Shown piece by piece: positions 1 to 64,000 of a DNA stretch of 64,000 nt. Position numbers and translations under genes: made by a program. The first letter of the stretch is position 1, and the number at the start of each line of letters is the position of its first letter. The notes below the pieces were generated by a model that made no database searches, had not been told where the DNA came from, and was given only the letters and a program-made list of their open reading frames with translations. Origin of the DNA: Albibacterium bauzanense (GTDB lineage: Bacteria; Bacteroidota; Bacteroidia; Sphingobacteriales; Sphingobacteriaceae); contig NZ_SMGO01000001.1 in the NCBI RefSeq assembly GCF_004339765.1, positions 1,178,001-1,242,000 on the forward strand. Reading direction: 5' to 3'.

Positions 1-1
1 T

Positions 2-1363
2 TCTTTGATAACCATGGTAGGCCAATCAAGTGAAGGTTCAAGCGGAACTTTAGCAACACCTTATAAAGCAGAAATAACTGTTAAATTGATTGACAAGAGT
101 AAGCGGGAATCTTCTGATATCTATGCTGCCAGAATAAGACAAGAGCTTTCACAATTATTAGTGGGCGTAAAGGTTAAAACTGTTCCGGTAAGTATTCTCG
201 GAACGGCTCAGCAAGCACCGATAGAACTCGTGGTTACAGGCTCGGATCTGGATAGTATTATGTCTTATGCTGATAAAGCGTTAGATGCCCTGGCGAGTGT
301 TCCAGGGGCTACAGGTACCAAACTATCTGTTGAAGGTGGAAATCCGGAGGTTGAAGTTGAGGTTGATCGGGATAAAATGGCATCTTTAGGACTGAGTTTA
401 CAGACAGTTGGTGCCACCATGCAAACTGCATTTAACGGAAATACAGATGGTAAATTCAGACAAGGAGAATATGAATATGATATCAATATCCGATTTGATA
501 ATTACGATAGACGAAATGTAAACGATGTTAGAAACCTGTACTTTGCTAATAAAGATGGTGATCTTATTCAACTATCACAGTTTGCAAATGTTAAAGAAGG
601 TTCTGGCCCAAGCAGATTAGAGCGAAGGGATAAATCAACTTCTGTTAAAGTACAAGGACAACCTGTAGGGCGGACAACCGGTAGTATTGTTGATGACTTT
701 CAGGCTAAGCTTGACAACATTCCTAAACCTTTGGGTGTAAACTATATTTGGAGTGGAGATGTGGAAAGCCAGGCTGAGGGTTTTGGTTCCCTGGCAACTG
801 CATTAATAATTGCAATTGTAATGGTATATTTCATTATGGTTGCATTATATGATAGTTTCGTTTATCCTTTTGTTGTCATGTTTTCAATTCCATTGTCTGT
901 GATCGGATCTTTACTGGCATTGGCATTAACCAATAATAGTTTGAATATTTTCACCATTCTGGGATTGATCATGTTGATTGGATTGGTTGCAAAGAATGCG
1001 ATTCTATTAGTCGACTTTACAAATCAGATGAAAGCTCTGGGGCAATCAACCAGGCAGGCCTTAATTAATGCCAACCACGCTCGTTTAAGACCCATTTTAA
1101 TGACAACCATTGCCATGGTATTTGGTATGCTTCCTATCGCTTTAGCGGCAGGTGCCGGATCAGAATGGAAGAATGGATTAGCCTGGGTAATTATTGGTGG
1201 TTTATTAAGTTCTTTGTTTCTTACCTTAATTATAGTTCCGGTTGTTTATCAAACATTCGACAGTATCTTGCATAGATTAGGTATGGATAAACCAGGATTA
1301 CCTATTGAGGAAATGTTGGAAGAGGAATATGAACACAAAGAGATAAAGCCTGAATACGAATAA
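2..1363 (+). CDS. RND-family efflux pump permease, C-terminal half (5' partial)
   Basis: This is the C-terminal part (about 453 residues) of an inner-membrane RND transporter of the AcrB/HAE1 type, which exports hydrophobic compounds using the proton gradient. The reading frame is open to the left window edge, so the true start lies outside; family members are usually 1000-1060 residues. The first 250 residues correspond to the second periplasmic porter/docking region. They are followed by a cluster of transmembrane segments that includes the motif LIGLVAKNAILLVDF, typical of the TM10-TM11 region, and then TMs ending near residue 430. The tail is acidic (EEMLEEEYEHKE). Substrate cannot be told from this part. 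It is followed 18 bp later by a small membrane protein gene on the same strand. Confidence 0.9.
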   Translation, partial: SLITMVGQSSEGSSGTLATPYKAEITVKLIDKSKRESSDIYAARIRQELSQLLVGVKVKTVPVSILGTAQQAPIELVVTGSDLDSIMSYADKALDALASVPGATGTKLSVEGGNPEVEVEVDRDKMASLGLSLQTVGATMQTAFNGNTDGKFRQGEYEYDINIRFDNYDRRNVNDVRNLYFANKDGDLIQLSQFANVKEGSGPSRLERRDKSTSVKVQGQPVGRTTGSIVDDFQAKLDNIPKPLGVNYIWSGDVESQAEGFGSLATALIIAIVMVYFIMVALYDSFVYPFVVMFSIPLSVIGSLLALALTNNSLNIFTILGLIMLIGLVAKNAILLVDFTNQMKALGQSTRQALINANHARLRPILMTTIAMVFGMLPIALAAGAGSEWKNGLAWVIIGGLLSSLFLTLIIVPVVYQTFDSILHRLGMDKPGLPIEEMLEEEYEHKEIKPEYE

Positions 1364-1381
1364 ATTACTATGTTTGCCTAA

Positions 1382-1696
1382 ATGAAAAATCTTACATTAA
1401 TTCGCTTTACGCAAATCGCATTTATAGAAGGAGTATCCACTGTGATACTCTTCTTTATTGCTATGCCTTTAAAATACTTAGCAGACTGGCCACTAGGTGT
1501 GAAATATGTTGGCTGGGCACACGGCTTATTATTTATTACCTACCTGATTTTACTGATTAGCTGTTGGTTTATCTATAAATGGAGCTTTAAAAGATTGGCT
1601 TTGTTCTTTGGTGCTTCCTTGATTCCTTTCGCTCCGTTTTTTGTTGAGAGAGAATTAAAAAAGGAAATGAAGGATAATTCATTTACAAATCGATAA
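1382..1696 (+). CDS. DUF3817 family small membrane protein
   Basis: A 104-residue integral membrane protein with about three predicted transmembrane segments (near residues 12-30, 45-65 and 68-90). The order and motifs, including an N-terminal IEG, a central KYVGWAHGLLFI and a C-terminal PFAPFFVE, match the DUF3817 family, found in bacteria and as the C-terminal part of some multi-domain membrane proteins. Its function is not known. It begins 18 bp after the RND pump stop and may be co-transcribed, but a functional link is not implied. It ends 4 bp before the convergent gene on the minus strand. The ATG start directly opens the first hydrophobic segment. Confidence 0.8.
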   Translation: MKNLTLIRFTQIAFIEGVSTVILFFIAMPLKYLADWPLGVKYVGWAHGLLFITYLILLISCWFIYKWSFKRLALFFGASLIPFAPFFVERELKKEMKDNSFTNR

Positions 1697-1700
1697 TAGC

Positions 1701-3629
1701 TTATTTAACCGTTAATTCGTTATTTATCATGCGGTTATTATACTGCTGGATAAATGCTTTTAAATGGTTTTCCATTCCCTCTTGAATGTCTGGTAAGGTA
1801 TTTACTATGTTATTCTTCAATAAGACATCGGTCTTTACATTAAATAAAGCACTGCTTTTATTTCCATCGCTTAATAATAAGTAATTACCTTGATGCAAAC
1901 TAAAAGAGGTTCCATTATTATTGACTACGAAATTCGTTGAATCGGTAGCAAAAGCATCAAATCCAAAAGCGACATAAGGCTTATCGTAATTTAAGAAGTT
2001 AAGAACGGTTGGTGCAATATCAATCTGCTGAACCAGATGATCAGACATGCCCTTTAGATTTCCTCCCGGGTAATAAAACACAATTGGAATGGCATAAGAG
2101 CCCAATAATGTTTGATAATCGGGATAGTAGGAAACTGTTGCATGATCTGCACAAAGCACAAATAACGTATTATTAAACCAAGGCATTTTAGATGCTGTTT
2201 CAAAGAACTCACGGATTGCCATATCCGTATATCCCATCGGCTCTTGAACTGGTAGTGGCCCTTTTGGAAACTTTCCTATATACTTTTCGGGTACCTTATA
2301 AGGGTGATGCGATGATATAGAGAAGAAGGTTGTAAAAAATGGCTGCTTAAATGTATTGATCTTTTGAGCCATGAACTGCATAAAAGGCTCATCCCATATA
2401 CCCCAGATACCATCAAAGTCGGCATCATTATTATACTCTGTTTTACCATAATAGTGCTGGAATCCGGCTAATTTGGTATAAGAAGAAAAGCCCATCGACC
2501 CATTTGGCGCACCGTGGAAGAAAGCTGTTTCATAGCCTTTCTGATCAAGTAGTTTAGCTACGCTGTTCGTTTCATTACCCGAATAGATAGAAAGGACAAA
2601 AGGCTCTTCAATACTCGGAATTCCGGATATTATTGAGGGAAGTGCATCAATGGATTTACGGCCATTTGCGAATGTTTGTGTAAAGGTATAACTCTGTGAA
2701 ATCAAAGAGTCGAGGAATGGTGTATACCCCTTGTAATTTCCATTATCCAGATTTTTATTCAGTATTCCTACATGTTCTTTTCCTAAACTTTCAATGATTA
2801 AAAACACAACGTTTAAAGGCTTAAAGGTACTATCTGGATTTGGGGTATGAACGGGATTGTAAATTGACTTAAGTTCTTCCTCATCAAAATAGTGAACCGG
2901 TTTAAGCTTAACAGATCCTAAGGTTCTGAAAATAGAAAATGGTGTATTTAATACGATATACATCTCCTCTGGTCGTTCTACATATTCACCAGCATTACTT
3001 AAAGTTATAGGACGCGTACTATGTCTCCAACCGCCGCGCATACCTACAATGGTTAAGCCAATAATCAATAAGAAAATAAGACTATGAGTAGTATAATTAA
3101 GGATATTAAATGGACGTGCTGATCTAATTTGCATACGATCATACAACCACCAAAGAAGATAGAGGATCAGAATAAACAGTATAAGCAAATACCAGTAATC
3201 TATAAAGAAATCAAAGGTCAACTTCAATTTATTCTCTTCATTCGAGAACTGTTCAAAGACGGTTCCTGTTGTTCTTTTTAAGGTAAACTTATAATAGCCA
3301 AAATCAACAATATTTAATGCGATCCCTATTCCATTGGTAATTATAAATATCCATTTACATATTCTCTGATAAAGAGAATGATAACGAAAGGGAAAAGGAA
3401 TACTTTGAAGCAGAATAAACAGGGAATTGATATAGAGCAAAGCTGCAATATCAAATTTAACTCCGCCCAACATAATTACCCACAAGTTTTTAGCTGTAAC
3501 AGCAGGGAATAAACTGATGTTGACAAAGTAGAAGCCTAAACGGAGCAGTGCATAAATGCCTAATAAAACTGCTATCTGATAAATTAAGGCGAGGTATATA
3601 TCTGGTTTTAAAATACTACGTGCATTCAT
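1701..3629 (-). CDS. LTA synthase-like membrane phosphatase/phosphoglycerol transferase family protein
   Basis: A 642-residue protein with an N-terminal membrane domain of about five transmembrane helices (residues 10-220) and a periplasmic alkaline-phosphatase-superfamily domain (about 260-600). The family includes OpgB and lipoteichoic acid synthase. A nucleophile-type motif GRKSIDALPSI lies near residue 325, with Ser where LTA synthases carry Thr. The metal-site motif CADHATVS sits near residue 490 and SSHHPYKVP near 440. In Gram-negative bacteria such proteins usually modify periplasmic glycans or lipids with phospholipid head groups. Lipoteichoic acid itself is not expected here, and the actual substrate is unknown. 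It stands alone on the minus strand, about 90 bp after the thioesterase gene. Confidence 0.82.
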   Translation of the reverse strand: MNARSILKPDIYLALIYQIAVLLGIYALLRLGFYFVNISLFPAVTAKNLWVIMLGGVKFDIAALLYINSLFILLQSIPFPFRYHSLYQRICKWIFIITNGIGIALNIVDFGYYKFTLKRTTGTVFEQFSNEENKLKLTFDFFIDYWYLLILFILILYLLWWLYDRMQIRSARPFNILNYTTHSLIFLLIIGLTIVGMRGGWRHSTRPITLSNAGEYVERPEEMYIVLNTPFSIFRTLGSVKLKPVHYFDEEELKSIYNPVHTPNPDSTFKPLNVVFLIIESLGKEHVGILNKNLDNGNYKGYTPFLDSLISQSYTFTQTFANGRKSIDALPSIISGIPSIEEPFVLSIYSGNETNSVAKLLDQKGYETAFFHGAPNGSMGFSSYTKLAGFQHYYGKTEYNNDADFDGIWGIWDEPFMQFMAQKINTFKQPFFTTFFSISSHHPYKVPEKYIGKFPKGPLPVQEPMGYTDMAIREFFETASKMPWFNNTLFVLCADHATVSYYPDYQTLLGSYAIPIVFYYPGGNLKGMSDHLVQQIDIAPTVLNFLNYDKPYVAFGFDAFATDSTNFVVNNNGTSFSLHQGNYLLLSDGNKSSALFNVKTDVLLKNNIVNTLPDIQEGMENHLKAFIQQYNNRMINNELTVK

Positions 3630-3721
3630 TCTTTTGAAAAGGAATCACAAAAGTATTCATTTTCATCTAAAAATAGCACAAATATAACACAGGGTTTACA
3701 GTTTCTTAATAAAGCTAAGGT

Positions 3722-4099
3722 TTAGCGGTAAGCATAGGTAATTTCAGTTTTACCATGCTCTGTGGGAACTCCATTTTTGTTAACATTTACAAAGACCAAT
3801 CTATCAATTGTTAGTATACTCTTCTTTGTGATTTTATTTCTTACTTCACAGCAAAGAGTGATCGATGTTTTTCCAAAACTAATGGCTTGTATCCCTAATT
3901 CAATAATATCACCTTGTTTTGCCGAACTAACAAAGTTAATTTCAGAAATAAACTTAGTAACTACGTGTGGGTTGCCTAGCTGCACAATTGCATAGATTAC
4001 AGCTTCCTCATCTATCCATCTTAATAAGGTACCTCCGAATAAAGTACCATTCGGATTGAGATCTTCAGGTTTAACCCATTTTCGTGTGTAAAAGTTCAT
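3722..4099 (-). CDS. acyl-CoA thioesterase (hotdog fold)
   Basis: A 125-residue single hotdog-domain protein. The motif NPNGTLFGGTLLRWIDEEA near residues 14-33 is characteristic of YciA/BFIT-type acyl-CoA thioesterases: the Asn and GG region binds the substrate and the Asp is the usual catalytic residue. It hydrolyses acyl-CoA thioesters in the cytosol; chain-length preference cannot be read from the sequence. It lies 48 bp after lpdA on the same strand, separated from it by a perfect 15-bp stem hairpin. It may therefore be read only partly as a continuation of the lpdA transcript. Confidence 0.85.
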   Translation of the reverse strand: MNFYTRKWVKPEDLNPNGTLFGGTLLRWIDEEAVIYAIVQLGNPHVVTKFISEINFVSSAKQGDIIELGIQAISFGKTSITLCCEVRNKITKKSILTIDRLVFVNVNKNGVPTEHGKTEITYAYR

Positions 4100-4113
4100 G
4101 TAATAGCCTTTAA

Positions 4114-4146
4114 ATATTTAGAGCGGATAATATCCGCTCTAAATAT
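4114..4146 (-). terminator. perfect hairpin between lpdA and the thioesterase gene
   Basis: A 15-bp perfectly paired stem (4114-4128 with 4132-4146) around a 3-nt loop, starting 1 nt after the lpdA stop codon. It lacks a strong T run on the minus strand, so it could be a weak terminator, an attenuator or an mRNA 3'-stabilising structure. Confidence 0.55.
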
Positions 4147-4147
4147 G

Positions 4148-5551
4148 TTATATATGAATTGCTCTATTGTCTGTGGCTGCAAGGGCAGCTTCTTTTAATG
4201 CTTCTGTGTATGTTGGATGTGCATGGCAAATACGAGCTATGTCTTCTGCCGAAGCTCTATACTCCATCGCTACAACAGCTTCTGCAATTATATCAGCTAC
4301 CCGGGGACCAATCATATGAACACCAAGTACTTCGTCGGTATCAGCATCTGCCAATACTTTAACAAAGCCATCTGTATCCATACTTGCTCTTGCTCTTCCA
4401 CTTGCTTTAAAAGGAAAAGATCCTGATTTGTATTTTTTACCAGCTGCTTTTAATTCTTCTTCTGTTTTACCTACACTGGCAACTTCCGGCCATGTATAAA
4501 CAACTCCAGGAATTAAGTTATAGTCGATATGAGGTTTTTGTCCGGCTATTAGCTCTGCTACAAAAGTTCCTTCATCCTCAGCTTTATGAGCTAACATAGC
4601 TCCTTTAATTACATCGCCAATGGCGTAAACTCCTTTAACTGAAGTTTCCAGATTTTCATTAACAGGAACTTTCTTACCACGCTCTTCAAGTGTTATTCCT
4701 ATATTTTCTAAGCCCAGGTTTTCAGTATAAGCAATCCGGCCAATAGCCACCAGGCAATAATCTCCTTCAATTTTAACAGCTTCACCTTGTTTATTCTCCG
4801 CTGTAATGGTTACTTTTTTGCCTCTGGTGGTTGCTCCTGTTACTTTATGATTCAATAGGAATTCAAAACCTAAACGCTTAAGTACCTTTTGCAATTCCTT
4901 TCCTAAGCCTTTATCCATGGTTGGGATAATAGAATCAGCATATTCTAATACGGTTACTTTGGATCCTAAACGAGCATATACAGAACCTAATTCCAATCCG
5001 ATTACTCCTCCTCCAATCAAAACCAGATGCTTAGGAACTTCTTGCAGATTTAAGGCTTCGGTTGAAGTAATAATACGCTTTTTATCTATTTTGATAGATG
5101 GTAAAGAGAAAGGCTTAGATCCGGTAGCAATTACCACATTGGTAGCTGTAATGGTTTCAGTCTCTCCACCTGCCTTTGTAATTTTTATTGTGTTCTTATC
5201 AACGAATGAACCCATTCCTTGATAAGAAGTAATTTTATTCTTCTTAAATAGAAAATCGATACCACCAGTTGTTTGCTCTACAACTTCATTTTTCCGCTTA
5301 ATCATTTGAGCAATATCAACAGAAAGGTTATCCAGTTTAATACCATGAGCTGCAAAATGCTTGTCAGCATTGTAAAAATGCTCGCTGGAATCAAGCAAAG
5401 CTTTTGATGGGATACATCCCACATTTAGGCAAGTGCCGCCAAAGCTATTATACTTCTCAATAACTGCTGTTTTTAAACCTAATTGTGCGCAACGAATTGC
5501 GCTAACATATCCACCCGGGCCACTTCCTATAATTACTACGTCGTATTGCAT
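4148..5551 (-). CDS. lpdA: dihydrolipoyl dehydrogenase (E3)
   Basis: A 467-residue flavoprotein that reoxidises dihydrolipoamide in 2-oxoacid dehydrogenase complexes and the glycine cleavage system, passing electrons to NAD+. The FAD-binding GSGPGG is at residues 9-14. The redox-active disulfide GGTCLNVGCIPSK has Cys41 and Cys46. An NAD-binding GGGVIGLELGS lies near residue 180, and the catalytic pair HPTYTE (His445, Glu450) is at the C-terminus. The length is normal. In this window sucA and odhB are encoded 3-8 kb away on the same strand, so this is a plausible E3 for the 2-oxoglutarate dehydrogenase complex, although it is not directly adjacent. It is preceded by the copper lipoprotein gene and its strong terminator, suggesting its own promoter. 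Confidence 0.96.
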   Translation of the reverse strand: MQYDVVIIGSGPGGYVSAIRCAQLGLKTAVIEKYNSFGGTCLNVGCIPSKALLDSSEHFYNADKHFAAHGIKLDNLSVDIAQMIKRKNEVVEQTTGGIDFLFKKNKITSYQGMGSFVDKNTIKITKAGGETETITATNVVIATGSKPFSLPSIKIDKKRIITSTEALNLQEVPKHLVLIGGGVIGLELGSVYARLGSKVTVLEYADSIIPTMDKGLGKELQKVLKRLGFEFLLNHKVTGATTRGKKVTITAENKQGEAVKIEGDYCLVAIGRIAYTENLGLENIGITLEERGKKVPVNENLETSVKGVYAIGDVIKGAMLAHKAEDEGTFVAELIAGQKPHIDYNLIPGVVYTWPEVASVGKTEEELKAAGKKYKSGSFPFKASGRARASMDTDGFVKVLADADTDEVLGVHMIGPRVADIIAEAVVAMEYRASAEDIARICHAHPTYTEALKEAALAATDNRAIHI

Positions 5552-5598
5552 ATTTTATGATATTGGTTCTCAAAGTTAAGGAATAAAAAAATCTATGC

Positions 5599-5636
5599 AA
5601 GAAAGAAGGCAGCCAAAATTGACTGCCTTCTTTCTT
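5599..5636 (-). terminator. strong intrinsic terminator after the cupredoxin gene
   Basis: A 14-bp perfect stem (5599-5612 with 5623-5636) and a 10-nt loop. A run of A on the plus strand just below (5584-5590) gives a T tract on the minus strand. It ends the cupredoxin transcript and insulates lpdA. Confidence 0.8.
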
Positions 5637-5657
5637 ATTGAATTTGTATAATAAATA

Positions 5658-6176
5658 TTACTCAACAATAATTTTACCATTCATTGTACCCCAGTGTCCA
5701 GGGAAGCTACAAACGAATTCGTATTCACCTGCTTCAGGAATTGTAAAAGTAATAGTATCACTTTCACCTGGTCCTAATAACTTAGTATGAGCAATGATTG
5801 ATGATGAATATGTTGCAGGAATATAGTCGTTATCTTTTGCTTTAAAAGCTTCGCCACCAAAAGCTGCTAAATCTGTTCCAGGAGCTAATACTACGAAATT
5901 ATGTCCCATTGCTTCTTTAGGCAATGTTCCAACATTGTGTAATGTAATTTGAACCTCTTGTCCAGCTTTAACTGTGAAAGATGATTGGTTAAATTTCATT
6001 TGATCACTCGACTCAATTTCAAATACAGCAGGTGCTAAATTAGAATTGTCAGTCGTCACCTCCGTTGTTGCCGCTGCAGTAGTATCGGTACTTTCAGTTG
6101 CATTTTCAGTACTACCTCCGCATGATGCCAAAAATAAAACAGCTGCTGCCGCAGGTGCTAAGAATAACTTTTTCAT
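5658..6176 (-). CDS. azurin-like cupredoxin lipoprotein
   Basis: A 172-residue exported type 1 blue copper protein. A lipoprotein signal ends at the lipobox LASC (Cys19), followed by a Thr/Glu-rich linker (about 20-48) and a cupredoxin domain (about 50-172). The four expected copper ligands are visible: His92 in GHNF, Cys156, His161 and Met165. The Cys-x4-His-x3-Met spacing equals that of azurin. The protein probably carries electrons in the periplasm, anchored to a membrane, for example toward a terminal oxidase. It stands as a single gene with its own terminator. A -7 promoter element lies upstream at 6215-6222. The partner oxidoreductase is not visible nearby. Confidence 0.9.
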   Translation of the reverse strand: MKKLFLAPAAAAVLFLASCGGSTENATESTDTTAAATTEVTTDNSNLAPAVFEIESSDQMKFNQSSFTVKAGQEVQITLHNVGTLPKEAMGHNFVVLAPGTDLAAFGGEAFKAKDNDYIPATYSSSIIAHTKLLGPGESDTITFTIPEAGEYEFVCSFPGHWGTMNGKIIVE

Positions 6177-6214
6177 GTTTTTTTAATTTTTTTAGATTAT
6201 TAAGTTTTGTAGTA

Positions 6215-6222
6215 CAAACATA
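6215..6222 (-). promoter_or_regulatory. Bacteroidota -7 element for the cupredoxin gene
   Basis: An exact TAnnTTTG match on the minus strand (TATGTTTG), 38 bp upstream of the start codon. No convincing -33 TTG is seen at the usual spacing, so the call rests on the -7 element alone. Confidence 0.4.
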
Positions 6223-6287
6223 CGTAAATACTAAATGTTTGAATATTATTTTACAATGTTTTATACTTTTTTTTACACTATTTTGAA

Positions 6288-7451
6288 TTATAAAATCGGG
6301 TAACGTTCAAATTCTTTGTTACGATCAAATAAATAACGGTAAGTATGGTGAGTTTTATAGATCCTTGCTCCTATTTGCTCTGCAACTCGCATCATCTTCG
6401 GATTAAAGTCTCCAATCCAATTCATTTGTAGCTCTTCATAGGGCATATTTTTATCTTGAACCAATTTAGCTGACTCTACAATAAGAGCAATCTCTAATCC
6501 TCTTTTTTGGTGCTCAGGAATTACTCCAAATATTACGCCGAACATGGTCTTATTTTGCTTGGTAAATTTCCTCCACATAAAAAGCAACTTCCCCCACCAG
6601 GTGAGTTTACCGGGTAGATATTTCACAATTAGCTGATTTAAATCTGGTATAGAAATCCAAAATCCTACAGGTTCATTATTATAAAATGCGAACCAAATAA
6701 GCTTAGGATCTATAATTGGACGCATATTACGCAAAAGCTCCTGAGCTTGTACTTCAGACATCTCACCTATTCCTGCATGCTTCGCCCATGCCTTATTATA
6801 TACGGATCTAAAATTACGAGCAGCTTCATCCAGATTAGATTTATTTACATGCGCAAATGTATATCCACGATTGGCCAGAATATTCTTTGCCCGATCAGCA
6901 TAACGAGTGTCTAATGTCATTCTAACATCGCGCCAATAGGTATATTGTTTATAATAAAGCTGAAAACCATATGCCTCAAATAACGCCTGATAATAAGTAG
7001 GATTATAGTTACAAGTGTAGCAAGGTTCATAAAAGCCCTCAGCTAACAAGCCCCACCACTTATGGCGCTCACCAAAATTAATAGGCCCATCCATCGCTTC
7101 TAATCCCTTTGAACTTAACCAAGCTTTTGCTGTATCAAATAAAACAAATGCAGCTTCCTGGCTATTGATGCATTCAAAAAAACCACAGCCTCCTGCAGGA
7201 AGCTCATAATTATCAACTGTTTCCTTGGTATAAAATGCTGCAATCCGGCCAATATATTTACCAGACTCATCTTGTAAAAGCCACCGAATACATTCACCTT
7301 GTTTAAAGGAAATGTTCTTTTCGGGATCAAAAACTTCATCAATATCTGCATTTAACGGACGAATGTAGTTTGCGTCATCCTCATAGAACTGCAAAGCAAC
7401 ACGTATAAAGCTTTCTGCAAGATCTTGATTGTTTACTTCAATAACTTTCAT
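6288..7451 (-). CDS. GNAT-like N-acetyltransferase family protein
   Basis: A 387-residue cytosolic protein. The C-terminal part contains GVIFGVIPEHQKRGLEIAL near residues 300-320, which resembles the acetyl-CoA-binding motif A of GNAT enzymes, and the segment YEELQMNWIGDFNPKMMR after it fits the end of a GNAT fold. The N-terminal half (WLLQDESGKYIGRIAAF near residue 60) also looks GNAT-like, so this may be a tandem-GNAT protein. Such proteins are common and uncharacterised in Bacteroidota; the substrate is unknown. It starts 26 bp after the stop of the upstream outer-membrane-type gene, so the two are probably co-transcribed. Confidence 0.65.
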   Translation of the reverse strand: MKVIEVNNQDLAESFIRVALQFYEDDANYIRPLNADIDEVFDPEKNISFKQGECIRWLLQDESGKYIGRIAAFYTKETVDNYELPAGGCGFFECINSQEAAFVLFDTAKAWLSSKGLEAMDGPINFGERHKWWGLLAEGFYEPCYTCNYNPTYYQALFEAYGFQLYYKQYTYWRDVRMTLDTRYADRAKNILANRGYTFAHVNKSNLDEAARNFRSVYNKAWAKHAGIGEMSEVQAQELLRNMRPIIDPKLIWFAFYNNEPVGFWISIPDLNQLIVKYLPGKLTWWGKLLFMWRKFTKQNKTMFGVIFGVIPEHQKRGLEIALIVESAKLVQDKNMPYEELQMNWIGDFNPKMMRVAEQIGARIYKTHHTYRYLFDRNKEFERYPIL

Positions 7452-7477
7452 ATTAACTAATCAGAATAATATAAACA

Positions 7478-8506
7478 TTAATACCAATTATCTTTTAGTT
7501 TGTGCTTTGCTCCAATGTTATAACGCAGATTGAGCGCTTGTTGGTTGTCAATTGCACCCGGAGTAAAATGGAAGCTTAAAACCAATTTTGCCGACAGTCG
7601 ATTCTTACGAAAGGGTTCCCACCCTAAATCCAGGCGGTTATACTTACTCTCTGAGTAAAAACTATCACCTAAAGCAATTGCTTGTGACTCTCCTATATAC
7701 AATACATCATGAATGTAGAATGCTTTATAAGCTATATGTCCCTCTACTATCAGCCCTTTTGGGGTTGTCCAATAACCTAGGCTTCTATCCCTGCTAAACG
7801 AAAATAAACCTCCCACACTTAATGCAAGTGAATCCAGTTTAACATGAGGTGATAAATTCATTCCAAACCAGCCTATTAAGGCTGCATTATCCTGAAGGTG
7901 AATAGTGGCATCATGATTCTTTGGAAGCGCATTATGCCATAAAACGGCTTCATGGCCAAAAGAAAAATCCCCTACTTTAACATTGCCGGATAAGCCTACA
8001 AGAAATTGCTCACGTTGCGTTTCCGTTTGCTTACTATTCCAGTCTATCCAAACTTGTTGAAATATATGTTTTTTCTCGTAACGAAAAAGCATTCCGCTAA
8101 GATTTGGCCTATAATACTGAAGTGTATCACTTAACAAGGCTCTTGAGAAGCCATCAACCAATCCGACTCTGGGAAAAACTCCCATGTAGAAATTAATACT
8201 CTTTTTTGTGTAATTATAATAAATGGTGGGATTGATTTTACTACTAATTTTACTTGAACCAAATTCATGCAGTATATTAACTCCAAACCTAACCCGATGT
8301 GTACTATCCACTAACAACCCTACTTCGGGGGAGAACTGTAGACCAATAAGTGTTGGTGAATCCCTATCTGATGCTGAGTATTCATGATTATCGGCAAAGC
8401 CGAAAAAACCAAAGTCCCACTCCAGCATTTGTGCTTTCGAATCCAAGAAACAAAAAAACAGACTGATAACAAGGATTAATTTATTCAAGTAAGTTTTAAG
8501 AGTCAA
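7478..8506 (-). CDS. hypothetical exported beta-rich (outer-membrane-type) protein, TTG start
   Basis: A 342-residue protein with a signal peptide (hydrophobic residues 9-22, probable cleavage after SKAQ near residue 26). Alternating hydrophobic/aromatic segments and a basic, aromatic C-terminus (IGAKHKLKDNWY) are consistent with an outer-membrane beta-barrel. I do not recognise a named family. The only start that preserves the full signal peptide is TTG at 8506; no ATG precedes the hydrophobic core. The gene begins 51 bp after odhB, with the odhB terminator in between, so expression may depend on read-through or on a separate promoter. It is followed closely by the GNAT gene. Confidence 0.6.
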   Translation of the reverse strand: MTLKTYLNKLILVISLFFCFLDSKAQMLEWDFGFFGFADNHEYSASDRDSPTLIGLQFSPEVGLLVDSTHRVRFGVNILHEFGSSKISSKINPTIYYNYTKKSINFYMGVFPRVGLVDGFSRALLSDTLQYYRPNLSGMLFRYEKKHIFQQVWIDWNSKQTETQREQFLVGLSGNVKVGDFSFGHEAVLWHNALPKNHDATIHLQDNAALIGWFGMNLSPHVKLDSLALSVGGLFSFSRDRSLGYWTTPKGLIVEGHIAYKAFYIHDVLYIGESQAIALGDSFYSESKYNRLDLGWEPFRKNRLSAKLVLSFHFTPGAIDNQQALNLRYNIGAKHKLKDNWY

Positions 8507-8517
8507 GGTTAAAAAAA

Positions 8518-8543
8518 ATGGGATTGCCTTCAGGACAATCCCA
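8518..8543 (-). terminator. terminator after odhB
   Basis: A hairpin with a 9-bp outer stem (ATGGGATTG with its complement) followed on the minus strand by a run of seven to eight T (plus-strand A run 8511-8518). It closes the sucA-odhB transcript just before the TTG start of the next gene. Confidence 0.75.
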
Positions 8544-8557
8544 TAAACTAAATATTC

Positions 8558-9799
8558 TTATACATCAAGTAGTAAACGGGTTGGATCTTCTAAAAGCTCC
8601 TTCACGCGTACTAAGAAACTAACTGATTCTCTTCCATCAATGATTCTATGATCATAAGATAATGCAAGATACATCATCGGACGAATAACCACCTCGCCAT
8701 TAATTGCAACCGGACGCTGAATAATGTTATGCATTCCTAGTATTGCAGATTGAGGAGCATTGATTATTGGAGTCGACATCATTGAGCCAAATACTCCACC
8801 ATTTGTGATTGTAAAGGTTCCTCCAGTCATCTCCTGAATGGTCAATTTATTACCTCTGGCTTTAGTTGCCAAATCAACAACTGCTTTTTCAATATCTTGT
8901 AAAGATAATGACTCTGCATTTCTAATAATTGGAACTACCAAACCTTTCGGGCCTGATACAGCAATTGAGACATCAACAAAGTTACTATATACAATTTCTT
9001 CTTCTTCAATTCTTGCATTAACTGATGGCCATTCATTTAAAGCCATGCATACTGCTTTGGTAAAGAAAGACATAAAACCTAAACCAACACCGTGTTTCTC
9101 TTTAAACTTGTCTTTATATTTACTACGTAAATCCATTATTGGCTTCATATCTACTTCGTTAAAAGTAGTAAGCATAGCCGTTTCATTTTTTACAACTACT
9201 AAACGTTTCGCAATAGTCTTTCTAAGAGAAGACATTTTCTCATGTCTTTCATCTCTACTTCCAGCTATGGAAGGAGAAGTACTGGCAACCGCTGATGCAG
9301 GAGATTTCTCTGCTGGTGCTGTAGATTCATCTTTAGAAGGTGCAGAAGCTTTTACAGCATCATCCTTTGTTATACGGCCATCTTTTCCTGTACCGTTTAT
9401 AGACTTAGTATCTATGCCTTTTTCTTTAAGTATCTTAGCTGCTGCAGGAGATGCTGTACCTGAAGCATAACTTTCTTGAGATTCTACCGGTTCTGCCTTA
9501 GCTGCCGGTGCTGCTTCTGCAGACTCTGCTTGCTTTGATGGGGCAGGGCTTCCTTCAGCTTTATTTCCGTCTTCAATTTTACAAAGAACTGCTCCAATCT
9601 CTAAGGTATCACCTTCTGCTGCAATATGTCTTAATATTCCTGCTTTTTCAGCCGGAAGCTCAAATGTAGCCTTATCAGATTCCAGTTCAGCAACGATTTC
9701 ATCCATTTCTACATAATCGCCGTCATTTTTTAACCATTGCGCTAAAGTAACTTCTGTAATAGATTCGCCTACGGTAGGCACTTTCATTTCTAAACTCAT
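8558..9799 (-). CDS. odhB: 2-oxoglutarate dehydrogenase E2, dihydrolipoyllysine-residue succinyltransferase
   Basis: A 413-residue E2 subunit that transfers the succinyl group from E1 to CoA in the TCA cycle. It has one lipoyl domain (about 1-77) with the attachment lysine Lys43 in ESDKA. An Ala/Pro/Glu-rich linker follows, then a peripheral subunit-binding domain ([14 protein letters not shown], about 120-150). The catalytic domain (about 185-413) carries the active-site motif DHRIIDG (His384, Asp388). Length and domain order are typical of SucB. It lies 12 bp after sucA and is clearly in one operon with it. The alternative names sucB and odhB are equivalent; other 2-oxoacid E2s are less likely given the sucA neighbour. 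Confidence 0.95.
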
Positions 9800-9811
9800 A
9801 AATGCTAATTA

Positions 9812-12595
9812 TTAATCGACTTTCACAGCCTCATTGGTTGTTTTCTGTATGTTCTTTTTTACTTCTTTTCCAGCTTGTGTTTCAAAAGCCCGTTCAACAA
9901 TAATTAACTGTTGAGCGATGTGTTGTTTTTGATAACCTGTAGCCGGACTACTGCTTTCTTTACGGCAAACTACTTCTAATTCAATTCTGGAATGACGAAG
10001 TTTACGGCAGATATAAGGCCACGCTCCCATATTTTCAGGCTCTTCCTGAACCCATAAGAAATCATCTGCATTCTTATATTTAGCTTTTATTGCACGAAGT
10101 CTATCCATTGGTGTAGGATACATTTGTTCAACACGAACAATAGCTACATCTTTTCTTTTATCGGTTTGCTGTTTATCTAATAAATCATAATAAACTTTAC
10201 CAGTACAGAACAGAACGCGTTTAACATCTGCAGCCTTAACATAGCTATCATCAATAACTTCCTGAAACTGACCCTTCGTAAACTCTTCCAGATTAGAAAC
10301 AACTAAAGGATGGCGAAGCAAGCTCTTAGGTGTAAAAACAATCAGTGGTTTACGGAATTCGCGGTGTAACTGACGGCGTAATATATGGAAGAAGTTAGCC
10401 GGAGTAGTACAATTTGCAACTTGCATGTTATTCTCAGCACATAGTTCTAAAACGCGCTCAACTCTCGCTGAAGAATGTTCTGGTCCTTGTCCTTCATAAC
10501 CATGCGGAAGCAACATTACCAAAGCATTAGAACGCTTCCATTTGGCTTCTGAACTTGAAAGATATTGATCGGTTATAGTTTGAGCACCGTTTACAAAATC
10601 TCCAAATTGAGCTTCCCATATAGTAAGTGAATGCGGATTTGCTAACGAATAGCCATACTCAAATCCCAATACTCCGTATTCTGAAAGTAGAGAATTATAG
10701 ATATCAAACTTTACATCACCATTATTCAATTGAGCTAATGGAACATATTCTTCTTCTGAATCTTCTAAAGTTAAAACCGCATGTCTGTGTGAGAAAGTAC
10801 CACGCTCTACGTCCTGTCCTGAAACACGAACACGTTTACCTTCGTCTAATAAAGTACCATAAGCCATTAATTCAGCCATTGCCCAATCAAAAACCTTATT
10901 CTCTACCATTTTCCGACGGTCATCAAACAAGCGCTCAATCTTGCGGAAAAATTTCCTGTCTTTAGGAAGTTCCGTAATTGCGTTAGCTATCCGAATAAAA
11001 TCTTTTTCAGATACCGCTGTATTTGCAGGTACAAAAATATCCTCATATTTAGCTTTTCTAAGACCCTGCCATGCACCAGAATACATAGGATTCACATCAG
11101 GAATTACCTCATCATCTTTCGATTCATCCAAACGTTTCTGTAAAAGCGCACGGAAATCCTTTTCCATTTCTTTGGCCAGGCTAGCATCTACACTACCTTG
11201 CTCCAGAAGCTTCTTATTGTAAACCTCTCTTGGGTTTAAATGCTTCTCAATAGCTTTATATAATACTGGCTGTGTAAATTTAGGTTCGTCAGCCTCATTA
11301 TGACCATAACGACGGTAACATAACATATCGATGAATACGTCAGTACGATATTTTTGACGATATTCAACTGCCATATTAATGGCGTATACTAAAGCTTCCA
11401 CATCATCTCCATTTACATGAAATACGGGAGATAAAGTAACTTTAGCTATATCCGTACAATAAGTAGAAGATCTGGCATCTTTATAATTGGTTGTAAAACC
11501 TACCTGATTATTAATAACAATATGAATGGTACCACCTGTCTTATAACCATCAAGCTTAGACATTTGGATAACTTCATAAACAATACCTTGTCCGGCAATA
11601 GCTGCATCACCATGAATCAAAATAGGTGCAATTTTAGAGGAATTGCCCTCGTATTTCATATCAATCTTAGAACGGACAATCCCTTCCACTACCGGGCTCA
11701 CAGTTTCTAAGTGTGAAGGATTTGGACAAAGGCTTAAATGAACCCTTTTATTATTTGCGGTTGTAACATCGGATGAAAATCCTAAATGGTATTTAACATC
11801 CCCTCCAAATTCAACATCATCTGTTGTTTTACCTTCAAATTCATTAAAGACAGTCTCGTAAGTCTTACCTAATACGTTAACTAAAACGTTTAGACGACCA
11901 CGATGCGCCATGCCTATTACAAACTCTTCAATACCTAAATCTGCACCCTTCTGAATAACAGAATCCAACCCAGGTATCAAGCTTTCAGCTCCTTCAAGAG
12001 AAAAACGTTTCTGTCCTAAAAACTTAGTTCCTAAGAAATTCTCAAAAACTACTGCCTCATTCAATTTTAGAAGCATTCTCTTTTTAGCCTCAATATCAAA
12101 ATTAGGCTCGTTTCTTTCACTCTCCATCCGGTTTTGCAACCAGGATATCTTTTCAGGATTACGGATATACTTAAATTCAGCACCAATTGTATCACAATAG
12201 GTGTCTTCTATCAACTGACGAATATCCCTCAACTTAGCAGGGCCTAAGCCAACCTCGATACCTGCATTGTATACAGTATCCATATCAGCCTCACTTAAAC
12301 CAAAGGTTGCCAGCTCCTTACCCGGGAAATATCGTCTGCGTTCGCGAACAGGATTCGTTTTCGTAAATAAATGACCTCTCTCACGATAGCCATTTATCAT
12401 GTTCAATACATTAATTTCTTTTAATATATGTTCAGGAGTCTCTGTTGCAGGGCCTCCTCCTTGAGAGCCGAAATCAAATCCTTCAAAAAACTTTTGCCAC
12501 CCAAAATCAACTGATTCAGGATCACTTTTGTATGACTCATACATCGAATCAATGTAACGAGAGTCTGCGTTGCTCAAGAAAGTAAGCTTATCCAT
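9812..12595 (-). CDS. sucA: 2-oxoglutarate dehydrogenase E1 component
   Basis: A 927-residue thiamine-diphosphate enzyme that decarboxylates 2-oxoglutarate and passes succinyl to OdhB. An N-terminal E2-binding segment (FLSNADSRYIDSMYESY) is followed by the HRGRLNVL motif near residue 230 and the ThDP-binding GDAAIAGQG near 330. The C-terminal transketolase-like and regulatory domains follow (GYEGQGPEHSSAR near 690). The length is normal for the family (900-950). It is the first gene of the sucA-odhB unit. A -7 promoter element is visible 21 bp upstream of the start. Confidence 0.97.
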   Translation of the reverse strand: MDKLTFLSNADSRYIDSMYESYKSDPESVDFGWQKFFEGFDFGSQGGGPATETPEHILKEINVLNMINGYRERGHLFTKTNPVRERRRYFPGKELATFGLSEADMDTVYNAGIEVGLGPAKLRDIRQLIEDTYCDTIGAEFKYIRNPEKISWLQNRMESERNEPNFDIEAKKRMLLKLNEAVVFENFLGTKFLGQKRFSLEGAESLIPGLDSVIQKGADLGIEEFVIGMAHRGRLNVLVNVLGKTYETVFNEFEGKTTDDVEFGGDVKYHLGFSSDVTTANNKRVHLSLCPNPSHLETVSPVVEGIVRSKIDMKYEGNSSKIAPILIHGDAAIAGQGIVYEVIQMSKLDGYKTGGTIHIVINNQVGFTTNYKDARSSTYCTDIAKVTLSPVFHVNGDDVEALVYAINMAVEYRQKYRTDVFIDMLCYRRYGHNEADEPKFTQPVLYKAIEKHLNPREVYNKKLLEQGSVDASLAKEMEKDFRALLQKRLDESKDDEVIPDVNPMYSGAWQGLRKAKYEDIFVPANTAVSEKDFIRIANAITELPKDRKFFRKIERLFDDRRKMVENKVFDWAMAELMAYGTLLDEGKRVRVSGQDVERGTFSHRHAVLTLEDSEEEYVPLAQLNNGDVKFDIYNSLLSEYGVLGFEYGYSLANPHSLTIWEAQFGDFVNGAQTITDQYLSSSEAKWKRSNALVMLLPHGYEGQGPEHSSARVERVLELCAENNMQVANCTTPANFFHILRRQLHREFRKPLIVFTPKSLLRHPLVVSNLEEFTKGQFQEVIDDSYVKAADVKRVLFCTGKVYYDLLDKQQTDKRKDVAIVRVEQMYPTPMDRLRAIKAKYKNADDFLWVQEEPENMGAWPYICRKLRHSRIELEVVCRKESSSPATGYQKQHIAQQLIIVERAFETQAGKEVKKNIQKTTNEAVKVD

Positions 12596-12615
12596 GTCTA
12601 ATTATACGTATAAAG

Positions 12616-12623
12616 CAAAGTTA
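12616..12623 (-). promoter_or_regulatory. -7 element upstream of sucA
   Basis: TAACTTTG on the minus strand, an exact TAnnTTTG match, about 20 bp before the sucA start codon. The expected -33 TTG is not evident. A short leader would result. Confidence 0.4.
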
Positions 12624-12748
12624 TAAATAATATGATTGTAGTGATAAGGAATCGCGATCTTTTTTAGCACTCACAATCAAAAGCGAATATCCATCTTTGT
12701 TTTTTAGAAAGCAATTGGAAAATAAATCGATATATGCAATTCTACATA

Positions 12749-13933
12749 TTACGAAATATTCTTAAGATTATGCTTAAAACTACTACCTACACCAGCAATA
12801 TGTGCCCAACTTCCATAATTGGTTGCCGGATTATAGTCAACTAATTTCTCTTCAAAATAAGCTGCACCTTTTAACCAATTTACACGAAGGTCGTTAACCA
12901 AATAAGCTGCTGCTTCAGTTCGCTCAGCTTGATTGATATAGCCGGTACTATTCAAAGTTTCCATAATATGATTAACCTCAGCATTATCCGTTTTCCCTGA
13001 TTTCCAATTTTCAAATTGCTCATCTCCTCCAATACAGGAAAATTCAATTTTAGATAATCCCTGCAACTTGAAGAACTTATTGCCATGCTTCTTAAACATA
13101 AAGCGGTAATAATCATGCCACCACAACTCATCCATCAATTTATTAGAAATACTTTTTGGATAGTTAGAACAGCTTATTAAGGAATGATAATACGTATGTA
13201 CTGAAAGGCAACCTAAAGAAATCCATGGCGAGAGCCTGGATTCCGTCATTCCTCCACACATCAATAAAGTGAGTTGTTTTTTTGCTTCAGTCTCTCCACC
13301 TAATATTGAAGAGCCTTCTGCCAGTTTAATTTCCTCTTCATTAAAACCAAGATCTTCCAATGTAGGCACACTCCATTCAGGAGCGATTTCTAAAAAGCTC
13401 AAATTCTCAGGAAATCTTATACTTGGTCGAATAGAACTTTCCCTGCTAGCTTTTTTCTTAAAGGTATTGAAATCATCAGGTATATCCTTAATTGGGAAAG
13501 GCAGGTCTTCCTTATGATATAAGGTATGTCCAATAAAATGTCTTAAATTCAATTGCAACTTCCAAAGCGCTTCTTCAACCAGAGCAGACACCTTGGTTTC
13601 TTCATAAGCAACTTCACGATGATGATAAACCTCATCAATTTGGTACTGTTTCGCTAATTCCGGCAAAATCTCTTCTGGTAAGCCAGATTCAATTATTAAC
13701 TCACCATTAAAGGAACGAATCGATCTTTGAAGATCCTCAACGCTCTCATTAATGAACTTGGCTCTTAATACACCTGTTTTTTTGGTGCCGTATTTTGTTT
13801 CAACATATATACGCGGATCATAAATAAAAACTGGTAAAATAGCATTATCCTTGTCGCTTGCTAAGCTCAGCATTTCATTGTCACAGATCCGTAAATCGTT
13901 TCTAAACCAAACTAAGATGGTCTTTTTATTCAT
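12749..13933 (-). CDS. divergent, C-terminally short DASH-type cryptochrome/photolyase
   Basis: A 394-residue member of the cryptochrome/photolyase superfamily. The N-terminal alpha/beta photolyase domain (residues 1-130, starting ILVWFRNDLRICDNE) is well conserved, and the middle resembles DASH cryptochromes (RLSPWISLGCLS, WWHDYYRFM, KKHGNKFF). The FAD-binding end is unusual. Where relatives carry a G-x-P-x-(I/V)-D-A-x-M-R segment and an N-R-x-R-Q segment, this protein has DNAEVNHIMETL and NQAERTEAAAY. The Trp residues expected in the electron-transfer chain (NWLKG, GSW) remain. The protein stops right after AGVGSS, without the usual R-x-F-N-P tail of about 40 residues. It may still be a photoreceptor, or a degenerate paralogue. 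It is divergent from the Rossmann protein at 14110. Confidence 0.75.
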   Translation of the reverse strand: MNKKTILVWFRNDLRICDNEMLSLASDKDNAILPVFIYDPRIYVETKYGTKKTGVLRAKFINESVEDLQRSIRSFNGELIIESGLPEEILPELAKQYQIDEVYHHREVAYEETKVSALVEEALWKLQLNLRHFIGHTLYHKEDLPFPIKDIPDDFNTFKKKASRESSIRPSIRFPENLSFLEIAPEWSVPTLEDLGFNEEEIKLAEGSSILGGETEAKKQLTLLMCGGMTESRLSPWISLGCLSVHTYYHSLISCSNYPKSISNKLMDELWWHDYYRFMFKKHGNKFFKLQGLSKIEFSCIGGDEQFENWKSGKTDNAEVNHIMETLNSTGYINQAERTEAAAYLVNDLRVNWLKGAAYFEEKLVDYNPATNYGSWAHIAGVGSSFKHNLKNIS

Positions 13934-13955
13934 TCCAAATAAAAATTATGCGTCA

Positions 13956-13963
13956 CAAATATA
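13956..13963 (-). promoter_or_regulatory. -7 element for the cryptochrome gene
   Basis: TATATTTG on the minus strand, an exact TAnnTTTG match, 22 bp upstream of the start codon. No clear -33 partner was found. Confidence 0.4.
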
Positions 13964-14071
13964 CTCATTTAAAGCTTATAATAGTGATATTCGTACCATG
14001 ATGCAGATATTGACATTCCATTTACAATGATTAATTTCACAAAAATAGAATAAAAAGAAACATTAGCTTTT

Positions 14072-14079
14072 TAGATTTG
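14072..14079 (+). promoter_or_regulatory. -7 element for the Rossmann-fold gene
   Basis: TAGATTTG, an exact TAnnTTTG match, 30 bp upstream of the ATG at 14110. Together with the element at 13956 it makes the 176-bp gap a divergent promoter region. Confidence 0.4.
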
Positions 14080-14109
14080 TAATATTAACAGCATAATTAT
14101 CTTTACCAG

Positions 14110-14970
14110 ATGAATGTACTCTTAACCGGCATCAATACTTACTTAGGAAAAAAATTATCTCTTTTCTTTTTAGAAAAGGATTACCAACTAACATGCCTGG
14201 TGAGGAATGAGACATTTCTAAAAGAAAAGGGAAATACCAATCTATCTGTAATCCGTGGAGATTTAATTCGGGAGAAGTACTCAAAAGACTTTCCTAAAGA
14301 TCTGGATGCTGCCTTCTATTTCAGCTATTATATAGCAGAACAGGGAGATATCTATCAAGATCTGGAACTACTATCAATTCAAAATTATATAAAGAAAGCG
14401 CGCAAAGTTAATTGTGCTCATCTAATCTATGTAATGCCCTTACGATCACCGGTAAATAAGGATATTAAACAGTTATTTGAAAAAAGCTATATCCCTTATA
14501 CAGTTATTCGAACAAGCAATATTGTAGGAAAGGACTCTCTCCTGATACAGATATTCAAAAGAATGGCAAGCAATTTTGCAATAATCTCAAACAGCAAATT
14601 AGCAAGCAGTAAATGCCAACCTATCGCTCTAAGCGATGCTATCACCTATTTAGACTTTATTGCTTCTAATCCGGTAACATTTAACCAAACTTTTGACATT
14701 GGCGGCCCTGAAATTTTAAGCTATCGCGAAATGTTATCACAATTTTTACAGATCTGTAAAATCAAAAAGACCATCATTACCTTACCTTTTGTTCATTCAT
14801 TTTTCTCAACCTTTTGGTTAAGCAAAAGCAGCGGATTACCAAAAATGATCGCACATGCGTTTAGCGAAAATATCCAAGGTGATTTACTTTGCGAAAACAA
14901 TCGGATTCACGACCTTTTTCCACATACAAGTTTAAAATTCAAAGAAGCAGTACTAGAGTCTATCAAATAA
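14110..14970 (+). CDS. atypical NAD(P)-binding Rossmann (SDR-like) protein
   Basis: A 286-residue protein resembling atypical/extended short-chain dehydrogenases of the NmrA/YbjT type. It opens with the beta-alpha-beta dinucleotide fold MNVLLTGINTYLGKKL. The usual GxxGxxG is altered: the middle Gly is replaced by Thr. SVIRGDL near residue 50 and YVMPLRSP near residue 115 correspond to strands 3 and 5, and FDIGGPEILSYREML near residue 200 is typical of the family's C-terminal part. No YxxxK catalytic pair is evident, so it may bind a nucleotide without being a classical dehydrogenase. It is divergently oriented to the cryptochrome gene and ends at a terminator. SDR-like genes beside photolyase genes recur in bacteria, but the role is unknown. 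Confidence 0.65.
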   Translation: MNVLLTGINTYLGKKLSLFFLEKDYQLTCLVRNETFLKEKGNTNLSVIRGDLIREKYSKDFPKDLDAAFYFSYYIAEQGDIYQDLELLSIQNYIKKARKVNCAHLIYVMPLRSPVNKDIKQLFEKSYIPYTVIRTSNIVGKDSLLIQIFKRMASNFAIISNSKLASSKCQPIALSDAITYLDFIASNPVTFNQTFDIGGPEILSYREMLSQFLQICKIKKTIITLPFVHSFFSTFWLSKSSGLPKMIAHAFSENIQGDLLCENNRIHDLFPHTSLKFKEAVLESIK

Positions 14971-15008
14971 AAAAAAGCCATAAGATAAAACCTTATGACC
15001 TTTTTTAT
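14971..15008 (+). terminator. intrinsic terminator after the Rossmann-fold gene
   Basis: A hairpin built on CATAAG/CTTATG (14979-14984 with 14992-14997), flanked by an A run on one side and a T run (15001-15006) on the other. It may work in both directions but best fits the plus-strand gene ending at 14970. Confidence 0.65.
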
Positions 15009-15056
15009 TTTGTGAACTCTTAAAAGCTTTTACATTTAAGAGCTAAGCATTTATAT

Positions 15057-16004
15057 TTACTTCACGACTTTCTTTACACTTACTTCAAAATCTATTGAAG
15101 AAAAAGGAGGAACACCACTTCCTGTAGTCGAAGAACTTGCTGTTCCCGGAAGACCATAAGCTTGAGATGAAGGTAATACCATACGCACCTTGCCACCCTC
15201 TTTCACCTTAGGAAGCACTTCTCTCCATCCGGCAATTGTTGAAGCTAAAGAAATATTAAGTGAGTCTGTTGCAGATTGCTCAACAATAGTTCCATTTAAC
15301 GTTTTCAAAACATATCCAATCTCAAGTGTTGATTCAGCTGAAACCTGATCACCTGTTCCCTCTTGAGAAATATGATAATAGATGCCACTGGGTGTTTCTA
15401 TAAAATCATTGCTATTTGAAAGCGTCGAGAGATAGTTCTTAATAGAATAATCTTCATATGTCGGCAAATCTGCAGGATCTATTGCATGAATAACATAATC
15501 GATAGATTGATTACTGCCTATTTTGCCAGAACCATTCCGTCCATATGCATATCTAGAAGGAACCAATACTCTTACTTTACCATTAGCATGCTTCAAAACC
15601 TGATTCAGAATTAGCTTCAATCCTTCTTCTTTATCTAATGGTGAACCAGACTGACTACCCGCTACTGCAGAGCCGTAAGGAAAATATCCTAAGTAATCTG
15701 CATAGCGATTTACAACATTAAAAGTATCCAGTGAACTGAAGGTCCCATCATGAGTTTTCAAAGTAAATACCAATGGAACAATCTCTGTATAATCAAGTTC
15801 CTTTCCATTTCCTTCTTCTAATACCTGGTAATACATCCCTGTATTCCCAAAAGGAAGCATGGTTAAATTGTTCTGACGAATGTAATTCTGGATATTCTCT
15901 TCATCCAATTCGACAATGGTTTGATAATCCTTCTTCTCACAAGATGCAAACGCTAATACGGCAAACAAGCCCAATACTAAGAACCGACTAGAAAATATAT
16001 TCAT
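15057..16004 (-). CDS. FKBP-type peptidyl-prolyl isomerase lipoprotein with two FKBP domains
   Basis: A 315-residue exported lipoprotein (signal peptide with lipobox FASC, Cys23). It carries two FKBP-like regions, about residues 45-175 and 200-315. The second has the well-preserved ending GVPPFSSIDFEVSVKKV and the core motif VLPSSQAYGLPG. The first has VLVPSRYAYGRNGSGKIGSNQSIDYVI, i.e. a similar core with more changes. Such proteins assist folding of proline-containing proteins in the periplasm. It lies 23 bp downstream of another FKBP lipoprotein gene, forming a two-gene unit. The first domain may be inactive, but that is inference. Confidence 0.85.
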   Translation of the reverse strand: MNIFSSRFLVLGLFAVLAFASCEKKDYQTIVELDEENIQNYIRQNNLTMLPFGNTGMYYQVLEEGNGKELDYTEIVPLVFTLKTHDGTFSSLDTFNVVNRYADYLGYFPYGSAVAGSQSGSPLDKEEGLKLILNQVLKHANGKVRVLVPSRYAYGRNGSGKIGSNQSIDYVIHAIDPADLPTYEDYSIKNYLSTLSNSNDFIETPSGIYYHISQEGTGDQVSAESTLEIGYVLKTLNGTIVEQSATDSLNISLASTIAGWREVLPKVKEGGKVRMVLPSSQAYGLPGTASSSTTGSGVPPFSSIDFEVSVKKVVK

Positions 16005-16027
16005 TCAACAGTGTATAATTTTTTATT

Positions 16028-16663
16028 TTAATTACCAGATGGAGCAGCCGGAGGTAAGACCTCTAGCACTTCAATATAAAAATCCAATGGAGAGTTTGCA
16101 GGAATACCTGATCTGGTTTGATTTTGATATCCATAAGGTGATGGCATAACAATTCTGATCTTCGAACCTTTTTGTAAACCAAGTTCTGTCAAACCAGTTT
16201 TAATAATCTTATCATTCTTGTCCTTCAATTCTTTTGGAAGGAATGCAACTTGCCATCCTCCAATTACTCCTCCTAATGACATATATTTACCAGCAGCCAT
16301 CTCAGCCTTTTCGAAAGTTTTTCCTGTTTCTACTAATTTACCTTCATAATTCACACGAATACGAGGAGCTTCAATGTCATTATTATTGTTAAAATTGTAG
16401 GTATAAAAAGCAGGATCTTCTTCATCTTGTAATCCTTCTTCTACAATCTTATACCAAATGCCTGTTTCTGCATCCTTTACAGCACCCTCTAATTCAGGGG
16501 TTTCTTCCACATATGCTTTCAATACAGGAGCTTCTAAATCCAAATATTTTTGAGCATCATAAGGTTCAAAATCCTTATCTTTCAAACAGCCGGTAAAAGC
16601 AACACCAGCGATTAAGGCGATAATTAAAAAGTTAATTTTTTTCATGGTCGTTTTCATACTCAT
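16028..16663 (-). CDS. FKBP-type peptidyl-prolyl isomerase lipoprotein
   Basis: A 211-residue lipoprotein with one FKBP domain (about residues 95-205). The signal peptide leads to the lipobox FTGC near residue 26. The internal ATG at residue 7 (MKKINF, position 16645) gives a more typical signal peptide and may be the real start. FKBP motifs include MSLGGVIGGWQVAF, IVMPSPYGYQ and IPANSPLDFYIEVLEV. It is the first gene of a pair with the two-domain FKBP lipoprotein, and both probably act in the periplasm on outer-membrane or secreted proteins. No substrate is suggested by the neighbours. Confidence 0.88.
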   Translation of the reverse strand: MSMKTTMKKINFLIIALIAGVAFTGCLKDKDFEPYDAQKYLDLEAPVLKAYVEETPELEGAVKDAETGIWYKIVEEGLQDEEDPAFYTYNFNNNNDIEAPRIRVNYEGKLVETGKTFEKAEMAAGKYMSLGGVIGGWQVAFLPKELKDKNDKIIKTGLTELGLQKGSKIRIVMPSPYGYQNQTRSGIPANSPLDFYIEVLEVLPPAAPSGN

Positions 16664-16754
16664 AAGTGCAAAGTTATTTATTTAATTGATTTTATTAAGG
16701 AATTAACATTTTTTAACAGCATCGTGCTATTACGGCTAATTCTTTTAAAATACG

Positions 16755-16785
16755 GAAACCGCTATAGATGTGCTACAGCGGTTTC
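16755..16785 (-). terminator. terminator of the fad operon
   Basis: A hairpin with a 9-bp outer stem (16755-16763 with 16777-16785) and a shorter inner stem, 18 bp past the fadE stop on the minus strand. A moderately T-rich stretch follows. Confidence 0.6.
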
Positions 16786-16803
16786 TAAATAAATAATAAT
16801 TAA

Positions 16804-18594
16804 TTAATAACAGTACTTATTAGCTTCAATCAACTGTTTTGCAATCCTTTGTCGTGCCTCTTTACTATTAAAAGGCTCTGTTTTTGTAAAACGACGAAGT
16901 CCCATCAGCATCATTTTCAACTCATCTCCTTCAGCAAAAGCATTTAAAGCCTGCTTTCCTGCGATAGAAATATAGTCTACTGTTGAATCCAAATAAACTC
17001 TGGCAATGTCTATTTGTCCTTTTACAGCATCTTCACCTCTCATCGCTACCAGTTTCTCTACCCTCAAAATTGTAGATTCCGCTACATACACATATCCAAT
17101 TATATCAGCAATATTCATCAAAATCTCCTGCTCTTTAGATAGGGTCATCATCAACTTCTGAACCGCCGCACCTGCTATCATCAATCCAGTTTTCTTCAAA
17201 TTCTTAAGAACTTTCTTCTCATAAGCAAAAAGCACATCCTCTGTTTCCTCAAAATCCGGAATAGACATCAATTCATTCGCTACTTGCTGAGCTGGTCCCA
17301 TTAAATCTAACTCGCCTTTCATTGCGCGCTTCAACAACATATCAACAATCAATAAGCGATTAACTTCATTGGTACCTTCAAATATTCGATTAATTCTAGA
17401 GTCCCGATAAGCTCTCTCCATAGGCGCTTCAGCAGAAAAACCCATTCCTCCATACACCTGAACTCCCTCATCAACAATATAATCCAGCATCTCAGAAGCC
17501 CAGACTTTCAAAATAGCACATTCAATCGCAAACTGCTCTGTAGATTTCAGTCTTGCTTTTCCACTATCCATCCCTCCGGCAACCAATTGCTCATAAGCAT
17601 CGTCAATATTCTGACCGGCCCGGTAAGCGGCACTTTCGACAGCAAAATTTCGAATTGCCATCTCAGCCAATTTATAACGGATAGCTCCAAATTTTGAAAT
17701 CTGCAACCCAAATTGTACGCGCTCATTCGAATAATTAATAGCATGATCCAACGCCTTTTTAGAAGAACCAATGGCCGCCGCACCCAACTTTATCCGGCCA
17801 ATGTTTAAAATGTTTACCGCAATCTTAAATCCATTTTCTCTTTCTGAAAGCAGGTTCTCAGCAGGGACCGGACAATCGTTAAAAAAGACCTGACGTGTAG
17901 ATGAACCTTTAATTCCCATCTTATGTTCTTCCGGATTCATCGTTATCCCACCAAAATCCCTTTCTACAATAAAGGCAGACAGGCTCTTGTCATCATCTAT
18001 TTTAGCAAATACGATGAAAAGATCTGCAAAACCACCATTCGTAATCCACATCTTTTGGCCATTAAGCATATAATGTGTTCCTTCCGAATTCAATTTAGCC
18101 GACGTCTTTCCTGAATTTGCATCAGACCCAGCATTCGGTTCCGTTAAACAGTAAGCCGCTTTAAGCTCTCCTGTCGCCAATCTTGGAATATATTTCTTCT
18201 TTTGCTCTTCATTACCATAGTACAAAATGGGTAGCGTTCCAATACCTGTATGAGCAGAAAGTGCTACTGCAAAAGAATGGCCTGCTCCTACCGCATCAGT
18301 AACAAGCATCGATGTATTGAAATTCTTTCCAAAGCCACCATATTCCTCAGGAATAGAAACACTCAATATACCAAGCTCTCCGGCCTTATCCAATAAACTT
18401 TGCATCAAGCCTTCTTCCTGTGCATCAATTTCATCAAGTTTTGGCAATACCTCAGCTTCTATAAAATCAACACAGGTTTGTTTGATCATTAACTGCTCTT
18501 CATCAAATTCTTCCGGAATGAAAATATCTTTATAAGAGGTTTCACGAATTACAAATTCGCCACCTTTAATTACATTTTTAGATTCTTCTAACAT
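16804..18594 (-). CDS. fadE: acyl-CoA dehydrogenase (FadE/VLCAD-like)
   Basis: A 596-residue flavin enzyme catalysing the first step of fatty acid beta-oxidation (acyl-CoA to trans-2-enoyl-CoA). The acyl-CoA dehydrogenase core spans about 30-420, with [12 protein letters not shown] and MWITNGG motifs. The catalytic glutamate is in the motif [13 protein letters not shown] near residue 420. A C-terminal extension of about 170 residues resembles the long form found in VLCAD and Bacillus FadE (about 594 residues). It is the last gene of the operon, 42 bp after the thiolase gene. Electrons would pass to an electron-transfer flavoprotein, not encoded in this window. Confidence 0.92.
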
Positions 18595-18636
18595 CTTCTC
18601 AATATTTTATAAAATCAATCTTTCTCCTGCCACAAA

Positions 18637-19812
18637 TCATAACATCTCAAAAATACCCGCCGCACCTTGTCCAGTTCCCACACACATAGTTACTAAACCA
18701 TATTTTTTATCTCTCCGCTTTAATTCATTAAAAATCTGTACAGAAAGCTTTGCACCAGTACAGCCCAATGGGTGTCCCATTGCAATTGCACCACCGTTTA
18801 CATTTACTATTTCCGGATTCAGACCTGCATCCCTGATAACCGTTAATGATTGAGAAGCAAAAGCTTCATTCAATTCTATTAAATCTATCTCTTCTAATTT
18901 CATACCTGCCTTTTTCAAAGCAATCGGAATAGCTTTAACCGGCCCTATTCCCATAATACGAGGAGGAACACCTGCCACGCCATAACTAACCAAACGCGCA
19001 ATAGGTTCTAAATTCAACTCCTTCAGTTTGGCTTCTGATACAACCAGAACAAAGGCAGCACCATCTGAAGTTTGTGATGAATTACCAGCTGTAACAGAGC
19101 CTCCTGCAGCAAATACAGGTTTTAGTGCTGCTAGCTTTTCTAAGCTTGTATCGGCACGAGGACCTTCATCTGTATCGACAATATATTCCCGACTTTTGAT
19201 TTTCTTACCACCTTCTAAATAGTTCTCATGAACTGTGATCGGAACAATATCCTCTTTGAATCGACCGTTCTTAATGGCATCCAATGCTTTTTGATGTGAA
19301 TTAAAAGCAAACAGATCCTGATCCTCACGACTCACCTGAAATTCTTTAGCAACAGCTTCTGCAGTTAAACCCATACCCCAATACCAGTCGGGATGTTTTT
19401 TCGCAACCGCTTCATTAGGCACTAATTTCCATCCGCCAAAAGGCATACCCGACATTACTTCCACTCCACCGGCAATAATCATATCAGCCATACCCGATTT
19501 GATCTTGGCAACAGCAATGGCAATTGTTTCTAAACCGGATGAGCAGTATCTATTAACTGTCATACCCGGCACCTTCTCAATATCCAAACCCATCAAGGAA
19601 ATCATTCTGCCAATATTTAAACCTTGCTCAGCCTCAGGAGTTGCATTACCAACAATCACATCATCAATTTCTTCTTTGTCTAAATTCGGAACCGAAGCAA
19701 CCAAATGCTTAATTACATCTGCCGCTAAATCATCTGCTCTCGTAAAGCGAAATACTCCACGCGGAGCCTTACCCACAGCTGTTCTATATCCTGCTACTAT
19801 ATATGCTTCCAT
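18637..19812 (-). CDS. fadA: acetyl-CoA C-acyltransferase (3-ketoacyl-CoA thiolase)
   Basis: A 391-residue thiolase that cleaves 3-ketoacyl-CoA with CoA to acetyl-CoA and a shortened acyl-CoA. The nucleophile cysteine is in [10 protein letters not shown] near residue 89. The catalytic histidine is in [17 protein letters not shown] near residue 347, and the second cysteine is in [12 protein letters not shown] near residue 378. The length is normal. It is directly downstream of fadN (4-bp gap) and upstream of fadE. The three-gene order matches the fadN-fadA-fadE arrangement known from Bacillus. Confidence 0.95.
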
Positions 19813-19816
19813 AATC

Positions 19817-22243
19817 TTAGTTTCTTAAAGGTTTACCCTTGGTTAACATAAACTGAATCCTTTCCAATGATTTCTTAGTACCCACCAGCGATAAGAATTC
19901 CTTTCGTTCCAAATCCAATAAATATTGTTCTGAAACTTCGGTGGGTTCAGATAAATCCCCACCACACATTACCCATCCAAGTCGCTCAGAAATTAATTTA
20001 TCATGTTCAGAAATATAATTTCCCGTCATCATAGAGTTCGCACCCACATATACAATACCCAAACCTTGTTTACCCAATACTCTAATATCATTTCGTTGCA
20101 CCGGTTGCGTATATCCTGCATCAGCCAACTCCAGGGCCTTTGCTTTTGCATCAGCTAATAACCTGCTTCTATTCATCGTAATAGCAAACTTTCCTGCCTG
20201 TAAATATCCCAATTCAAAAGCCTCCAGGCCTGATGTAGAAACCTTAGCTTGTCCGATCGTTAAAAATTTATCCCTTAAAACAGCTTGCTCTATAGCGCCT
20301 TCTTTAAAATCATCCGATGCCCGTATTGCCATTTCTTTAGAGCCACCGCCTCCAGGTATAACGCCTACACCAAACTCAACCAATCCCATATAAGTTTCTG
20401 CGTGGAGCTGTACAAAATCAGCATGCATTGAAAACTCACAACCTCCTCCTAATGTCATATTAAAAGGTGCTAGCACAACAGGTATAGATGAGTAGCGCAA
20501 ACGCATGGAAGTATCCTGAAACATCTTCACGGCCATATTGAGTTCATCAAAATCCTGCTCTACAGCAAGCATGAAGATCATTCCAATATTTGCACCTGCA
20601 GAGAAAAGAGCTCCATCATTCCCAATCACCAAACCACGGTATTCCTTTTCAGCCAGATCAATTGCTTTATTAATCCCCTGAAGAACATCTCCGCCAATGG
20701 TATTCATTTTCGAGTGGATCTCTACATTCAAAATACCATCTCCCAAATCAATAATGCTGATGCTGCTATTCTTCCATATCGTATGCTTTTCTCTTAAATT
20801 ATCTAAGACAATAAAATCTTCAGATCCTGGGATAATCTGGTAACTTTTACTCTTAATATCGTAGAATTTCTTAATCCCATCTTCTACCCTATAGAAGCTT
20901 TCATTTCCACCCTCCAGCATCTCGTATACCCAAGAGGCCACTTTCCCTTGTTGACCGGGCAACAGCACTTCCGCTTTCTCTATTTTTTCAACCGTATCTT
21001 TTACTCCCAATGCATCCCATATTTCAAAAGGCCCTAATTCCCATCCAAAACCAGCTCGCATAGCATCATCAATTCGATACAGCTCATCCGATATTTCAGG
21101 AACCCGATTAGATACGTATTCAAATAAAGGATAATTAGCTGCTCTAAACAGCTCAGCAGCCTTATCATTTCCTTTATCAAAAACTTTCATTCGCTGACGC
21201 AGATCCTCTACAGCTTTAGCTTCCTCCAAAGTAGCAGACTTTACCTTATCCTGCTTGCTGTATTCTAATGTTTTAAGATTAAGAGCTAATATTTCCGTTT
21301 TTCCAGCCTCATCTTTAATCTTTTTATAAAAGCCCTGCTCAGACTTTTCTCCCAACCACTTATTATCAACCATTTTTTGAATATAGCCCGGCAGCTTAAA
21401 TACTTCCTTAGCTTCATCCGAGGGAGCATTCTCATACAAACCATTCGCAACATTCACCAAAGTATCCAATCCAACTACATCGGCAGTTCTAAAGGTTGCT
21501 GATTTTGGTCTTCCTAAAATAGGTCCGGTAAACTTATCCACTTCTTCAACAGATAGATCAAATTTCTCAACTAAATGAGTCAGGGCCAGCATTGCATATA
21601 CGCCAATCCTATTGCCAATAAATGCAGGTGTATCTTTACATAAAACTGTAGTTTTTCCTAAAAATTTATCTCCATAATGCATCAAAAAAGAAACCACTTC
21701 AGAATCAGTTTCTGATGTAGGAATAATTTCAAGCAAGCGCAAATAACGAGGGGGATTAAAAAAGTGTGTACCACAAAAATGTTTTCTAAAATCATCTGAA
21801 CGGCCTTCTGCCATCAAATGAATAGGAATCCCGGATGTATTAGAAGTAATAAGCGTTCCTGCTTTACGATATTTTTCAACTTGCTCAAAAACCTGTTTCT
21901 TAATATCTAATCGCTCCACCACAACTTCAATAATCCAGTCGGCCGAAGCAATATCTTTCATATTATCCTCAAAGTTCCCAGTCTTAATTCTCTTTAAAAC
22001 AGATTTACTGAATATAGGCGAAGGATTTGATTGGACGACACTTTTTAAATGACCATCTACAATCCTATTACGCACCAAAGGGTTTTCAATAGTCAACCCC
22101 TTCTTCTCTTCTGCAGGCAATAGCTCTTTGGGAACAATATCAAGCAGCAACACTTCCACCCCAATATTAGCAAAATGGCAAGCAATTCTAGAACCCATAA
22201 CACCTGATCCCAAAACCGCTACTCTCTTAATCCTTCTTTCCAT
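19817..22243 (-). CDS. fadN: 3-hydroxyacyl-CoA dehydrogenase/enoyl-CoA hydratase fusion (FadN-like)
   Basis: An 808-residue bifunctional beta-oxidation enzyme in which the dehydrogenase domain comes first, unlike E. coli FadB. The NAD-binding VLGSGVMGSRIA is at residues 9-20 and the catalytic-type CGTHFFNPPRYL near residue 158. The dehydrogenase C-terminal domains extend to about 460. The enoyl-CoA hydratase/isomerase domain (about 490-700) has SAGANIG, LGGGCEFSMHAD and the active-site segment VEFGVGVIPGGGG. It hydrates enoyl-CoA and oxidises the 3-hydroxyacyl-CoA. The domain order and length fit FadN. It starts 3 bp after marR and precedes fadA by 4 bp. Confidence 0.93.
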   Translation of the reverse strand: MERRIKRVAVLGSGVMGSRIACHFANIGVEVLLLDIVPKELLPAEEKKGLTIENPLVRNRIVDGHLKSVVQSNPSPIFSKSVLKRIKTGNFEDNMKDIASADWIIEVVVERLDIKKQVFEQVEKYRKAGTLITSNTSGIPIHLMAEGRSDDFRKHFCGTHFFNPPRYLRLLEIIPTSETDSEVVSFLMHYGDKFLGKTTVLCKDTPAFIGNRIGVYAMLALTHLVEKFDLSVEEVDKFTGPILGRPKSATFRTADVVGLDTLVNVANGLYENAPSDEAKEVFKLPGYIQKMVDNKWLGEKSEQGFYKKIKDEAGKTEILALNLKTLEYSKQDKVKSATLEEAKAVEDLRQRMKVFDKGNDKAAELFRAANYPLFEYVSNRVPEISDELYRIDDAMRAGFGWELGPFEIWDALGVKDTVEKIEKAEVLLPGQQGKVASWVYEMLEGGNESFYRVEDGIKKFYDIKSKSYQIIPGSEDFIVLDNLREKHTIWKNSSISIIDLGDGILNVEIHSKMNTIGGDVLQGINKAIDLAEKEYRGLVIGNDGALFSAGANIGMIFMLAVEQDFDELNMAVKMFQDTSMRLRYSSIPVVLAPFNMTLGGGCEFSMHADFVQLHAETYMGLVEFGVGVIPGGGGSKEMAIRASDDFKEGAIEQAVLRDKFLTIGQAKVSTSGLEAFELGYLQAGKFAITMNRSRLLADAKAKALELADAGYTQPVQRNDIRVLGKQGLGIVYVGANSMMTGNYISEHDKLISERLGWVMCGGDLSEPTEVSEQYLLDLERKEFLSLVGTKKSLERIQFMLTKGKPLRN

Positions 22244-22246
22244 AAT

Positions 22247-22693
22247 TTATGACTCTTTAATATGATCCTGAAAAAACTTTTGCGATAATTGATTGATTTT
22301 AATAAGCGAGCTCTCTAGCTTTAATCGTTCACTTTCTGACATATGAGCTACTAAGTAATCATTAAAATCACGTACAATGCCCTTTGCCATTTCCCTTTTT
22401 TCAACACCCAATGTTGTTAAAAATACCTTTACAGACCGCTTATCCAGTTCACTTACCTCCCGATAAATTAAACCTTGCTTTTCCATAGCGCTTAACATCC
22501 TGGAAAGACTCGTAGATCGAACCCCTAGTAAACTGGCTATCTGCGAAACCGCAGTTCCTTCTTTATGAATATTGATTAAAACATAGCCAGAGGCCTGCGT
22601 TAACCCCACTTTGGAAGCAGCCTGATTGTACGAATTAGCTACCGACTGCCAGGCCGTTTTTAAATAATAATCAATCGTATTGTCCTTTGCCAT
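22247..22693 (-). CDS. MarR-family transcriptional regulator, likely repressor of the fad operon
   Basis: A 148-residue winged-helix regulator. The central part has the expected helix-turn-helix (VSQIASLLGVRSTSLSRML, about 54-72) and wing (YREVSELDKRSVKVFLT, about 82-98), flanked by dimerisation helices. It is the first gene of marR-fadN-fadA-fadE, 3 bp before fadN. A near-perfect 32-bp palindrome overlaps its own promoter (22698-22729). The simplest reading, an inference, is an autoregulated repressor released by an acyl-CoA or fatty acid. No ligand residues can be assigned. Confidence 0.87.
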   Translation of the reverse strand: MAKDNTIDYYLKTAWQSVANSYNQAASKVGLTQASGYVLINIHKEGTAVSQIASLLGVRSTSLSRMLSAMEKQGLIYREVSELDKRSVKVFLTTLGVEKREMAKGIVRDFNDYLVAHMSESERLKLESSLIKINQLSQKFFQDHIKES

Positions 22694-22697
22694 TCAA

Positions 22698-22729
22698 ATA
22701 GATTTATTATGCTTGCATAACAAATCTAT
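22698..22729 (-). promoter_or_regulatory. MarR-type operator palindrome over the fad operon promoter
   Basis: A 32-bp inverted repeat in which 14 of 16 position pairs are complementary (ATAGATTT and TTATGC arms on one side, their complements on the other). It begins 5 bp upstream of the marR start codon and includes the -7 element TAGATTTG (22721-22728). A second, perfect 12-bp palindrome (22733-22744) lies between the -7 and -33 elements. This is the expected place for a repressor operator. Confidence 0.7.
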
Positions 22730-22752
22730 GCTTTATAGCTATAACATGCAAA
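22721..22752 (-). promoter_or_regulatory. promoter of marR-fadN-fadA-fadE
   Basis: On the minus strand, TTTG (22752-22749), a 20-bp spacer and TAGATTTG (22728-22721) match the Bacteroidota TTTG/TAnnTTTG promoter pattern. Transcription would begin near 22716, giving a leader of about 23 nt. Confidence 0.6.
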
Positions 22753-22813
22753 GAAATCTTTTGTTTATTTTCTAACAAAAAGTTCAATAGCTTTTTTATT
22801 AAATTAGATTAGC

Positions 22814-22821
22814 TATTTTTG
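22814..22821 (+). promoter_or_regulatory. -7 element upstream of the cupin-like gene
   Basis: TATTTTTG, an exact TAnnTTTG match, 30 bp before the GTG start at 22852. The -33 region is only T-rich. Confidence 0.35.
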
Positions 22822-22851
22822 TTTTAATAGTATTTTAAACTGAGATACATT

Positions 22852-23724
22852 GTGCAATTAAAAAAAGTTGAAAGGGTATCGGGAATTAGTAGTGAGGAAT
22901 TCATTGCTAACTATTTAAATCCAGGAAAACCTGTTATTCTTACTGACTTTATTCATAAAGACAGTCCAGCATTACATAAATGGAATTATAGCTATTTTAA
23001 AGAAATAGCCGGCGATCAGATCATATCGCTCTTTGGTAAAGAAGAAACCTCACGCGATCGGGTCGCAAGTGCACCCGTAACGAAAATGAAGTTTTCTGAA
23101 TATCTTGATTTAATCGAAAGAGAGCCTACAGATCTTCGTATCTTCCTTTTTAATTTACTTAAGCTCAAACCTGAGCTCAACCATGACATCATTTATAACG
23201 ATGTAACAAATGGGAAGGTCCTGAAATGGCTTCCTTATCTTTTCTTTGGGGGAGAAGGATCAAGCACGCGCAACCATTATGATATTGACATGTCTCATGT
23301 CTTTATTTCACAATATAAAGGAATAAAAAGGATCTGGCTATTTCCTCTTGATCAATCTACCAATCTCTATAGAATTCCTTTTAGCTTCCATAGTCTTGCT
23401 AATTTAAAAGAGCCCGATTACGAACAATTCCCGGCGTTAAAGAACATTCAAGGTTTTGAAGCAGAAATAAAACCGGGAGAAACTTTACTTATGCCTTCCG
23501 GCTATTGGCATTTCATTCAATATGTAACCGAAGGTTTTTCTATCAGCGTCAGAGCACTCCCAACCAAACCCATCGACCGCTGGCGCGGCTTCAAGAACCT
23601 TGTTTTTGTTCGGTATTTTGACAATGCTATGCGTAGAATTTTTAAGCAACGTTGGTTTAATTATAAAATAAAGATTGCTCAAAAAAGAGCGAATAAGGCT
23701 TTAAAAAGAAAATCTGCCAACTAG
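22852..23724 (+). CDS. JmjC/cupin-like domain protein (cupin_8 type), GTG start
   Basis: A 290-residue protein with a JmjC-like cupin fold related to Fe(II)/2-oxoglutarate hydroxylases. The iron-binding HxD pair is visible as NHYDID (His142, Asp144) and the distal histidine as SGYWHF (His220), so the metal triad is complete. The N-terminal part (EEFIANYLNPGKPVILTDF) is typical of cupin_8 proteins. The C-terminal 60 residues are very basic and may touch membranes or nucleic acid. The start is GTG; no ATG lies upstream in frame before the promoter. It is divergent from the fad operon, and its substrate is unknown. Family members modify proteins or tRNA, but that cannot be decided here. Confidence 0.78.
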   Translation: MQLKKVERVSGISSEEFIANYLNPGKPVILTDFIHKDSPALHKWNYSYFKEIAGDQIISLFGKEETSRDRVASAPVTKMKFSEYLDLIEREPTDLRIFLFNLLKLKPELNHDIIYNDVTNGKVLKWLPYLFFGGEGSSTRNHYDIDMSHVFISQYKGIKRIWLFPLDQSTNLYRIPFSFHSLANLKEPDYEQFPALKNIQGFEAEIKPGETLLMPSGYWHFIQYVTEGFSISVRALPTKPIDRWRGFKNLVFVRYFDNAMRRIFKQRWFNYKIKIAQKRANKALKRKSAN

Positions 23725-23793
23725 CCTTTCCATATTATTACCTACATTTAGGCAACAATTAAGCTGACACTTTCAGAAAAAAGCTAAAATAGT

Positions 23794-25575
23794 ATGGTTA
23801 AAAGCATAAATAACAATCTAACACAGATCCTCAAAATTACAGATCAGTGTTTATTGTATTTAAGTTTAGGCTGTTCAGTCGCCATTCTATTTAACTTAGG
23901 CTATAATACCAATTTAGAGGCCATTCTATTAGTTGATCATTTCCTTCGCTATACCTTTTTCCTTATCGGAATTTTACATATAGCGAGGCTGGTTCTTATC
24001 CTTTTCTTTGTCAAAAAACGTAAGTTAATCCAATATGGAGAGATCTTTCTTTCTCTTTATTTCTTGTTCATCATGCTTTCCAATGTATTCGGATTATCAG
24101 CTGGCCACTTACATTTCTTACAAGCAGAATGGATCTATTTTGGTGTCTTTGCTACTTTATTGATCGCGGTATCCAAAGTCAGCCTTTTCTTCGATGACTT
24201 TTATTTCAATCCAACCATACTCTTTGTCATAAGCTTTCTTATGCTTATTCTCATTGGCACATTACTACTGGTCTTACCTAATTCAACAACAGACGGAAAC
24301 CTTAGCTTTGTAAATGCGCTCTTCACTGCTACCAGTGCAGTATGTGTTACCGGACTAACTGTTTTTGATGTCTCGGTCAAATTCACACAATTCGGACAAA
24401 CGGTTATACTGGTTTTAATTCAACTAGGAGGATTGGGTATCATGACCTTTACAGGATTCTTTGGCTATTTCTTTACGGGTGGTTTTTCATATAAAAACCA
24501 ATTGATGTATACAGAATTATTAAGCGAAGATAAGATCGGGTCCGTTATGAAAACCTTATCGAAGATTGTATTTATTACTTTGTTATTTGAAGCAATCGGT
24601 GCCCTATTTATATTCTTTAATCTTCCTTCCAATGTATTCAGCTCATATGGAGAAAGAGTTTATTTTTCAGTCTTTCATGCCATTTCCGCTTTCTGTAATG
24701 CTGGCTTCTCAACCATACAAGACGGACTTTATAATCCTCTTCTTCGTTTCAATTATAACATCCACTTAATCATAGCTGTATTAATCATATTTGGCGGATT
24801 AGGTTTTAATATAATGGCAAATACCTACGCCTATTTTAAAAGGCGAATAACAGGGCTTTATCGAAAAATCAGATACAATGAACCTGTTAAGTTCTTAGCA
24901 CAGGAGCTCACATTTACATCAAGAATAATCCTTTATACAACCGCTTTTTTACTAACCGGGGCCACCATTCTATTCTTCATCCTTGAATATAATAACATCC
25001 TTCAGGAACATAAAACATTATGGGGGAAAATTGTAACCTCCTTTTTTCTAAGTGCAACACCGCGTTCAGCAGGTTTTTCAACAGTTAATATACAAGGGCT
25101 TGCTTCACCATCTATCCTGCTTCTCTTTTTCCTTATGTGGGTGGGTGCTTCTCCAGGATCAAACGGAGGAGGAATAAAAACTACGACCTTCGCCATTTCA
25201 TTTTTAAATATATTTAGCATTGCCAGAGGTAAAGAAAACCTGGAACTTTTTAAACGCCGAATAACAAAAGATACCAGCATACGAGCACTGGCAGTTATTA
25301 TTCTATCTTTTATCATTATCGGAACTGTTCTATTTTTACTATCCATTACCGATAGTGAAAAAGGTTTCAGAGCCTTAGCTTTTGAAAGTCTTTCTGCTTT
25401 TGCAATTAGTGGTTTAAGTCTGGGTATAACTCCTGAGCTCTCTGAAAGTGGCAAGATCATTCTGGTATTTGCTATGTTTATCGGGCGAATAGGAGCATTA
25501 ACATTATTAATTGCATTTGTTAAAAACACCAAAATAAAAGCTTATCGTTATCCTTCTGATACGGTACAGCTATAA
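23794..25575 (+). CDS. trkH: TrkH/KtrB-type potassium uptake channel subunit
   Basis: A 593-residue membrane protein that forms the potassium-conducting pore. After an N-terminal stretch of about four extra transmembrane helices (residues 15-135), four M1-P-M2 repeats follow. Their pore-loop segments are recognisable: TSAVCVTGL (near 188), SAFCNAGFST (near 298), SATPRSAGFST (near 420) and SAFAISGLSLG (near 535). It works with the cytosolic nucleotide-binding regulator encoded 24 bp downstream. Whether it is sodium-coupled (KtrB-like) or proton-coupled (TrkH-like) cannot be told from sequence alone; KtrB is equally possible as a name. Confidence 0.92.
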   Translation: MVKSINNNLTQILKITDQCLLYLSLGCSVAILFNLGYNTNLEAILLVDHFLRYTFFLIGILHIARLVLILFFVKKRKLIQYGEIFLSLYFLFIMLSNVFGLSAGHLHFLQAEWIYFGVFATLLIAVSKVSLFFDDFYFNPTILFVISFLMLILIGTLLLVLPNSTTDGNLSFVNALFTATSAVCVTGLTVFDVSVKFTQFGQTVILVLIQLGGLGIMTFTGFFGYFFTGGFSYKNQLMYTELLSEDKIGSVMKTLSKIVFITLLFEAIGALFIFFNLPSNVFSSYGERVYFSVFHAISAFCNAGFSTIQDGLYNPLLRFNYNIHLIIAVLIIFGGLGFNIMANTYAYFKRRITGLYRKIRYNEPVKFLAQELTFTSRIILYTTAFLLTGATILFFILEYNNILQEHKTLWGKIVTSFFLSATPRSAGFSTVNIQGLASPSILLLFFLMWVGASPGSNGGGIKTTTFAISFLNIFSIARGKENLELFKRRITKDTSIRALAVIILSFIIIGTVLFLLSITDSEKGFRALAFESLSAFAISGLSLGITPELSESGKIILVFAMFIGRIGALTLLIAFVKNTKIKAYRYPSDTVQL

Positions 25576-25599
25576 TTTATAATTAAATCTATTTTAGAT

Positions 25600-26277
25600 A
25601 TGAAATTCATCGTTTTTGGACTAGGACATTTTGGAAAAGCCCTCGCAATCCGTTTAACCGAATTAGGTCATGAGGTTATTGGCATAGATAACGATATGAA
25701 GAAAGTAGAGAAATTTAAAGATAAGATCACTCATACAGTCTGTTTAAATGCTACCGACCGGGATGCTGTAGGTTCTCTTCCTTTAAAAGATGCCAATGCG
25801 GTAATAGTAGCTATCGGTGAAGATGAAGCTGCCTCCTTAATGACCACAGCCGTTCTCAAACAATTCGATATCAAACGAATCCTTACACGGGCAGTTTCTG
25901 ACCTGCAAAAAACTGTTTTAGAGGCAATGAAAATCGACGAATTTATTATGCCCGAAGAAGAATCTGCGGAGCGTTTAGCCGTCCGATTAGTCAATCTGAA
26001 TGTAGTAGACTCCTTTAAAATATCGGATAATTACAGCATTATTGAAGCCAAAGTGCCAGAAAAATATGTGGGAAAAACATTGGCTGAGGCCAACTTCACC
26101 AATGAATATAAGGTAATCGTTCTCACCACCATTAAAACAAATGAAGTAGAATCTAAAGGGATTAAAAAGACTATAAAGGAAGCTTCCGGCATTGCTACAT
26201 CAGGGACCAGGATGGAAGCAGACGACTTACTGGTTATATTTGGAGAAATGGAAAACATCAATAAATTAATAGATTAA
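25600..26277 (+). CDS. trkA: TrkA/KtrA-type potassium uptake regulatory protein
   Basis: A 225-residue cytosolic regulator with an N-terminal RCK/TrkA-N domain (FGLGHFGKALAIRL, residues 6-19, a GxGxxG nucleotide-binding loop) and a C-terminal TrkA-C domain (about 140-225). The short single-RCK length fits KtrA better than E. coli TrkA, which has two copies. It gates the pore protein encoded immediately upstream, with which it forms an operon. Regulation is probably by ATP/ADP or cyclic di-AMP, known for the family but not visible here. Confidence 0.92.
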   Translation: MKFIVFGLGHFGKALAIRLTELGHEVIGIDNDMKKVEKFKDKITHTVCLNATDRDAVGSLPLKDANAVIVAIGEDEAASLMTTAVLKQFDIKRILTRAVSDLQKTVLEAMKIDEFIMPEEESAERLAVRLVNLNVVDSFKISDNYSIIEAKVPEKYVGKTLAEANFTNEYKVIVLTTIKTNEVESKGIKKTIKEASGIATSGTRMEADDLLVIFGEMENINKLID

Positions 26278-26293
26278 GAAAAAAACACCCTGT

Positions 26294-26325
26294 TTTATTG
26301 CTAATAAAGCAATAAACATTGCTTT
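26294..26325 (+). other. two overlapping, mutually exclusive hairpins between trkA and nhaA
   Basis: Hairpin A pairs 26294-26302 with 26308-26316 (9 bp). Hairpin B pairs 26306-26313 with 26318-26325 (8 bp, 4-nt loop). They share 26308-26313, so only one can form at a time. They lie 16-48 bp after the trkA stop. The downstream sequence is AT-rich without a compact T run, so termination is possible but unproven. Confidence 0.45.
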
Positions 26326-26332
26326 ATATTTA

Positions 26333-26340
26333 TATTTTTG
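26333..26340 (+). promoter_or_regulatory. -7 element immediately before nhaA
   Basis: TATTTTTG, an exact TAnnTTTG match, ends only 4 bp before the nhaA ATG. If used, the transcript would start at or very near the start codon. No -33 TTG at 19 bp is present. Confidence 0.35.
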
Positions 26341-26344
26341 CGAC

Positions 26345-27541
26345 ATGACGAATCCTATTAACCTGAATAGCTTTAGAAATTTCCTGAAATCTGAAACTTC
26401 TGGCGGAATAATTTTAATCTTTTGTGTAATAGTTTCCTTAATCATTGCCAACTCTCCTTTAGCTACCGGATTTAATGGACTGCTGGATAAAATTATTGGA
26501 TTTAAAACAGATAACGTCGATTTAGAATACAGTGTTGCATCCTGGATCAATGATGGATTAATGGCCATCTTCTTCCTTTTGGTAGGCCTGGAAATCAAGC
26601 GTGAATTAGTTGAAGGTGAATTATCTTCTATTAAACAAGCTTCCCTTCCGATACTGGCAGCATTGGGTGGAGTTATCATTCCTGCTTTAATCTATCACTC
26701 ATTTAATATTGGCTTAGAAACCGATGCTGGCTGGGCAATTCCGATGGCTACAGATATAGCCTTTGCTGTAGCAATCATCACCATGTTGGGGAAAAACGTG
26801 CCCGTATCCCTGAAAATATTTTTAGCGGCTCTGGCCATTGTTGATGATCTGATAGCAATTTTAGTAATCGCTACTTTCTATTCATCATCCTTAGAATACA
26901 CCTACTTATTATATGCCGGAGGATTTGTTTTACTACTTATTATCTTCAATCGTCTCGGAGTAAAAAACCTTGCTTTCTACCTTATTCCGGGTGCTTTTAT
27001 CTGGTACTTTATCCATCATTCAGGAATTCACGCTACCATTGCCGGAGTTATTACAGCTTTTACTTTACCAACCACTCCGGATGCTAAAGAGTCTCCCTTA
27101 GAAAAACTAGAGCACCTTTTAATTAACCCGGTAAACTTTATCATCATTCCTATCTTTGCTTTAGCCAACACCAACATCACCTTTGAAAGCGGAATGGTTG
27201 AAGGACTGTTCACTCCGCTTGGATACGGTATAATTTTAGGCCTATTAATTGGTAAGCCTGTCGGTATATTTATAGCATCCTGGATAGCAGTCAAACTGGG
27301 TATTAGTAAAATGCCCGATCAGGCACGATGGGTCCATGTATTGGGTGTTGGAATGATAGCTGGTATCGGTTTTACCATGTCTATTTTCATTTCCCTTCTT
27401 TCTTTTTCAAACTCAACTCACTTAATGTCTGAAGCAAAGTTCTCCATCCTAATAGGGTCACTCCTATCTGCTATATTGGGCTCTTTACTGTTAATTATAG
27501 TAGCTAAAAAAGGAAAAAAGATAGAGGAAACTACTAATTAG
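26345..27541 (+). CDS. nhaA: Na+/H+ antiporter NhaA
   Basis: A 398-residue inner-membrane antiporter that exchanges sodium (or lithium) for protons in pH and salt homeostasis. The two essential adjacent aspartates are present in AIVDDLIAIL (Asp167, Asp168), and the further conserved aspartate is in ATDIAFA (Asp137). About 11-12 transmembrane helices are predicted, and the length is typical (380-400). It follows the potassium uptake genes, making a cation-homeostasis cluster (K+ uptake plus Na+ export). The 3' end overlaps the convergent acyl-CoA synthetase gene by 8 bp. Confidence 0.96.
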   Translation: MTNPINLNSFRNFLKSETSGGIILIFCVIVSLIIANSPLATGFNGLLDKIIGFKTDNVDLEYSVASWINDGLMAIFFLLVGLEIKRELVEGELSSIKQASLPILAALGGVIIPALIYHSFNIGLETDAGWAIPMATDIAFAVAIITMLGKNVPVSLKIFLAALAIVDDLIAILVIATFYSSSLEYTYLLYAGGFVLLLIIFNRLGVKNLAFYLIPGAFIWYFIHHSGIHATIAGVITAFTLPTTPDAKESPLEKLEHLLINPVNFIIIPIFALANTNITFESGMVEGLFTPLGYGIILGLLIGKPVGIFIASWIAVKLGISKMPDQARWVHVLGVGMIAGIGFTMSIFISLLSFSNSTHLMSEAKFSILIGSLLSAILGSLLLIIVAKKGKKIEETTN

Positions 27542-29306
27542 AATCTCCTTCTGCATAAAGTGCTTCTATATCCTGCGCATTATTGCTCAAAATAACCTTT
27601 CGCTTTAAACTAAGCTTGGGTGTTAGCTCACTGGCCTCTATGGTCCATTCTTTTGGTAAAAGAATAAATTTCTTGATCTGTTCCCAATGACCAAAATCAG
27701 TATTTAACCGATCAATCTCTCGCTGATATTTATCAATAACTGTCGGCAATTTAATAATTTCCTCCTTGTTGGTCCATTCAATCCCCTTCACCTTACACCA
27801 GGATTTCAATTGATCAAATGCGGGTACAATCAATGCGGATGGAAATCGCCTGCCTTCTCCTATTACCATCACCTGGGCAATAAGAACAGATTCCATAAAC
27901 TTATTCTCCAAGGCCTGCGGAGCAATGAACTTTCCGCCGGAGGTTTTGAACATCTCTTTTTTACGATCTGTTATTTTCAAAAAGCCATCTTTACTAAGCT
28001 CACCGATATCTCCCGTATGCATAAAGCCATCCTTATCCAAAACGTCTGCCGTAGCCTGTTCATTTTTATAATAGTTCTTAAAAACGCTGGGCCCTTTACA
28101 CAATACCTCTCCGTCTTCAGCAATCTTCACCTCCAAATTAGAAAGCACCTTACCTACCGTACCAAATCTAATCTCATCATCCCTGGTTCCGTTAACTGCA
28201 ATTACAGGCGAAGTTTCAGTAAGTCCATAACCCTCTAAAACCGGAATATCTGCTGCCCAGAAAACACGGGCCAAACGTTCTTGTAAAGCAGCTCCCCCAG
28301 ATATCAATGCAACAACATTTCCTCCTAAGGCTTCCTGCCATTTAACAAACACCAGTTTCCGGGCTATCTTCAATTGCAAATTATAAAAAGCACTATTATT
28401 AAGAGGTTCCTTGTATTTTAATCCTAAATCTAATGCCCAAAAGAAAATCCCTTTCTTAATACCGGTAAGAGCTTTTCCCTTAGCAACAATCGCCTCATAC
28501 ACTTTCTCCAATACCCTCGGAACCGTTGTAAAACCATTCGGTTTAACATCATTAATATCCTTAATAATCGTGTCCATACTCTCTGCATAATAAACCGATA
28601 TTCCCAAAGAAAAGTATATATAAACCACCATCCGCTCAAAAACATGAGAAAGCGGAAGGAAACTTACGGCCACTTTATATTCCGCAGGAAATAAGGATTG
28701 ACAAGCCATTACATTGCTCATCAAATTTAGATGGCTTAAACAAACTCCCTTAGGCTTACCGGTAGTACCCGAAGTATATATTAACGTTAACAGATCGTCT
28801 TCCGAAACAGCATCCCGATACTCATTCAAATCTATTCCTTTTGATTTTCCCTCTTCTAACAAATCAAGCCAGCATGTAACGCCTTCAATCCTATCAAAAG
28901 AATATACCGGGATATCCGATGATGCAGCATCCAATGCTACTCTAAGCTTTGCATACAGTTCAGCATTTGATACAAAGATCATTTTCACTTCTGCATCCTT
29001 CAGGATATGTTGCAAATCCTGTTCAGCTAAAGTTGGGTATAATGGAACTACTGCTGCTCCCAATTGCATAACACCAAAATCGCAAAAGTTCCACTCGGGC
29101 CTATTAGCCGACATCAAAGCAACCTTATCATTCTTTGCAATTCCTTTAAAAGCCAGTGCCCTGCTTAAATCATTAACCAGGTGTATAAAGTCTTCAGTAC
29201 TATATATTTTCCACTTCCCATCAAACTTTCCGGCAACCATAACCTCTTTTGAAAAATGCTTTTCATAGTTTTTCAATAAATCAAATACTCTTTTAATCTC
29301 AGCCAT
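27534..29306 (-). CDS. long-chain fatty acyl-CoA synthetase (AMP-forming)
   Basis: A 590-residue member of the ANL superfamily that activates fatty acids with ATP and CoA. The AMP-binding motif LIYTSGTTGKPKG is near residue 172. EGYGLTETSPVIAVN near 365 and the hinge/ATP motif HTGDIGELSKDGFLKITDRKKEMFK (near 445) follow. The length and the split C-terminal domain with an insertion before the last lysine region fit the Bacteroidota FAA1-type long-chain synthetases (COG1022). It supplies substrate for the fad operon at 16.8-22.7 kb, although it is transcribed separately. It is convergent and slightly overlapping with nhaA. Confidence 0.92.
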   Translation of the reverse strand: MAEIKRVFDLLKNYEKHFSKEVMVAGKFDGKWKIYSTEDFIHLVNDLSRALAFKGIAKNDKVALMSANRPEWNFCDFGVMQLGAAVVPLYPTLAEQDLQHILKDAEVKMIFVSNAELYAKLRVALDAASSDIPVYSFDRIEGVTCWLDLLEEGKSKGIDLNEYRDAVSEDDLLTLIYTSGTTGKPKGVCLSHLNLMSNVMACQSLFPAEYKVAVSFLPLSHVFERMVVYIYFSLGISVYYAESMDTIIKDINDVKPNGFTTVPRVLEKVYEAIVAKGKALTGIKKGIFFWALDLGLKYKEPLNNSAFYNLQLKIARKLVFVKWQEALGGNVVALISGGAALQERLARVFWAADIPVLEGYGLTETSPVIAVNGTRDDEIRFGTVGKVLSNLEVKIAEDGEVLCKGPSVFKNYYKNEQATADVLDKDGFMHTGDIGELSKDGFLKITDRKKEMFKTSGGKFIAPQALENKFMESVLIAQVMVIGEGRRFPSALIVPAFDQLKSWCKVKGIEWTNKEEIIKLPTVIDKYQREIDRLNTDFGHWEQIKKFILLPKEWTIEASELTPKLSLKRKVILSNNAQDIEALYAEGDSN

Positions 29307-29430
29307 TTCTTAAAGAATTTAAAGTTATCCTACCTTTCCCAATTTAATAATTTATTTAATCAAAAAGATGCTCTAAAATAAAATATCCACAAAACTATTA
29401 GCAATTCCATCATTTATGGATGCTTGGCAC

Positions 29431-29438
29431 TAAATTTG
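29431..29438 (+). promoter_or_regulatory. -7 element for the 165-residue barrel-like gene
   Basis: TAAATTTG, an exact TAnnTTTG match, 28 bp upstream of the ATG at 29467. No -33 TTG is evident at the usual spacing. Confidence 0.4.
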
Positions 29439-29466
29439 GAGGTAAAAAAGCATCATCAAATAAAAA

Positions 29467-29964
29467 ATGAACATGAAAAAATTATTTTTACTTTTTTTAA
29501 CGATCGGAGTATTCGGTCTATCTCAACAACAAGCTCAGGCTCAGGAACTAGGAACCGACTATCGGAATGCAATTGGAGGAAGATTCGGAATTGCGAATGG
29601 TATAACCTTCAAACATTTTATAGACAATGATCGTGCACTAGACTTTATTGTCAATTTTAGAAGCAAAAAAGATTCTTATTCTACGTTTCGTGTTATCGGT
29701 TTATATGAATTCCATAATCCTATAAACAATGCGCCCGGACTTAAATGGTATTACGGTGCCGGTGGTGGTGTTGGTGTTTATACTAATAAGCATACAGACA
29801 ACTCTGAAGTTGCTTTAAGCTTTGATGGTGTTTTAGGTCTTGATTACAAGTTTACCGGAGCGCCTATCAATGTTTCTTTAGACTGGAAACCAGCACTTGA
29901 AATTACCCCGGATACAGGTTTTGATGCAGAAGGATTTGGATTATCCATCCGCTTCGCATTTTAA
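29467..29964 (+). CDS. small outer-membrane beta-barrel-like protein
   Basis: A 165-residue exported protein with a clear signal peptide (residues 1-23, cleavage near AQAQ). The mature part has alternating aromatic/polar strands with Gly-rich turns (YYGAGGGVGVY, near residue 97) and ends in LSIRFAF, a C-terminal Phe typical of barrel proteins inserted by the BAM machinery. It resembles the small OmpW/OmpX-like barrels that Bacteroidota carry in many copies; no specific function is suggested. It is a single gene with its own promoter element and a strong terminator. Confidence 0.75.
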   Translation: MNMKKLFLLFLTIGVFGLSQQQAQAQELGTDYRNAIGGRFGIANGITFKHFIDNDRALDFIVNFRSKKDSYSTFRVIGLYEFHNPINNAPGLKWYYGAGGGVGVYTNKHTDNSEVALSFDGVLGLDYKFTGAPINVSLDWKPALEITPDTGFDAEGFGLSIRFAF

Positions 29965-29984
29965 TACAGGAAATTAATACGGTC

Positions 29985-30021
29985 AAAAAGCAGGCTGCCT
30001 CAATGAGGCAGCCTGCTTTTT
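29985..30021 (+). terminator. strong intrinsic terminator
   Basis: A 16-bp perfect stem (29985-30000 with 30006-30021), 5-nt loop and a T run to 30023. It closes the barrel-protein gene before the PIG-L cassette. Confidence 0.88.
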
Positions 30022-30111
30022 TTATAGACAATTTTGTTACACACCTATTTAGAAGAATGATTTGGAATACCTCTGCAATTACCTATTTTTAGCAAATTAA
30101 TTATAACCGAG

Positions 30112-32571
30112 ATGAAATATTTTCTACTTATACTGTCACTATTTTATTCATTTGGTGCGTTCTCTCAACAGATCCGCCCTTCAAATTCAGACGATATTTA
30201 TAAGGAGATTAATATGCTGAAAAAGCTGCCCAGAGTACTTTATTTAGCAGCACATCCAGACGATGAGAATACAGGACTACTGGCTTGGCTGGTAAATCAA
30301 CAACATATCAATACTGCTTATTTATCTCTTACAAGAGGAGATGGCGGACAAAATTTAATCGGTAGCGAGCAAGGCCCTGCATTAGGCCTAATCAGAACTT
30401 ATGAGTTGCTGGAAGCACGGAAAGTTGACGGTGCTAAACAATTCTTTTCAACAGCTATCGACTTTGGCTTTTCCAAAAACCCAGACGATACCTTCAAACA
30501 ATGGGATGCTGATAAAATTACGGCAAACGTAGTATGGGTAATCCGAAACTTCCGCCCCGATATCATTATTACCCGGTTTCCACCAAGCGCGGCAGCTGGT
30601 CATGGCCAGCACTGGTCTTCAGCAATCATTGCTGAAGAAGCCTTTAAAGCTGCAGCCGATAAAAACCGATATCCTGAACAGCTTACAAAGGTTGATGTTT
30701 GGCAAGCAAAAAGATTAGTAGGAAACACGTTCCGCTTCGGAAGTGAAAACACCACAAGCGAAGATCAGTTTAAAGTTACCATCGGACAATACGATCCGGG
30801 CTTAGGAATGGGCTATGGCGAACTTGCCGGATTAAGCAGAAGTATGCACCAAAGCCAGGGAGCAGGAACAGCATCGGTTGCTGGTATTCGTACTGAATAC
30901 TTCACACCTGTACTGGGAGACCCAATCAAAACATCACTATTCGATGGTATTAAATCGAGCTGGACAGACATACAAAAACCAGCGATCGATAATGCGCTTG
31001 ATCAACTGATTGCTCAATATGATTTCAGAAGGCCTGATCGAAGCGTTCCGCAACTTCTGGCACTCAGAAAACTAATCCGATCAATCGATGATAAAAAGCT
31101 AAAAGAAGAAAAGCTACTCGCGCTTGATCAAATTATACTCAGTGCTTCTGGATTCATGGCAGAAATGGTAACCAAAGTACCTGAGGCTGTAGCCGGTGAT
31201 AAACTAGCTTTCCAACTGAACGTAATAAGCAGATCAGAAAGCCCGGTATCCATCCAAAAAATACAGTATCCTCTTCATGCAGAACAGCTAAATAAAAAAC
31301 TATTTCCTGACTCCTTAACTAATTTCAGCTACGAAGTACAGATTCCGGAAAACAGCGAAATCTCTGAACCCTACTGGTTAAAACACCCTTTTAAGAGCGC
31401 AGCACAATACGATGTTCAGATCGATTCGCTTGTCGGCTTACCACTGGCTCCATCAGCTCTAAACGCAAAATTATCACTGCTGATTGGTGATGAAGCATTC
31501 GAAGTGAACGTACCTTTCTCTTACAAAAAATTAGATCCTATTAAAGGTGACCTGGTAGAACCCCTGCGAATTATACCAGCCGTAAACATTAAATTCTCAC
31601 AACCATTATTCTTCCAAAGTGCAAACCCTAATGTAGAAGTTATCCTTCATTCTGAGAAAGACATTCCAAATGCAAGTCTGACTATCAAAAGCGGCAATCA
31701 GCTTCTATCTACTGTAAACAACATTAATTTAAGAGCTAATTCTGATACAACCATTCATATCCGAATCAATCCAACTGAAATAAACAACAGATCGGCTACA
31801 ACTAATCCTTCCCTGGAAGCTGCGCTGCAGGTTGGAAATAAATCTTATACAAAAGACAAACACATTATACGCTATAACCACATACCAACTCTACAATACT
31901 TTACCTCGGCAAGTACACTGCTTGTTAATGGCGATTTACAGGTAAAGGCTCATAAGGTAGGTTATATTCTAGGAGCAGGAGACATCATTCCTGATTTCTT
32001 ACGCATGGCAGGAATCGAAGTTACTATCCTACAAGAAAGCGACTTCGCGAATGTCAGCAAACTAATAGGCTTCGATGCAATTATAGCAGGTATCCGGGCT
32101 ATAAACGTAGAAAAAAGAATGCCGCAATGGATGCCTGTCCTGAATCAATACATTCAGAACGGCGGAACGGTAATTATGCAGTTCAATACCCTGCAAGACA
32201 TGTCTACCACCAACATCGGCCCCTATCCTTTCACTATAGGAAGAAACCGGGTAACCGAAGAGAATTCGCCGGTTGAGTTTCTAGCTCCGGCAAGTCCGCT
32301 TTTAAATACCCCAAACAAGATCACTCAAACAGATTTTCAGGGATGGATTCAAGAAAGAGGCCTCTATTTCTTAAACACCTGGGATGAACATTATACTCCT
32401 CTATTCAAAATGAACGATACAGGCGAAGAGCCTCTTGAAGGAGGAACCATTTATACACAATACGGAAAAGGATACTTTATATATACTCCTTTGGCTTTTT
32501 TCAGACAACTAACCATTGGTAACAAGGGTGCAACCAAATTATTCTTTAACATGCTTTCAATCGGAAAATGA
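30112..32571 (+). CDS. secreted PIG-L/LmbE-family deacetylase, long form
   Basis: An 819-residue exported protein (signal peptide about 1-19). The N-terminal PIG-L domain (about 38-300) has the zinc-binding AHPDDE (His48, Asp50, Asp51, Glu52) and the third ligand region AGHGQHW (His164, His167). These enzymes hydrolyse N-acetyl groups from GlcNAc-type sugars or related amides. The remaining 500 residues hold beta-rich domains and a C-terminal region resembling a glutamine-amidotransferase-like/ThuA-type fold without obvious catalytic residues (DAIIAGIRAINVEKRMPQW, GTVIMQFNTL). The stop codon overlaps the start of the next gene (TGATG). It is the first gene of a three-gene coupled unit with a microprotein and a sodium symporter. 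Confidence 0.85.
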   Translation: MKYFLLILSLFYSFGAFSQQIRPSNSDDIYKEINMLKKLPRVLYLAAHPDDENTGLLAWLVNQQHINTAYLSLTRGDGGQNLIGSEQGPALGLIRTYELLEARKVDGAKQFFSTAIDFGFSKNPDDTFKQWDADKITANVVWVIRNFRPDIIITRFPPSAAAGHGQHWSSAIIAEEAFKAAADKNRYPEQLTKVDVWQAKRLVGNTFRFGSENTTSEDQFKVTIGQYDPGLGMGYGELAGLSRSMHQSQGAGTASVAGIRTEYFTPVLGDPIKTSLFDGIKSSWTDIQKPAIDNALDQLIAQYDFRRPDRSVPQLLALRKLIRSIDDKKLKEEKLLALDQIILSASGFMAEMVTKVPEAVAGDKLAFQLNVISRSESPVSIQKIQYPLHAEQLNKKLFPDSLTNFSYEVQIPENSEISEPYWLKHPFKSAAQYDVQIDSLVGLPLAPSALNAKLSLLIGDEAFEVNVPFSYKKLDPIKGDLVEPLRIIPAVNIKFSQPLFFQSANPNVEVILHSEKDIPNASLTIKSGNQLLSTVNNINLRANSDTTIHIRINPTEINNRSATTNPSLEAALQVGNKSYTKDKHIIRYNHIPTLQYFTSASTLLVNGDLQVKAHKVGYILGAGDIIPDFLRMAGIEVTILQESDFANVSKLIGFDAIIAGIRAINVEKRMPQWMPVLNQYIQNGGTVIMQFNTLQDMSTTNIGPYPFTIGRNRVTEENSPVEFLAPASPLLNTPNKITQTDFQGWIQERGLYFLNTWDEHYTPLFKMNDTGEEPLEGGTIYTQYGKGYFIYTPLAFFRQLTIGNKGATKLFFNMLSIGK

Positions 32572-32678
32572 TGAAAAAGAAAGATTTTGAGAGCTGGAAT
32601 TTATGGTACCTTCTATTATTTATAGCATTGGTTGCACAAATTATATTGTATTATCTTTTTACTAAATATTGGGAATGA
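32571..32678 (+). CDS. 35-residue single-pass membrane microprotein
   Basis: A 35-residue open frame with charged N-terminus (MKKKDFESW), one hydrophobic helix (about residues 11-30) and a short polar tail ending KYWE. Its ATG overlaps the stop of the PIG-L gene by one base, and its stop TGA overlaps the ATG of the symporter gene, so all three are likely translationally coupled. The layout recalls the tiny subunits encoded before sodium:solute symporters in other bacteria (for example DUF4212/DUF3311/YhdT-type proteins), but this one is shorter and I cannot assign it to a family. It may be an assembly or stability partner of the symporter. The overlap pattern makes it very likely real. Confidence 0.7.
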   Translation: MKKKDFESWNLWYLLLFIALVAQIILYYLFTKYWE

Positions 32679-34375
32679 GCAAGTTCGACTGGGCGGTTCT
32701 GTGTATAACATTACTTGCGACCATTGTATACGGAATATTCAAAGGACGCGGACAAAAGAATGCACACTCCTATCTTTTAGCAAATCAACAAATGCCCTGG
32801 TATGTTGTCATGCTCGGCATTATGGCAACTCAGGCAAGTGCTATTACCTTTCTTTCGGCACCCGGACAAGCCTATACCGATGGGATGCGCTTCGTACAAT
32901 ATTATTTTGGCGTACCCCTGGCCATGATCGTCATTTCCATCACTTTTATACCCATATTTCAACGGTTAAAAGTTTATACAGCTTATGAATTCCTTGAACA
33001 GCGATTCGATCAAAAAACACGTGTTCTTACTTCTTTCTTTTTCCTTCTTTCCAGAGGGCTTTCAACCGGAATAAGTATCTACGCACCTAGTATTATTCTA
33101 TCAACCATTCTTGACTGGAATATTTATTTAACCAATATCCTTACAGGCGGACTGTTGCTTATTTATACTTATACAGGAGGTGCTAAAGCAGTTGCACATA
33201 CCCAGAAGCTACAGTTTCTGATCATATTAGGAACCATGGCTTTCGCCGGATACCTGTTGATTCAAAACCTCCCGGGAGGAGTATCCTTTAGTGATGCCTT
33301 GTTTATCGCCGGAAAATCAGGAAAGCTCAATGTTATTACAACAGAATTCGATTTAAACGATCGATACAACATTTGGAGTGGAGTCATTGGAGGTTTCTTC
33401 CTTGCTCTTTCCTACTTCGGTACCGATCAAAGTCAGGTAGGACGTTATATATCGGCAAAAAATACCAGGACAGGAAGAATCGGATTACTCTTAAACGGCT
33501 TGGTTAAAATCCCTTTACAGTTTAGCATTCTATTGATAGGAGCACTCTTATTCGCATTCTTTGCTTTAAAACCAGCACCTGTTTATTTCAATGAGCGCTC
33601 ATTCAATCTATTAGAAAACAACTATCCTCAAATTGCTTCCGACTTTACCGCTGAGCATAATATATTGCAGGATAAACAAATAGCACTTTCCAATCAGCTA
33701 TTAGAACAGCGCGATAATGGCTCAAATGCTATTGACAATACCGTTCAAGAATACAAATTGAACCAGCAAAAGATCAAAGAGTTACACGGTCAGGTTGAGA
33801 CTACCATCAATGAAAAGAATATCAGTATTGAGAAAACGGATACTAACTATATTTTCCTCTATTTTGTTCAGAACATCCTGCCAACAGGCATGATCGGGCT
33901 ACTCTTTGCAGTTATTTTTATGGCATCCTGGGGCTCTATTGCAGCAGCTTTAAGCTCTTTGGCAACCTCTTCCTACAAAGACATTCAACAAAGCTTTTAC
34001 AAAGGAGAACATGACGATAAAAGGCAATTAATTTGCAGCCGCCTGCATACCTTGGGCTGGACAATTTTCTCTATTGGAGTAGCCATGTTTGCCACCCAGA
34101 TGGGATCATTGATTGAGGCTGTTAACATTCTCGGCTCCCTCTTTTACGGACCTATATTAGGGATATTTTTAGTGGCCTTCTACTTTAAGAAGGTCGAAGG
34201 CCCTAATGTATTTGTTGCAGCTATTTTAGCCGAAATAACAGTAATCCTTGTTTACAGCTTAGATATTATTTCTTTCTTGTGGCTCAACGTAATTGGTGCT
34301 GCAGCCGTATATTTCTTCTGTATTATAGGGTTAATCATCAAAAGGATTTACTCAACCCGGCCCCATACCTCGTAA
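32675..34375 (+). CDS. sodium:solute symporter (SSS family)
   Basis: A 566-residue membrane protein of the SSS/SLC5 family with about 13-15 transmembrane helices. Conserved segments include AITFLSAPGQAYTDGMRF (near residue 52), FLALSYFGTDQSQVGRYIS (near 245), and ASWGSIAAALSSLATSSYKD (near 415), which corresponds to the sodium-site helix 8. A soluble insert of about 70 residues (near 315-380) is predicted to be helical. The ATG at 32675 is chosen over a TTG six bases upstream because it overlaps the microprotein stop as ATGA. It probably imports a product released by the PIG-L enzyme, perhaps an amino sugar or sialic-acid-like compound, but this is inferred from context only. It overlaps the convergent gene by 28 bp. 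Confidence 0.9.
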   Translation: MSKFDWAVLCITLLATIVYGIFKGRGQKNAHSYLLANQQMPWYVVMLGIMATQASAITFLSAPGQAYTDGMRFVQYYFGVPLAMIVISITFIPIFQRLKVYTAYEFLEQRFDQKTRVLTSFFFLLSRGLSTGISIYAPSIILSTILDWNIYLTNILTGGLLLIYTYTGGAKAVAHTQKLQFLIILGTMAFAGYLLIQNLPGGVSFSDALFIAGKSGKLNVITTEFDLNDRYNIWSGVIGGFFLALSYFGTDQSQVGRYISAKNTRTGRIGLLLNGLVKIPLQFSILLIGALLFAFFALKPAPVYFNERSFNLLENNYPQIASDFTAEHNILQDKQIALSNQLLEQRDNGSNAIDNTVQEYKLNQQKIKELHGQVETTINEKNISIEKTDTNYIFLYFVQNILPTGMIGLLFAVIFMASWGSIAAALSSLATSSYKDIQQSFYKGEHDDKRQLICSRLHTLGWTIFSIGVAMFATQMGSLIEAVNILGSLFYGPILGIFLVAFYFKKVEGPNVFVAAILAEITVILVYSLDIISFLWLNVIGAAAVYFFCIIGLIIKRIYSTRPHTS

Positions 34376-35067
34376 ATACTAGCGCCTGCAGAGCTTAATC
34401 CGCTATGATGCCAATCGCCGTTTTCCAGCTTTCCATCAAAGCTAAGGCTTGCTCCTACACGATTATTATCTCTAGAAAAGAGCTCAATATTTTCTGTGTA
34501 TTTACCGTTAACAAAGCTGTACGTGCCTCCACCGGTTCCTGAAAACATCTTAGTAGCCGGATCGATCGCAAACCACTGAAAACGGCCACCTGTTAGCATC
34601 TTCAATGTTTTACGCGTACCTGTATGATTAATCGGCTCTACCTTTCCCTCTTGCATTCTGCCGGTTATTTGCCATACACCATCCAAAGGAGCACTTCCAT
34701 CGCCTGTGCGTTGCAAGCTTGCTGCCTTATTATTTAAAGCAAGCTGAAGGTTATTTCCATTGATAGAAAAGTTCGATGTTAGTTGCTTTCCAACCTCTTC
34801 CCCATTGGCTGAATTGAACTCAACATTGATTTTAATTGCATTATTCTCTACCGTATAAGGGCCGCCAAAAGTCATTACAAACTCCTTAGCTTTAAATACG
34901 CTTTGCGTAAAATAGTTATCCTGAAACAGAAGAACTGTTTTTGTATCACCCTCTTGTGATTGCCAGGATCCGGTAAGCGCTGCTGCCGATTGTGCCTTTA
35001 CTGCTGCTGAAATAAGCAACAAAAATACCATCATTATTACAGGGCTTCCTCTTAAGTTTAATTTCAT
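34348..35067 (-). CDS. exported lipocalin-like two-repeat protein (DUF4488-like)
   Basis: A 239-residue exported protein. An in-frame ATG at 35094 exists, but starting at 35067 (MKLNLRGSP) gives a normal signal peptide cleaved after VKAQ. The mature part has two similar lipocalin-like halves. The first starts LTGSWQSQEGD and the second LDGVWQITGRM; each has the W residue at the start of strand A. The second half ends with the GTYSFVNGKYTENIELF pattern known from DUF4488 proteins. A ligand is not known. The 3' end overlaps the symporter gene by 28 bp on the opposite strand. An array of 11-bp repeats lies 95-207 bp upstream of the start. Confidence 0.72.
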   Translation of the reverse strand: MKLNLRGSPVIMMVFLLLISAAVKAQSAAALTGSWQSQEGDTKTVLLFQDNYFTQSVFKAKEFVMTFGGPYTVENNAIKINVEFNSANGEEVGKQLTSNFSINGNNLQLALNNKAASLQRTGDGSAPLDGVWQITGRMQEGKVEPINHTGTRKTLKMLTGGRFQWFAIDPATKMFSGTGGGTYSFVNGKYTENIELFSRDNNRVGASLSFDGKLENGDWHHSGLSSAGASIYEVWGRVE

Positions 35068-35161
35068 AATGTACAGATTTATAGGATTTAACAATTAATT
35101 TTTAGCTCCTAACTAAGATAGTAAATTTTCTTAAAAAAGCTCATCTAACCTCATACTATAT

Positions 35162-35274
35162 AAACAGTGTTTTAACAGAAGATAAACAGTGATTGAACAG
35201 TGGTAATAGGACTGTCTGACCACTGCTTGACCACTGTTTAACCACTGTTCAACCACTGTTTGGTCCCTGTTTGA
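35162..35274. repeat. phased array of ten 11-bp repeats in two opposed arms
   Basis: Four units of type AAACAGTGnnn follow one another every 11 bp (35162, 35173, 35184, 35195). After a 3-bp spacer come six units of the reverse type CCACTGTTTGA, again every 11 bp (35209, 35220, 35231, 35242, 35253, 35264), with a few changes each. The arms are inverted copies: 35184-35204 pairs with 35241-35261 with a single mismatch. The gap 35068-35384 otherwise holds only the DUF5916 terminator (35312-35340); no open frame of note was seen. Confidence 0.85.
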
Positions 35275-35311
35275 TAAAACTCAAGCCTATTCATTATATT
35301 AACAATAAAAA

Positions 35312-35340
35312 AAGGCCTCATCTGTTTCAGATAAAGCCTT
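35312..35340 (-). terminator. terminator after the DUF5916 gene
   Basis: A two-part stem (35312-35316 with 35336-35340, and 35320-35324 with 35328-35332, with a symmetrical internal loop) followed on the minus strand by a T run (plus-strand A run 35307-35313). It closes the 719-residue gene. Confidence 0.7.
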
Positions 35341-35384
35341 GAATTAAAATATGATGAATAGACTAGCTATAAATTAGTTTTTAC

Positions 35385-37544
35385 TTATAGATTCCACCAG
35401 TAAGTCCATTTTACGACCAGTTGTCGGTTTTTAACATTGAAGGAGGATGTAGGGTCGTAGTTATCGCCATACACAATAAAGAAATCAGAGGCTGGTTTAT
35501 AACGCCATTGCAAGCGGGTATTCAGATTCATATTATCGCGTTGCTGATTATACTGCGCAAATGCTGTTAAGTAAAGTGTATTGGTAAAAGACACATCAAG
35601 TCGTGGACCAACCAGCCAGAAGGATGTATGTCCGAACGGATCGGGTAAGCGCAGATCATTAAACGAGGTTTTTAATCCGATTACAACATGGGGCTGGAAA
35701 CGGTATCCTAATTCTGAAGAGATACCGATACGTCTTCCATCATCGTAATAACCTCCATAAGATGCTTCAACTGCATAGGTAAACACCTTCTGCGGACTAG
35801 ATTCATACTCTACTTCTATAGCACTCCACCGATGCTTGCTGCCTTCTGCAAGGAAGCCTTTTCCACTGTTAGTGGGATCGAAAGGATGCATGAGCTTAAC
35901 ATAGTTATGTTCAACGTCCATTTCAAGAACACTTTGATTACGGAAATTAAACTCATAAGCTAAACGAGATTGATTATCTGTAGAATTCATTTTTGTATCA
36001 AAGAATTGTTCAGATGAAAAACGAACACCGTGGCTCAATACCTTACCTTCTGTCGGGAACATATTATAACCAGCTCTTGGACTAATCTTAATATAGCCAT
36101 TCCGAGGAATAAAGCCTACTTCAGATATATAATTCTGACCTACGTATTGTTCTTCCAGAAAGAAGTTCCATACTTTGCTTTCATATTCAAGATGCGCAGC
36201 CTGCACAAATCCGTTATTATCATCGGGCGAAAAAGATTTCATTACAAGGGCCTTACCATTCCAGAGGTTATTAGAGCTGGCAAGGTTATATTCCAGTCCT
36301 ACGTTTCGATTATAACGATCTGAAAGATCAGTTGGGAGCGCATTGGTAGCCTGCTTATTGATAACCATCAATGAGATGCTTGACCGTGAGAACACTCTTC
36401 TTTGAAGGGTAAGCACTCCATAGTTTTGAGCAGAAACATCATCTTCCTTTACATCGCCCGTTTGAATATTCATTAAGCCTATTCGCCAATTTTTATCCAA
36501 CTTGCCGGATAGTCTTGCTCCATAGCGGATGGGTGCATTTAAGCCGATACGTCTGGAGAAAAATGGACGAAGATCCTGATATCCGAAATTGGAAAACAGA
36601 TCGCCGTTTTCTAAAAAGAACTGTCGCTTTTCAGGAAGAAACAATTCAAAGCGATCTAAATTAACTACTTGCTCATCTACATCAACCTGAGAAAAGTCTG
36701 GATTTACAGTAAGATCCAGGTTAAGCGAAGAGGTAATGGCAATTTTTGCATCGCCACCAATATCTTTACGATAGCTCGTAGAGGTATTGTTTTCATAGTC
36801 TTTTGAAACCCCGCCTAATACATAGGGAATTATGGAAATATTAGTACCAGCAGAAGGAGGTGCCTGATCCCATACAAGCACACCTGTATAAGCTAATGAA
36901 TGAGCAGGAAATTGACGAGGAATAGGTCCCCAGCTTGATTTCTCATTCGTTTTAAGATCATTACGGGCAAAGTTAATACCCCATTCTTTGCTATCTTTTG
37001 CATAGCGAATACTTGTGAACGGAATTGCCGCTTCGAAAACCCAGCGGCCCGGAGCCTGCGTTACAGCTGATGTCCACTTATTATCCCAGCTCATATCTTC
37101 TTTACCACCGTCGGATTGTGATGCGTCCATTTGTGCTCCGGCAGCATTTACCCCAAAAGAAAAACCATCTGTCCGGCTATCAAAAGGATCAAGAAATACT
37201 TGAAACAAGTCATTCTTCATAAATGCGAAATCGCGCTTAAGCGATTCTATAACGTTAGGGCCTGGTGCATTATCGTGATTTATTGCAATTATATAGATGT
37301 TACGATCATCATAGGTCATGCGAACCTCTGTTTGCTGTTTAGCGAAACTTGTATCCATGGGCAGGATCATGAAAAAATCTTTGGCTACTTCTGCTTGCGC
37401 CCAGGCTTCATCATCCATCAAACCATCTACAACGATTGGTGAGGTGGTTTTCTTTATATGATAACGATAGTTCGCATTTTGCTTCTGTGCGACCGCATAC
37501 AGAGTCAAAAGACAACAAACAAATAGAAGTACTCCTTTTTTCAT
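35385..37544 (-). CDS. DUF5916 outer-membrane protein with N-terminal CBM9-like domain
   Basis: A 719-residue exported protein (signal peptide 1-19, YAVAQ). Residues 30-220 form a family 9 carbohydrate-binding-like domain (PIVVDGLMDDEAWAQAEV, then DDRNIYIIAINHD and FQVFLDPFDSRTDG). The rest (about 235-719) is the DUF5916 region, predicted beta-barrel, with FSQVDVDEQVVNLDRFELF and LPEKRQFFLENGDLF as typical motifs and a C-terminal WTYWWNL. Such proteins are widespread in Bacteroidota; function is unknown, though sugar binding at the cell surface is a reasonable inference. It is a single gene with its own terminator. Confidence 0.85.
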   Translation of the reverse strand: MKKGVLLFVCCLLTLYAVAQKQNANYRYHIKKTTSPIVVDGLMDDEAWAQAEVAKDFFMILPMDTSFAKQQTEVRMTYDDRNIYIIAINHDNAPGPNVIESLKRDFAFMKNDLFQVFLDPFDSRTDGFSFGVNAAGAQMDASQSDGGKEDMSWDNKWTSAVTQAPGRWVFEAAIPFTSIRYAKDSKEWGINFARNDLKTNEKSSWGPIPRQFPAHSLAYTGVLVWDQAPPSAGTNISIIPYVLGGVSKDYENNTSTSYRKDIGGDAKIAITSSLNLDLTVNPDFSQVDVDEQVVNLDRFELFLPEKRQFFLENGDLFSNFGYQDLRPFFSRRIGLNAPIRYGARLSGKLDKNWRIGLMNIQTGDVKEDDVSAQNYGVLTLQRRVFSRSSISLMVINKQATNALPTDLSDRYNRNVGLEYNLASSNNLWNGKALVMKSFSPDDNNGFVQAAHLEYESKVWNFFLEEQYVGQNYISEVGFIPRNGYIKISPRAGYNMFPTEGKVLSHGVRFSSEQFFDTKMNSTDNQSRLAYEFNFRNQSVLEMDVEHNYVKLMHPFDPTNSGKGFLAEGSKHRWSAIEVEYESSPQKVFTYAVEASYGGYYDDGRRIGISSELGYRFQPHVVIGLKTSFNDLRLPDPFGHTSFWLVGPRLDVSFTNTLYLTAFAQYNQQRDNMNLNTRLQWRYKPASDFFIVYGDNYDPTSSFNVKNRQLVVKWTYWWNL

Positions 37545-37636
37545 AAATAATTTAGATCTAGTTTTAGGTTAAGTAAGTGATAATGTGATAGATATATTGC
37601 ACTAAAGATAACAAATATAGGTGTTATATAGGACAA

Positions 37637-38794
37637 TTATTTTAATGCAGAAAAGGATGTTAGATATTCTGCGCACATTTTCTGCCAGCTAAAATGATCG
37701 CGTGTGAATGAAATGATTTCATTCGGGTTAAGATCGATGGTTTGAGGTTCATCAATTAAATTATTCAATGCTTTAATCCAGGCAACAGCACTTGCAGGAG
37801 GTAATAATATTCCATTTTTATTATGAATTACAGCATCGGTAATACCTCCACTTGCAGAAGCAAACACATTAGTTCCACACATGCTTGCCTCTATGCAAAC
37901 CAATCCGAAACCTTCCATATCTCCTTTTACCTCTATATTAGGCATAATAAAGGCATCTGCTACTCCTAAGATAATCTTAATATCGGCCGATGGCAACCTC
38001 CCTAATCGTATTACTCTATTCCCAATTTGACTTTTAATCTGCTTCTCAATTGAATATTCATCGCTTGGCAGTCCAAAAAGGAGCTCCGTTTTTCTTCTCA
38101 TAAAAGAAGGTAAAGCATTAAAAAATCGATGACTATTAACTGGTTTTGAGATTGGACCTATAAGCAATAAAGTAAAGTCATTGTGCAGATGGGGCATCAC
38201 ATTTTCTATAAACCAGGAAAAGCCCTTTCTCTTTACAGGGCGCCCAATTGCAACTAACAATCTTTTATCTTTACTTGCTACCTGATATTTTTTACGCAAT
38301 AATCGATCAACTTCATTTCTAGTCATTTTAATCATAGGGCTGATATCTACCCCATTATTAATAGTGACAATTTTCTCCCTTGATATTCCTCGTAATTCAC
38401 AGGCATTTGCTGTTGCGGTGCTGACTGCAATAATTAAATCGAATTTATTAAACAGTGGAAAAATGAGTTTCTGATAAATGAATGAAGGAAAAACAACATC
38501 CAAGCCATGAAGAGTTACCGTTCGTTTTACATGATTTAAGCTTGTGAAAAATAGACAGAATGCAGCAATGAGTCCGTCATTAAAATGAATGACCTTAATA
38601 TCAGGATGATCTTTGAGTACTTTATTTATTCGTTTGTTAAGTGATTTAAAGAATTTGAACTTGCTTTCTTTTTCTTCGTAGACAATAGCATGAACCTTAG
38701 TAAGCCTTCTCATTCCATCGATTAGTTGAAAGCTTTGCTTTTCCATGCCGCCTGTTGCAGGAGGATACTTATGGCTTACAAACAAAATTTCCAT
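37637..38794 (-). CDS. glycosyltransferase family 4 protein
   Basis: A 385-residue retaining glycosyltransferase of the GT-B fold. The start at 38794 (MEILFVSHKYPPATGGME) opens directly into the acceptor-binding loop and lies 1 bp after the upstream gene; a longer frame begins at 38854 but would overlap that gene and lacks similarity. The family signature EX7E is present as EGFGLVCIE near residue 300, and the donor-binding region includes AIGRPVKRKGFSWFIE near 186. The sugar is unknown. It is the last gene of the run SusC-SusD-phosphatase-GT-UPF0104-GT and, with the two preceding genes, suggests synthesis and movement of a glycolipid or surface glycan. Confidence 0.86.
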   Translation of the reverse strand: MEILFVSHKYPPATGGMEKQSFQLIDGMRRLTKVHAIVYEEKESKFKFFKSLNKRINKVLKDHPDIKVIHFNDGLIAAFCLFFTSLNHVKRTVTLHGLDVVFPSFIYQKLIFPLFNKFDLIIAVSTATANACELRGISREKIVTINNGVDISPMIKMTRNEVDRLLRKKYQVASKDKRLLVAIGRPVKRKGFSWFIENVMPHLHNDFTLLLIGPISKPVNSHRFFNALPSFMRRKTELLFGLPSDEYSIEKQIKSQIGNRVIRLGRLPSADIKIILGVADAFIMPNIEVKGDMEGFGLVCIEASMCGTNVFASASGGITDAVIHNKNGILLPPASAVAWIKALNNLIDEPQTIDLNPNEIISFTRDHFSWQKMCAEYLTSFSALK

Positions 38795-38795
38795 A

Positions 38796-39707
38796 CTATT
38801 CTTTCTGAAAATTACTGTGTCTATTAAAAAACAAGAAATAAGCACTAATTCCAAAAGCTGCCCATACCAATTGCCTTGCTCTTCTTAAAACAGATGCAGA
38901 TATCCATATTTCATGATCAGGAATACCAACAAGCATCAACATGATCTTATTGCCGTACTCTTCAACACCAATTTGCCCCGGAATAAATGCACCTGCTGCT
39001 TTAAAAAACACGACACCCAAATCTATTATTAAAGCATGTAGGATACTTACATCTACACCTAAAAACTTTAAAATAAAATAGAACTCTAAAGAACCAAAGA
39101 GCCAATGCAAGAGAGCGAATAATATAGACATGAACAACATTCTTCTGTTATTCTTAAACATGGGTAATATTTCGCTAAATAGATTTACTATCTTAACTCT
39201 TAAGGCTTTATACTTAACGAGAATAAAAGGGTATAAACCTGCTGTTCTTTCTTGCGAATCGATCTTTGAAAAGGCTATTGCTTTTAAGAAAATAATAATT
39301 ACCGCGATTAAAAATAAGCCTAACTGACTTATTATCAATATTATTCTGCTTAACAATACAGAGGTTATTACTTTCCTCTTTTCTATACCATGGGCACCTA
39401 AAAGCATGGCCTTTACAGTATCTCCGGCAACAATACTAGTGGGGTTAAAAAGGCTTACTGTTTCTCCTATATGGCGAATTAAGAACAGGCGAAGTATGGA
39501 TATGGATCTGAATTTCTTTTCAAGGCAATATCGCCAACTAATGGTGCCAAAAATATAGGCAGTGCCTGTAATTATTAATAACCATATAAATTTATAACCT
39601 ACGGTGTGAAGAGAGTTAATTACTTCTTCAAGATTTGTTTTCTGTATAAAAACAATCAGAGAAGCTGCAATACAGATGGTAATAAGGATGACGATCCATC
39701 TCTTCAT
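38796..39707 (-). CDS. UPF0104/lysylphosphatidylglycerol-synthase-type membrane protein
   Basis: A 303-residue integral membrane protein with about eight transmembrane segments, homologous to the flippase-like N-terminal part of MprF and to YbhN/AglD proteins. Conserved features include the N-terminal IFGTISWRYCLEKKF and the late motif FIPGQIGVEEYGN. It has no soluble synthase domain. Related proteins help move or modify lipid-linked substrates. It sits between two glycosyltransferase genes, 6 bp after one and 1 bp before the other, so it is probably part of the same lipid-glycan pathway. A second, divergent family member is encoded at 52197-53105. Confidence 0.82.
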   Translation of the reverse strand: MKRWIVILITICIAASLIVFIQKTNLEEVINSLHTVGYKFIWLLIITGTAYIFGTISWRYCLEKKFRSISILRLFLIRHIGETVSLFNPTSIVAGDTVKAMLLGAHGIEKRKVITSVLLSRIILIISQLGLFLIAVIIIFLKAIAFSKIDSQERTAGLYPFILVKYKALRVKIVNLFSEILPMFKNNRRMLFMSILFALLHWLFGSLEFYFILKFLGVDVSILHALIIDLGVVFFKAAGAFIPGQIGVEEYGNKIMLMLVGIPDHEIWISASVLRRARQLVWAAFGISAYFLFFNRHSNFQKE

Positions 39708-39713
39708 GGTGTA

Positions 39714-40877
39714 TTACCTATTTATTATTAAAGGATGAGCCAGCTGGTCCAAATCATCAAAATATTCATAAGCAAGCTGCTCCCAACTTAGCTGTTTAGT
39801 ATAATTCAATCCTTCTTGAATAAACTGCTGCTTAAGATCGTTCTTTTGCAAGACCAATAATAATTTCTCCAGATAATCATATTCATTATAGGGCTCACAT
39901 TTAAATCCGTTGACTCCTTGGTCAATAAAGTCTTTTGAACCACCACCGTCTGCAATAACACAAGGCAGACCGGAAGCCATCGCCTCCAGCACCACGTTTC
40001 CGTAGGTTTCTGATATAGATGTAAATAAAAACACATCGGCACTTGCATATAAAATAGCTAATTCCTGATGGCTTACTTTACCAGTAAAGATAGCATTCTC
40101 CATTTTAGAGACACAGGCTTTTTTTGCGCCTCCATCTCCAACAACCAGGAGATTGATCTCTCTGCCTTGCAATAATTCATAGATATGAAACAGGATTTCT
40201 AAATTCTTTTCCCATACCAAACGGCTGGCGAATATGATGGTTGGATTGTTATTTCCTACTAATTGTTGTATTAAGTTTAGATCTTTATGTTTCGGCGAGA
40301 ATAATTCAGTATCGATGCCTCGTTTCCATATTTTCATTCTAAATGGCTTGATGCCTATTTCCTTTAGCTCGCTCTTTATACTTTCTGCAGGAACATACAC
40401 TTTATCGCATTTATTATAGAAGTCTTTTTGACTTTTTGCGATAGCATGTTTTACCCTATTAATTAAAAAAGGAGCATGCTTTAAATAATAATCTATATAA
40501 GATATAAAATGTGTATGATAGATTGTAATAATAGGAAGGTTGTTTTTGCGAGCATATTTTAAAGCAAAGCCCCCTAACAAGGAGGGGGTTGCTATGTGAA
40601 TTACTTCCGGTTTAAACTCTTTTAGCTTCTTCTTTATTTCTTTCTTCATTAAAGTGGGCAACGCCATTGTATAGCCGGCATTAATTGGAAGATTAATAAC
40701 AGGGATCTTCACACATTCATAACCATTTAACTGGTCTGGCCCTACCCCACATATGAACAAGAATTCAAACCTCTCCTTATCAATTCTATTAATTAATTGA
40801 AACATTGTTCTAGAAGCTCCATCAAAGTCTTCTATTAGTATTTCTGCAAAAAATGCAACTCTTGTCCTTTCCATCAA
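39714..40877 (-). CDS. glycosyltransferase (GT4, SQD2/MgtA-like)
   Basis: A 387-residue GT-B glycosyltransferase. The N-terminus (VAFFAEILIEDFDGASRT) and the stretch FKPEVIHIATPSLLGGFAL followed by IYHTHFISYIDYY resemble enzymes of the SQD2/PimB/MgtA type, which glycosylate diacylglycerol-like or glycolipid acceptors. The EX7E motif is ETYGNVVLE near residue 288. Two adjacent ATG codons are possible starts; the first gives 28 bp to the phosphatase gene. It is followed by the UPF0104 gene after 6 bp. A glycolipid product is a family-based inference; donor and acceptor are unproven. Confidence 0.86.
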   Translation of the reverse strand: MMERTRVAFFAEILIEDFDGASRTMFQLINRIDKERFEFLFICGVGPDQLNGYECVKIPVINLPINAGYTMALPTLMKKEIKKKLKEFKPEVIHIATPSLLGGFALKYARKNNLPIITIYHTHFISYIDYYLKHAPFLINRVKHAIAKSQKDFYNKCDKVYVPAESIKSELKEIGIKPFRMKIWKRGIDTELFSPKHKDLNLIQQLVGNNNPTIIFASRLVWEKNLEILFHIYELLQGREINLLVVGDGGAKKACVSKMENAIFTGKVSHQELAILYASADVFLFTSISETYGNVVLEAMASGLPCVIADGGGSKDFIDQGVNGFKCEPYNEYDYLEKLLLVLQKNDLKQQFIQEGLNYTKQLSWEQLAYEYFDDLDQLAHPLIINR

Positions 40878-40905
40878 GTTTTAATGATAATAAAGAGAAT
40901 CTATG

Positions 40906-42162
40906 CTAGGGTATAACAACCCATCTGTTTATCATGTTTTCCTTTCCTTCAATTACTACTTTATAAATTTTAGATTTACCTGGTTTGAAAGGAACAATAA
41001 GTTTTCTACTGATGGCTGGAACTTCATTTAACAGCTTATATTGATCAGGAGTTCCATCAATGTTAAAGTTGTTGGTTTCTGCTAACCAAACTTTAACATT
41101 TCCTTCCCGTACATGAGGAGTCCACTCAATTTGCAGGCTATCACCTTTTACTTTAACAATTGGATGAGAAACAGATACTTCACCAATAAAAGGCACACCA
41201 TCTAATTCTTTTTCCTGATTAGCAGGAATTTCAATATTCATGAAGTTAGCTATACTCGGCAAAATATCTACCACAGCCGGAGTATTCGCATAAAAATGAG
41301 AGTTTAGGTGTTTCGAGTTCGTGCTTATCCAGGTAGTTTTTTCACGATCTGATTGGCCTCCATGACCTTTTCCTGTTATGATATCCCGACCATGATCTGT
41401 TGTAATGATCAATAGCCATTCTTCATTCATTACCAACTCTCTGTATCTAATAGCATTATAGATTTCACCAACTTGTCTGTCGACCAATTGTATTCCCCTA
41501 TCCATTTCAGGGCTATCTCCATGGATATGGCCCATATCATCTGTATATTGAAGATAAACCCAGCTAAGGTCAGGTGCATTTTCTTTAACATAATCTGCTG
41601 CCTTGTTTACTACTTCTTCATCTATTTTAAGGATATAATCACTCTTATTATCATGCGGGAACCGGACAGTATCCAACTCAAATCCATCATACGTAAAATC
41701 GATTTTCAAAGAGCCTGTTTCTTTCAAATCAGCACCTACTAATTTGGTTCTGTTGTCGAGCCAGGTTGAAAATATTGCTGTTTTCTTTTCAGGATATTGT
41801 TCTTCTAAAAAGCGAAAAATGGTCCAATAGTTATAATTAGGAGCCGTGATATCATTTCCCCAAACATTGTGTTTATTAGCCCATGTACCTGTTAAAAGCG
41901 AGTTGTAACCTACTGCCGAAATTGTAGGAGTTTCAGAATATCCTCCTCTTTCACCTCCAAGATACGCTCTTGTATATCCCCCATCTTTTGAAACCTGATC
42001 AATGTTTGGTGTATATACACGTTCTAAGTCATCTGCAGGAATACCATCTACGATCATAAACAGTACCTTTTTCTCTTTAGAGGCATTTGCATTTGCTTGT
42101 GCAAAACTAGCTTGGTTATTCAATAGACCCAGAGCAAACGCAATCATTACTATCTTTTTCAT
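40906..42162 (-). CDS. exported alkaline-phosphatase-superfamily phosphodiesterase (NPP-like)
   Basis: A 418-residue exported protein (signal peptide 1-22). It belongs to the nucleotide pyrophosphatase/phosphodiesterase branch of the alkaline phosphatase superfamily. A metal-binding MIVDGI (Asp39), a probable threonine nucleophile near Thr80 (ETPTISAVGYNSLLTG) and the later motifs DDMGHIHGD, TTDHGRD and GHGGQSD provide the two-zinc site. It should cleave phosphodiesters or phosphomonoesters outside the inner membrane. It is encoded 46 bp after SusD and probably feeds on the ligand captured by the SusCD complex. The preferred substrate is unknown. A C-terminal beta-domain of about 80 residues follows the catalytic part. 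Confidence 0.85.
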   Translation of the reverse strand: MKKIVMIAFALGLLNNQASFAQANANASKEKKVLFMIVDGIPADDLERVYTPNIDQVSKDGGYTRAYLGGERGGYSETPTISAVGYNSLLTGTWANKHNVWGNDITAPNYNYWTIFRFLEEQYPEKKTAIFSTWLDNRTKLVGADLKETGSLKIDFTYDGFELDTVRFPHDNKSDYILKIDEEVVNKAADYVKENAPDLSWVYLQYTDDMGHIHGDSPEMDRGIQLVDRQVGEIYNAIRYRELVMNEEWLLIITTDHGRDIITGKGHGGQSDREKTTWISTNSKHLNSHFYANTPAVVDILPSIANFMNIEIPANQEKELDGVPFIGEVSVSHPIVKVKGDSLQIEWTPHVREGNVKVWLAETNNFNIDGTPDQYKLLNEVPAISRKLIVPFKPGKSKIYKVVIEGKENMINRWVVIP

Positions 42163-42208
42163 TCTATCTATTATAATTTACATTTAAAAGAAACAATATT
42201 TAATTCAG

Positions 42209-44011
42209 TTAATTCCAGTCGAAAATTTGATTTAAGTTAGGATTTAAAAATGTTTCAGACTGAGGAATAGGTCGGTAATAGTATTTTGGTTCTATAAATG
42301 ACCCTGTATCTTCAATTACCTGAACAGTTCCTTGATTTCCATTTTTCAGGAATACGGAAACGTCCTGGCCAAAAGTACCCACTCTGTAATAACGCAATGC
42401 TACACCTAATTCATTCGTTTCTTTTGCTTCCGGAATTGTTTCTGAAGCAGGCAATAAAATAATATCTGCAATGCCATCACCTGTCAGATCATGCTTACCT
42501 AGTCCACTAAAATAAATTCCTTCTGGATTCTTTTCCAATAATTTTCCAGCTTTCCATCGCATTAAATCGTTAAACCTAAAGCCTTCAAATGCCAATTCAA
42601 CACGTCTTTCTCTTCTTATTTCTAAGATTAAATTCTTTTGTGCACCGTTTACATTTGGATATTTCGCAGCTTGAATTGGATCAGTAGCCTGGTTCAAGCT
42701 CATATGAGGCATTCCGGCTCTGTCTCTAAGGATATTGATTGTTTTATCTAAATCATCTTGAGTCAATGTTCCAAGTTCGGCTTTAGCCTCTGCCAATATT
42801 AATAATACTTCAGCATATCGATAAAGAGGAACATCGGTGCCATATTGAGCGGCTATGTCTAAAGTATTTAAAAAACCTTTGATTTGATGATAACCTGAAA
42901 AGTTCTTTGCCAGTTGTTGTACGTAAATCCCTCCACCTTGCGTGTAGGTGCTTGTGTAGATCAGGTTCCAACCCGGATAAGCATAACTTTGATATATCCG
43001 AGGATCGCGGTTTTTAAACTCATCAACAAAACTCTTGGTTTGATAGTTAGCCTGGGCAGTATAGAAAGTTCCATCGTTCATTAAATAAGCCTGTACTAAA
43101 TCTTTTAATGGATAGTATTCATAGTTACCAAACATACCTGGCCAGTTGGATCCATTAAGCACCTCATTTTCATAATTTCTGGCCATGATCACTTCTTTAT
43201 TATTATCAAGGTTTTGACTAAAGAAAAGTGTTCCATAGTCTTCCAATGGCTTTCCGGTTGAATAGATTGAAAAATTCTTGCTATCTATTATTCCTTGCGA
43301 TAACTGCGCGGCCTTTTCTAAGAAAGTAGTTGCGGTTGATTGCAGCCCTAACTCTTCATGATATCTTCTAAAGGTTCCTTCATGTAAAGCGAATCTGGCA
43401 AATTCTGTTTTTACAACCCATTGATTAAGTGAGCCAGACGAACTTGTTTCTCTAACATTTTGTGAAGCGAATTCAAAATCTTCCAATATCTTCTCAACCA
43501 CTAATTCCCTTTTATCTCGAGGAGCCATCAATAATTCTTCATTATCAGTTGTAATAACCACATCAATCCAGGGCACATCTGAGTATCGATTTACTTTCGC
43601 AACATAAAATCTAGCTCTGAAATAACGGGCTAATCCTTCATAATGATTTAAAGTTGCTTCTGGCAAATCCGCATTTTTGAAGTTTTCTAAAAAGAAATTA
43701 ACTTTTCTTAACTGCTCCCAATCCCATCCACCCGTTATTGTAGTGGATGATGGTGTAGAGTTCATCATATTCTTGATCTCATTATTACCTGTTGTTGATG
43801 CATTATCGGTAGTAGCATCGGCCTCGTAAATTCCGGATGAAGAATAGTTGTATAGGTTTAGGATATATAAATTTAAATCTTCTTCAGTTCTAAAGAAATT
43901 CTCTTTGGAGATCTGTGTTTCCGGAAGGGCATCTAAATAACTATCGTTACAAGAAAAAGCGAGTAAGGATGCAAATAGTGTGAATATGATATAGTGCTTA
44001 TTGAATTTCAT
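42209..44011 (-). CDS. RagB/SusD-family outer-membrane nutrient-binding lipoprotein
   Basis: A 600-residue surface lipoprotein (lipobox AFSC, Cys21) that caps a SusC-type transporter and captures the ligand. SusD features include the N-terminal TEEDLNLYILNLYN, the TPR-like helices with YFRARFYVAKVNRYSDVP, and the C-terminal signature ILEIRRERRVELAFEGFRFNDLMRWKAG that ends in the family's YRPIPQSE-x-x-x-NPNLNQ tail. It starts 12 bp after susC. No glycoside hydrolase, sulfatase or lyase accompanies the pair; the nearest enzyme is a phosphodiesterase. The ligand may thus be a phosphorylated compound rather than a plain polysaccharide. Confidence 0.95.
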   Translation of the reverse strand: MKFNKHYIIFTLFASLLAFSCNDSYLDALPETQISKENFFRTEEDLNLYILNLYNYSSSGIYEADATTDNASTTGNNEIKNMMNSTPSSTTITGGWDWEQLRKVNFFLENFKNADLPEATLNHYEGLARYFRARFYVAKVNRYSDVPWIDVVITTDNEELLMAPRDKRELVVEKILEDFEFASQNVRETSSSGSLNQWVVKTEFARFALHEGTFRRYHEELGLQSTATTFLEKAAQLSQGIIDSKNFSIYSTGKPLEDYGTLFFSQNLDNNKEVIMARNYENEVLNGSNWPGMFGNYEYYPLKDLVQAYLMNDGTFYTAQANYQTKSFVDEFKNRDPRIYQSYAYPGWNLIYTSTYTQGGGIYVQQLAKNFSGYHQIKGFLNTLDIAAQYGTDVPLYRYAEVLLILAEAKAELGTLTQDDLDKTINILRDRAGMPHMSLNQATDPIQAAKYPNVNGAQKNLILEIRRERRVELAFEGFRFNDLMRWKAGKLLEKNPEGIYFSGLGKHDLTGDGIADIILLPASETIPEAKETNELGVALRYYRVGTFGQDVSVFLKNGNQGTVQVIEDTGSFIEPKYYYRPIPQSETFLNPNLNQIFDWN

Positions 44012-44023
44012 CGTTGTATTTTT

Positions 44024-47000
44024 TTAAAATGTTACCTGTAGGCCAACTGAATAACTTCTTTGGAAAGGATAATTCATACCGTTTCCTGATCTTTCCGGAC
44101 TCTTCGTTGGATCGGTATATATATTCTGATTGACTCCTTCAGGATCGTAATATTTCTTAATGCTGGAGAATTCAAATAAATTCTCTCCGCTGAAGTATAT
44201 TCTTACCTTATCTAAACCTGCCTTTTGGCTTAATACACCTGGAATGGTATATCCAAACGTTAGGTTCTTCATTCTTAAGTAGGCAGCACTTTGCATATAG
44301 GCTGTTTGAGGAATAGCCAATCCTTGTGATTCATCTATCCTGGTTCCCAGATTCACATCTGCTAACCATGACTGTAAGATTGGATAGGTAGAATTTAAAT
44401 TCTGATTAGCTAAACCTGCATTTAAATAGGCCTGTGAATGCTTGGCACGTTGTGCATCGCTATCATCACCCGGACGATAGAAATCCATTAAATGCCCGTA
44501 AGTACTTCCATAAGGTTGTTGGTAGTGACCCCAGTAAAGATAATCTAGTGGATAGTAATCTCTTTTTCCTGTTCCTTGTAAGAACATTCTCAAATCAAAA
44601 CCTTTCCAGTCCATTCCCAGATCTAATCCAAATTGGAACCGTGGCATTGAGTTACCAATAATTTTCAGATCCTTGGTTTCACCTAAAATATACCCTTTCT
44701 CAATTATACCATTGTCATCTTGATCTTTGTATTTAGGCCATCCGGGTACAATTGAAAGCGCACCCCATGGAATGATTGAAGTTTGATCAAGCGCTTCTAT
44801 CTCTGCTGCGTTTTGGAATAGCCCATCACTTTCCAGTCCCCAGATTTCTCCAAGTTCCATTCCTTCATAATATTGTAATATGCTTTTGTTGGGATTGTCA
44901 AAACGGGTGATTTTTGAACGCGAATCTGAAAGTACGAATTTAGCATCAAATCCGAATTGGCTTCCTCTGACATCGAAACGATTGTTATATCCAACACTCA
45001 ACTCCCATCCTTGTGTTCTTAAATCAGCTGCATTTTCATTGGGTTCATCAGCTCCTAGTACATTTGGAAGATCTCTGCCAAGTGTAAGCATGCCCAAAGT
45101 ATTTCTGGTATACTTATCAAACGAAACGTTTATCTTATTCTCTAAAAAGGCCAGATCAACACCAAAGTTTAAGGTATTTACCTTTTCCCAGGTATAGTTG
45201 GGAGAAACCAGACCTGGTGTGCTAATTGCATAGGGCACTTCACCATTTATCAAATAAGAGGATTGATCGATTCCCATTGAAGGCAGATATCCATAATTTG
45301 ACACATTCTGATTACCCAATTCTCCATAAGACGCTCTTAATTTAAATGCACTTATGTAATCGCTTGTTGACTCCATAAACGATTCTCGGTCTAATCTCCA
45401 TGCTACAGATCCGGAAGGGAAGAAACCAAACCGTTTATCTTTAGGGAAGCGAGAAGATCCATCATAGCGGCCATTGAATTCAACAATGTATTTATCATCA
45501 TATATATAGTTTAACCGATAGAATGCGCCTCTTAATGCATAGGTGTCAATCTTTTCATTTCCTAAGGTAGTACCTGTGGCTAAACCAATGGTAGGAAAGG
45601 AAGCAGAGATTAAACCTTGTTTCTCCACATGAAACTCTTCATATCGGTAATCTTCCTGATTAAAACCTAAGATCGCAGTCAACGCATGTTGATTCAACGT
45701 TTTACTCAGTGTTCCGTAAATATTATAAAGATTAGAATAGGTAAATCCTGCCCTACGGTAAGCTGAATTCTCTCCTTGTTCGCGAATATCATCTGGTCCG
45801 TAACCTATCAAATATTTTGTTTGATACCAGTTATAATTTCCTGAATTACGTTGAAAAGTATAATCTCCATTTATCTTGAAAGCATTATCCCAGAAACTTA
45901 CCTCTGCATTAAATGTAGACTGAAAATCAAATTGCTTATCAGTAGTTTTTCCACCATCAACCATTGCCGCAGCACTTCTTCCTACTTCTGAGTTTGCCCA
46001 GCTTCCATCTGGATTCTTATCAAACGAGGTAGGGAAAGCATTGAATATATTAAACATGCTCAAATTTGTAGGCTGATTTCTAAGTGTATTACTAATCACT
46101 GTATTATTCCCTACTTTAAGCCAGTCTTTAACCTTATAGTTTACTTTAGAACGGATTGAATAACGATCAAAATAATCATCTGCAAGTCTCACAGGTGAGT
46201 TTTGTCTATTGTATCCGGTACTTAAATAATAATTGATCTTTTGGTTATCACTAACTCCAGAAATAGAGAGGTCGTGGTTTTGCGTAAAGCTCAAATCAGA
46301 CAGAAAATATTTTGTCCAATCTCTACCGCCCATATATTCCCATGATTCCGGATTGGTAGGATTAATTCTCACACCGGGAATGGAAGGATCATCAGAGCGT
46401 TCTTTTGCATATTTATAGAACTGATCATCATAGTTCACATTATCCCAAGGTGTATTATCAGTAGACAGCTCCAATAAACGAGAGAAAATATAAGGATCTG
46501 TTATTTTATTTGGAATAACTGTAGGCTTATTCCATGTGAAGTTATTACTATAATTAACATTTATCCCACCTTTAGTTCCTACTTTGGTGGTAATCAAAAT
46601 AACACCAAAAGAAGCTCTTGCACCATAGATTGCTGCTGCAGAAGCATCTTTAATTACGGAAATAGAAGCAATATCTTGCGGTGAGATCCGGTTCAATTCT
46701 GCTGAACTAACAGGAACTCCATCGACCATAATTAATGGTCCGCCGCCATTTATAGATGTTATTCCTCGAATATTAATGTCTGCAGCTTCTCCAGGTGCTC
46801 CTGAATTAAACCGGACATTTAAATTTGGAACCAAACCTTGTAAACCTTGAGATACGTTAGCTATAGGGCGGTTTTCAAGAACAGCACCGCTAACCTGATC
46901 AACAGCTCCGGATAAATTTACTTTCTTTTGTGTTCCATACCCAATCACAACTACATCTTCGAGCGCATTTGTTGATTCCTTCATTTCAACGTTCAACGGA

Positions 47001-47260
47001 GCATTTCCTGTTACAGGAACTTCCATTGTTTCCATACCAATGAATGAAAAGAGTAAAACGGCGTTCTCTTTAACAGTAATAGAAAAGTTTCCATTAGCGT
47101 CTGTCACAGTTGAATTGGAGACTCCTTTCTCCACAACAGAAACTCCTGGCAAGGTTTCGCCATTTGATGTTACTAAACCAGACACTCTGTTCTGAGCAGA
47201 AACTGTAGTGCTAACAAATAATAACAGGAGGATTAATTTGATAATGTAATTTTTGTTCAT
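44024..47260 (-). CDS. SusC/RagA-family TonB-linked outer-membrane transporter
   Basis: A 1078-residue TonB-dependent outer-membrane transporter. A signal peptide (1-22) is followed by a carboxypeptidase-regulatory-like domain (VSGLVTSNGETLPGVSV to about residue 95). The plug has the SusC signature VVIGYGTQKKVNLSGAVDQV and VDGVPVSSAELNRISPQDIASI. The 22-strand barrel ends in SYSVGLQVTF with the C-terminal Phe. There is no N-terminal FecR/STN domain, so sensing by an anti-sigma factor is not indicated. It is the first gene of the six-gene minus-strand run. No regulator (SusR, HTCS, ECF sigma) lies nearby. Confidence 0.96.
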   Translation of the reverse strand: MNKNYIIKLILLLLFVSTTVSAQNRVSGLVTSNGETLPGVSVVEKGVSNSTVTDANGNFSITVKENAVLLFSFIGMETMEVPVTGNAPLNVEMKESTNALEDVVVIGYGTQKKVNLSGAVDQVSGAVLENRPIANVSQGLQGLVPNLNVRFNSGAPGEAADINIRGITSINGGGPLIMVDGVPVSSAELNRISPQDIASISVIKDASAAAIYGARASFGVILITTKVGTKGGINVNYSNNFTWNKPTVIPNKITDPYIFSRLLELSTDNTPWDNVNYDDQFYKYAKERSDDPSIPGVRINPTNPESWEYMGGRDWTKYFLSDLSFTQNHDLSISGVSDNQKINYYLSTGYNRQNSPVRLADDYFDRYSIRSKVNYKVKDWLKVGNNTVISNTLRNQPTNLSMFNIFNAFPTSFDKNPDGSWANSEVGRSAAAMVDGGKTTDKQFDFQSTFNAEVSFWDNAFKINGDYTFQRNSGNYNWYQTKYLIGYGPDDIREQGENSAYRRAGFTYSNLYNIYGTLSKTLNQHALTAILGFNQEDYRYEEFHVEKQGLISASFPTIGLATGTTLGNEKIDTYALRGAFYRLNYIYDDKYIVEFNGRYDGSSRFPKDKRFGFFPSGSVAWRLDRESFMESTSDYISAFKLRASYGELGNQNVSNYGYLPSMGIDQSSYLINGEVPYAISTPGLVSPNYTWEKVNTLNFGVDLAFLENKINVSFDKYTRNTLGMLTLGRDLPNVLGADEPNENAADLRTQGWELSVGYNNRFDVRGSQFGFDAKFVLSDSRSKITRFDNPNKSILQYYEGMELGEIWGLESDGLFQNAAEIEALDQTSIIPWGALSIVPGWPKYKDQDDNGIIEKGYILGETKDLKIIGNSMPRFQFGLDLGMDWKGFDLRMFLQGTGKRDYYPLDYLYWGHYQQPYGSTYGHLMDFYRPGDDSDAQRAKHSQAYLNAGLANQNLNSTYPILQSWLADVNLGTRIDESQGLAIPQTAYMQSAAYLRMKNLTFGYTIPGVLSQKAGLDKVRIYFSGENLFEFSSIKKYYDPEGVNQNIYTDPTKSPERSGNGMNYPFQRSYSVGLQVTF

Positions 47261-47355
47261 GTATTCCTAATTTTCGAGTGCAAAGATGGCATTCGAGTAT
47301 TAAGTGAACTTCAACAGAGTATTAACATTAGATTTTAAAATTTGACACAAAAAAT

Positions 47356-47382
47356 AAGCCCTGTAAATTATTTACAGGGCTT
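47356..47382 (-). terminator. terminator after the carboxylesterase gene
   Basis: A 12-bp perfect stem (47356-47367 with 47371-47382), 3-nt loop; the minus strand continues into a T-rich tract. Its stem sequence is almost the same as that of the tRNA-Val terminator at 51224. Confidence 0.75.
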
Positions 47383-47423
47383 TTATAGCGTTATTAATTA
47401 ATTAATATTTGATGATCAATCTT

Positions 47424-49070
47424 TTATAATTTCCCGACAGATCTCCACATGGCAAGTTCTTCGCTGTACCTGTTATTAATTACTTCACATTTGGTGTCTA
47501 TCCTCATCATTGGTCGGGTTTGAAGATTATAGGCAGACCATTCCGGAGCATTTTTGGCAGCGGGCTTACCTGTTCGAGCGAAGGTAGTCCACAGTTCTGC
47601 AAAATTATGAGAAGCAGCAAATCTTTCCGGCCTACCACCTCCAAAGAAACTTGCAACAGGTTGCGAACCGTCTCGTGGTGGAACTTCATTATTAAATTTA
47701 AAGGAAATATCCATTGCATGAGGGGTGCCCATTTGATAATCAGTGCCGGGAACCTTCATCTCTGATTTATAGCCGAAATTATATAAATAAACAGGAGCGC
47801 CGTTCTGCTCACTTTTCTTTTCAGCAATCTCAATTGAGCCTAAGCCCATCATCGTGATGGATGAAATTGCTACAAAAATATCGGGTGCGGATGCGTTTGG
47901 CCGGGATTTACGGTATGTATCAATGATTTTTTTAGTATCCGCTCCAAACCGTGGTTCAAGTTTCTTTTGTATGCCATCGAAATCAAGCTTAAATGTTTCA
48001 GTGTCTTTTTGCTGCCAGGCGAAGAAAGTATATTCATCCTCATTCCATCCAACCAATAAAGGTTTATTTTTTGATATTGCTGATGCTGTTGGATCGAATG
48101 GATGGTATGGAAGCGCTTCTCCATCGACCACCGGGCCAAAGCCTATTCTACGGTTATTATTATTTTTTTCAATGAAAGGCGGTACTGTAGGAAACTTAGC
48201 CTGAATGCTCAATAAATCAAGTGCAGGCACTGCGAGTAGTTTTCTCCAGTCTTTAGCTGAAATGTTTAACTCTTTCAAAAGCATAGCTGTAGTTTCAGCT
48301 GCATTTTCTTTTGATGTCATGCGAACGCCAGGTCCGCTTTCAATAGATGCCTTATTAAAGTAAGGAGCAGCATCGGGCATTGCATATAAACAGGATGTTT
48401 TACCTCCTCCCCCAGATTCACCAAAAATCATAACGTTATCAGGATCTCCACCAAACTGCGAAATGTTCGCATTTACCCACTTTAACCCCTCCACAATATC
48501 TAACATGCCCCTGTTACCAGATCCTTGATATTCAGATCCTGCAATTTCATCCAGGTATAGAAAACCCAGCAAACCTAAACGATGGTTTGTTTCTACTACA
48601 ACGACATCAAAATTACGAGCCAGATTAGATCCATCCTGACTTCTCGAATATCCGGAACCACCAACATAACCTCCTCCATGGCTGTAGAACATTACCGGAC
48701 GCTTCTTATTATCATTGGCCGGAGTCCAAACATTTAAAAAAAGACAGTCTTCGGAAGGGTCAGGTTCATTCTGCCGGGGCGGCTGAATGGCTGGTGCTCC
48801 CAACTGCAATGTTTCACGAATACCTGTCCAATGCTCTAAGGGTGCCGGGCTACGAAAACGTCTGTCGCCAGAAGTTCGTCCTGCATAAGGAATTCCTTTA
48901 AACACATTAACTCCTTCATTTCTGGCACCTCTAATCCTGCCATGGGTAATCTCTACATCAATAAATCCTTCCTGCTTTACTAAGGATGAGAATCCATAAT
49001 TTGGAAGATAGAGTGCAGCAGTAGTAAGTGAGAGTCTGGTTAGAAAATCTCTCCTATCTAAAATATTCAT
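47424..49070 (-). CDS. Tat-exported type B carboxylesterase
   Basis: A 548-residue alpha/beta-hydrolase of the carboxylesterase/para-nitrobenzyl esterase family. The N-terminus MNILDRRDFLTRLS has the twin-arginine motif of Tat signals followed by a hydrophobic stretch. The oxyanion-hole motif SHGGGYVGGSG is near residue 130. The serine nucleophile lies in FGESGGGGKT near 215, and a histidine in GTPHAMDISF near 450 is a likely catalytic residue. It cleaves carboxylic esters in the periplasm or at the surface; the substrate is unknown. It precedes the SusCD run on the same strand with a terminator in between, so co-regulation is not shown. Confidence 0.9.
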   Translation of the reverse strand: MNILDRRDFLTRLSLTTAALYLPNYGFSSLVKQEGFIDVEITHGRIRGARNEGVNVFKGIPYAGRTSGDRRFRSPAPLEHWTGIRETLQLGAPAIQPPRQNEPDPSEDCLFLNVWTPANDNKKRPVMFYSHGGGYVGGSGYSRSQDGSNLARNFDVVVVETNHRLGLLGFLYLDEIAGSEYQGSGNRGMLDIVEGLKWVNANISQFGGDPDNVMIFGESGGGGKTSCLYAMPDAAPYFNKASIESGPGVRMTSKENAAETTAMLLKELNISAKDWRKLLAVPALDLLSIQAKFPTVPPFIEKNNNNRRIGFGPVVDGEALPYHPFDPTASAISKNKPLLVGWNEDEYTFFAWQQKDTETFKLDFDGIQKKLEPRFGADTKKIIDTYRKSRPNASAPDIFVAISSITMMGLGSIEIAEKKSEQNGAPVYLYNFGYKSEMKVPGTDYQMGTPHAMDISFKFNNEVPPRDGSQPVASFFGGGRPERFAASHNFAELWTTFARTGKPAAKNAPEWSAYNLQTRPMMRIDTKCEVINNRYSEELAMWRSVGKL

Positions 49071-49159
49071 ATAATTAGGTTAATTGGAGCAATCAATATA
49101 CAAATATAATTTAATAGCTTTAAATAATTAGAGATTCAAAGTTTAACTAATATTACCTT

Positions 49160-49849
49160 ATGTCTGTTCAAATCGAAGAAAGCTGGAAGGAAGTTTTGAA
49201 GGATGAATTCGAGAAGGATTATATGAAAAACCTGCGTGCCTTTCTTCAAAATGAGAAGTTGCAGGGGAAAACAATATATCCTCATGGAAAACTGATATTC
49301 AATGCCTTTGAACATACACCATTCCATCAGGTAAAAGTTGTTATTATTGGACAAGACCCCTATCATGGCTATAAACAGGCACATGGTCTCTCCTTTTCAG
49401 TACAAAAAGGAGTGGCATTGCCTCCTTCCCTGCAGAATATCTTCAAAGAACTTCAGCATGAATTTAAGGACTTTAAGTACCCTTCTAATGGAGATCTAAG
49501 TCCATGGGCTGATCAGGGTGTTTTGTTGCTTAATGCAACATTAACCGTGGAAGCAGGCAAAGCGGGTTCGCATCAGAACAAGGGGTGGGAACAATTTACC
49601 GATCAAGTAATCCAAGTTTTATCAGAAAAAAGAACAGGAATTATATTCCTGCTATGGGGAAGATACGCTCAGGCAAAAGCCAGCCTGATAGATCAGTCAA
49701 AACATCATGTTTTAGTATCTGCACATCCTTCTCCATTCTCAGCAAATAGCGGTTTCTTTGGTAATGATCATTTCCGGAAAGTAAATGAAATTTTAGAGAA
49801 GGAAGGCAAAGCGGGTATTGATTGGCAGATACAGGATTCGAACCAGTGA
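49160..49849 (+). CDS. ung: uracil-DNA glycosylase, 3' end encoded by a tRNA-derived fragment
   Basis: A 229-residue family 1 uracil-DNA glycosylase that removes uracil from DNA. The catalytic water-activating motif GQDPYHG (Asp66) is present, together with LLLNATLTVEAGKAGSH (near 125) and the DNA-loop HPSPFSA near 195. The family ends soon after an IDW motif. Here that Trp codon and everything after it (nine codons including the TGA stop) are encoded by a 27-bp stretch that matches the 3' end of a tRNA gene (49823-49849). The enzyme looks intact, since only the extreme tail is affected. It is a single gene on the plus strand. Confidence 0.95.
   Translation: MSVQIEESWKEVLKDEFEKDYMKNLRAFLQNEKLQGKTIYPHGKLIFNAFEHTPFHQVKVVIIGQDPYHGYKQAHGLSFSVQKGVALPPSLQNIFKELQHEFKDFKYPSNGDLSPWADQGVLLLNATLTVEAGKAGSHQNKGWEQFTDQVIQVLSEKRTGIIFLLWGRYAQAKASLIDQSKHHVLVSAHPSPFSANSGFFGNDHFRKVNEILEKEGKAGIDWQIQDSNQ
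49823..49849 (-). pseudogene. tRNA 3'-end fragment (T arm and acceptor strand), probable attachment-site remnant
   Basis: 25 of 27 bases match the T arm, acceptor strand and base 73 of the tRNA-Val gene at 51278-51304, in the same orientation. The CCA and the whole 5' two thirds of a tRNA are missing. One T-stem pair is broken. It is a direct repeat 1455 bp from the intact gene and bounds a three-gene accessory segment. Confidence 0.65.
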
Positions 49850-49880
49850 GTCTCCTGACGCAAAACTTGTTAGCGATTCG

Positions 49881-50096
49881 TTATTCTTTTTCCTCATTTA
49901 CATACTCCAAAATGTCACCTGGTTGGCAGTCTAACGCTTTACAAATTGCCTCTAAGGTGCTAAAACGAATTGCTTTTGCCTTCCCTGTCTTTAAGATAGA
50001 AAGATTAGATAACGTCAAATTAACTCTTTCAGAAAGTTCATTCAGTGAAATTTTTCGCTTTGCCATCATCACGTCTAAGTTTACAATAATTGGCAT
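49881..50096 (-). CDS. XRE-family helix-turn-helix regulator (YozG-like)
   Basis: A 71-residue DNA-binding protein consisting almost only of a Cro/C1-type HTH. The motif MAKRKISLNELSERVNLTLSNLSILK (about 11-36) provides the two HTH helices, and the end CKALDCQPGDILEYV is typical of short YozG-like regulators. Such genes are regularly paired with DUF2975 membrane proteins, as here: the upstream gene ends 3 bp before its start. The pair is a known but functionally undefined regulator/membrane module. It lies in the segment bounded by the tRNA-derived repeats. Confidence 0.85.
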   Translation of the reverse strand: MPIIVNLDVMMAKRKISLNELSERVNLTLSNLSILKTGKAKAIRFSTLEAICKALDCQPGDILEYVNEEKE

Positions 50097-50099
50097 AGT

Positions 50100-50579
50100 T
50101 TAAATTGTTAAGTCATTTTCAGATTTCATATCTATAGCATTTTGTAAGAGTTTTTCAAATATTGCTGCGGCAGTTGCAACTACAATAGAAACAAAAGTAG
50201 TTACGATACAAATAGCAAGAAAACCTGCAGGGTCGTCTTCTTTACTGTGAAATAATCTTATGTATAGTCCTGCTAACACAATTAAAATGCTTAGTATGAA
50301 TGCACAATACTTTATACTTTTTAAAGTCTTAACAGAGTTTGATGAGAATACTTTATTTTGTCCTATGTACCTAAGTAATTTGAACGCGTTGTATAATGCG
50401 ACAAAAAAAGCGATTGATGCTGCGTATCCATACAAGATGAACGGGTCAAAGTAAATGCTGAACAAGTCTAAGTTCGCAGCTCTTCCCTCGGTTAAGGGAA
50501 ACCGAATCAAAATGGCAAGTGCCACAATGTCGATAAGCACGACGACTGCCTGAAGAAATATTATTGAAATCCTTTTCAT
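50100..50579 (-). CDS. DUF2975 membrane protein
   Basis: A 159-residue integral membrane protein with four predicted transmembrane segments (about residues 8-25, 45-65, 90-110 and 120-143). The pattern, including LFSIYFDPFILYGYAASIAFFVALYNAF-like central helices and an intervening KVFSSNSVKTLKSIKY loop, matches DUF2975. It is encoded directly before the XRE regulator gene in one unit. In Bacillus the equivalent YoaS/YozG pair has no assigned role. The regulator may respond to a signal sensed in the membrane, but this is speculative. Confidence 0.78.
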   Translation of the reverse strand: MKRISIIFLQAVVVLIDIVALAILIRFPLTEGRAANLDLFSIYFDPFILYGYAASIAFFVALYNAFKLLRYIGQNKVFSSNSVKTLKSIKYCAFILSILIVLAGLYIRLFHSKEDDPAGFLAICIVTTFVSIVVATAAAIFEKLLQNAIDMKSENDLTI

Positions 50580-50723
50580 AATGATTTAAATTATGATGCG
50601 AATATAATATATAATTATTGATAAGCAATAAATTTTTAGTGTTTTTAGAAAATATTGCAAATAAATATACTTTGTCTTATCTCGAGAGTTATCAGACAAT
50701 TAGATTTAGAGTAAATTAATTTA

Positions 50724-51089
50724 TTATCTCTTTTGTAGGTTGAATACCGTTCCTGCCGGATCTTGAATCCAATGCATATTTTCTGGAAGTTCTTCAATTT
50801 CGTCACAAGTTTCCACACCGTTTGATTGTAAATAATTTGTCGCTTCTTCTACGTCAGGAACTGTAAGCTGTAACCAGGTTTCTGAATGCGTATAGTTGTC
50901 TACACAATCCAGCCAGATAATATTGTTGCCAAATTTGACTTCATGTGTTCTGGAAACGGTTGGGTTGTCAATAGGTTTTTCTTCAACTTTCAACTTCAAA
51001 ATATCCTTGTAAAAAGCAACTGTCTTTTCGTATTTACTTTTGGGTATTTTTATTGCTATATTAATTCCTGCTTCAAATTTTGTTTCCAT
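50724..51089 (-). CDS. VOC-superfamily (glyoxalase/bleomycin-resistance-like) protein
   Basis: A 121-residue protein with one vicinal-oxygen-chelate fold (INIAIKIPKSKYEKTVAFYKD at the start, then GNNIIWLDCVDNY, and EELPENMHWIQDPAGTVFNL at the end). Two beta-alpha-beta-beta-beta halves are visible. Some metal-binding positions of true glyoxalases (His/Glu) are not obvious, so activity is uncertain. Members act in glyoxalase, dioxygenase or antibiotic-binding roles; none can be picked here. It is transcribed alone inside the tRNA-bounded segment, 145 bp upstream of the DUF2975 gene. Confidence 0.8.
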   Translation of the reverse strand: METKFEAGINIAIKIPKSKYEKTVAFYKDILKLKVEEKPIDNPTVSRTHEVKFGNNIIWLDCVDNYTHSETWLQLTVPDVEEATNYLQSNGVETCDEIEELPENMHWIQDPAGTVFNLQKR

Positions 51090-51223
51090 AACTTTTGTTT
51101 CTTTTGTTATGGCAAGTTATGGTTTTCCCAGATAATTTTGTTTCTGACGTTGACTTTAATGTGGGGTTAACTTTCTATACTATAATGAAAGCTTATGATT
51201 TTAGAAAATCTGTATAAAAAACA

Positions 51224-51254
51224 AAGCCCTGTAAATAAATTATTTACAGGGCTT
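51224..51254 (-). terminator. terminator of tRNA-Val
   Basis: A 14-bp perfect stem (51224-51237 with 51241-51254) with a 3-nt loop, 20 bp past the tRNA CCA end. A T run follows on the minus strand (plus-strand A run 51216-51221). Confidence 0.8.
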
Positions 51255-51274
51255 CATTGGGTTTACATACCACT

Positions 51275-51352
51275 TGGTGGGAGATACTGGATTCGAACCA
51301 GTGACCCTCTGCTTGTAAGGCAGATGCTCTGAACCAACTGAGCTAATCTCCC
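51275..51352 (-). tRNA. tRNA-Val (anticodon TAC), CCA encoded
   Basis: All arms fold: a 7-bp acceptor stem GGGAGAT/ATCTCCC, D stem GCTC/GAGC, anticodon stem TCTGC/GCAGA, and T stem ACTGG/CCAGT around TTCGAAT. The 7-nt anticodon loop CTTACAA puts TAC at 34-36, which reads valine codons GTA/GTG. A73 is followed by an encoded CCA (51277-51275). It has its own promoter and terminator. It is the intact partner of the fragment at 49823. Confidence 0.96.
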
Positions 51353-51364
51353 CGTTTGGGATTG

Positions 51365-51393
51365 CAAATATAGAGTAGAATTCTATATTTCAA
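51365..51393 (-). promoter_or_regulatory. promoter of tRNA-Val
   Basis: On the minus strand TTG (51393-51391), an 18-bp spacer and TATATTTG (51372-51365) match the TTG/TAnnTTTG promoter. The tRNA 5' end is 13 bp past the -7 element. Confidence 0.65.
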
Positions 51394-51464
51394 AAATATT
51401 AAGAAAGATTTTTTTATTAAATAGCTTAATCGGCTATTGTTCAATAAATTATTTTGCAATAAAA

Positions 51465-51496
51465 AGAAAAGCCTTCGTATAATCGAAGGCTTTTCT
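51465..51496 (-). terminator. terminator after the lipocalin-like lipoprotein gene
   Basis: A 13-bp perfect stem (51465-51477 with 51484-51496), 6-nt loop, containing the common core GCCTTCG. It lies 40 bp past the stop of the gene ending at 51536; A-rich flanks give U residues on the minus-strand transcript. Confidence 0.75.
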
Positions 51497-51535
51497 GCAT
51501 TTTATGTTGCGATTATTTATACAGAATATCAACTA

Positions 51536-52048
51536 TTACTGGTTTTTACTTAAATGAAAAACCAAGTAACTGGTAGTTCCGTTAACGTTTAATGGCATAC
51601 TAAGCACTAAACCGTTGTTATTTGCGCTCACTAAATCTAAACTATATCCTGCGGTGACATCTTTTGCTCGATCGCCCGGCATAATTTTCTTAAATTGGAA
51701 TTGAAAACTGGTAGTTCCAGGATCCTGGTTAATAGACCAGAATATATCACGAACTGCACCAGGAGAGCATGAGCTACCTGATTGACTGAATGTGATGGAT
51801 CCCTTTCCACTTCCGGTTAAATTCCATGTGCTTCCAATAAAACAATCAATGGGAGCTTCATCAAAAATGGTCTTTACAGATGCTCCAGCTGGGAAGTTTT
51901 CTTTTTCAACAGAGTTTAATGTCCATTGTCCCTTAACGCCATTGCGCCAAGAAGAAGCAGTAGGAGTACTATTGACCTGGCGAGCAGTACAAGCTCCTAA
52001 TAATGCAATCATGCTTATCAAGCAGAAAAATTGAAGGGTTCGTTTCAT
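51536..52048 (-). CDS. lipocalin-like lipoprotein
   Basis: A 170-residue lipoprotein (lipobox LGAC, Cys20). The mature part starts with the lipocalin-type strand GVKGQWTLNSVEKENFPAG (near residue 38), followed by alternating beta strands such as GSTWNLTGSGKGSITF and a C-terminal GTTSYLVFHLSKNQ. It resembles the single-domain lipocalin-like lipoproteins common in Sphingobacteria. Two cysteines (DCFIG and SSCSPG) might form a disulfide. Ligand and role are unknown. It is a single gene. Confidence 0.68.
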   Translation of the reverse strand: MKRTLQFFCLISMIALLGACTARQVNSTPTASSWRNGVKGQWTLNSVEKENFPAGASVKTIFDEAPIDCFIGSTWNLTGSGKGSITFSQSGSSCSPGAVRDIFWSINQDPGTTSFQFQFKKIMPGDRAKDVTAGYSLDLVSANNNGLVLSMPLNVNGTTSYLVFHLSKNQ

Positions 52049-52160
52049 ATCAAGGATGTTAATATTACAAGTTTACAAATTAAATTACCAAAAACCATAC
52101 CACGAAGCAGTACCAATTCTATTTATAATATCAAACCCTTTCAAATTATTTAGCTTTGTT

Positions 52161-52168
52161 TACCTTTG
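52161..52168 (+). promoter_or_regulatory. -7 element for the UPF0104-SDR-lipoprotein genes
   Basis: TACCTTTG, an exact TAnnTTTG match, 28 bp upstream of the ATG at 52197. The -33 region is T-rich but lacks a clear TTG. Confidence 0.35.
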
Positions 52169-52196
52169 GCACAATTATCTATTCAGCCATTATTAA

Positions 52197-53105
52197 ATGA
52201 CGAAACAGAAATTATGGGGGCTAACCAAGCTCTTTCTTAAAATTAGCTTTACACTTGTTTCACTTTATCTGGTGTTTAGTAAAGTTTCTATTAAGGATTT
52301 GAAAGAAGCATTGACCGAATCTGATCCTATCTTTTTTATTCTGGCTTTTCTTGTTTTCTTTATTTCTCAGATCATTACTTCAACGCGTTTAAATGGCATC
52401 TTTAGAGGGATTGGCTTACATATTTCTGAGAAATATAATTTTAAGCTCTACCTGCTGGGTATGTTCTATAATTTATTCTTACCAGGAGGAATAGGTGGTG
52501 ATGGCTACAAAATATTTTTTTTACGCCGCAAATTCCATATAAAGGGCAGACGTTTATTAATGGCCATTTTCTTCGATCGTTTAAGTGGTTTATGGGCACT
52601 TTGCTTGATAACAGCTGCTCTGATTATTTTTATACCGCAACTCGAGATTCCGACATGGATGCCTATAACGGCTGTTCTTGGAGGTACGATTATCTATTTT
52701 ATTGTTTTAAAGAAGTTTTTCGCTGACTACAGCGAATCATTATACCTTACTCATTTTAAAGCTTTATGTGTGCAATCATTACAGCTGATAAGTGCTATCT
52801 GCTTGCTTTATGCACTTCATTTTGACGGTAAGTTCTCTCCCTATCTTTTTATGTTCTTAGTTTCATCGTTGGTAGCAATTTTCCCCTTTACTGTTGGAGG
52901 GCTTGGAGCAAGGGAGGTTGTATTTTTATATGGAGCTGAAATCTTTAATCTGGATCCTCATTTAGCTGTACTAATAAGCTTACTTTACTATTTTATAGCA
53001 GCATTGATGTCTTCCCTTGGCACTTATTATATTTTCAGACCTGAAGCCCTGGGGGAGAAAGAGTTACCAAAAGAAAACGATATAGAAGAAAAAGAAGAGG
53101 ATTAG
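52197..53105 (+). CDS. UPF0104/lysylphosphatidylglycerol-synthase-type membrane protein
   Basis: A 302-residue membrane protein with about eight transmembrane segments. Family motifs are ILAFLVFFISQIITSTRLNG in the first third, NLFLPGGIGGDGYKIFFLRR (near residue 93), and FPFTVGGLGAREVVFLYGAE (near 228). It resembles the flippase-like part of MprF. It is the second such protein of the window but clearly divergent from that at 38796. Its C-terminus is a charged Glu/Lys tail (KENDIEEKEED). It is followed by an SDR gene 46 bp later. Its lipid substrate is unknown. Confidence 0.85.
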   Translation: MTKQKLWGLTKLFLKISFTLVSLYLVFSKVSIKDLKEALTESDPIFFILAFLVFFISQIITSTRLNGIFRGIGLHISEKYNFKLYLLGMFYNLFLPGGIGGDGYKIFFLRRKFHIKGRRLLMAIFFDRLSGLWALCLITAALIIFIPQLEIPTWMPITAVLGGTIIYFIVLKKFFADYSESLYLTHFKALCVQSLQLISAICLLYALHFDGKFSPYLFMFLVSSLVAIFPFTVGGLGAREVVFLYGAEIFNLDPHLAVLISLLYYFIAALMSSLGTYYIFRPEALGEKELPKENDIEEKEED

Positions 53106-53151
53106 TTATAGTTTTCAAATTCGTAACTTTATTTAATTAAGACCAAATATT

Positions 53152-53856
53152 ATGAATATTGTAATTACCGGAGCGAGTAGCGGCGTTGGTTTTGAAGCTG
53201 TTTTAGAATTGATATTAAATCCTAATAATAAAGTCATTGCCTTAGCAAGAACAGCGAAGAAATTAAAAACACTTTTTGATATTGCCAAAGGCCTAAATCC
53301 TGACTGTACTCTTTATTCTGCTCAATTTGATATTGTACATGATGATTATGAAAGTGGCTTGGTGCCCTTCGTTAAAGAAAGACTAGGAACGGTTGATATA
53401 TTGATTAACAATGCAGGAGCGTTAATTAATAAGCCTTTTATGGAGTTGAATCAGATTGATTTTGCCGAAATGCTGCAAAGTAATTTACTTGGACATGTAA
53501 AAATGATTCAACATCTTGTGCCTTTAATGAATGAAAACTCGCATATTGTAAACATCGGAAGTATGGGAGGCTACCAGGGAAGTGCAAAATTCCACGGATT
53601 AAGCGCTTATTCTGCAAGCAAAGGAGCTTTACATGTTTTAACAGAGTGTCTGGCAGCAGAATTCACAGAACAAAAGATCAGCGTTAATTGTTTAGCTTTA
53701 GGTTCAGCACAGACAGAGATGCTTGAAAAGGCTTTTCCTGATTTTCAATCTCCTGTAGCTGCCTTTGAAATGGGTAAGTACATTGCGCACTTTGCATTAA
53801 CAGGACATAAGTTCTTTAATGGTAAGATAATTCCTGTTGCACATAGTACGCCATAA
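53152..53856 (+). CDS. short-chain dehydrogenase/reductase (classical SDR)
   Basis: A 234-residue oxidoreductase with the NAD(P)-binding motif TGASSGVGFEA (residues 6-16), the structural NNAGA near residue 87, a serine in IGSMGG near 136 and the catalytic YSASK near 153. The length is on the short side for the family (usually about 250). The substrate is unknown; related proteins reduce keto groups of diverse metabolites. It follows the membrane protein gene and precedes a lipoprotein gene by 12 bp, probably in one transcript. Confidence 0.88.
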   Translation: MNIVITGASSGVGFEAVLELILNPNNKVIALARTAKKLKTLFDIAKGLNPDCTLYSAQFDIVHDDYESGLVPFVKERLGTVDILINNAGALINKPFMELNQIDFAEMLQSNLLGHVKMIQHLVPLMNENSHIVNIGSMGGYQGSAKFHGLSAYSASKGALHVLTECLAAEFTEQKISVNCLALGSAQTEMLEKAFPDFQSPVAAFEMGKYIAHFALTGHKFFNGKIIPVAHSTP

Positions 53857-53868
53857 AAATATGATTGT

Positions 53869-54375
53869 ATGAATAGATTAAGAATCAAATTTTTTCTGCT
53901 AGTACTGAGTACATTAATTTTACTGAATGGATGTATGACAGATAGTAGTGAAAATAATGAGGTTGCAGACACGCTAAGCACACAAAGCAACGAAGAGGTG
54001 GAAAATGTAAGCGCACAGTTACCTTACGAAGTCAATTATAATGAAGAAACCGGCCGGTTTTCAATAGTTGAAAACCCTGAAACTGAAACGACGTCTCTCA
54101 ATGGGGAGACGCTTGCAAATGCGCTTAAAAATAAATATCCTGAAATAGACCTTCGTTTAGGAGATAGAAGAAATGATACATTGGATGTCTATATTGAAGA
54201 TGCTTCTTATCTAACACAAAACATTGGAACAGCCGGTGCAAATGCATATATGGCTGAAGCCACCTTTGCATTTACATCTCTCGATTCCATTAAAGCTGTT
54301 AATTTTATATTTGAAGCCGGCGATCATGCTTCACCGGGTGCTTATAAGCGAAGTGACTTTGATGACTTCCACTAA
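53869..54375 (+). CDS. hypothetical lipoprotein
   Basis: A 168-residue lipoprotein: hydrophobic signal (about residues 7-20) and lipobox LNGC (Cys22), followed by an acidic/Ser/Thr-rich linker and a globular part (about 55-168). I do not recognise its family. The segment EIDLRLGDRRNDTLDVYIEDASYLTQNIG and the ending AGDHASPGAYKRSDFDDFH suggest a small alpha/beta domain. It is the last gene of the plus-strand trio with UPF0104 and SDR. It ends 18 bp before the convergent lpxB gene. Confidence 0.65.
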   Translation: MNRLRIKFFLLVLSTLILLNGCMTDSSENNEVADTLSTQSNEEVENVSAQLPYEVNYNEETGRFSIVENPETETTSLNGETLANALKNKYPEIDLRLGDRRNDTLDVYIEDASYLTQNIGTAGANAYMAEATFAFTSLDSIKAVNFIFEAGDHASPGAYKRSDFDDFH

Positions 54376-54393
54376 AGCCCTTATTTTAATATT

Positions 54394-55506
54394 CTAAGCT
54401 TTTAAATAGTGCTGAATTAACTTAGCAGTTCGTTCTGACGCACCTATTTCACCCATCTTATGATCTAAAGCCTTATAGTTTTGCAACATATTGCTCCGAT
54501 AAGCATCGTCATATAAAATTCGATTAAGCTCTTCTTTTACCATATCTTCATTATAGTCGGCTTGTATTAATTCTCGTACTACCGGAACGTGCATGATAAG
54601 GTTTACCAAAGAAATGTATTTAACCTTGATTACCAATTTGGCAATCCATATTGAAAGGATATTTGCTTTATACACCACTATTTGTGGTACATGAAAAAGT
54701 GCTGTTTCTAAGGTAGCAGTTCCACTGGCAACAATAGCTGCTTTAGCATTATTCAACAGGTCGTATGTTTGATTAAAAACAACGGGGATCTGTTGCTGAT
54801 GAAAGAAGCTTTGATAAAAAGAATCAGAGAAACCAGGAGCACCAGCAACCACAAATTGATAGGCTGGAAAGGATTTAGGAAGGTTTGCCATTAAAGGCAG
54901 TAATTTAGTAATTTCCATTTTCCTGCTTCCTGGCAATAATGCAATGATAGGCTTTTCATTTAATTGGGCCTGATTACGGAAATCGGGATTAAGTGAATAG
55001 CGGCCAATTGCATCAAGCAGTGGATTACCGACATAATCGACTTCCATTCCCCATTCTTTATAGAAATCTACTTCAAAAGGAAGTATACAGAATAAATGAT
55101 CAACAATATGTTTGATCTTTAAAACCCGTTTCTGATTCCATGCCCACACTTTGGGTGATATGTAGTAAAAGGTTTTAATATTATTCTTTTTGGCAAAGTC
55201 GGCTATCTTAAGATTGAAGCCGGGGAAGTCGATTAATATTATTGCATCGGGACGATTAGCAAGCAGATCTTTCTTAACCTTTTTTAAGTTACCTAAAATT
55301 GTAAAAAGATTAGCAAGTACTTCTATGAAGCCCATAAAAGACATAGCAGAACTATGGATAACGGCCTTTTCTCCACTTTCTCTCTCCATCGCATCTCCAC
55401 CTATAAAGCGGAAATGAGCTTGGGGATCTACACTTTTCAGTGCTCTTATTAAGTTAGCACCGTGTAAATCGCCTGAGGTTTCGCCGGCAATTAGATAGTA
55501 TTTCAT
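54394..55506 (-). CDS. lpxB: lipid-A-disaccharide synthase
   Basis: A 370-residue inverting glycosyltransferase (GT19) that joins UDP-2,3-diacylglucosamine and lipid X to form the lipid A disaccharide, at the inner-membrane surface. The start YYLIAGETSGDLHGANLI, the motif YYISPKVWAWNQKR (near 117), LLPGSRKMEI (near 190), and VASGTATLETAL (near 261) are characteristic. The length is typical. It shows that the organism makes lipid A. It lies 4 bp after a small membrane-protein gene and shares an operon with surE. Confidence 0.96.
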   Translation of the reverse strand: MKYYLIAGETSGDLHGANLIRALKSVDPQAHFRFIGGDAMERESGEKAVIHSSAMSFMGFIEVLANLFTILGNLKKVKKDLLANRPDAIILIDFPGFNLKIADFAKKNNIKTFYYISPKVWAWNQKRVLKIKHIVDHLFCILPFEVDFYKEWGMEVDYVGNPLLDAIGRYSLNPDFRNQAQLNEKPIIALLPGSRKMEITKLLPLMANLPKSFPAYQFVVAGAPGFSDSFYQSFFHQQQIPVVFNQTYDLLNNAKAAIVASGTATLETALFHVPQIVVYKANILSIWIAKLVIKVKYISLVNLIMHVPVVRELIQADYNEDMVKEELNRILYDDAYRSNMLQNYKALDHKMGEIGASERTAKLIQHYLKA

Positions 55507-55510
55507 ATCA

Positions 55511-55774
55511 TTACATATCTATTTTAAAACTCCCTGAAAATAAAAGAGCCATGGTTATAACAAAGGTTATAAAGATAACGCCTTGTGCGCTACGTGTTAA
55601 TTCAAAATGAAAAAAGTAGCGCATAATCAATAAGTTTAATAACACCGCAAGGCCATATAATGCAAATGGCTTATTGTTAATGAAATTTCCGCTGTTGAAT
55701 TGAATCAACAAATAGACTATCATAGGAACAACTGCACCTATAACCGACCCTATAATGAAATTATTTATTTTCAA
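55511..55774 (-). CDS. small hypothetical membrane protein between surE and lpxB
   Basis: An 87-residue integral membrane protein with three predicted helices (about residues 7-25, 37-52 and 62-80). It sits 6 bp after surE and 4 bp before lpxB, so it is almost certainly translated from the same mRNA. No family is recognised. Its conserved-looking placement suggests a link to envelope or lipid A metabolism, but this is only a context-based guess. Confidence 0.75.
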   Translation of the reverse strand: MKINNFIIGSVIGAVVPMIVYLLIQFNSGNFINNKPFALYGLAVLLNLLIMRYFFHFELTRSAQGVIFITFVITMALLFSGSFKIDM

Positions 55775-55780
55775 AATATA

Positions 55781-56629
55781 TTATCCTAATCCGGGGTTTG
55801 ACTCAAAAGTTTGATCATCGTGTTCTAAGTGTTTTTCATGGTCAGATTTGGCTTTACCTACTTCAAAAGCCCATGAATTCAACTCGGGGATAGCATGATG
55901 TGCTGTCATATCAAACTGAACAGGAACAATGGAAGCAAAACCATTTTTAAGTGCCCAAACATCGGTATCTTCACCTTGGTCGTCTGATTTAAATACTCCT
56001 GTTAACCAATAATAATGTCTGTTATATGGGTCTGTTCTTTGTTCAAACTCTTCTGCCCATTTTGCATTAGCCTGCCGACATATCTTTACACCTTTTATCT
56101 GATCTACATTTGGAAAATTAACATTTAGCAAGGTGCCTTTTTGTAATCCATTCTTTAATACCTCACGAGTTATAGCACCAACAAAAGGACGACACTGCCC
56201 AAAATCAGCATCGTGAGCAAAATCATCGTAAGAGAAACCAATTGAAGGTATTCCCTCAATTGCACCTTCTACAGCTGCAGACATGGTTCCTGAATAAAGT
56301 ATATTAATGGAATTGTTTAGGCCGTGGTTAATTCCTGACACGCAAATATCGGGTAGCTTGCCTTTAAATATTCTATTAACAGCAAGTTTAACACAGTCTA
56401 CTGGAGTGCCGGAACACTTATACATTTTAACGTTTGGATAAAGATGGACTTCATCGATTCTTAATGGCTTGCCAATTGTTATCGCATGACCCATACCTGA
56501 CTGTGGACTATCGGGAGCGACCACTGTAACATCTCCTATTTTCTGCATTTCCTCGATTAAAACTTTGATACCCGGAGCAGTAATTCCATCGTCATTAACG
56601 ATCAATATGGTTGGTTTTTTTAAAGTCAT
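55781..56629 (-). CDS. surE: 5'/3'-nucleotidase SurE
   Basis: A 282-residue metal-dependent phosphatase that dephosphorylates nucleoside monophosphates (and sometimes polyphosphate). The metal-binding ILIVNDDG is near the N-terminus, with VVAPDSPQSGMGHAIT near residue 38 and CVSGINHGLN near 98 as further signatures. The start is placed at 56629 (MTLKKPT), just before the conserved strand; an upstream in-frame ATG at 56644 overlaps the terminator hairpin. A C-terminal acidic tail is slightly longer than usual. It heads the surE-small membrane protein-lpxB operon, as in many Bacteroidota. Confidence 0.95.
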   Translation of the reverse strand: MTLKKPTILIVNDDGITAPGIKVLIEEMQKIGDVTVVAPDSPQSGMGHAITIGKPLRIDEVHLYPNVKMYKCSGTPVDCVKLAVNRIFKGKLPDICVSGINHGLNNSINILYSGTMSAAVEGAIEGIPSIGFSYDDFAHDADFGQCRPFVGAITREVLKNGLQKGTLLNVNFPNVDQIKGVKICRQANAKWAEEFEQRTDPYNRHYYWLTGVFKSDDQGEDTDVWALKNGFASIVPVQFDMTAHHAIPELNSWAFEVGKAKSDHEKHLEHDDQTFESNPGLG

Positions 56630-56646
56630 ACGCGAAAATAACAAAA

Positions 56647-56682
56647 GAAAAGCGTCATGACTAATAAGTCACGACGCTTTTC
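56647..56682 (-). terminator. terminator of csbD
   Basis: A hairpin with a 10-bp outer stem (56647-56656 with 56673-56682) and a 5-bp inner stem, 20 bp past the csbD stop and ending near the surE start. The minus strand continues into TTTTGT. Confidence 0.75.
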
Positions 56683-56701
56683 TCAAAATCAGGGATATTA
56701 A

Positions 56702-56887
56702 CTATAAATCATTCAACCACTTTACAACTTCATCCCGGCTTTTTCCGATCTTATTTTGTAAGCGACCTATTAATTCATCTTCTTTCCCTTCTTCATATAA
56801 CAAATCATCCTCTGTTAAATCAGCGTATGATTGCTTTACTTTTCCTTTAATTTGATTCCAAGCTCCTTTTAATTTTAAATCTGCCAT
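56702..56887 (-). CDS. CsbD-family general stress protein
   Basis: A 61-residue helical protein of the CsbD family. The motif [24 protein letters not shown] and the ending [14 protein letters not shown] match well. CsbD-like proteins are small, abundant stress-response proteins (sigma-B-controlled in Bacillus, also present in many Gram-negatives); the molecular role is unknown. It is a single gene with a terminator. Here the length is at the family norm (60-70 residues). Confidence 0.92.
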
Positions 56888-56967
56888 CTTTTCTCTTTTA
56901 CAATAAATTAATATTCTACTTTATAAAGACAACATGAGCTTTTTAAAATTGTTTCAGAAAATATAAT

Positions 56968-58887
56968 TTAGGCTTTCATTTTATCGGCTCCTTCTTTGAT
57001 TTCTTCCACAACGCTTGGATCCAATAAGGTAGTGGTGTCACCTACGTTTGCAAAATCTCCTTCAACGATTTTCCGTAAAATTCTACGCATGATTTTCCCA
57101 GAACGTGTTTTAGGTAAATCTCTTACAAACTGTATTTTATCTGGTCTTGCTATGGCTCCAATAAGACGAACAACTGTTGCATTAATATCTTTACGAGTTA
57201 ATTCTAAATCTTTCTGGTGATCTTCCACAATCACAAAGGCATATATCCCTTGTCCTTTAACAGGATGCGGATAGCCTACAATTGCTGACTCAACAACATC
57301 ACTGTGCATATTGATGGCATTTTCTAACTCGGCAGTGCCAATTCTATGTCCGGAAACATTTAATACATCATCTACCCTACCTGTAATCCGGTAATATCCT
57401 TCCTCATCCCTCAAACAACCGTCGCCTGTAAAATACATATCTTCATAAGTAGAAAAATAAGTTAAACGACAGCGTTCATGATCGCCCCAGGTAGTGCGAA
57501 GCATACCCGGCCACGGGAATTTTATACATAAGTTACCACTAACACCATTTCCTTCTAAAATCTTTCCATTCTCATCCATCAATACAGGCTGTACTCCGGG
57601 TAAAGGCAACATTGCATAACCAGGTTTAGTTGGAGTAATACCCGCGATAGCAGATATCAATATGCCTCCATTTTCGGTTTGCCACCAGGTATCTACAATC
57701 GGTGCTTTTCCTTTTCCTACCTTCTCATTATACCAATGCCAGGCTTCTTCATTAATGGGTTCACCAACGGAACCTAATTTAGTAATGGTACTCAAATCTT
57801 TATCATCAATATATTGATCTCCGGCAGCCATTAAAGAACGAATAGCAGTTGGTGCAGTATATAGGATATTTACTTTATGTTTTGCTACAACATCCCATAA
57901 TCTGCCAGCATCAGGCCATGTAGGTATGCCCTCAAACATCAAGGAAGTAGCTCCTTGAGATAATGGGCCATAAACGATGTATGAGTGTCCGGTTATCCAA
58001 CCGATATCTGCTGTACAGAAAAACACCTCATCTGATTTATATTGAAACACATTACTGAAAGTGTAACCTGTATACACCATGTATCCTGCTGTAGTGTGAA
58101 CTACTCCTTTTGGTTTGCCTGTAGAGCCGGATGTATATAGTACAAATAATGGGTCTTCTGCATCCATCTCTTCAGCCGGATAAGCCGGATTACCCTGGCT
58201 CTCTACTTTATGGATTTCATCTTCCCACCAAACATCCCGACCTTTAATCATAGAAACTCCTATTCTTGCGCGGGTCAAAACGATAACTTTATTAATGGTT
58301 TTGCATTGAACCAAGGCATCATCTACAATGCTCTTCAATTCAACAACTTTTGTTCCTCTATAGTTACCATCGGCAGTAATTACCAATGAACATTCAGCAT
58401 CGTTAATCCTGTCTGCAATGGACTGTGCAGAGAAGCCTCCAAAAACTACTGAATGAATAGCGCCTACACGCGCACATGACAAAACAGCGATGGCTAGTTC
58501 AGGAACCATTGGCAAATAAATACACACACGGTCGCCTTTACGAACTCCATTGTTTTTTAAGACGTTCGCAAACTGTTCAACTTTTTCTAACAGCTGCTTA
58601 TAGCTTAACACACGTGCACTTTCAGTTGGATCATTTGGCTCCCAGATGATTGCTGGCTTATCTCCATTTGTGTAGATATGGCGATCGAGACAATTTTCTG
58701 TTATATTTAACTTGCCGTTTTCAAACCATTTTATATTAGGCTCTTTAAAATTCCAATTTAAAACATTGGTCCATTTCTTTCTCCAGAAGAAGGTATCAGC
58801 AATTCCTGCCCAGAATTCTTCCGGGTGTTCTACACTATAACGATAAGTCTTCTCATAATCCTCAAAATCTTTGATCTGCAGTTCCAT
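56968..58887 (-). CDS. acs: acetate--CoA ligase (acetyl-CoA synthetase)
   Basis: A 639-residue ANL enzyme that activates acetate with ATP and CoA to acetyl-CoA. Signature features are the N-terminal FWAGIADTFFWRKKW, VVFGGFSAQSIADRI near 153, the AMP-binding LYTSGSTGKPKGVVH near 255, WWQTENGGI near 400 (the Trp limits the acyl pocket to acetate) and the C-terminal PKTRSGKIMRR near 597, whose lysine is the acetylation-regulated catalytic residue. The length fits (630-660). It is a single gene; it links acetate use with the TCA genes in this window. Confidence 0.96.
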   Translation of the reverse strand: MELQIKDFEDYEKTYRYSVEHPEEFWAGIADTFFWRKKWTNVLNWNFKEPNIKWFENGKLNITENCLDRHIYTNGDKPAIIWEPNDPTESARVLSYKQLLEKVEQFANVLKNNGVRKGDRVCIYLPMVPELAIAVLSCARVGAIHSVVFGGFSAQSIADRINDAECSLVITADGNYRGTKVVELKSIVDDALVQCKTINKVIVLTRARIGVSMIKGRDVWWEDEIHKVESQGNPAYPAEEMDAEDPLFVLYTSGSTGKPKGVVHTTAGYMVYTGYTFSNVFQYKSDEVFFCTADIGWITGHSYIVYGPLSQGATSLMFEGIPTWPDAGRLWDVVAKHKVNILYTAPTAIRSLMAAGDQYIDDKDLSTITKLGSVGEPINEEAWHWYNEKVGKGKAPIVDTWWQTENGGILISAIAGITPTKPGYAMLPLPGVQPVLMDENGKILEGNGVSGNLCIKFPWPGMLRTTWGDHERCRLTYFSTYEDMYFTGDGCLRDEEGYYRITGRVDDVLNVSGHRIGTAELENAINMHSDVVESAIVGYPHPVKGQGIYAFVIVEDHQKDLELTRKDINATVVRLIGAIARPDKIQFVRDLPKTRSGKIMRRILRKIVEGDFANVGDTTTLLDPSVVEEIKEGADKMKA

Positions 58888-59062
58888 ATGTAAAATAATT
58901 TCTTAGAATATTTATAATTTTAGGTATTTTTGAATTTCTGGAATTCAGCATAAAGATACTGAAAAGCAGAGAAGCATCAATTCTTTTGAGGTTTAATTAG
59001 CATTATTTACTCTCTTCTCTATTGAAATAGGAGATATCCTTAAAAATAGAAAGAAAATATAA

Positions 59063-59092
59063 TTGCATAATCAAAATAAATTTCGATATTTG
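59063..59092 (+). promoter_or_regulatory. promoter of the rpmB-rpmG ribosomal gene cluster
   Basis: TTG (59063-59065), a 19-bp spacer and GATATTTG (59085-59092; one change from TAnnTTTG) fit the Bacteroidota promoter pattern well. Transcription would start near 59098, leaving a leader of about 42 nt before rpmB. The remaining 58888-59062 gap shows nothing else of note. Confidence 0.6.
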
Positions 59093-59139
59093 CACACTCT
59101 TAAATAATTGAGAATTAATAGAACGAAATAGCATTAGTC

Positions 59140-59373
59140 ATGTCAAGAGTTTGTGATTTAACAGGTAAAACAGCATTAAAGGGGAACAGGGTTTCTAACT
59201 CAAACGTTAAAACCATTCGTAGATTTTACCCGAACCTTCAAACAAAAAGGTTCTTTATTCCGGAAGAAAACCGTTGGATTACCTTAAAGGTATCTACTTC
59301 GGCAATCAAAACCATCAATAAACTGGGTATTTCAGCAGTTATTGATAAATTCGTAAAAAAAGGCTTTATTTAG
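59140..59373 (+). CDS. rpmB: 50S ribosomal protein bL28
   Basis: A 77-residue ribosomal protein of the large subunit. The start MSRVCDLTGKTALKGNRVSNSNVKT and the basic KTIRRFYPNLQTKRF segment are characteristic. It is the first gene of a Bacteroidota-typical cluster with bL33, DUF4295, ftsY and rimO. A promoter with good spacing lies 47 bp upstream. The length equals that of other Bacteroidota bL28. Confidence 0.96.
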   Translation: MSRVCDLTGKTALKGNRVSNSNVKTIRRFYPNLQTKRFFIPEENRWITLKVSTSAIKTINKLGISAVIDKFVKKGFI

Positions 59374-59463
59374 TATTCACTAAATCAAATGCTCTTTCAG
59401 AATATCTATATAATAAAATATATCGTTCAATTATAATAGAGAACGAATCTAAGAAATACAATA

Positions 59464-59646
59464 ATGGCTAAAAAAGGTAACAGAGTTCAAGTAATATTAG
59501 AATGTACTGAACACAAAGAGAGTGGTCAACCGGGAATGTCTCGTTATATCACTACTAAGAACAAGAAGAACACTACAGAGCGTTTAGAATTGAAGAAATT
59601 TAATCCGGTGCTTCGTAAAGTTACTCTTCATAAAGAAATTAAATAA
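59464..59646 (+). CDS. rpmG: 50S ribosomal protein bL33
   Basis: A 60-residue large-subunit ribosomal protein. It has a typical [21 protein letters not shown] start and ends [17 protein letters not shown]. Only one cysteine is present, so it is the zinc-independent (C-minus) type without CxxC pairs. It lies 90 bp after bL28 and 38 bp before the DUF4295 gene, in the conserved ribosomal cluster. Confidence 0.95.
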
Positions 59647-59684
59647 TATCTTTTTACGCGCTTGGCGCATAAAGGCTTAAAGAA

Positions 59685-59870
59685 ATGGCAAAGAAATCAA
59701 TCGCATCCCTGAAATCAGGAAAAGGTAAAGATTACACAAAGGTTATTACAGCTGCTCGGTCACCAAAGACAGGTGCTTACTCTTTCAAAGAGCTTATAGC
59801 ACACAATGATCAAATTAAAGCAGCAGTAGAGGTTGCAAAAGACCTAGTGGCTTCAACTCCTTCTGAATAA
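59685..59870 (+). CDS. DUF4295 small basic protein, likely ribosome-associated
   Basis: A 61-residue basic protein (MAKKSIASLKSGKGKDYTKV) of the DUF4295 family, which is restricted to Bacteroidota and always follows bL28 and bL33 in this order. The Lys-rich N-terminus is like that of ribosomal tails. A novel large-subunit protein has been described from a Bacteroidota ribosome structure, and I believe this family is a good candidate for it, but I cannot confirm the identity here. The gene is followed by a terminator at 59892, before ftsY. Confidence 0.85.
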   Translation: MAKKSIASLKSGKGKDYTKVITAARSPKTGAYSFKELIAHNDQIKAAVEVAKDLVASTPSE

Positions 59871-59891
59871 TAATATTATTAAAATTTTTAT

Positions 59892-59924
59892 AAAAGCCGT
59901 TCCGATAAATTTGGAAGGGCTTTT
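59892..59924 (+). terminator. terminator after the DUF4295 gene
   Basis: A hairpin with the stem AAAAGCC/GGCTTTT (59892-59898 with 59918-59924) and an inner TTCC/GGAA, followed by a T-rich tract. It separates the ribosomal cluster from ftsY. Confidence 0.65.
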
Positions 59925-59973
59925 CTATTTTATACCTGCGTAAAATCCTTATCTTTATTAATTCTATATAATT

Positions 59974-60939
59974 ATGGCATTATTTGATTTTTTTAAAAAG
60001 AAGGAAAAACCTACCATACAAATGCAAGAAGCCCTTGATAAGGGGTTAGAAAAAACCAAAGAAGGTTTTTTTGCAAAAATATCAAAGGCAGTAGTTGGAA
60101 AGTCAACGGTTGACGATGCTGTTCTCGATGAGTTAGAAGAGATATTAGTCACCTCTGATGTCGGTGTTACTACAACACTTAAAATTATCGAAAGAATAGA
60201 GGCTCGGGTAGAACGTGATAAATATGTCAATACTTCTGAGTTAAATCAAATACTTCGGGATGAGATCCAAGCTTTATTAGCAGAAAACAACAGTGATGAC
60301 TTTGCTAATTTTGAATATGGTAAACACAAACCCTATGTAATTATGGTGGTTGGTGTTAATGGAGTAGGGAAAACAACTACTATTGGAAAGCTTGCCCATA
60401 AGTTAAAGGAAAGTGGCAACAAAGTTGTTCTAGGTGCTGCCGATACTTTTAGAGCTGCAGCGGTTGATCAAATAAAAGTATGGGGAGAGCGCGTAGGAGT
60501 TCGTGTAGTAGCTCAGCCTATGGGTTCCGACCCTGCTTCTGTAGCTTATGACACTTTACAATCTGCGGTTTCTAACGGCGAAGATGTTGTAATTATTGAT
60601 ACAGCCGGGCGATTACATAATAAGATTGCGTTAATGAATGAGTTAACGAAGATCAAAAATGTAATGAAAAAGGTCATACCGGACGCTCCACATGAAATAC
60701 TTTTGGTTCTGGATGCATCTACCGGACAAAATGCTATTGAACAATGCAAACAGTTTACAGAAGCTACAGACGTAAATGCTTTAGCACTTACTAAATTAGA
60801 TGGTACTGCAAAAGGAGGAGTAGTGATTGGCATTTCTGATCAATTTAAAATACCAGTAAAATATATTGGTGTTGGAGAAAAAATAAATGACTTACAGTTA
60901 TTTAATAAAAATGAGTTTGTAAACTCTCTATTCAAATAG
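59974..60939 (+). CDS. ftsY: signal recognition particle receptor FtsY
   Basis: A 321-residue SRP-family GTPase that docks SRP-ribosome complexes at the membrane. A short N-terminal region (MALFDFFKKKE) replaces the long acidic A domain of E. coli FtsY. The N domain (about 25-100) is followed by the G domain with P-loop GVNGVGKTT (127-135), GAADTFRAAAV (near 150), DTAGR (near 209) and TKLDGTAKGG (near 272). This compact length is common in Bacteroidota. It is followed 1 bp later by rimO. Confidence 0.97.
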   Translation: MALFDFFKKKEKPTIQMQEALDKGLEKTKEGFFAKISKAVVGKSTVDDAVLDELEEILVTSDVGVTTTLKIIERIEARVERDKYVNTSELNQILRDEIQALLAENNSDDFANFEYGKHKPYVIMVVGVNGVGKTTTIGKLAHKLKESGNKVVLGAADTFRAAAVDQIKVWGERVGVRVVAQPMGSDPASVAYDTLQSAVSNGEDVVIIDTAGRLHNKIALMNELTKIKNVMKKVIPDAPHEILLVLDASTGQNAIEQCKQFTEATDVNALALTKLDGTAKGGVVIGISDQFKIPVKYIGVGEKINDLQLFNKNEFVNSLFK

Positions 60940-60940
60940 A

Positions 60941-62272
60941 ATGAAAACGAAGATAGCGGAAACCCACATCCAAAGAAAACCAAGAATAAATGTGGTTACC
61001 TTAGGTTGCTCTAAAAACATTCACGATAGTGAAGTATTAATGGGACAACTAAAAGGCAATAAGATGGAGGTTGTGCATGAGTCAGAGAATGTGCAGGAGG
61101 ATGATATTGTAATAATTAATACCTGTGGATTTATTGATAATGCAAAGCAAGAGTCTATTGATACGATCTTAGAATATAGTGCATTAAAAGATGAAGGAAA
61201 GTTAAAGAAGGTAATTGTTACCGGATGTCTTTCTGAACGATATAAGCCTGAATTAGAAAAAGAGATTCCAAATGTTGACAATTATTTTGGAACCAATGAC
61301 TTAGAGAATCTATTAAAATCGGTAGGGGCTGACTATAAATATGAGTTAATTGGAGAACGTTTATTAACTACTCCATCTCACTTTTCATACTTTAAAATTG
61401 CGGAAGGCTGCAATAGGCCTTGCTCCTTTTGTGCAATTCCACTGATGCGTGGTAAACATGTATCAAAACCAATAGACGCCTTAGTAAAGGAAGCGAAGTT
61501 TCTGGCAAAGAATGGCACCAAAGAGCTTATTTTAATTGCCCAAGATTTAACTTACTATGGATTAGATATCTATGGTAAAAGGAATTTGGCAGATCTATTG
61601 CGTAATCTATCTGATGTAGAAGGAATTGAATGGATACGTTTGCAATATGCTTATCCTTCAGGTTTTCCAATGGACATTTTAGATGCCATGAATGAAAGAA
61701 GCAATATTTGTAATTATTTGGATATGCCATTACAGCATATTTCTGATAATATGCTCAAATCAATGCGAAGAGGTATTACCAAACAGAAAACACTTGATCT
61801 GGTAAGTGAGATTCGAGATAGAGTTCCAAATATAGCTTTAAGAACTACCCTTATTTGTGGATATCCGGGAGAAACTCAACAAGATTTTGAGGAAATGAAA
61901 GAATGGGTTGCTGAAAGTAAATTCGATCGATTAGGTTGTTTTACTTACTCACACGAGGAAAATACGCATGCTCATAGCTTAATTGATGATGTGCCAGCTG
62001 ATATTAAAGAGAGTAGAATAGAAGAAATAATGGAAATTCAACAGGGGATTTCTTATGATATCAATCAACAAAAAATAGGCAAAACTTATAAGGTTTTGAT
62101 TGATAGAGTTGAGGGTGATTATTTTGTAGGCAGAACAGAATTTGATTCACCAGAAGTTGATAATGAGGTATTAATTGAGAAGGCAGATAGCTATGTCACG
62201 GTAGGCAGATACGCTAACGTTCTAATTAATCGAGCGGATGATTTTGATTTACATGGTTCAATTGTAAAATAA
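60941..62272 (+). CDS. rimO: ribosomal protein uS12 methylthiotransferase RimO
   Basis: A 443-residue radical-SAM enzyme that adds a methylthio group to an aspartate of ribosomal protein uS12. The N-terminal UPF0004 domain has three cysteines (Cys23, Cys62, Cys96) for the second iron-sulfur cluster. The radical-SAM CNRPCSFC has Cys157, Cys161 and Cys164. A TRAM domain (about 375-443) ends the protein. The TLGCSKN and CGFIDNAKQESID motifs and the absence of MiaB-specific features support RimO. It begins 1 bp after ftsY, so the two are probably co-translated. Confidence 0.95.
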   Translation: MKTKIAETHIQRKPRINVVTLGCSKNIHDSEVLMGQLKGNKMEVVHESENVQEDDIVIINTCGFIDNAKQESIDTILEYSALKDEGKLKKVIVTGCLSERYKPELEKEIPNVDNYFGTNDLENLLKSVGADYKYELIGERLLTTPSHFSYFKIAEGCNRPCSFCAIPLMRGKHVSKPIDALVKEAKFLAKNGTKELILIAQDLTYYGLDIYGKRNLADLLRNLSDVEGIEWIRLQYAYPSGFPMDILDAMNERSNICNYLDMPLQHISDNMLKSMRRGITKQKTLDLVSEIRDRVPNIALRTTLICGYPGETQQDFEEMKEWVAESKFDRLGCFTYSHEENTHAHSLIDDVPADIKESRIEEIMEIQQGISYDINQQKIGKTYKVLIDRVEGDYFVGRTEFDSPEVDNEVLIEKADSYVTVGRYANVLINRADDFDLHGSIVK

Positions 62273-62305
62273 TCATTATAAACTTTTTACTCACCCCCAG
62301 AATAC

Positions 62306-62313
62306 TACTTTTG
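62306..62313 (+). promoter_or_regulatory. -7 element immediately before bshC
   Basis: TACTTTTG, an exact TAnnTTTG match, ends 4 bp before the bshC ATG, the same geometry as at nhaA. If used, the transcript would begin at or next to the start codon. Confidence 0.35.
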
Positions 62314-62317
62314 CAAT

Positions 62318-63901
62318 ATGAAGGCAACTTATATTGATTATAGCGATACTCTCAGCTTTTCGTCCTTACTAATCAACTATTTCGAGAATAATGAACAACT
62401 AGGAGATTTTTATGGTAACAGACCAGATGAAGCAGGTTTCTCTAGGCAAATCAATAGCAGGAGCTTTTCACATAGAAAAGTATTAGTTAATACCCTTCTG
62501 GCACAACAAAAAAACAGTGAAACATCAGAAAAGTCTTTAGCGAATATTAATTTACTAAACGATCCCAATTCTTTTACGATTACAACCGGTCATCAATTAA
62601 ATATCTTTACAGGTCCTTTATATTTTATTTTCAAAATAGCTACTGCTATCAAATTGTCAATGGATTTAAAGGAAAAATTTCCATCTAGCAATTTCATCCC
62701 TGTTTATTGGATGGCGTCTGAGGATCATGATTTTGAGGAGATTAATCATACCCATATTTCCAAACATACTATAAAGTGGAATAAAAGCGCTACTGGAGCC
62801 ACTGGACGTTTGTCTACTGCTGATATTAAGGAAGCAGTACAAACCTATCAGAAAATATTAGGGCTATCAGACAATTCTAATAAATTATCTAAGATAATAG
62901 AAAAGGCTTATCTGGGACAATCGAACCTCGCTGATGCCACTCGCAGTCTGGCTAATCAACTATTTGGCGATTATGGACTAGTAGTAATAGATGCAGATCA
63001 GATTGAATTAAAGAAGCTTTTTATCCCTGTAATTAAACAGGATATCCTTGAACAAAACAGTTCTCGTGAGGTTGAGAAAACCTCGAAAGAACTTTCAGAC
63101 GCTGGGTTCAAAACACAGGTTCATGGAAGAGATATCAACTTTTTTTATTTAAAAGATAATTATAGAGAACGGCTTATTCTAAATAAAGAAGGGAAGTATG
63201 AGGTGCTTAATCAACAACGATATTTTTCAGAAGATGAACTTCTTAAAGAAATAGATAAACATCCTGAGCGCTTCAGCCCAAATGTTATTATGCGCCCTGT
63301 CTATCAAGAAATTATCCTTCCTAATTTAGCTTATATTGGCGGTGGTGCAGAAATAAACTATTGGATGCAATTAAAGGGTGTATTTGATTATTACCAACTA
63401 AATTTTCCTATATTAATACCTCGCAACTCTGCAATGATAGCAGATGGCAAATTAGGTGAAAAGATATATCGGCTTAATTTTACTTATAAAAGCATTTTTA
63501 AAAACACCGAAGTTCTTAAGAAAGAATATGTACGGGTGCATAGTAAGCATCGTTTAAACTTAAATGATGAGTGGTTGGAGTTTACCTCCTTATTTGAAAA
63601 AATCAAACTTAGAGCTTATAAAATAGACCCTACTTTAGGTCCAAGTACAGATGCAATTGAAGCTCGTTTAAAGAAAGCCCTCGACCGTCTGGAAAAGAAA
63701 CTTTTAAAGGCAGATCAGAGTAATTACAAAGAAGCTCTAAATCAAATTGAACGAATAAAAGAAAAGCTTTTTCCTGGTGGAGTTCTACAAGAACGTATAG
63801 AGAATTTCGGTCCTTATTATGTAAAATATGGTGATAGCTTTATTGAGGAATTGGTTCATAAATTTAAACCTCTAGAGTTTAAATTCACGGTGTTATATTA
63901 G
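62318..63901 (+). CDS. bshC: bacillithiol biosynthesis cysteine-adding enzyme BshC
   Basis: A 527-residue enzyme thought to add cysteine to glucosaminyl-malate, the last step of bacillithiol synthesis, giving the low-molecular-weight thiol used instead of glutathione. The family motifs TITTGHQLNIFTGPLYFIFK (near 88), PVYWMASEDHDFEEINH (near 128) and MRPVYQEIILPNLAYIGGGAEINYWMQL (near 330) are present, and a coiled C-terminal region (about 440-500) is typical. It lies 45 bp after rimO. No bshA or short-form bshB lies in this window. The stop codon overlaps the stop of an opposing gene. Confidence 0.95.
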   Translation: MKATYIDYSDTLSFSSLLINYFENNEQLGDFYGNRPDEAGFSRQINSRSFSHRKVLVNTLLAQQKNSETSEKSLANINLLNDPNSFTITTGHQLNIFTGPLYFIFKIATAIKLSMDLKEKFPSSNFIPVYWMASEDHDFEEINHTHISKHTIKWNKSATGATGRLSTADIKEAVQTYQKILGLSDNSNKLSKIIEKAYLGQSNLADATRSLANQLFGDYGLVVIDADQIELKKLFIPVIKQDILEQNSSREVEKTSKELSDAGFKTQVHGRDINFFYLKDNYRERLILNKEGKYEVLNQQRYFSEDELLKEIDKHPERFSPNVIMRPVYQEIILPNLAYIGGGAEINYWMQLKGVFDYYQLNFPILIPRNSAMIADGKLGEKIYRLNFTYKSIFKNTEVLKKEYVRVHSKHRLNLNDEWLEFTSLFEKIKLRAYKIDPTLGPSTDAIEARLKKALDRLEKKLLKADQSNYKEALNQIERIKEKLFPGGVLQERIENFGPYYVKYGDSFIEELVHKFKPLEFKFTVLY

Positions 63902-64000
63902 GAAGTTTTATTACGATACCGTTTATAGATCTTTACGGCTATCATTAACAGAACGGATAAAGCAATCAAACCCATCAGCCCGTAAATCCAGTTAACAGCA
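63898..64000 (-). CDS. C-terminal end of a membrane protein (partial)
   Basis: An open minus-strand frame enters from the right window edge and stops at 63898. It encodes a final transmembrane helix (about 18 residues, GLIALSVLLMIAV) followed by the basic tail KIYKRYRNKTS, typical of an inside-positive membrane anchor. The stop codon overlaps that of bshC by 3 bp on the other strand. Only 33 residues are visible, so the family cannot be named. Confidence 0.5.
   Translation of the reverse strand, partial: AVNWIYGLMGLIALSVLLMIAVKIYKRYRNKTS

Follow-up and report, generated by a model that had tools for sequence, protein, structure and literature searches.

A 35-residue membrane microprotein (MKKKDFESWNLWYLLLFIALVAQIILYYLFTKYWE), encoded at 32571..32678 on the forward strand of the window (the whole analysed stretch of 64,000 nucleotides from Albibacterium bauzanense), is the product of a real gene, conserved and under purifying selection. 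Its close association with the SSS/SLC5 symporter encoded next to it, and its co-variation with one surface of that transporter, make it probable that the microprotein is a dedicated single-helix small subunit, lodged in a TM2/TM7 groove of its partner, which it likely stabilises. A symporter subunit had been suggested by the sequence-only reading, and on the strength of the tie to the symporter and the co-variation it emerges as the most likely role.

Gene Arrangement and Flanking Proteins

The microprotein frame lies between the gene of a PIG-L family protein (819 codons, 30112..32571) and that of an SSS/SLC5 symporter (566 codons, 32675..34375, 13 predicted TM helices, TM0-TM12), all three on the forward strand. 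The sequence-only reading had described them as joined by overlapping stop and start codons, and all three frames and their coordinates were confirmed: the PIG-L stop and the microprotein ATG overlap in TGATG (32569-32573), the microprotein stop and the symporter ATG in ATGA (32675-32678). A second in-frame ATG sits just 5' of the microprotein start (ATGATG, 32568-32573), and the product may have 36 residues (MMKKK...) if this alternative start at 32568 is used.

The product of 30112-32571 is assigned to the PIG-L family by a match to PF02585 (58 bits against a cut-off of 28.2), by its motifs and by its fold (AF2 model, pLDDT 82.6), and is a putative deacetylase. Its N-terminus looks like a signal peptide by eye and is followed by the deacetylase domain (residues 37-283, 30220..30960, forward strand), which VIA-align superimposed on MshB 4ewl_A with Z 21.5 and rmsd 2.9 over 229 aligned residues, then by a beta-rich middle and a C-terminal GATase1/ThuA-like domain (residues 612-819, 31945..32568, forward strand). 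The latter was recognised by VIA-align, with 2gk3_E (Z 16.1, rmsd 3.0, 188 aligned) and ThuA-like 1t0b_A (Z 14.3, rmsd 3.5, 191 aligned) as matches; a Pfam scan of 31891-32568 gave no match. The motifs AHPDDEN and H164-G165-x-H167 are invariant in 16 of 16 aligned PIG-L proteins and contain what we take to be the zinc ligands of the family. The earlier description of a secreted PIG-L enzyme with all zinc ligands thus holds for both motifs and the MshB fold, the ligand role itself being presumed. Fold and signature motif of the N-terminal domain are shared with MshB and N,N'-diacetylchitobiose deacetylase; unlike MshB, the protein is 819 residues long, carries the beta-rich middle and the GATase1/ThuA-like end, and is apparently exported, as judged by eye.

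The product of 32675-34375 is an SSS/SLC5 symporter by its superfamily score (TIGR00813, 208.4 bits against a cut-off of 184) and by its fold, for which sodium-coupled uptake is predicted; SSF was the only domain found in the scan. The AF2 model (pLDDT 77.5) follows the solved SSS/SLC5 transporters end to end, with the sialic acid transporter SiaT (5nva) as the closest fold (residues 1-557, Z 38.6, rmsd 2.6, 462 aligned). It differs from them in a long helical hairpin of about 75 residues modelled between TM7 and TM8 (residues 307-380, 33593..33814, forward strand).

Conservation and Selection of the Microprotein

As 35 stop-free codons arise with a chance of about 3% in this AT-rich stretch (26% GC), the frame in a single genome is weak evidence. 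It is accepted as a real gene because a homologous ORF is conserved at the same place and its pN/pS is low. Of 409 distinct symporter loci, 368 carry a homologue (E<1e-4) directly 5' of the transporter gene; the profile was iterated on the same loci, and the E-value refers to their upstream ORFs. The homologues have a median length of 39 residues and one TM helix. In 35 independent pairs, pN/pS is 0.207. The two shifted frames give 1.04 and 1.69, neutral simulations (n=300) a range of 0.62-1.00. A tryptophan and a tyrosine are invariant among 45 aligned microproteins. The proposal had named absence of the frame from relatives as evidence against it and a test for selection as a check; the frame is widely retained, and selection on it is purifying.

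These counts derive from 459 loci. Omitted from them were L001-L004 (PIG-L matches), L193-L207 (obtained with the microprotein as query) and 14 others for which a longer stretch was available; the window stands in for L005. The remaining 426 comprise 409 distinct symporter DNAs. Among the 41 loci with no match at E<1e-4, 11 hold a similar ORF by eye yet are scored as lacking one (L158-L160, L162, L163, L165, L171, L277, L279, L286 and L448), and L240, scored likewise, has just 92 bases 5' of the symporter. Removal of symporters shorter than 480 residues or containing stops left 365 usable pairs from the 368 microproteins. Overlap with the symporter start is common without being invariant: it amounts to 4 bases in 238 of the 368 loci, the next commonest spacings being a stop that ends 3 bases (40/368) or 1 base (23/368) before that start.

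No family in the catalogues searched, Pfam and NCBIfam, is matched by the microprotein. The Pfam scan of the window protein returned no family at E<=10 and NCBIfam no match, and 45 members searched against both gave weak, scattered matches of 1-3 members each, with no common family. A sequence link to solved structures was likewise rejected, as the profile produced two chance matches among PDB chains, neither of them MAP17, whose chains may be missing from the copy used. In the open-licence literature, covered mainly at the level of titles and abstract openings, no paper was recognised as treating the microprotein, and a text find for accessory, auxiliary and subunit terms in one review (PMC7918813) returned nothing.

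Association with the Symporter

In a set of 60 genomes, all 34 microprotein matches at E<=1e-5 adjoin the symporter; the microprotein is present in 34 of 37 genomes with the symporter and in none of the 23 without it (best E 0.0073). The PIG-L gene abuts the symporter with no microprotein in L041-L043 and L185, and the microprotein is therefore not indispensable. On the other side of the unit, a PIG-L tail is found 5' in 286 of the 365 microprotein-symporter pairs, and 44 of the other 79 have at least 1400 bases upstream. No such tail was found in 13 Neolewinella/Lewinella-type loci that were checked or in five f44 loci. A divergent PIG-L was considered for the large upstream gene of Neolewinella and rejected; the gene 5' of the pair in L073 codes for an SNF2-type helicase. 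The unit that stays intact consists of microprotein and symporter, and the microprotein follows the symporter, not PIG-L. PIG-L is nevertheless a frequent neighbour, standing beside the symporter in 94 of 131 loci of at least 6 kb, and in 64 of 93 loci the microprotein (or the symporter where the microprotein is lacking) starts no more than 30 nt away from the PIG-L stop codon. The DUF2911 family, in 60 of the 131 loci, is the sole other neighbour seen to recur widely, annotation having covered a minority of the rarer neighbours.

Co-Variation of Microprotein and Symporter

The single TM helix of the microprotein was placed by eye at about residues 14-30 (32610..32660, forward strand); coupling geometry and the N-terminal lysines point to an N-in/C-out orientation. 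Over the 365 pairs, the strongest coupling joins F30 of the microprotein to L218 of the symporter (z 10.3), in the TM5-TM6 loop (residues 199-232, 33269..33370), which is periplasmic by the assumed SSS topology and also contributes 30-220, 31-219 and 31-220. TM2 (residues 71-98, 32885..32968) forms an antiparallel contact stripe, with couplings 31-72, 17-82 and 16-85, and TM7 (residues 264-298, 33464..33568) a parallel one, with 30-290, 12-272 and 19-276, all three segments being encoded on the forward strand. Together they make up 21% of the columns in the coupling run and take 9 of the top 10, 12 of the top 20, 17 of the top 30 and 20 of the top 50 couplings, as against 0-4 of the top 10 in six random re-pairings, where the maximum z was 4.4-6.2. 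The depth is low (Neff about 242), and random re-pairing does not preserve relatedness; residues 301-387 of the symporter were excluded from the main, control and stripe runs and from the earlier runs in which the TM2 and loop couplings first appeared.

Among the top 30 couplings are eight to TM2; six of them have position sums of 99-105, as an antiparallel helix would give, the misfits being 25-85 and 29-85, and four TM7 pairs fit a parallel helix with differences of 260, 260, 257 and 253. Of 26 stripes compared, these two score highest, TM2 with 4.46 against its own null maximum of 3.10 and TM7 3.86 against 2.60 (18 nulls); the best of all 26 stripes across these nulls, 3.96, is exceeded by TM2 only, TM7 lying below it, and a parallel reading of TM2 reaches 3.77 as well. 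In a control with the same 286 loci and 28 columns each, the microprotein placed 7, 12 and 14 of the top 10, 20 and 30 couplings in the site and the PIG-L tail 2, 5 and 8, the PIG-L columns being the less variable (mean entropy, in an earlier run, 1.34 versus 1.65). When the pairs were split by clade, half A had 6 of the top 10 in the site (p=0.009) and half B showed no significant enrichment, with 3 of the top 10 (p=0.36) and 7 of the top 30 (p=0.47), hypergeometric values that presume independent pairs; 31-219, 31-220 and 31-72 recur in half B.

A first run on 149 pairs also brought residues of TM11 and TM12 near the top, and only part of this recurred; TM12 stripes showed no excess over shuffles in two runs, in the earlier of which shuffling within clusters was nearly equivalent to free shuffling, as one cluster held 247 of 273 sequences. 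A reduced-alphabet run on 273 pairs was headed by V21-I233 (0.882, best shuffle 0.737), the remainder being mostly scattered and close to the shuffles. Taken together, co-variation suggests that the microprotein helix lies between TM2 and TM7, with its C-terminus under the TM5-6 loop.

Proposed Role and Comparison with Known Partners

Physical binding, orientation, translational coupling and a stabilising role are what we infer from these data. The microprotein would insert with its N-terminus in and its C-terminus out, its helix would occupy the groove that TM2 and TM7 form in the bundle (scaffold) domain, and its aromatic C-terminal end would tuck under the periplasmic TM5-TM6 loop. Because its stop codon overlaps the symporter start, it would be made just ahead of, and in step with, its partner. 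It can be envisaged that it most likely aids folding, stability or pairing of the 13-helix transporter, as MAP17 does for SGLT2, and not substrate binding.

The closest parallel is CbrX of Pseudomonas, a protein of about 58 residues with two helices and both ends inside, which according to a 2026 preprint packs on TM3 and TM8 of the SLC5 transceptor CbrA below the TM6/7 loop (PMC13022988). Like CbrX, the microprotein is a membrane peptide from a short ORF overlapping an SSS/SLC5 start, and its couplings favour the equivalent site, for which we take TM3, TM8 and the TM6/7 loop of CbrA to correspond to TM2, TM7 and the TM5-6 loop of the symporter. Couplings to TM2 and to the loop had been obtained before the CbrX-CbrA site came to notice. 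Co-variation over the 365 pairs suggests docking at this CbrX-like site, half B alone falling short of significance. In contrast to the CbrX hairpin, the microprotein has 35 residues and one hydrophobic stretch (family median 39), it comes from another phylum, the Bacteroidota, and its partner is a plain 566-residue symporter ending after TM12, whereas CbrA is an SLC5 domain fused to STAC and a histidine kinase. On the eukaryotic side, MAP17 (PDZK1IP1) is described as a single-TM auxiliary subunit of human SGLT2 that packs on TM13 and is static relative to the bundle domain (PMC10803289). The microprotein resembles it as a single-TM protein whose gene strictly accompanies that of an SLC5 transporter, binding being predicted; the symporter model, unlike SGLT2, comprises TM0-TM12 only and aligns to SGLT2 residues ~20-552 (alignments end at 548-552), without the TM13 that forms the MAP17 site. 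MAP17 is also larger than the microprotein.

Small membrane proteins with two helices and about 60-100 residues are encoded beside SSS genes in the families DUF4212, DUF485 (YjcH), DUF3311 and DUF997 (YhdT). A DUF3311 gene lies, for example, beside mctP (PMC9100948). The microprotein, for which an analogy to DUF4212, DUF3311 and YhdT was drawn earlier, is likewise a small membrane protein encoded beside an SSS gene; it has one helix and showed no Pfam match to these families, all four being absent from the 25 listed of 34 Pfam families at E<=1 (45 members, with filters that drop most weak matches).

Alternative Explanations

It is improbable, though worth weighing, that the frame merely delivers ribosomes to the symporter start and the peptide itself is idle. 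Such an arrangement has a precedent in Pseudomonas putida, where CbrA synthesis is reported to require translation of cbrX and a peptide of other sequence suffices (PMC6591292), and cells lacking CbrX are described as growing like the wild type on histidine (PMC13022988); the 4-base overlap in 238 loci fits it as well. Such a leader role, on the other hand, agrees poorly with purifying selection on the amino acids and the invariant W and Y, with the variable spacing to the symporter start, and with residues that co-vary with one symporter surface. Translational coupling may well operate in addition to the subunit role. Less probable still is a service to PIG-L, which the microprotein might, for instance, anchor in the membrane or connect to the symporter. 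The PIG-L tail in 286 pairs and the short distances in 64 loci would favour this, but the microprotein keeps to the symporter where no PIG-L is adjacent, every strong match in the 60 genomes adjoins the symporter, and couplings to PIG-L, taken over its tail only, are weak (top z 4.4).

A different matter is whether all three proteins act together: the secreted PIG-L would deacylate an N-acetylated sugar, glycoconjugate or amide, a product of which would then be imported by the complex of symporter and microprotein. The adjacency in 94 loci, the MshB/diacetylchitobiose deacetylase fold and the kinship of the symporter fold to SiaT render this plausible, yet somewhat unlikely overall, as PIG-L is not constant beside the pair and SSS folds are common to transporters of many substrates. 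The single deacetylate-then-import machine of the sequence-only reading is not established; the PIG-L tail was found in 286 of 365 pairs, and the gene in this place in L073 is the SNF2-type helicase. To judge by gene neighbourhood and fold, and as a guess, PIG-L probably acts on N-acylated compounds in the periplasm, and the symporter may take up one of the products.

Returning to the microprotein as a subunit, one may tentatively ask whether SSS/SLC5 transporters share a general accessory-helix site, the TM2/TM7 groove below the TM5-6 loop, occupied by distinct small proteins; we regard this as possible, though short of probable. Its occupants would then be the Bacteroidota microprotein, CbrX and perhaps the DUF partners, with a built-in TM13 and MAP17 in the SGLTs, and the microprotein would supply in trans the helix missing from 13-TM symporters, as an integral subunit across several families of the phylum. 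The agreement with CbrX and the comparison with MAP17 turn the existence and the role of such a helper-helix site into a testable question. Should the microprotein be part of the transporter, symporters of this type that are produced alone for biochemical work may lack a component. The symporter is widespread: in genome samples that overlap, so that counts are not additive, and with E cut-offs that range from 1e-60 to 1e-120, it was found in 227 of the 396 class genomes and, for one family sampled at about one genome per genus, in 184 of 199, with the adjacent small gene matching no Pfam or NCBIfam entry.

Gene arrangement and conservation of the microprotein

On the forward strand, the 819-codon PIG-L gene (30112-32571), the 35-codon frame of the microprotein (32571-32678; protein MKKKDFESWNLWYLLLFIALVAQIILYYLFTKYWE) and the 566-codon gene of the SSS symporter (32675-34375) follow one another, and the overlaps described in the sequence-only reading were borne out, TGATG joining PIG-L to the microprotein and ATGA the microprotein to the symporter. 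A second in-frame ATG 3 bases upstream of the microprotein start allows a length of 35 or 36 residues. An open frame of 35 codons has a chance of ~3% at the local base composition, so that it is for the relatives to decide whether the gene is real. Symporter relatives were collected from 60 related genomes (matches in 37, counting the genome of the window itself), a phylum sample (144/394 genomes), a class sample (227/396) and five sampled families (184/199, 62/70, 24/32, 52/60 and 25/25 genomes), with 34 named loci added; these samples overlap, and their cut-offs differ.

The frame is kept in relatives, as the earlier proposal of a small symporter partner demanded: in 368 of 409 distinct symporter loci fetched, a homologue (E<1e-4) ends near the symporter start, with the 4-base overlap in 238 of them. 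The purifying selection looked for was found as well, with a pN/pS of 0.207 over the last 30 codons of 35 independent close pairs, whose differences at codon positions 1, 2 and 3 number 186, 87 and 404. The two shifted frames gave 1.04 and 1.69, and neutral simulations (n=300) a mean of 0.79 (range 0.62-1.00). M1, W9 and Y13 are invariant in an alignment of 45 members. The microprotein is a real gene product, widely kept, and is termed a Bacteroidota protein because its source records include, among others, Chryseobacterium, Neolewinella, Dawidia, Parachryseolinea and Chitinophagaceae. It has no match in Pfam or NCBIfam, and no description of the family was found in the open-licence papers searched; the kind, a small SSS partner, is already known.

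Further upstream in the window, ORFs at 23794-27541 (+) resemble, by eye, a TrkH-type potassium transporter, a TrkA-like subunit and an NhaA antiporter.

Symporter or PIG-L as partner

Over the 60 related genomes, a microprotein profile gave 34 matches at E<=1e-5, all adjoining the symporter gene, and none at this level in the 23 genomes where no symporter was matched (best E 0.0073). Of the 37 genomes with the symporter, G023, G044 and G046 are without the microprotein, and G037 combines two symporter matches with one microprotein. The PIG-L tail lies upstream in 286 of 365 microprotein-symporter pairs; for 44 of the other 79, at least 1400 upstream bases were covered. It was not found in the upstream sequence of Neolewinella loci (6 kb) or of loci from the more distant family f44 (3.5 kb), and in the locus L073 the gene upstream encodes an SNF2-type helicase. 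As the matches always lie beside the symporter and PIG-L is inconstant, the microprotein belongs to the symporter, with PIG-L often accompanying the two. The microprotein is absent from L041-L043 and L185, where PIG-L directly adjoins the symporter, and in L062, L063, L065 and L067 its place is taken by a glycine-rich small ORF of another kind, directly 5' of the symporter and again with a 4-base overlap.

The predicted symporter (pLDDT 77.5) shares the fold of SiaT over its full length (Z 38.6, rmsd 2.6, 462 aligned). Between its TM7 and TM8 it carries a helical hairpin of ~75 residues (307-380; window 33593-33814), which would lie on the periplasmic side under the assumed topology. In the PIG-L model (pLDDT 82.6), one domain resembles MshB (Z 21.5, rmsd 2.9, 229 aligned) and the C-terminal one is GATase1/ThuA-like (Z 16.1, rmsd 3.0, 188 aligned). 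A putative PIG-L and symporter route, in which a periplasmic N-acyl compound is deacetylated and then imported, is plausible.

The proposed docking site

Judged from sequence, the microprotein would most likely be a subunit of the SSS symporter, docking at a site with precedent elsewhere. Couplings were computed by the mean-field method at three depths (149, 273 and 365 pairs), and relatedness of the sequences inflates all of the statistics. In the full-alphabet runs with 273 and 365 pairs the leaders, microprotein residue first, included F30-L218, F30-V220, T31-V220, F17-L82, L16-I85, T31-R72 and V21-I233. With 365 pairs (Neff 242), TM2, TM7 and the TM5-6 loop, together 21% of columns, took 9 of the 10 strongest couplings. 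These segments were adopted for the test from the CbrX paper, at a point when TM2 and the loop had already surfaced in earlier runs. Deeper in the ranking their share was 12/20, 17/30 and 20/50, and six random re-pairings placed 0-4 of the top 10 there. The TM7 couplings (30-290, 12-272, 19-276) became prominent only after sequences were added. Half B of the sequences alone placed 3 of the top 10 in the site (p=0.36), and a reduced-alphabet run gave scattered top pairs. The PIG-L tail, treated alike as a control, reached 2/10, 5/20 and 8/30 versus 7/10, 12/20 and 14/30 for the microprotein, the tail being co-inherited with the pair and its columns less variable.

The coupling geometry fits a microprotein helix that runs antiparallel to TM2 and in the same direction as TM7, ranks 1 and 2 of 26 stripes. 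TM2 scored 4.46 versus its own null maximum of 3.10 and TM7 3.86 versus 2.60 (18 nulls); the best of all 26 stripes per null averaged 3.64 with a maximum of 3.96, and thus TM2 stands out alone and TM7 less so. Read in parallel, the TM2 stripe also scores 3.77. F30 occurs with A290 or V290 and L218, and I30 or L30 with V290 and M218, which is compatible with size matching; clade history could yield the same pattern.

According to a 2026 preprint (PMC13022988), CbrX of Pseudomonas, a hairpin peptide of ~58 residues whose gene overlaps cbrA, binds CbrA on its SLC5 domain, lying against TM3 and TM8 under the TM6/7 loop; CbrA comprises 13 TMs, of which TM2 and TM7 contain helix breaks, and cells grow on histidine without CbrX. 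By our own equation, TM3, TM8 and the TM6/7 loop of CbrA would correspond to TM2, TM7 and the TM5-6 loop of the symporter model (TM0-12). CbrA translation is driven by cbrX translation whatever the peptide sequence (PMC6591292). MAP17, the auxiliary subunit of human SGLT2, consists of one helix that lies on TM13 and is fixed in place on the bundle domain (PMC10803289); the present symporter lacks TM13 in the model and structure alignment. Given these likenesses and differences, the microprotein may be said to work like CbrX and MAP17, and is classed in neither family.

Variant loci and recurring neighbours

In ten loci (L061, L066, L093, L099, L101, L103, L186, L187, L190, L191) a second small membrane protein of 56-71 aa, glycine-rich and likely with two helices, lies between PIG-L and the microprotein; it is similar to the protein that stands in for the latter in L062, L063, L065 and L067, and in two examples scanned, no Pfam family scored above its cut-off. 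In the f44 loci L161, L166, L168, L169 and L170, where the PIG-L tail was not found upstream, the microprotein has FN.P or YN.P at its C-terminus. A metallo-beta-lactamase-fold protein (PF12706; one member scanned) lies closely 3' of the symporter in L073 (7746-8855) and nine other Neolewinella-type loci, with PIG-L not found upstream of the symporter. A DUF2911 protein (identity from two members scanned; for example L064:1872-2741:-, L059:7732-8247:+) lies near the symporter in 60 of 131 loci of at least 6 kb, on the opposite strand in 49 of the 60.

In L117 and L155, two places in genome G344, the PIG-L 5' of the symporter is broken over several frames, and a stop interrupts the second copy of the symporter; decaying duplicates or an assembly error would explain this. 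Symporter open frames of 669-824 aa (stop to stop) in L175 and the genomes G640, G1027, G1032 and G1042 suggest extended or fused versions.
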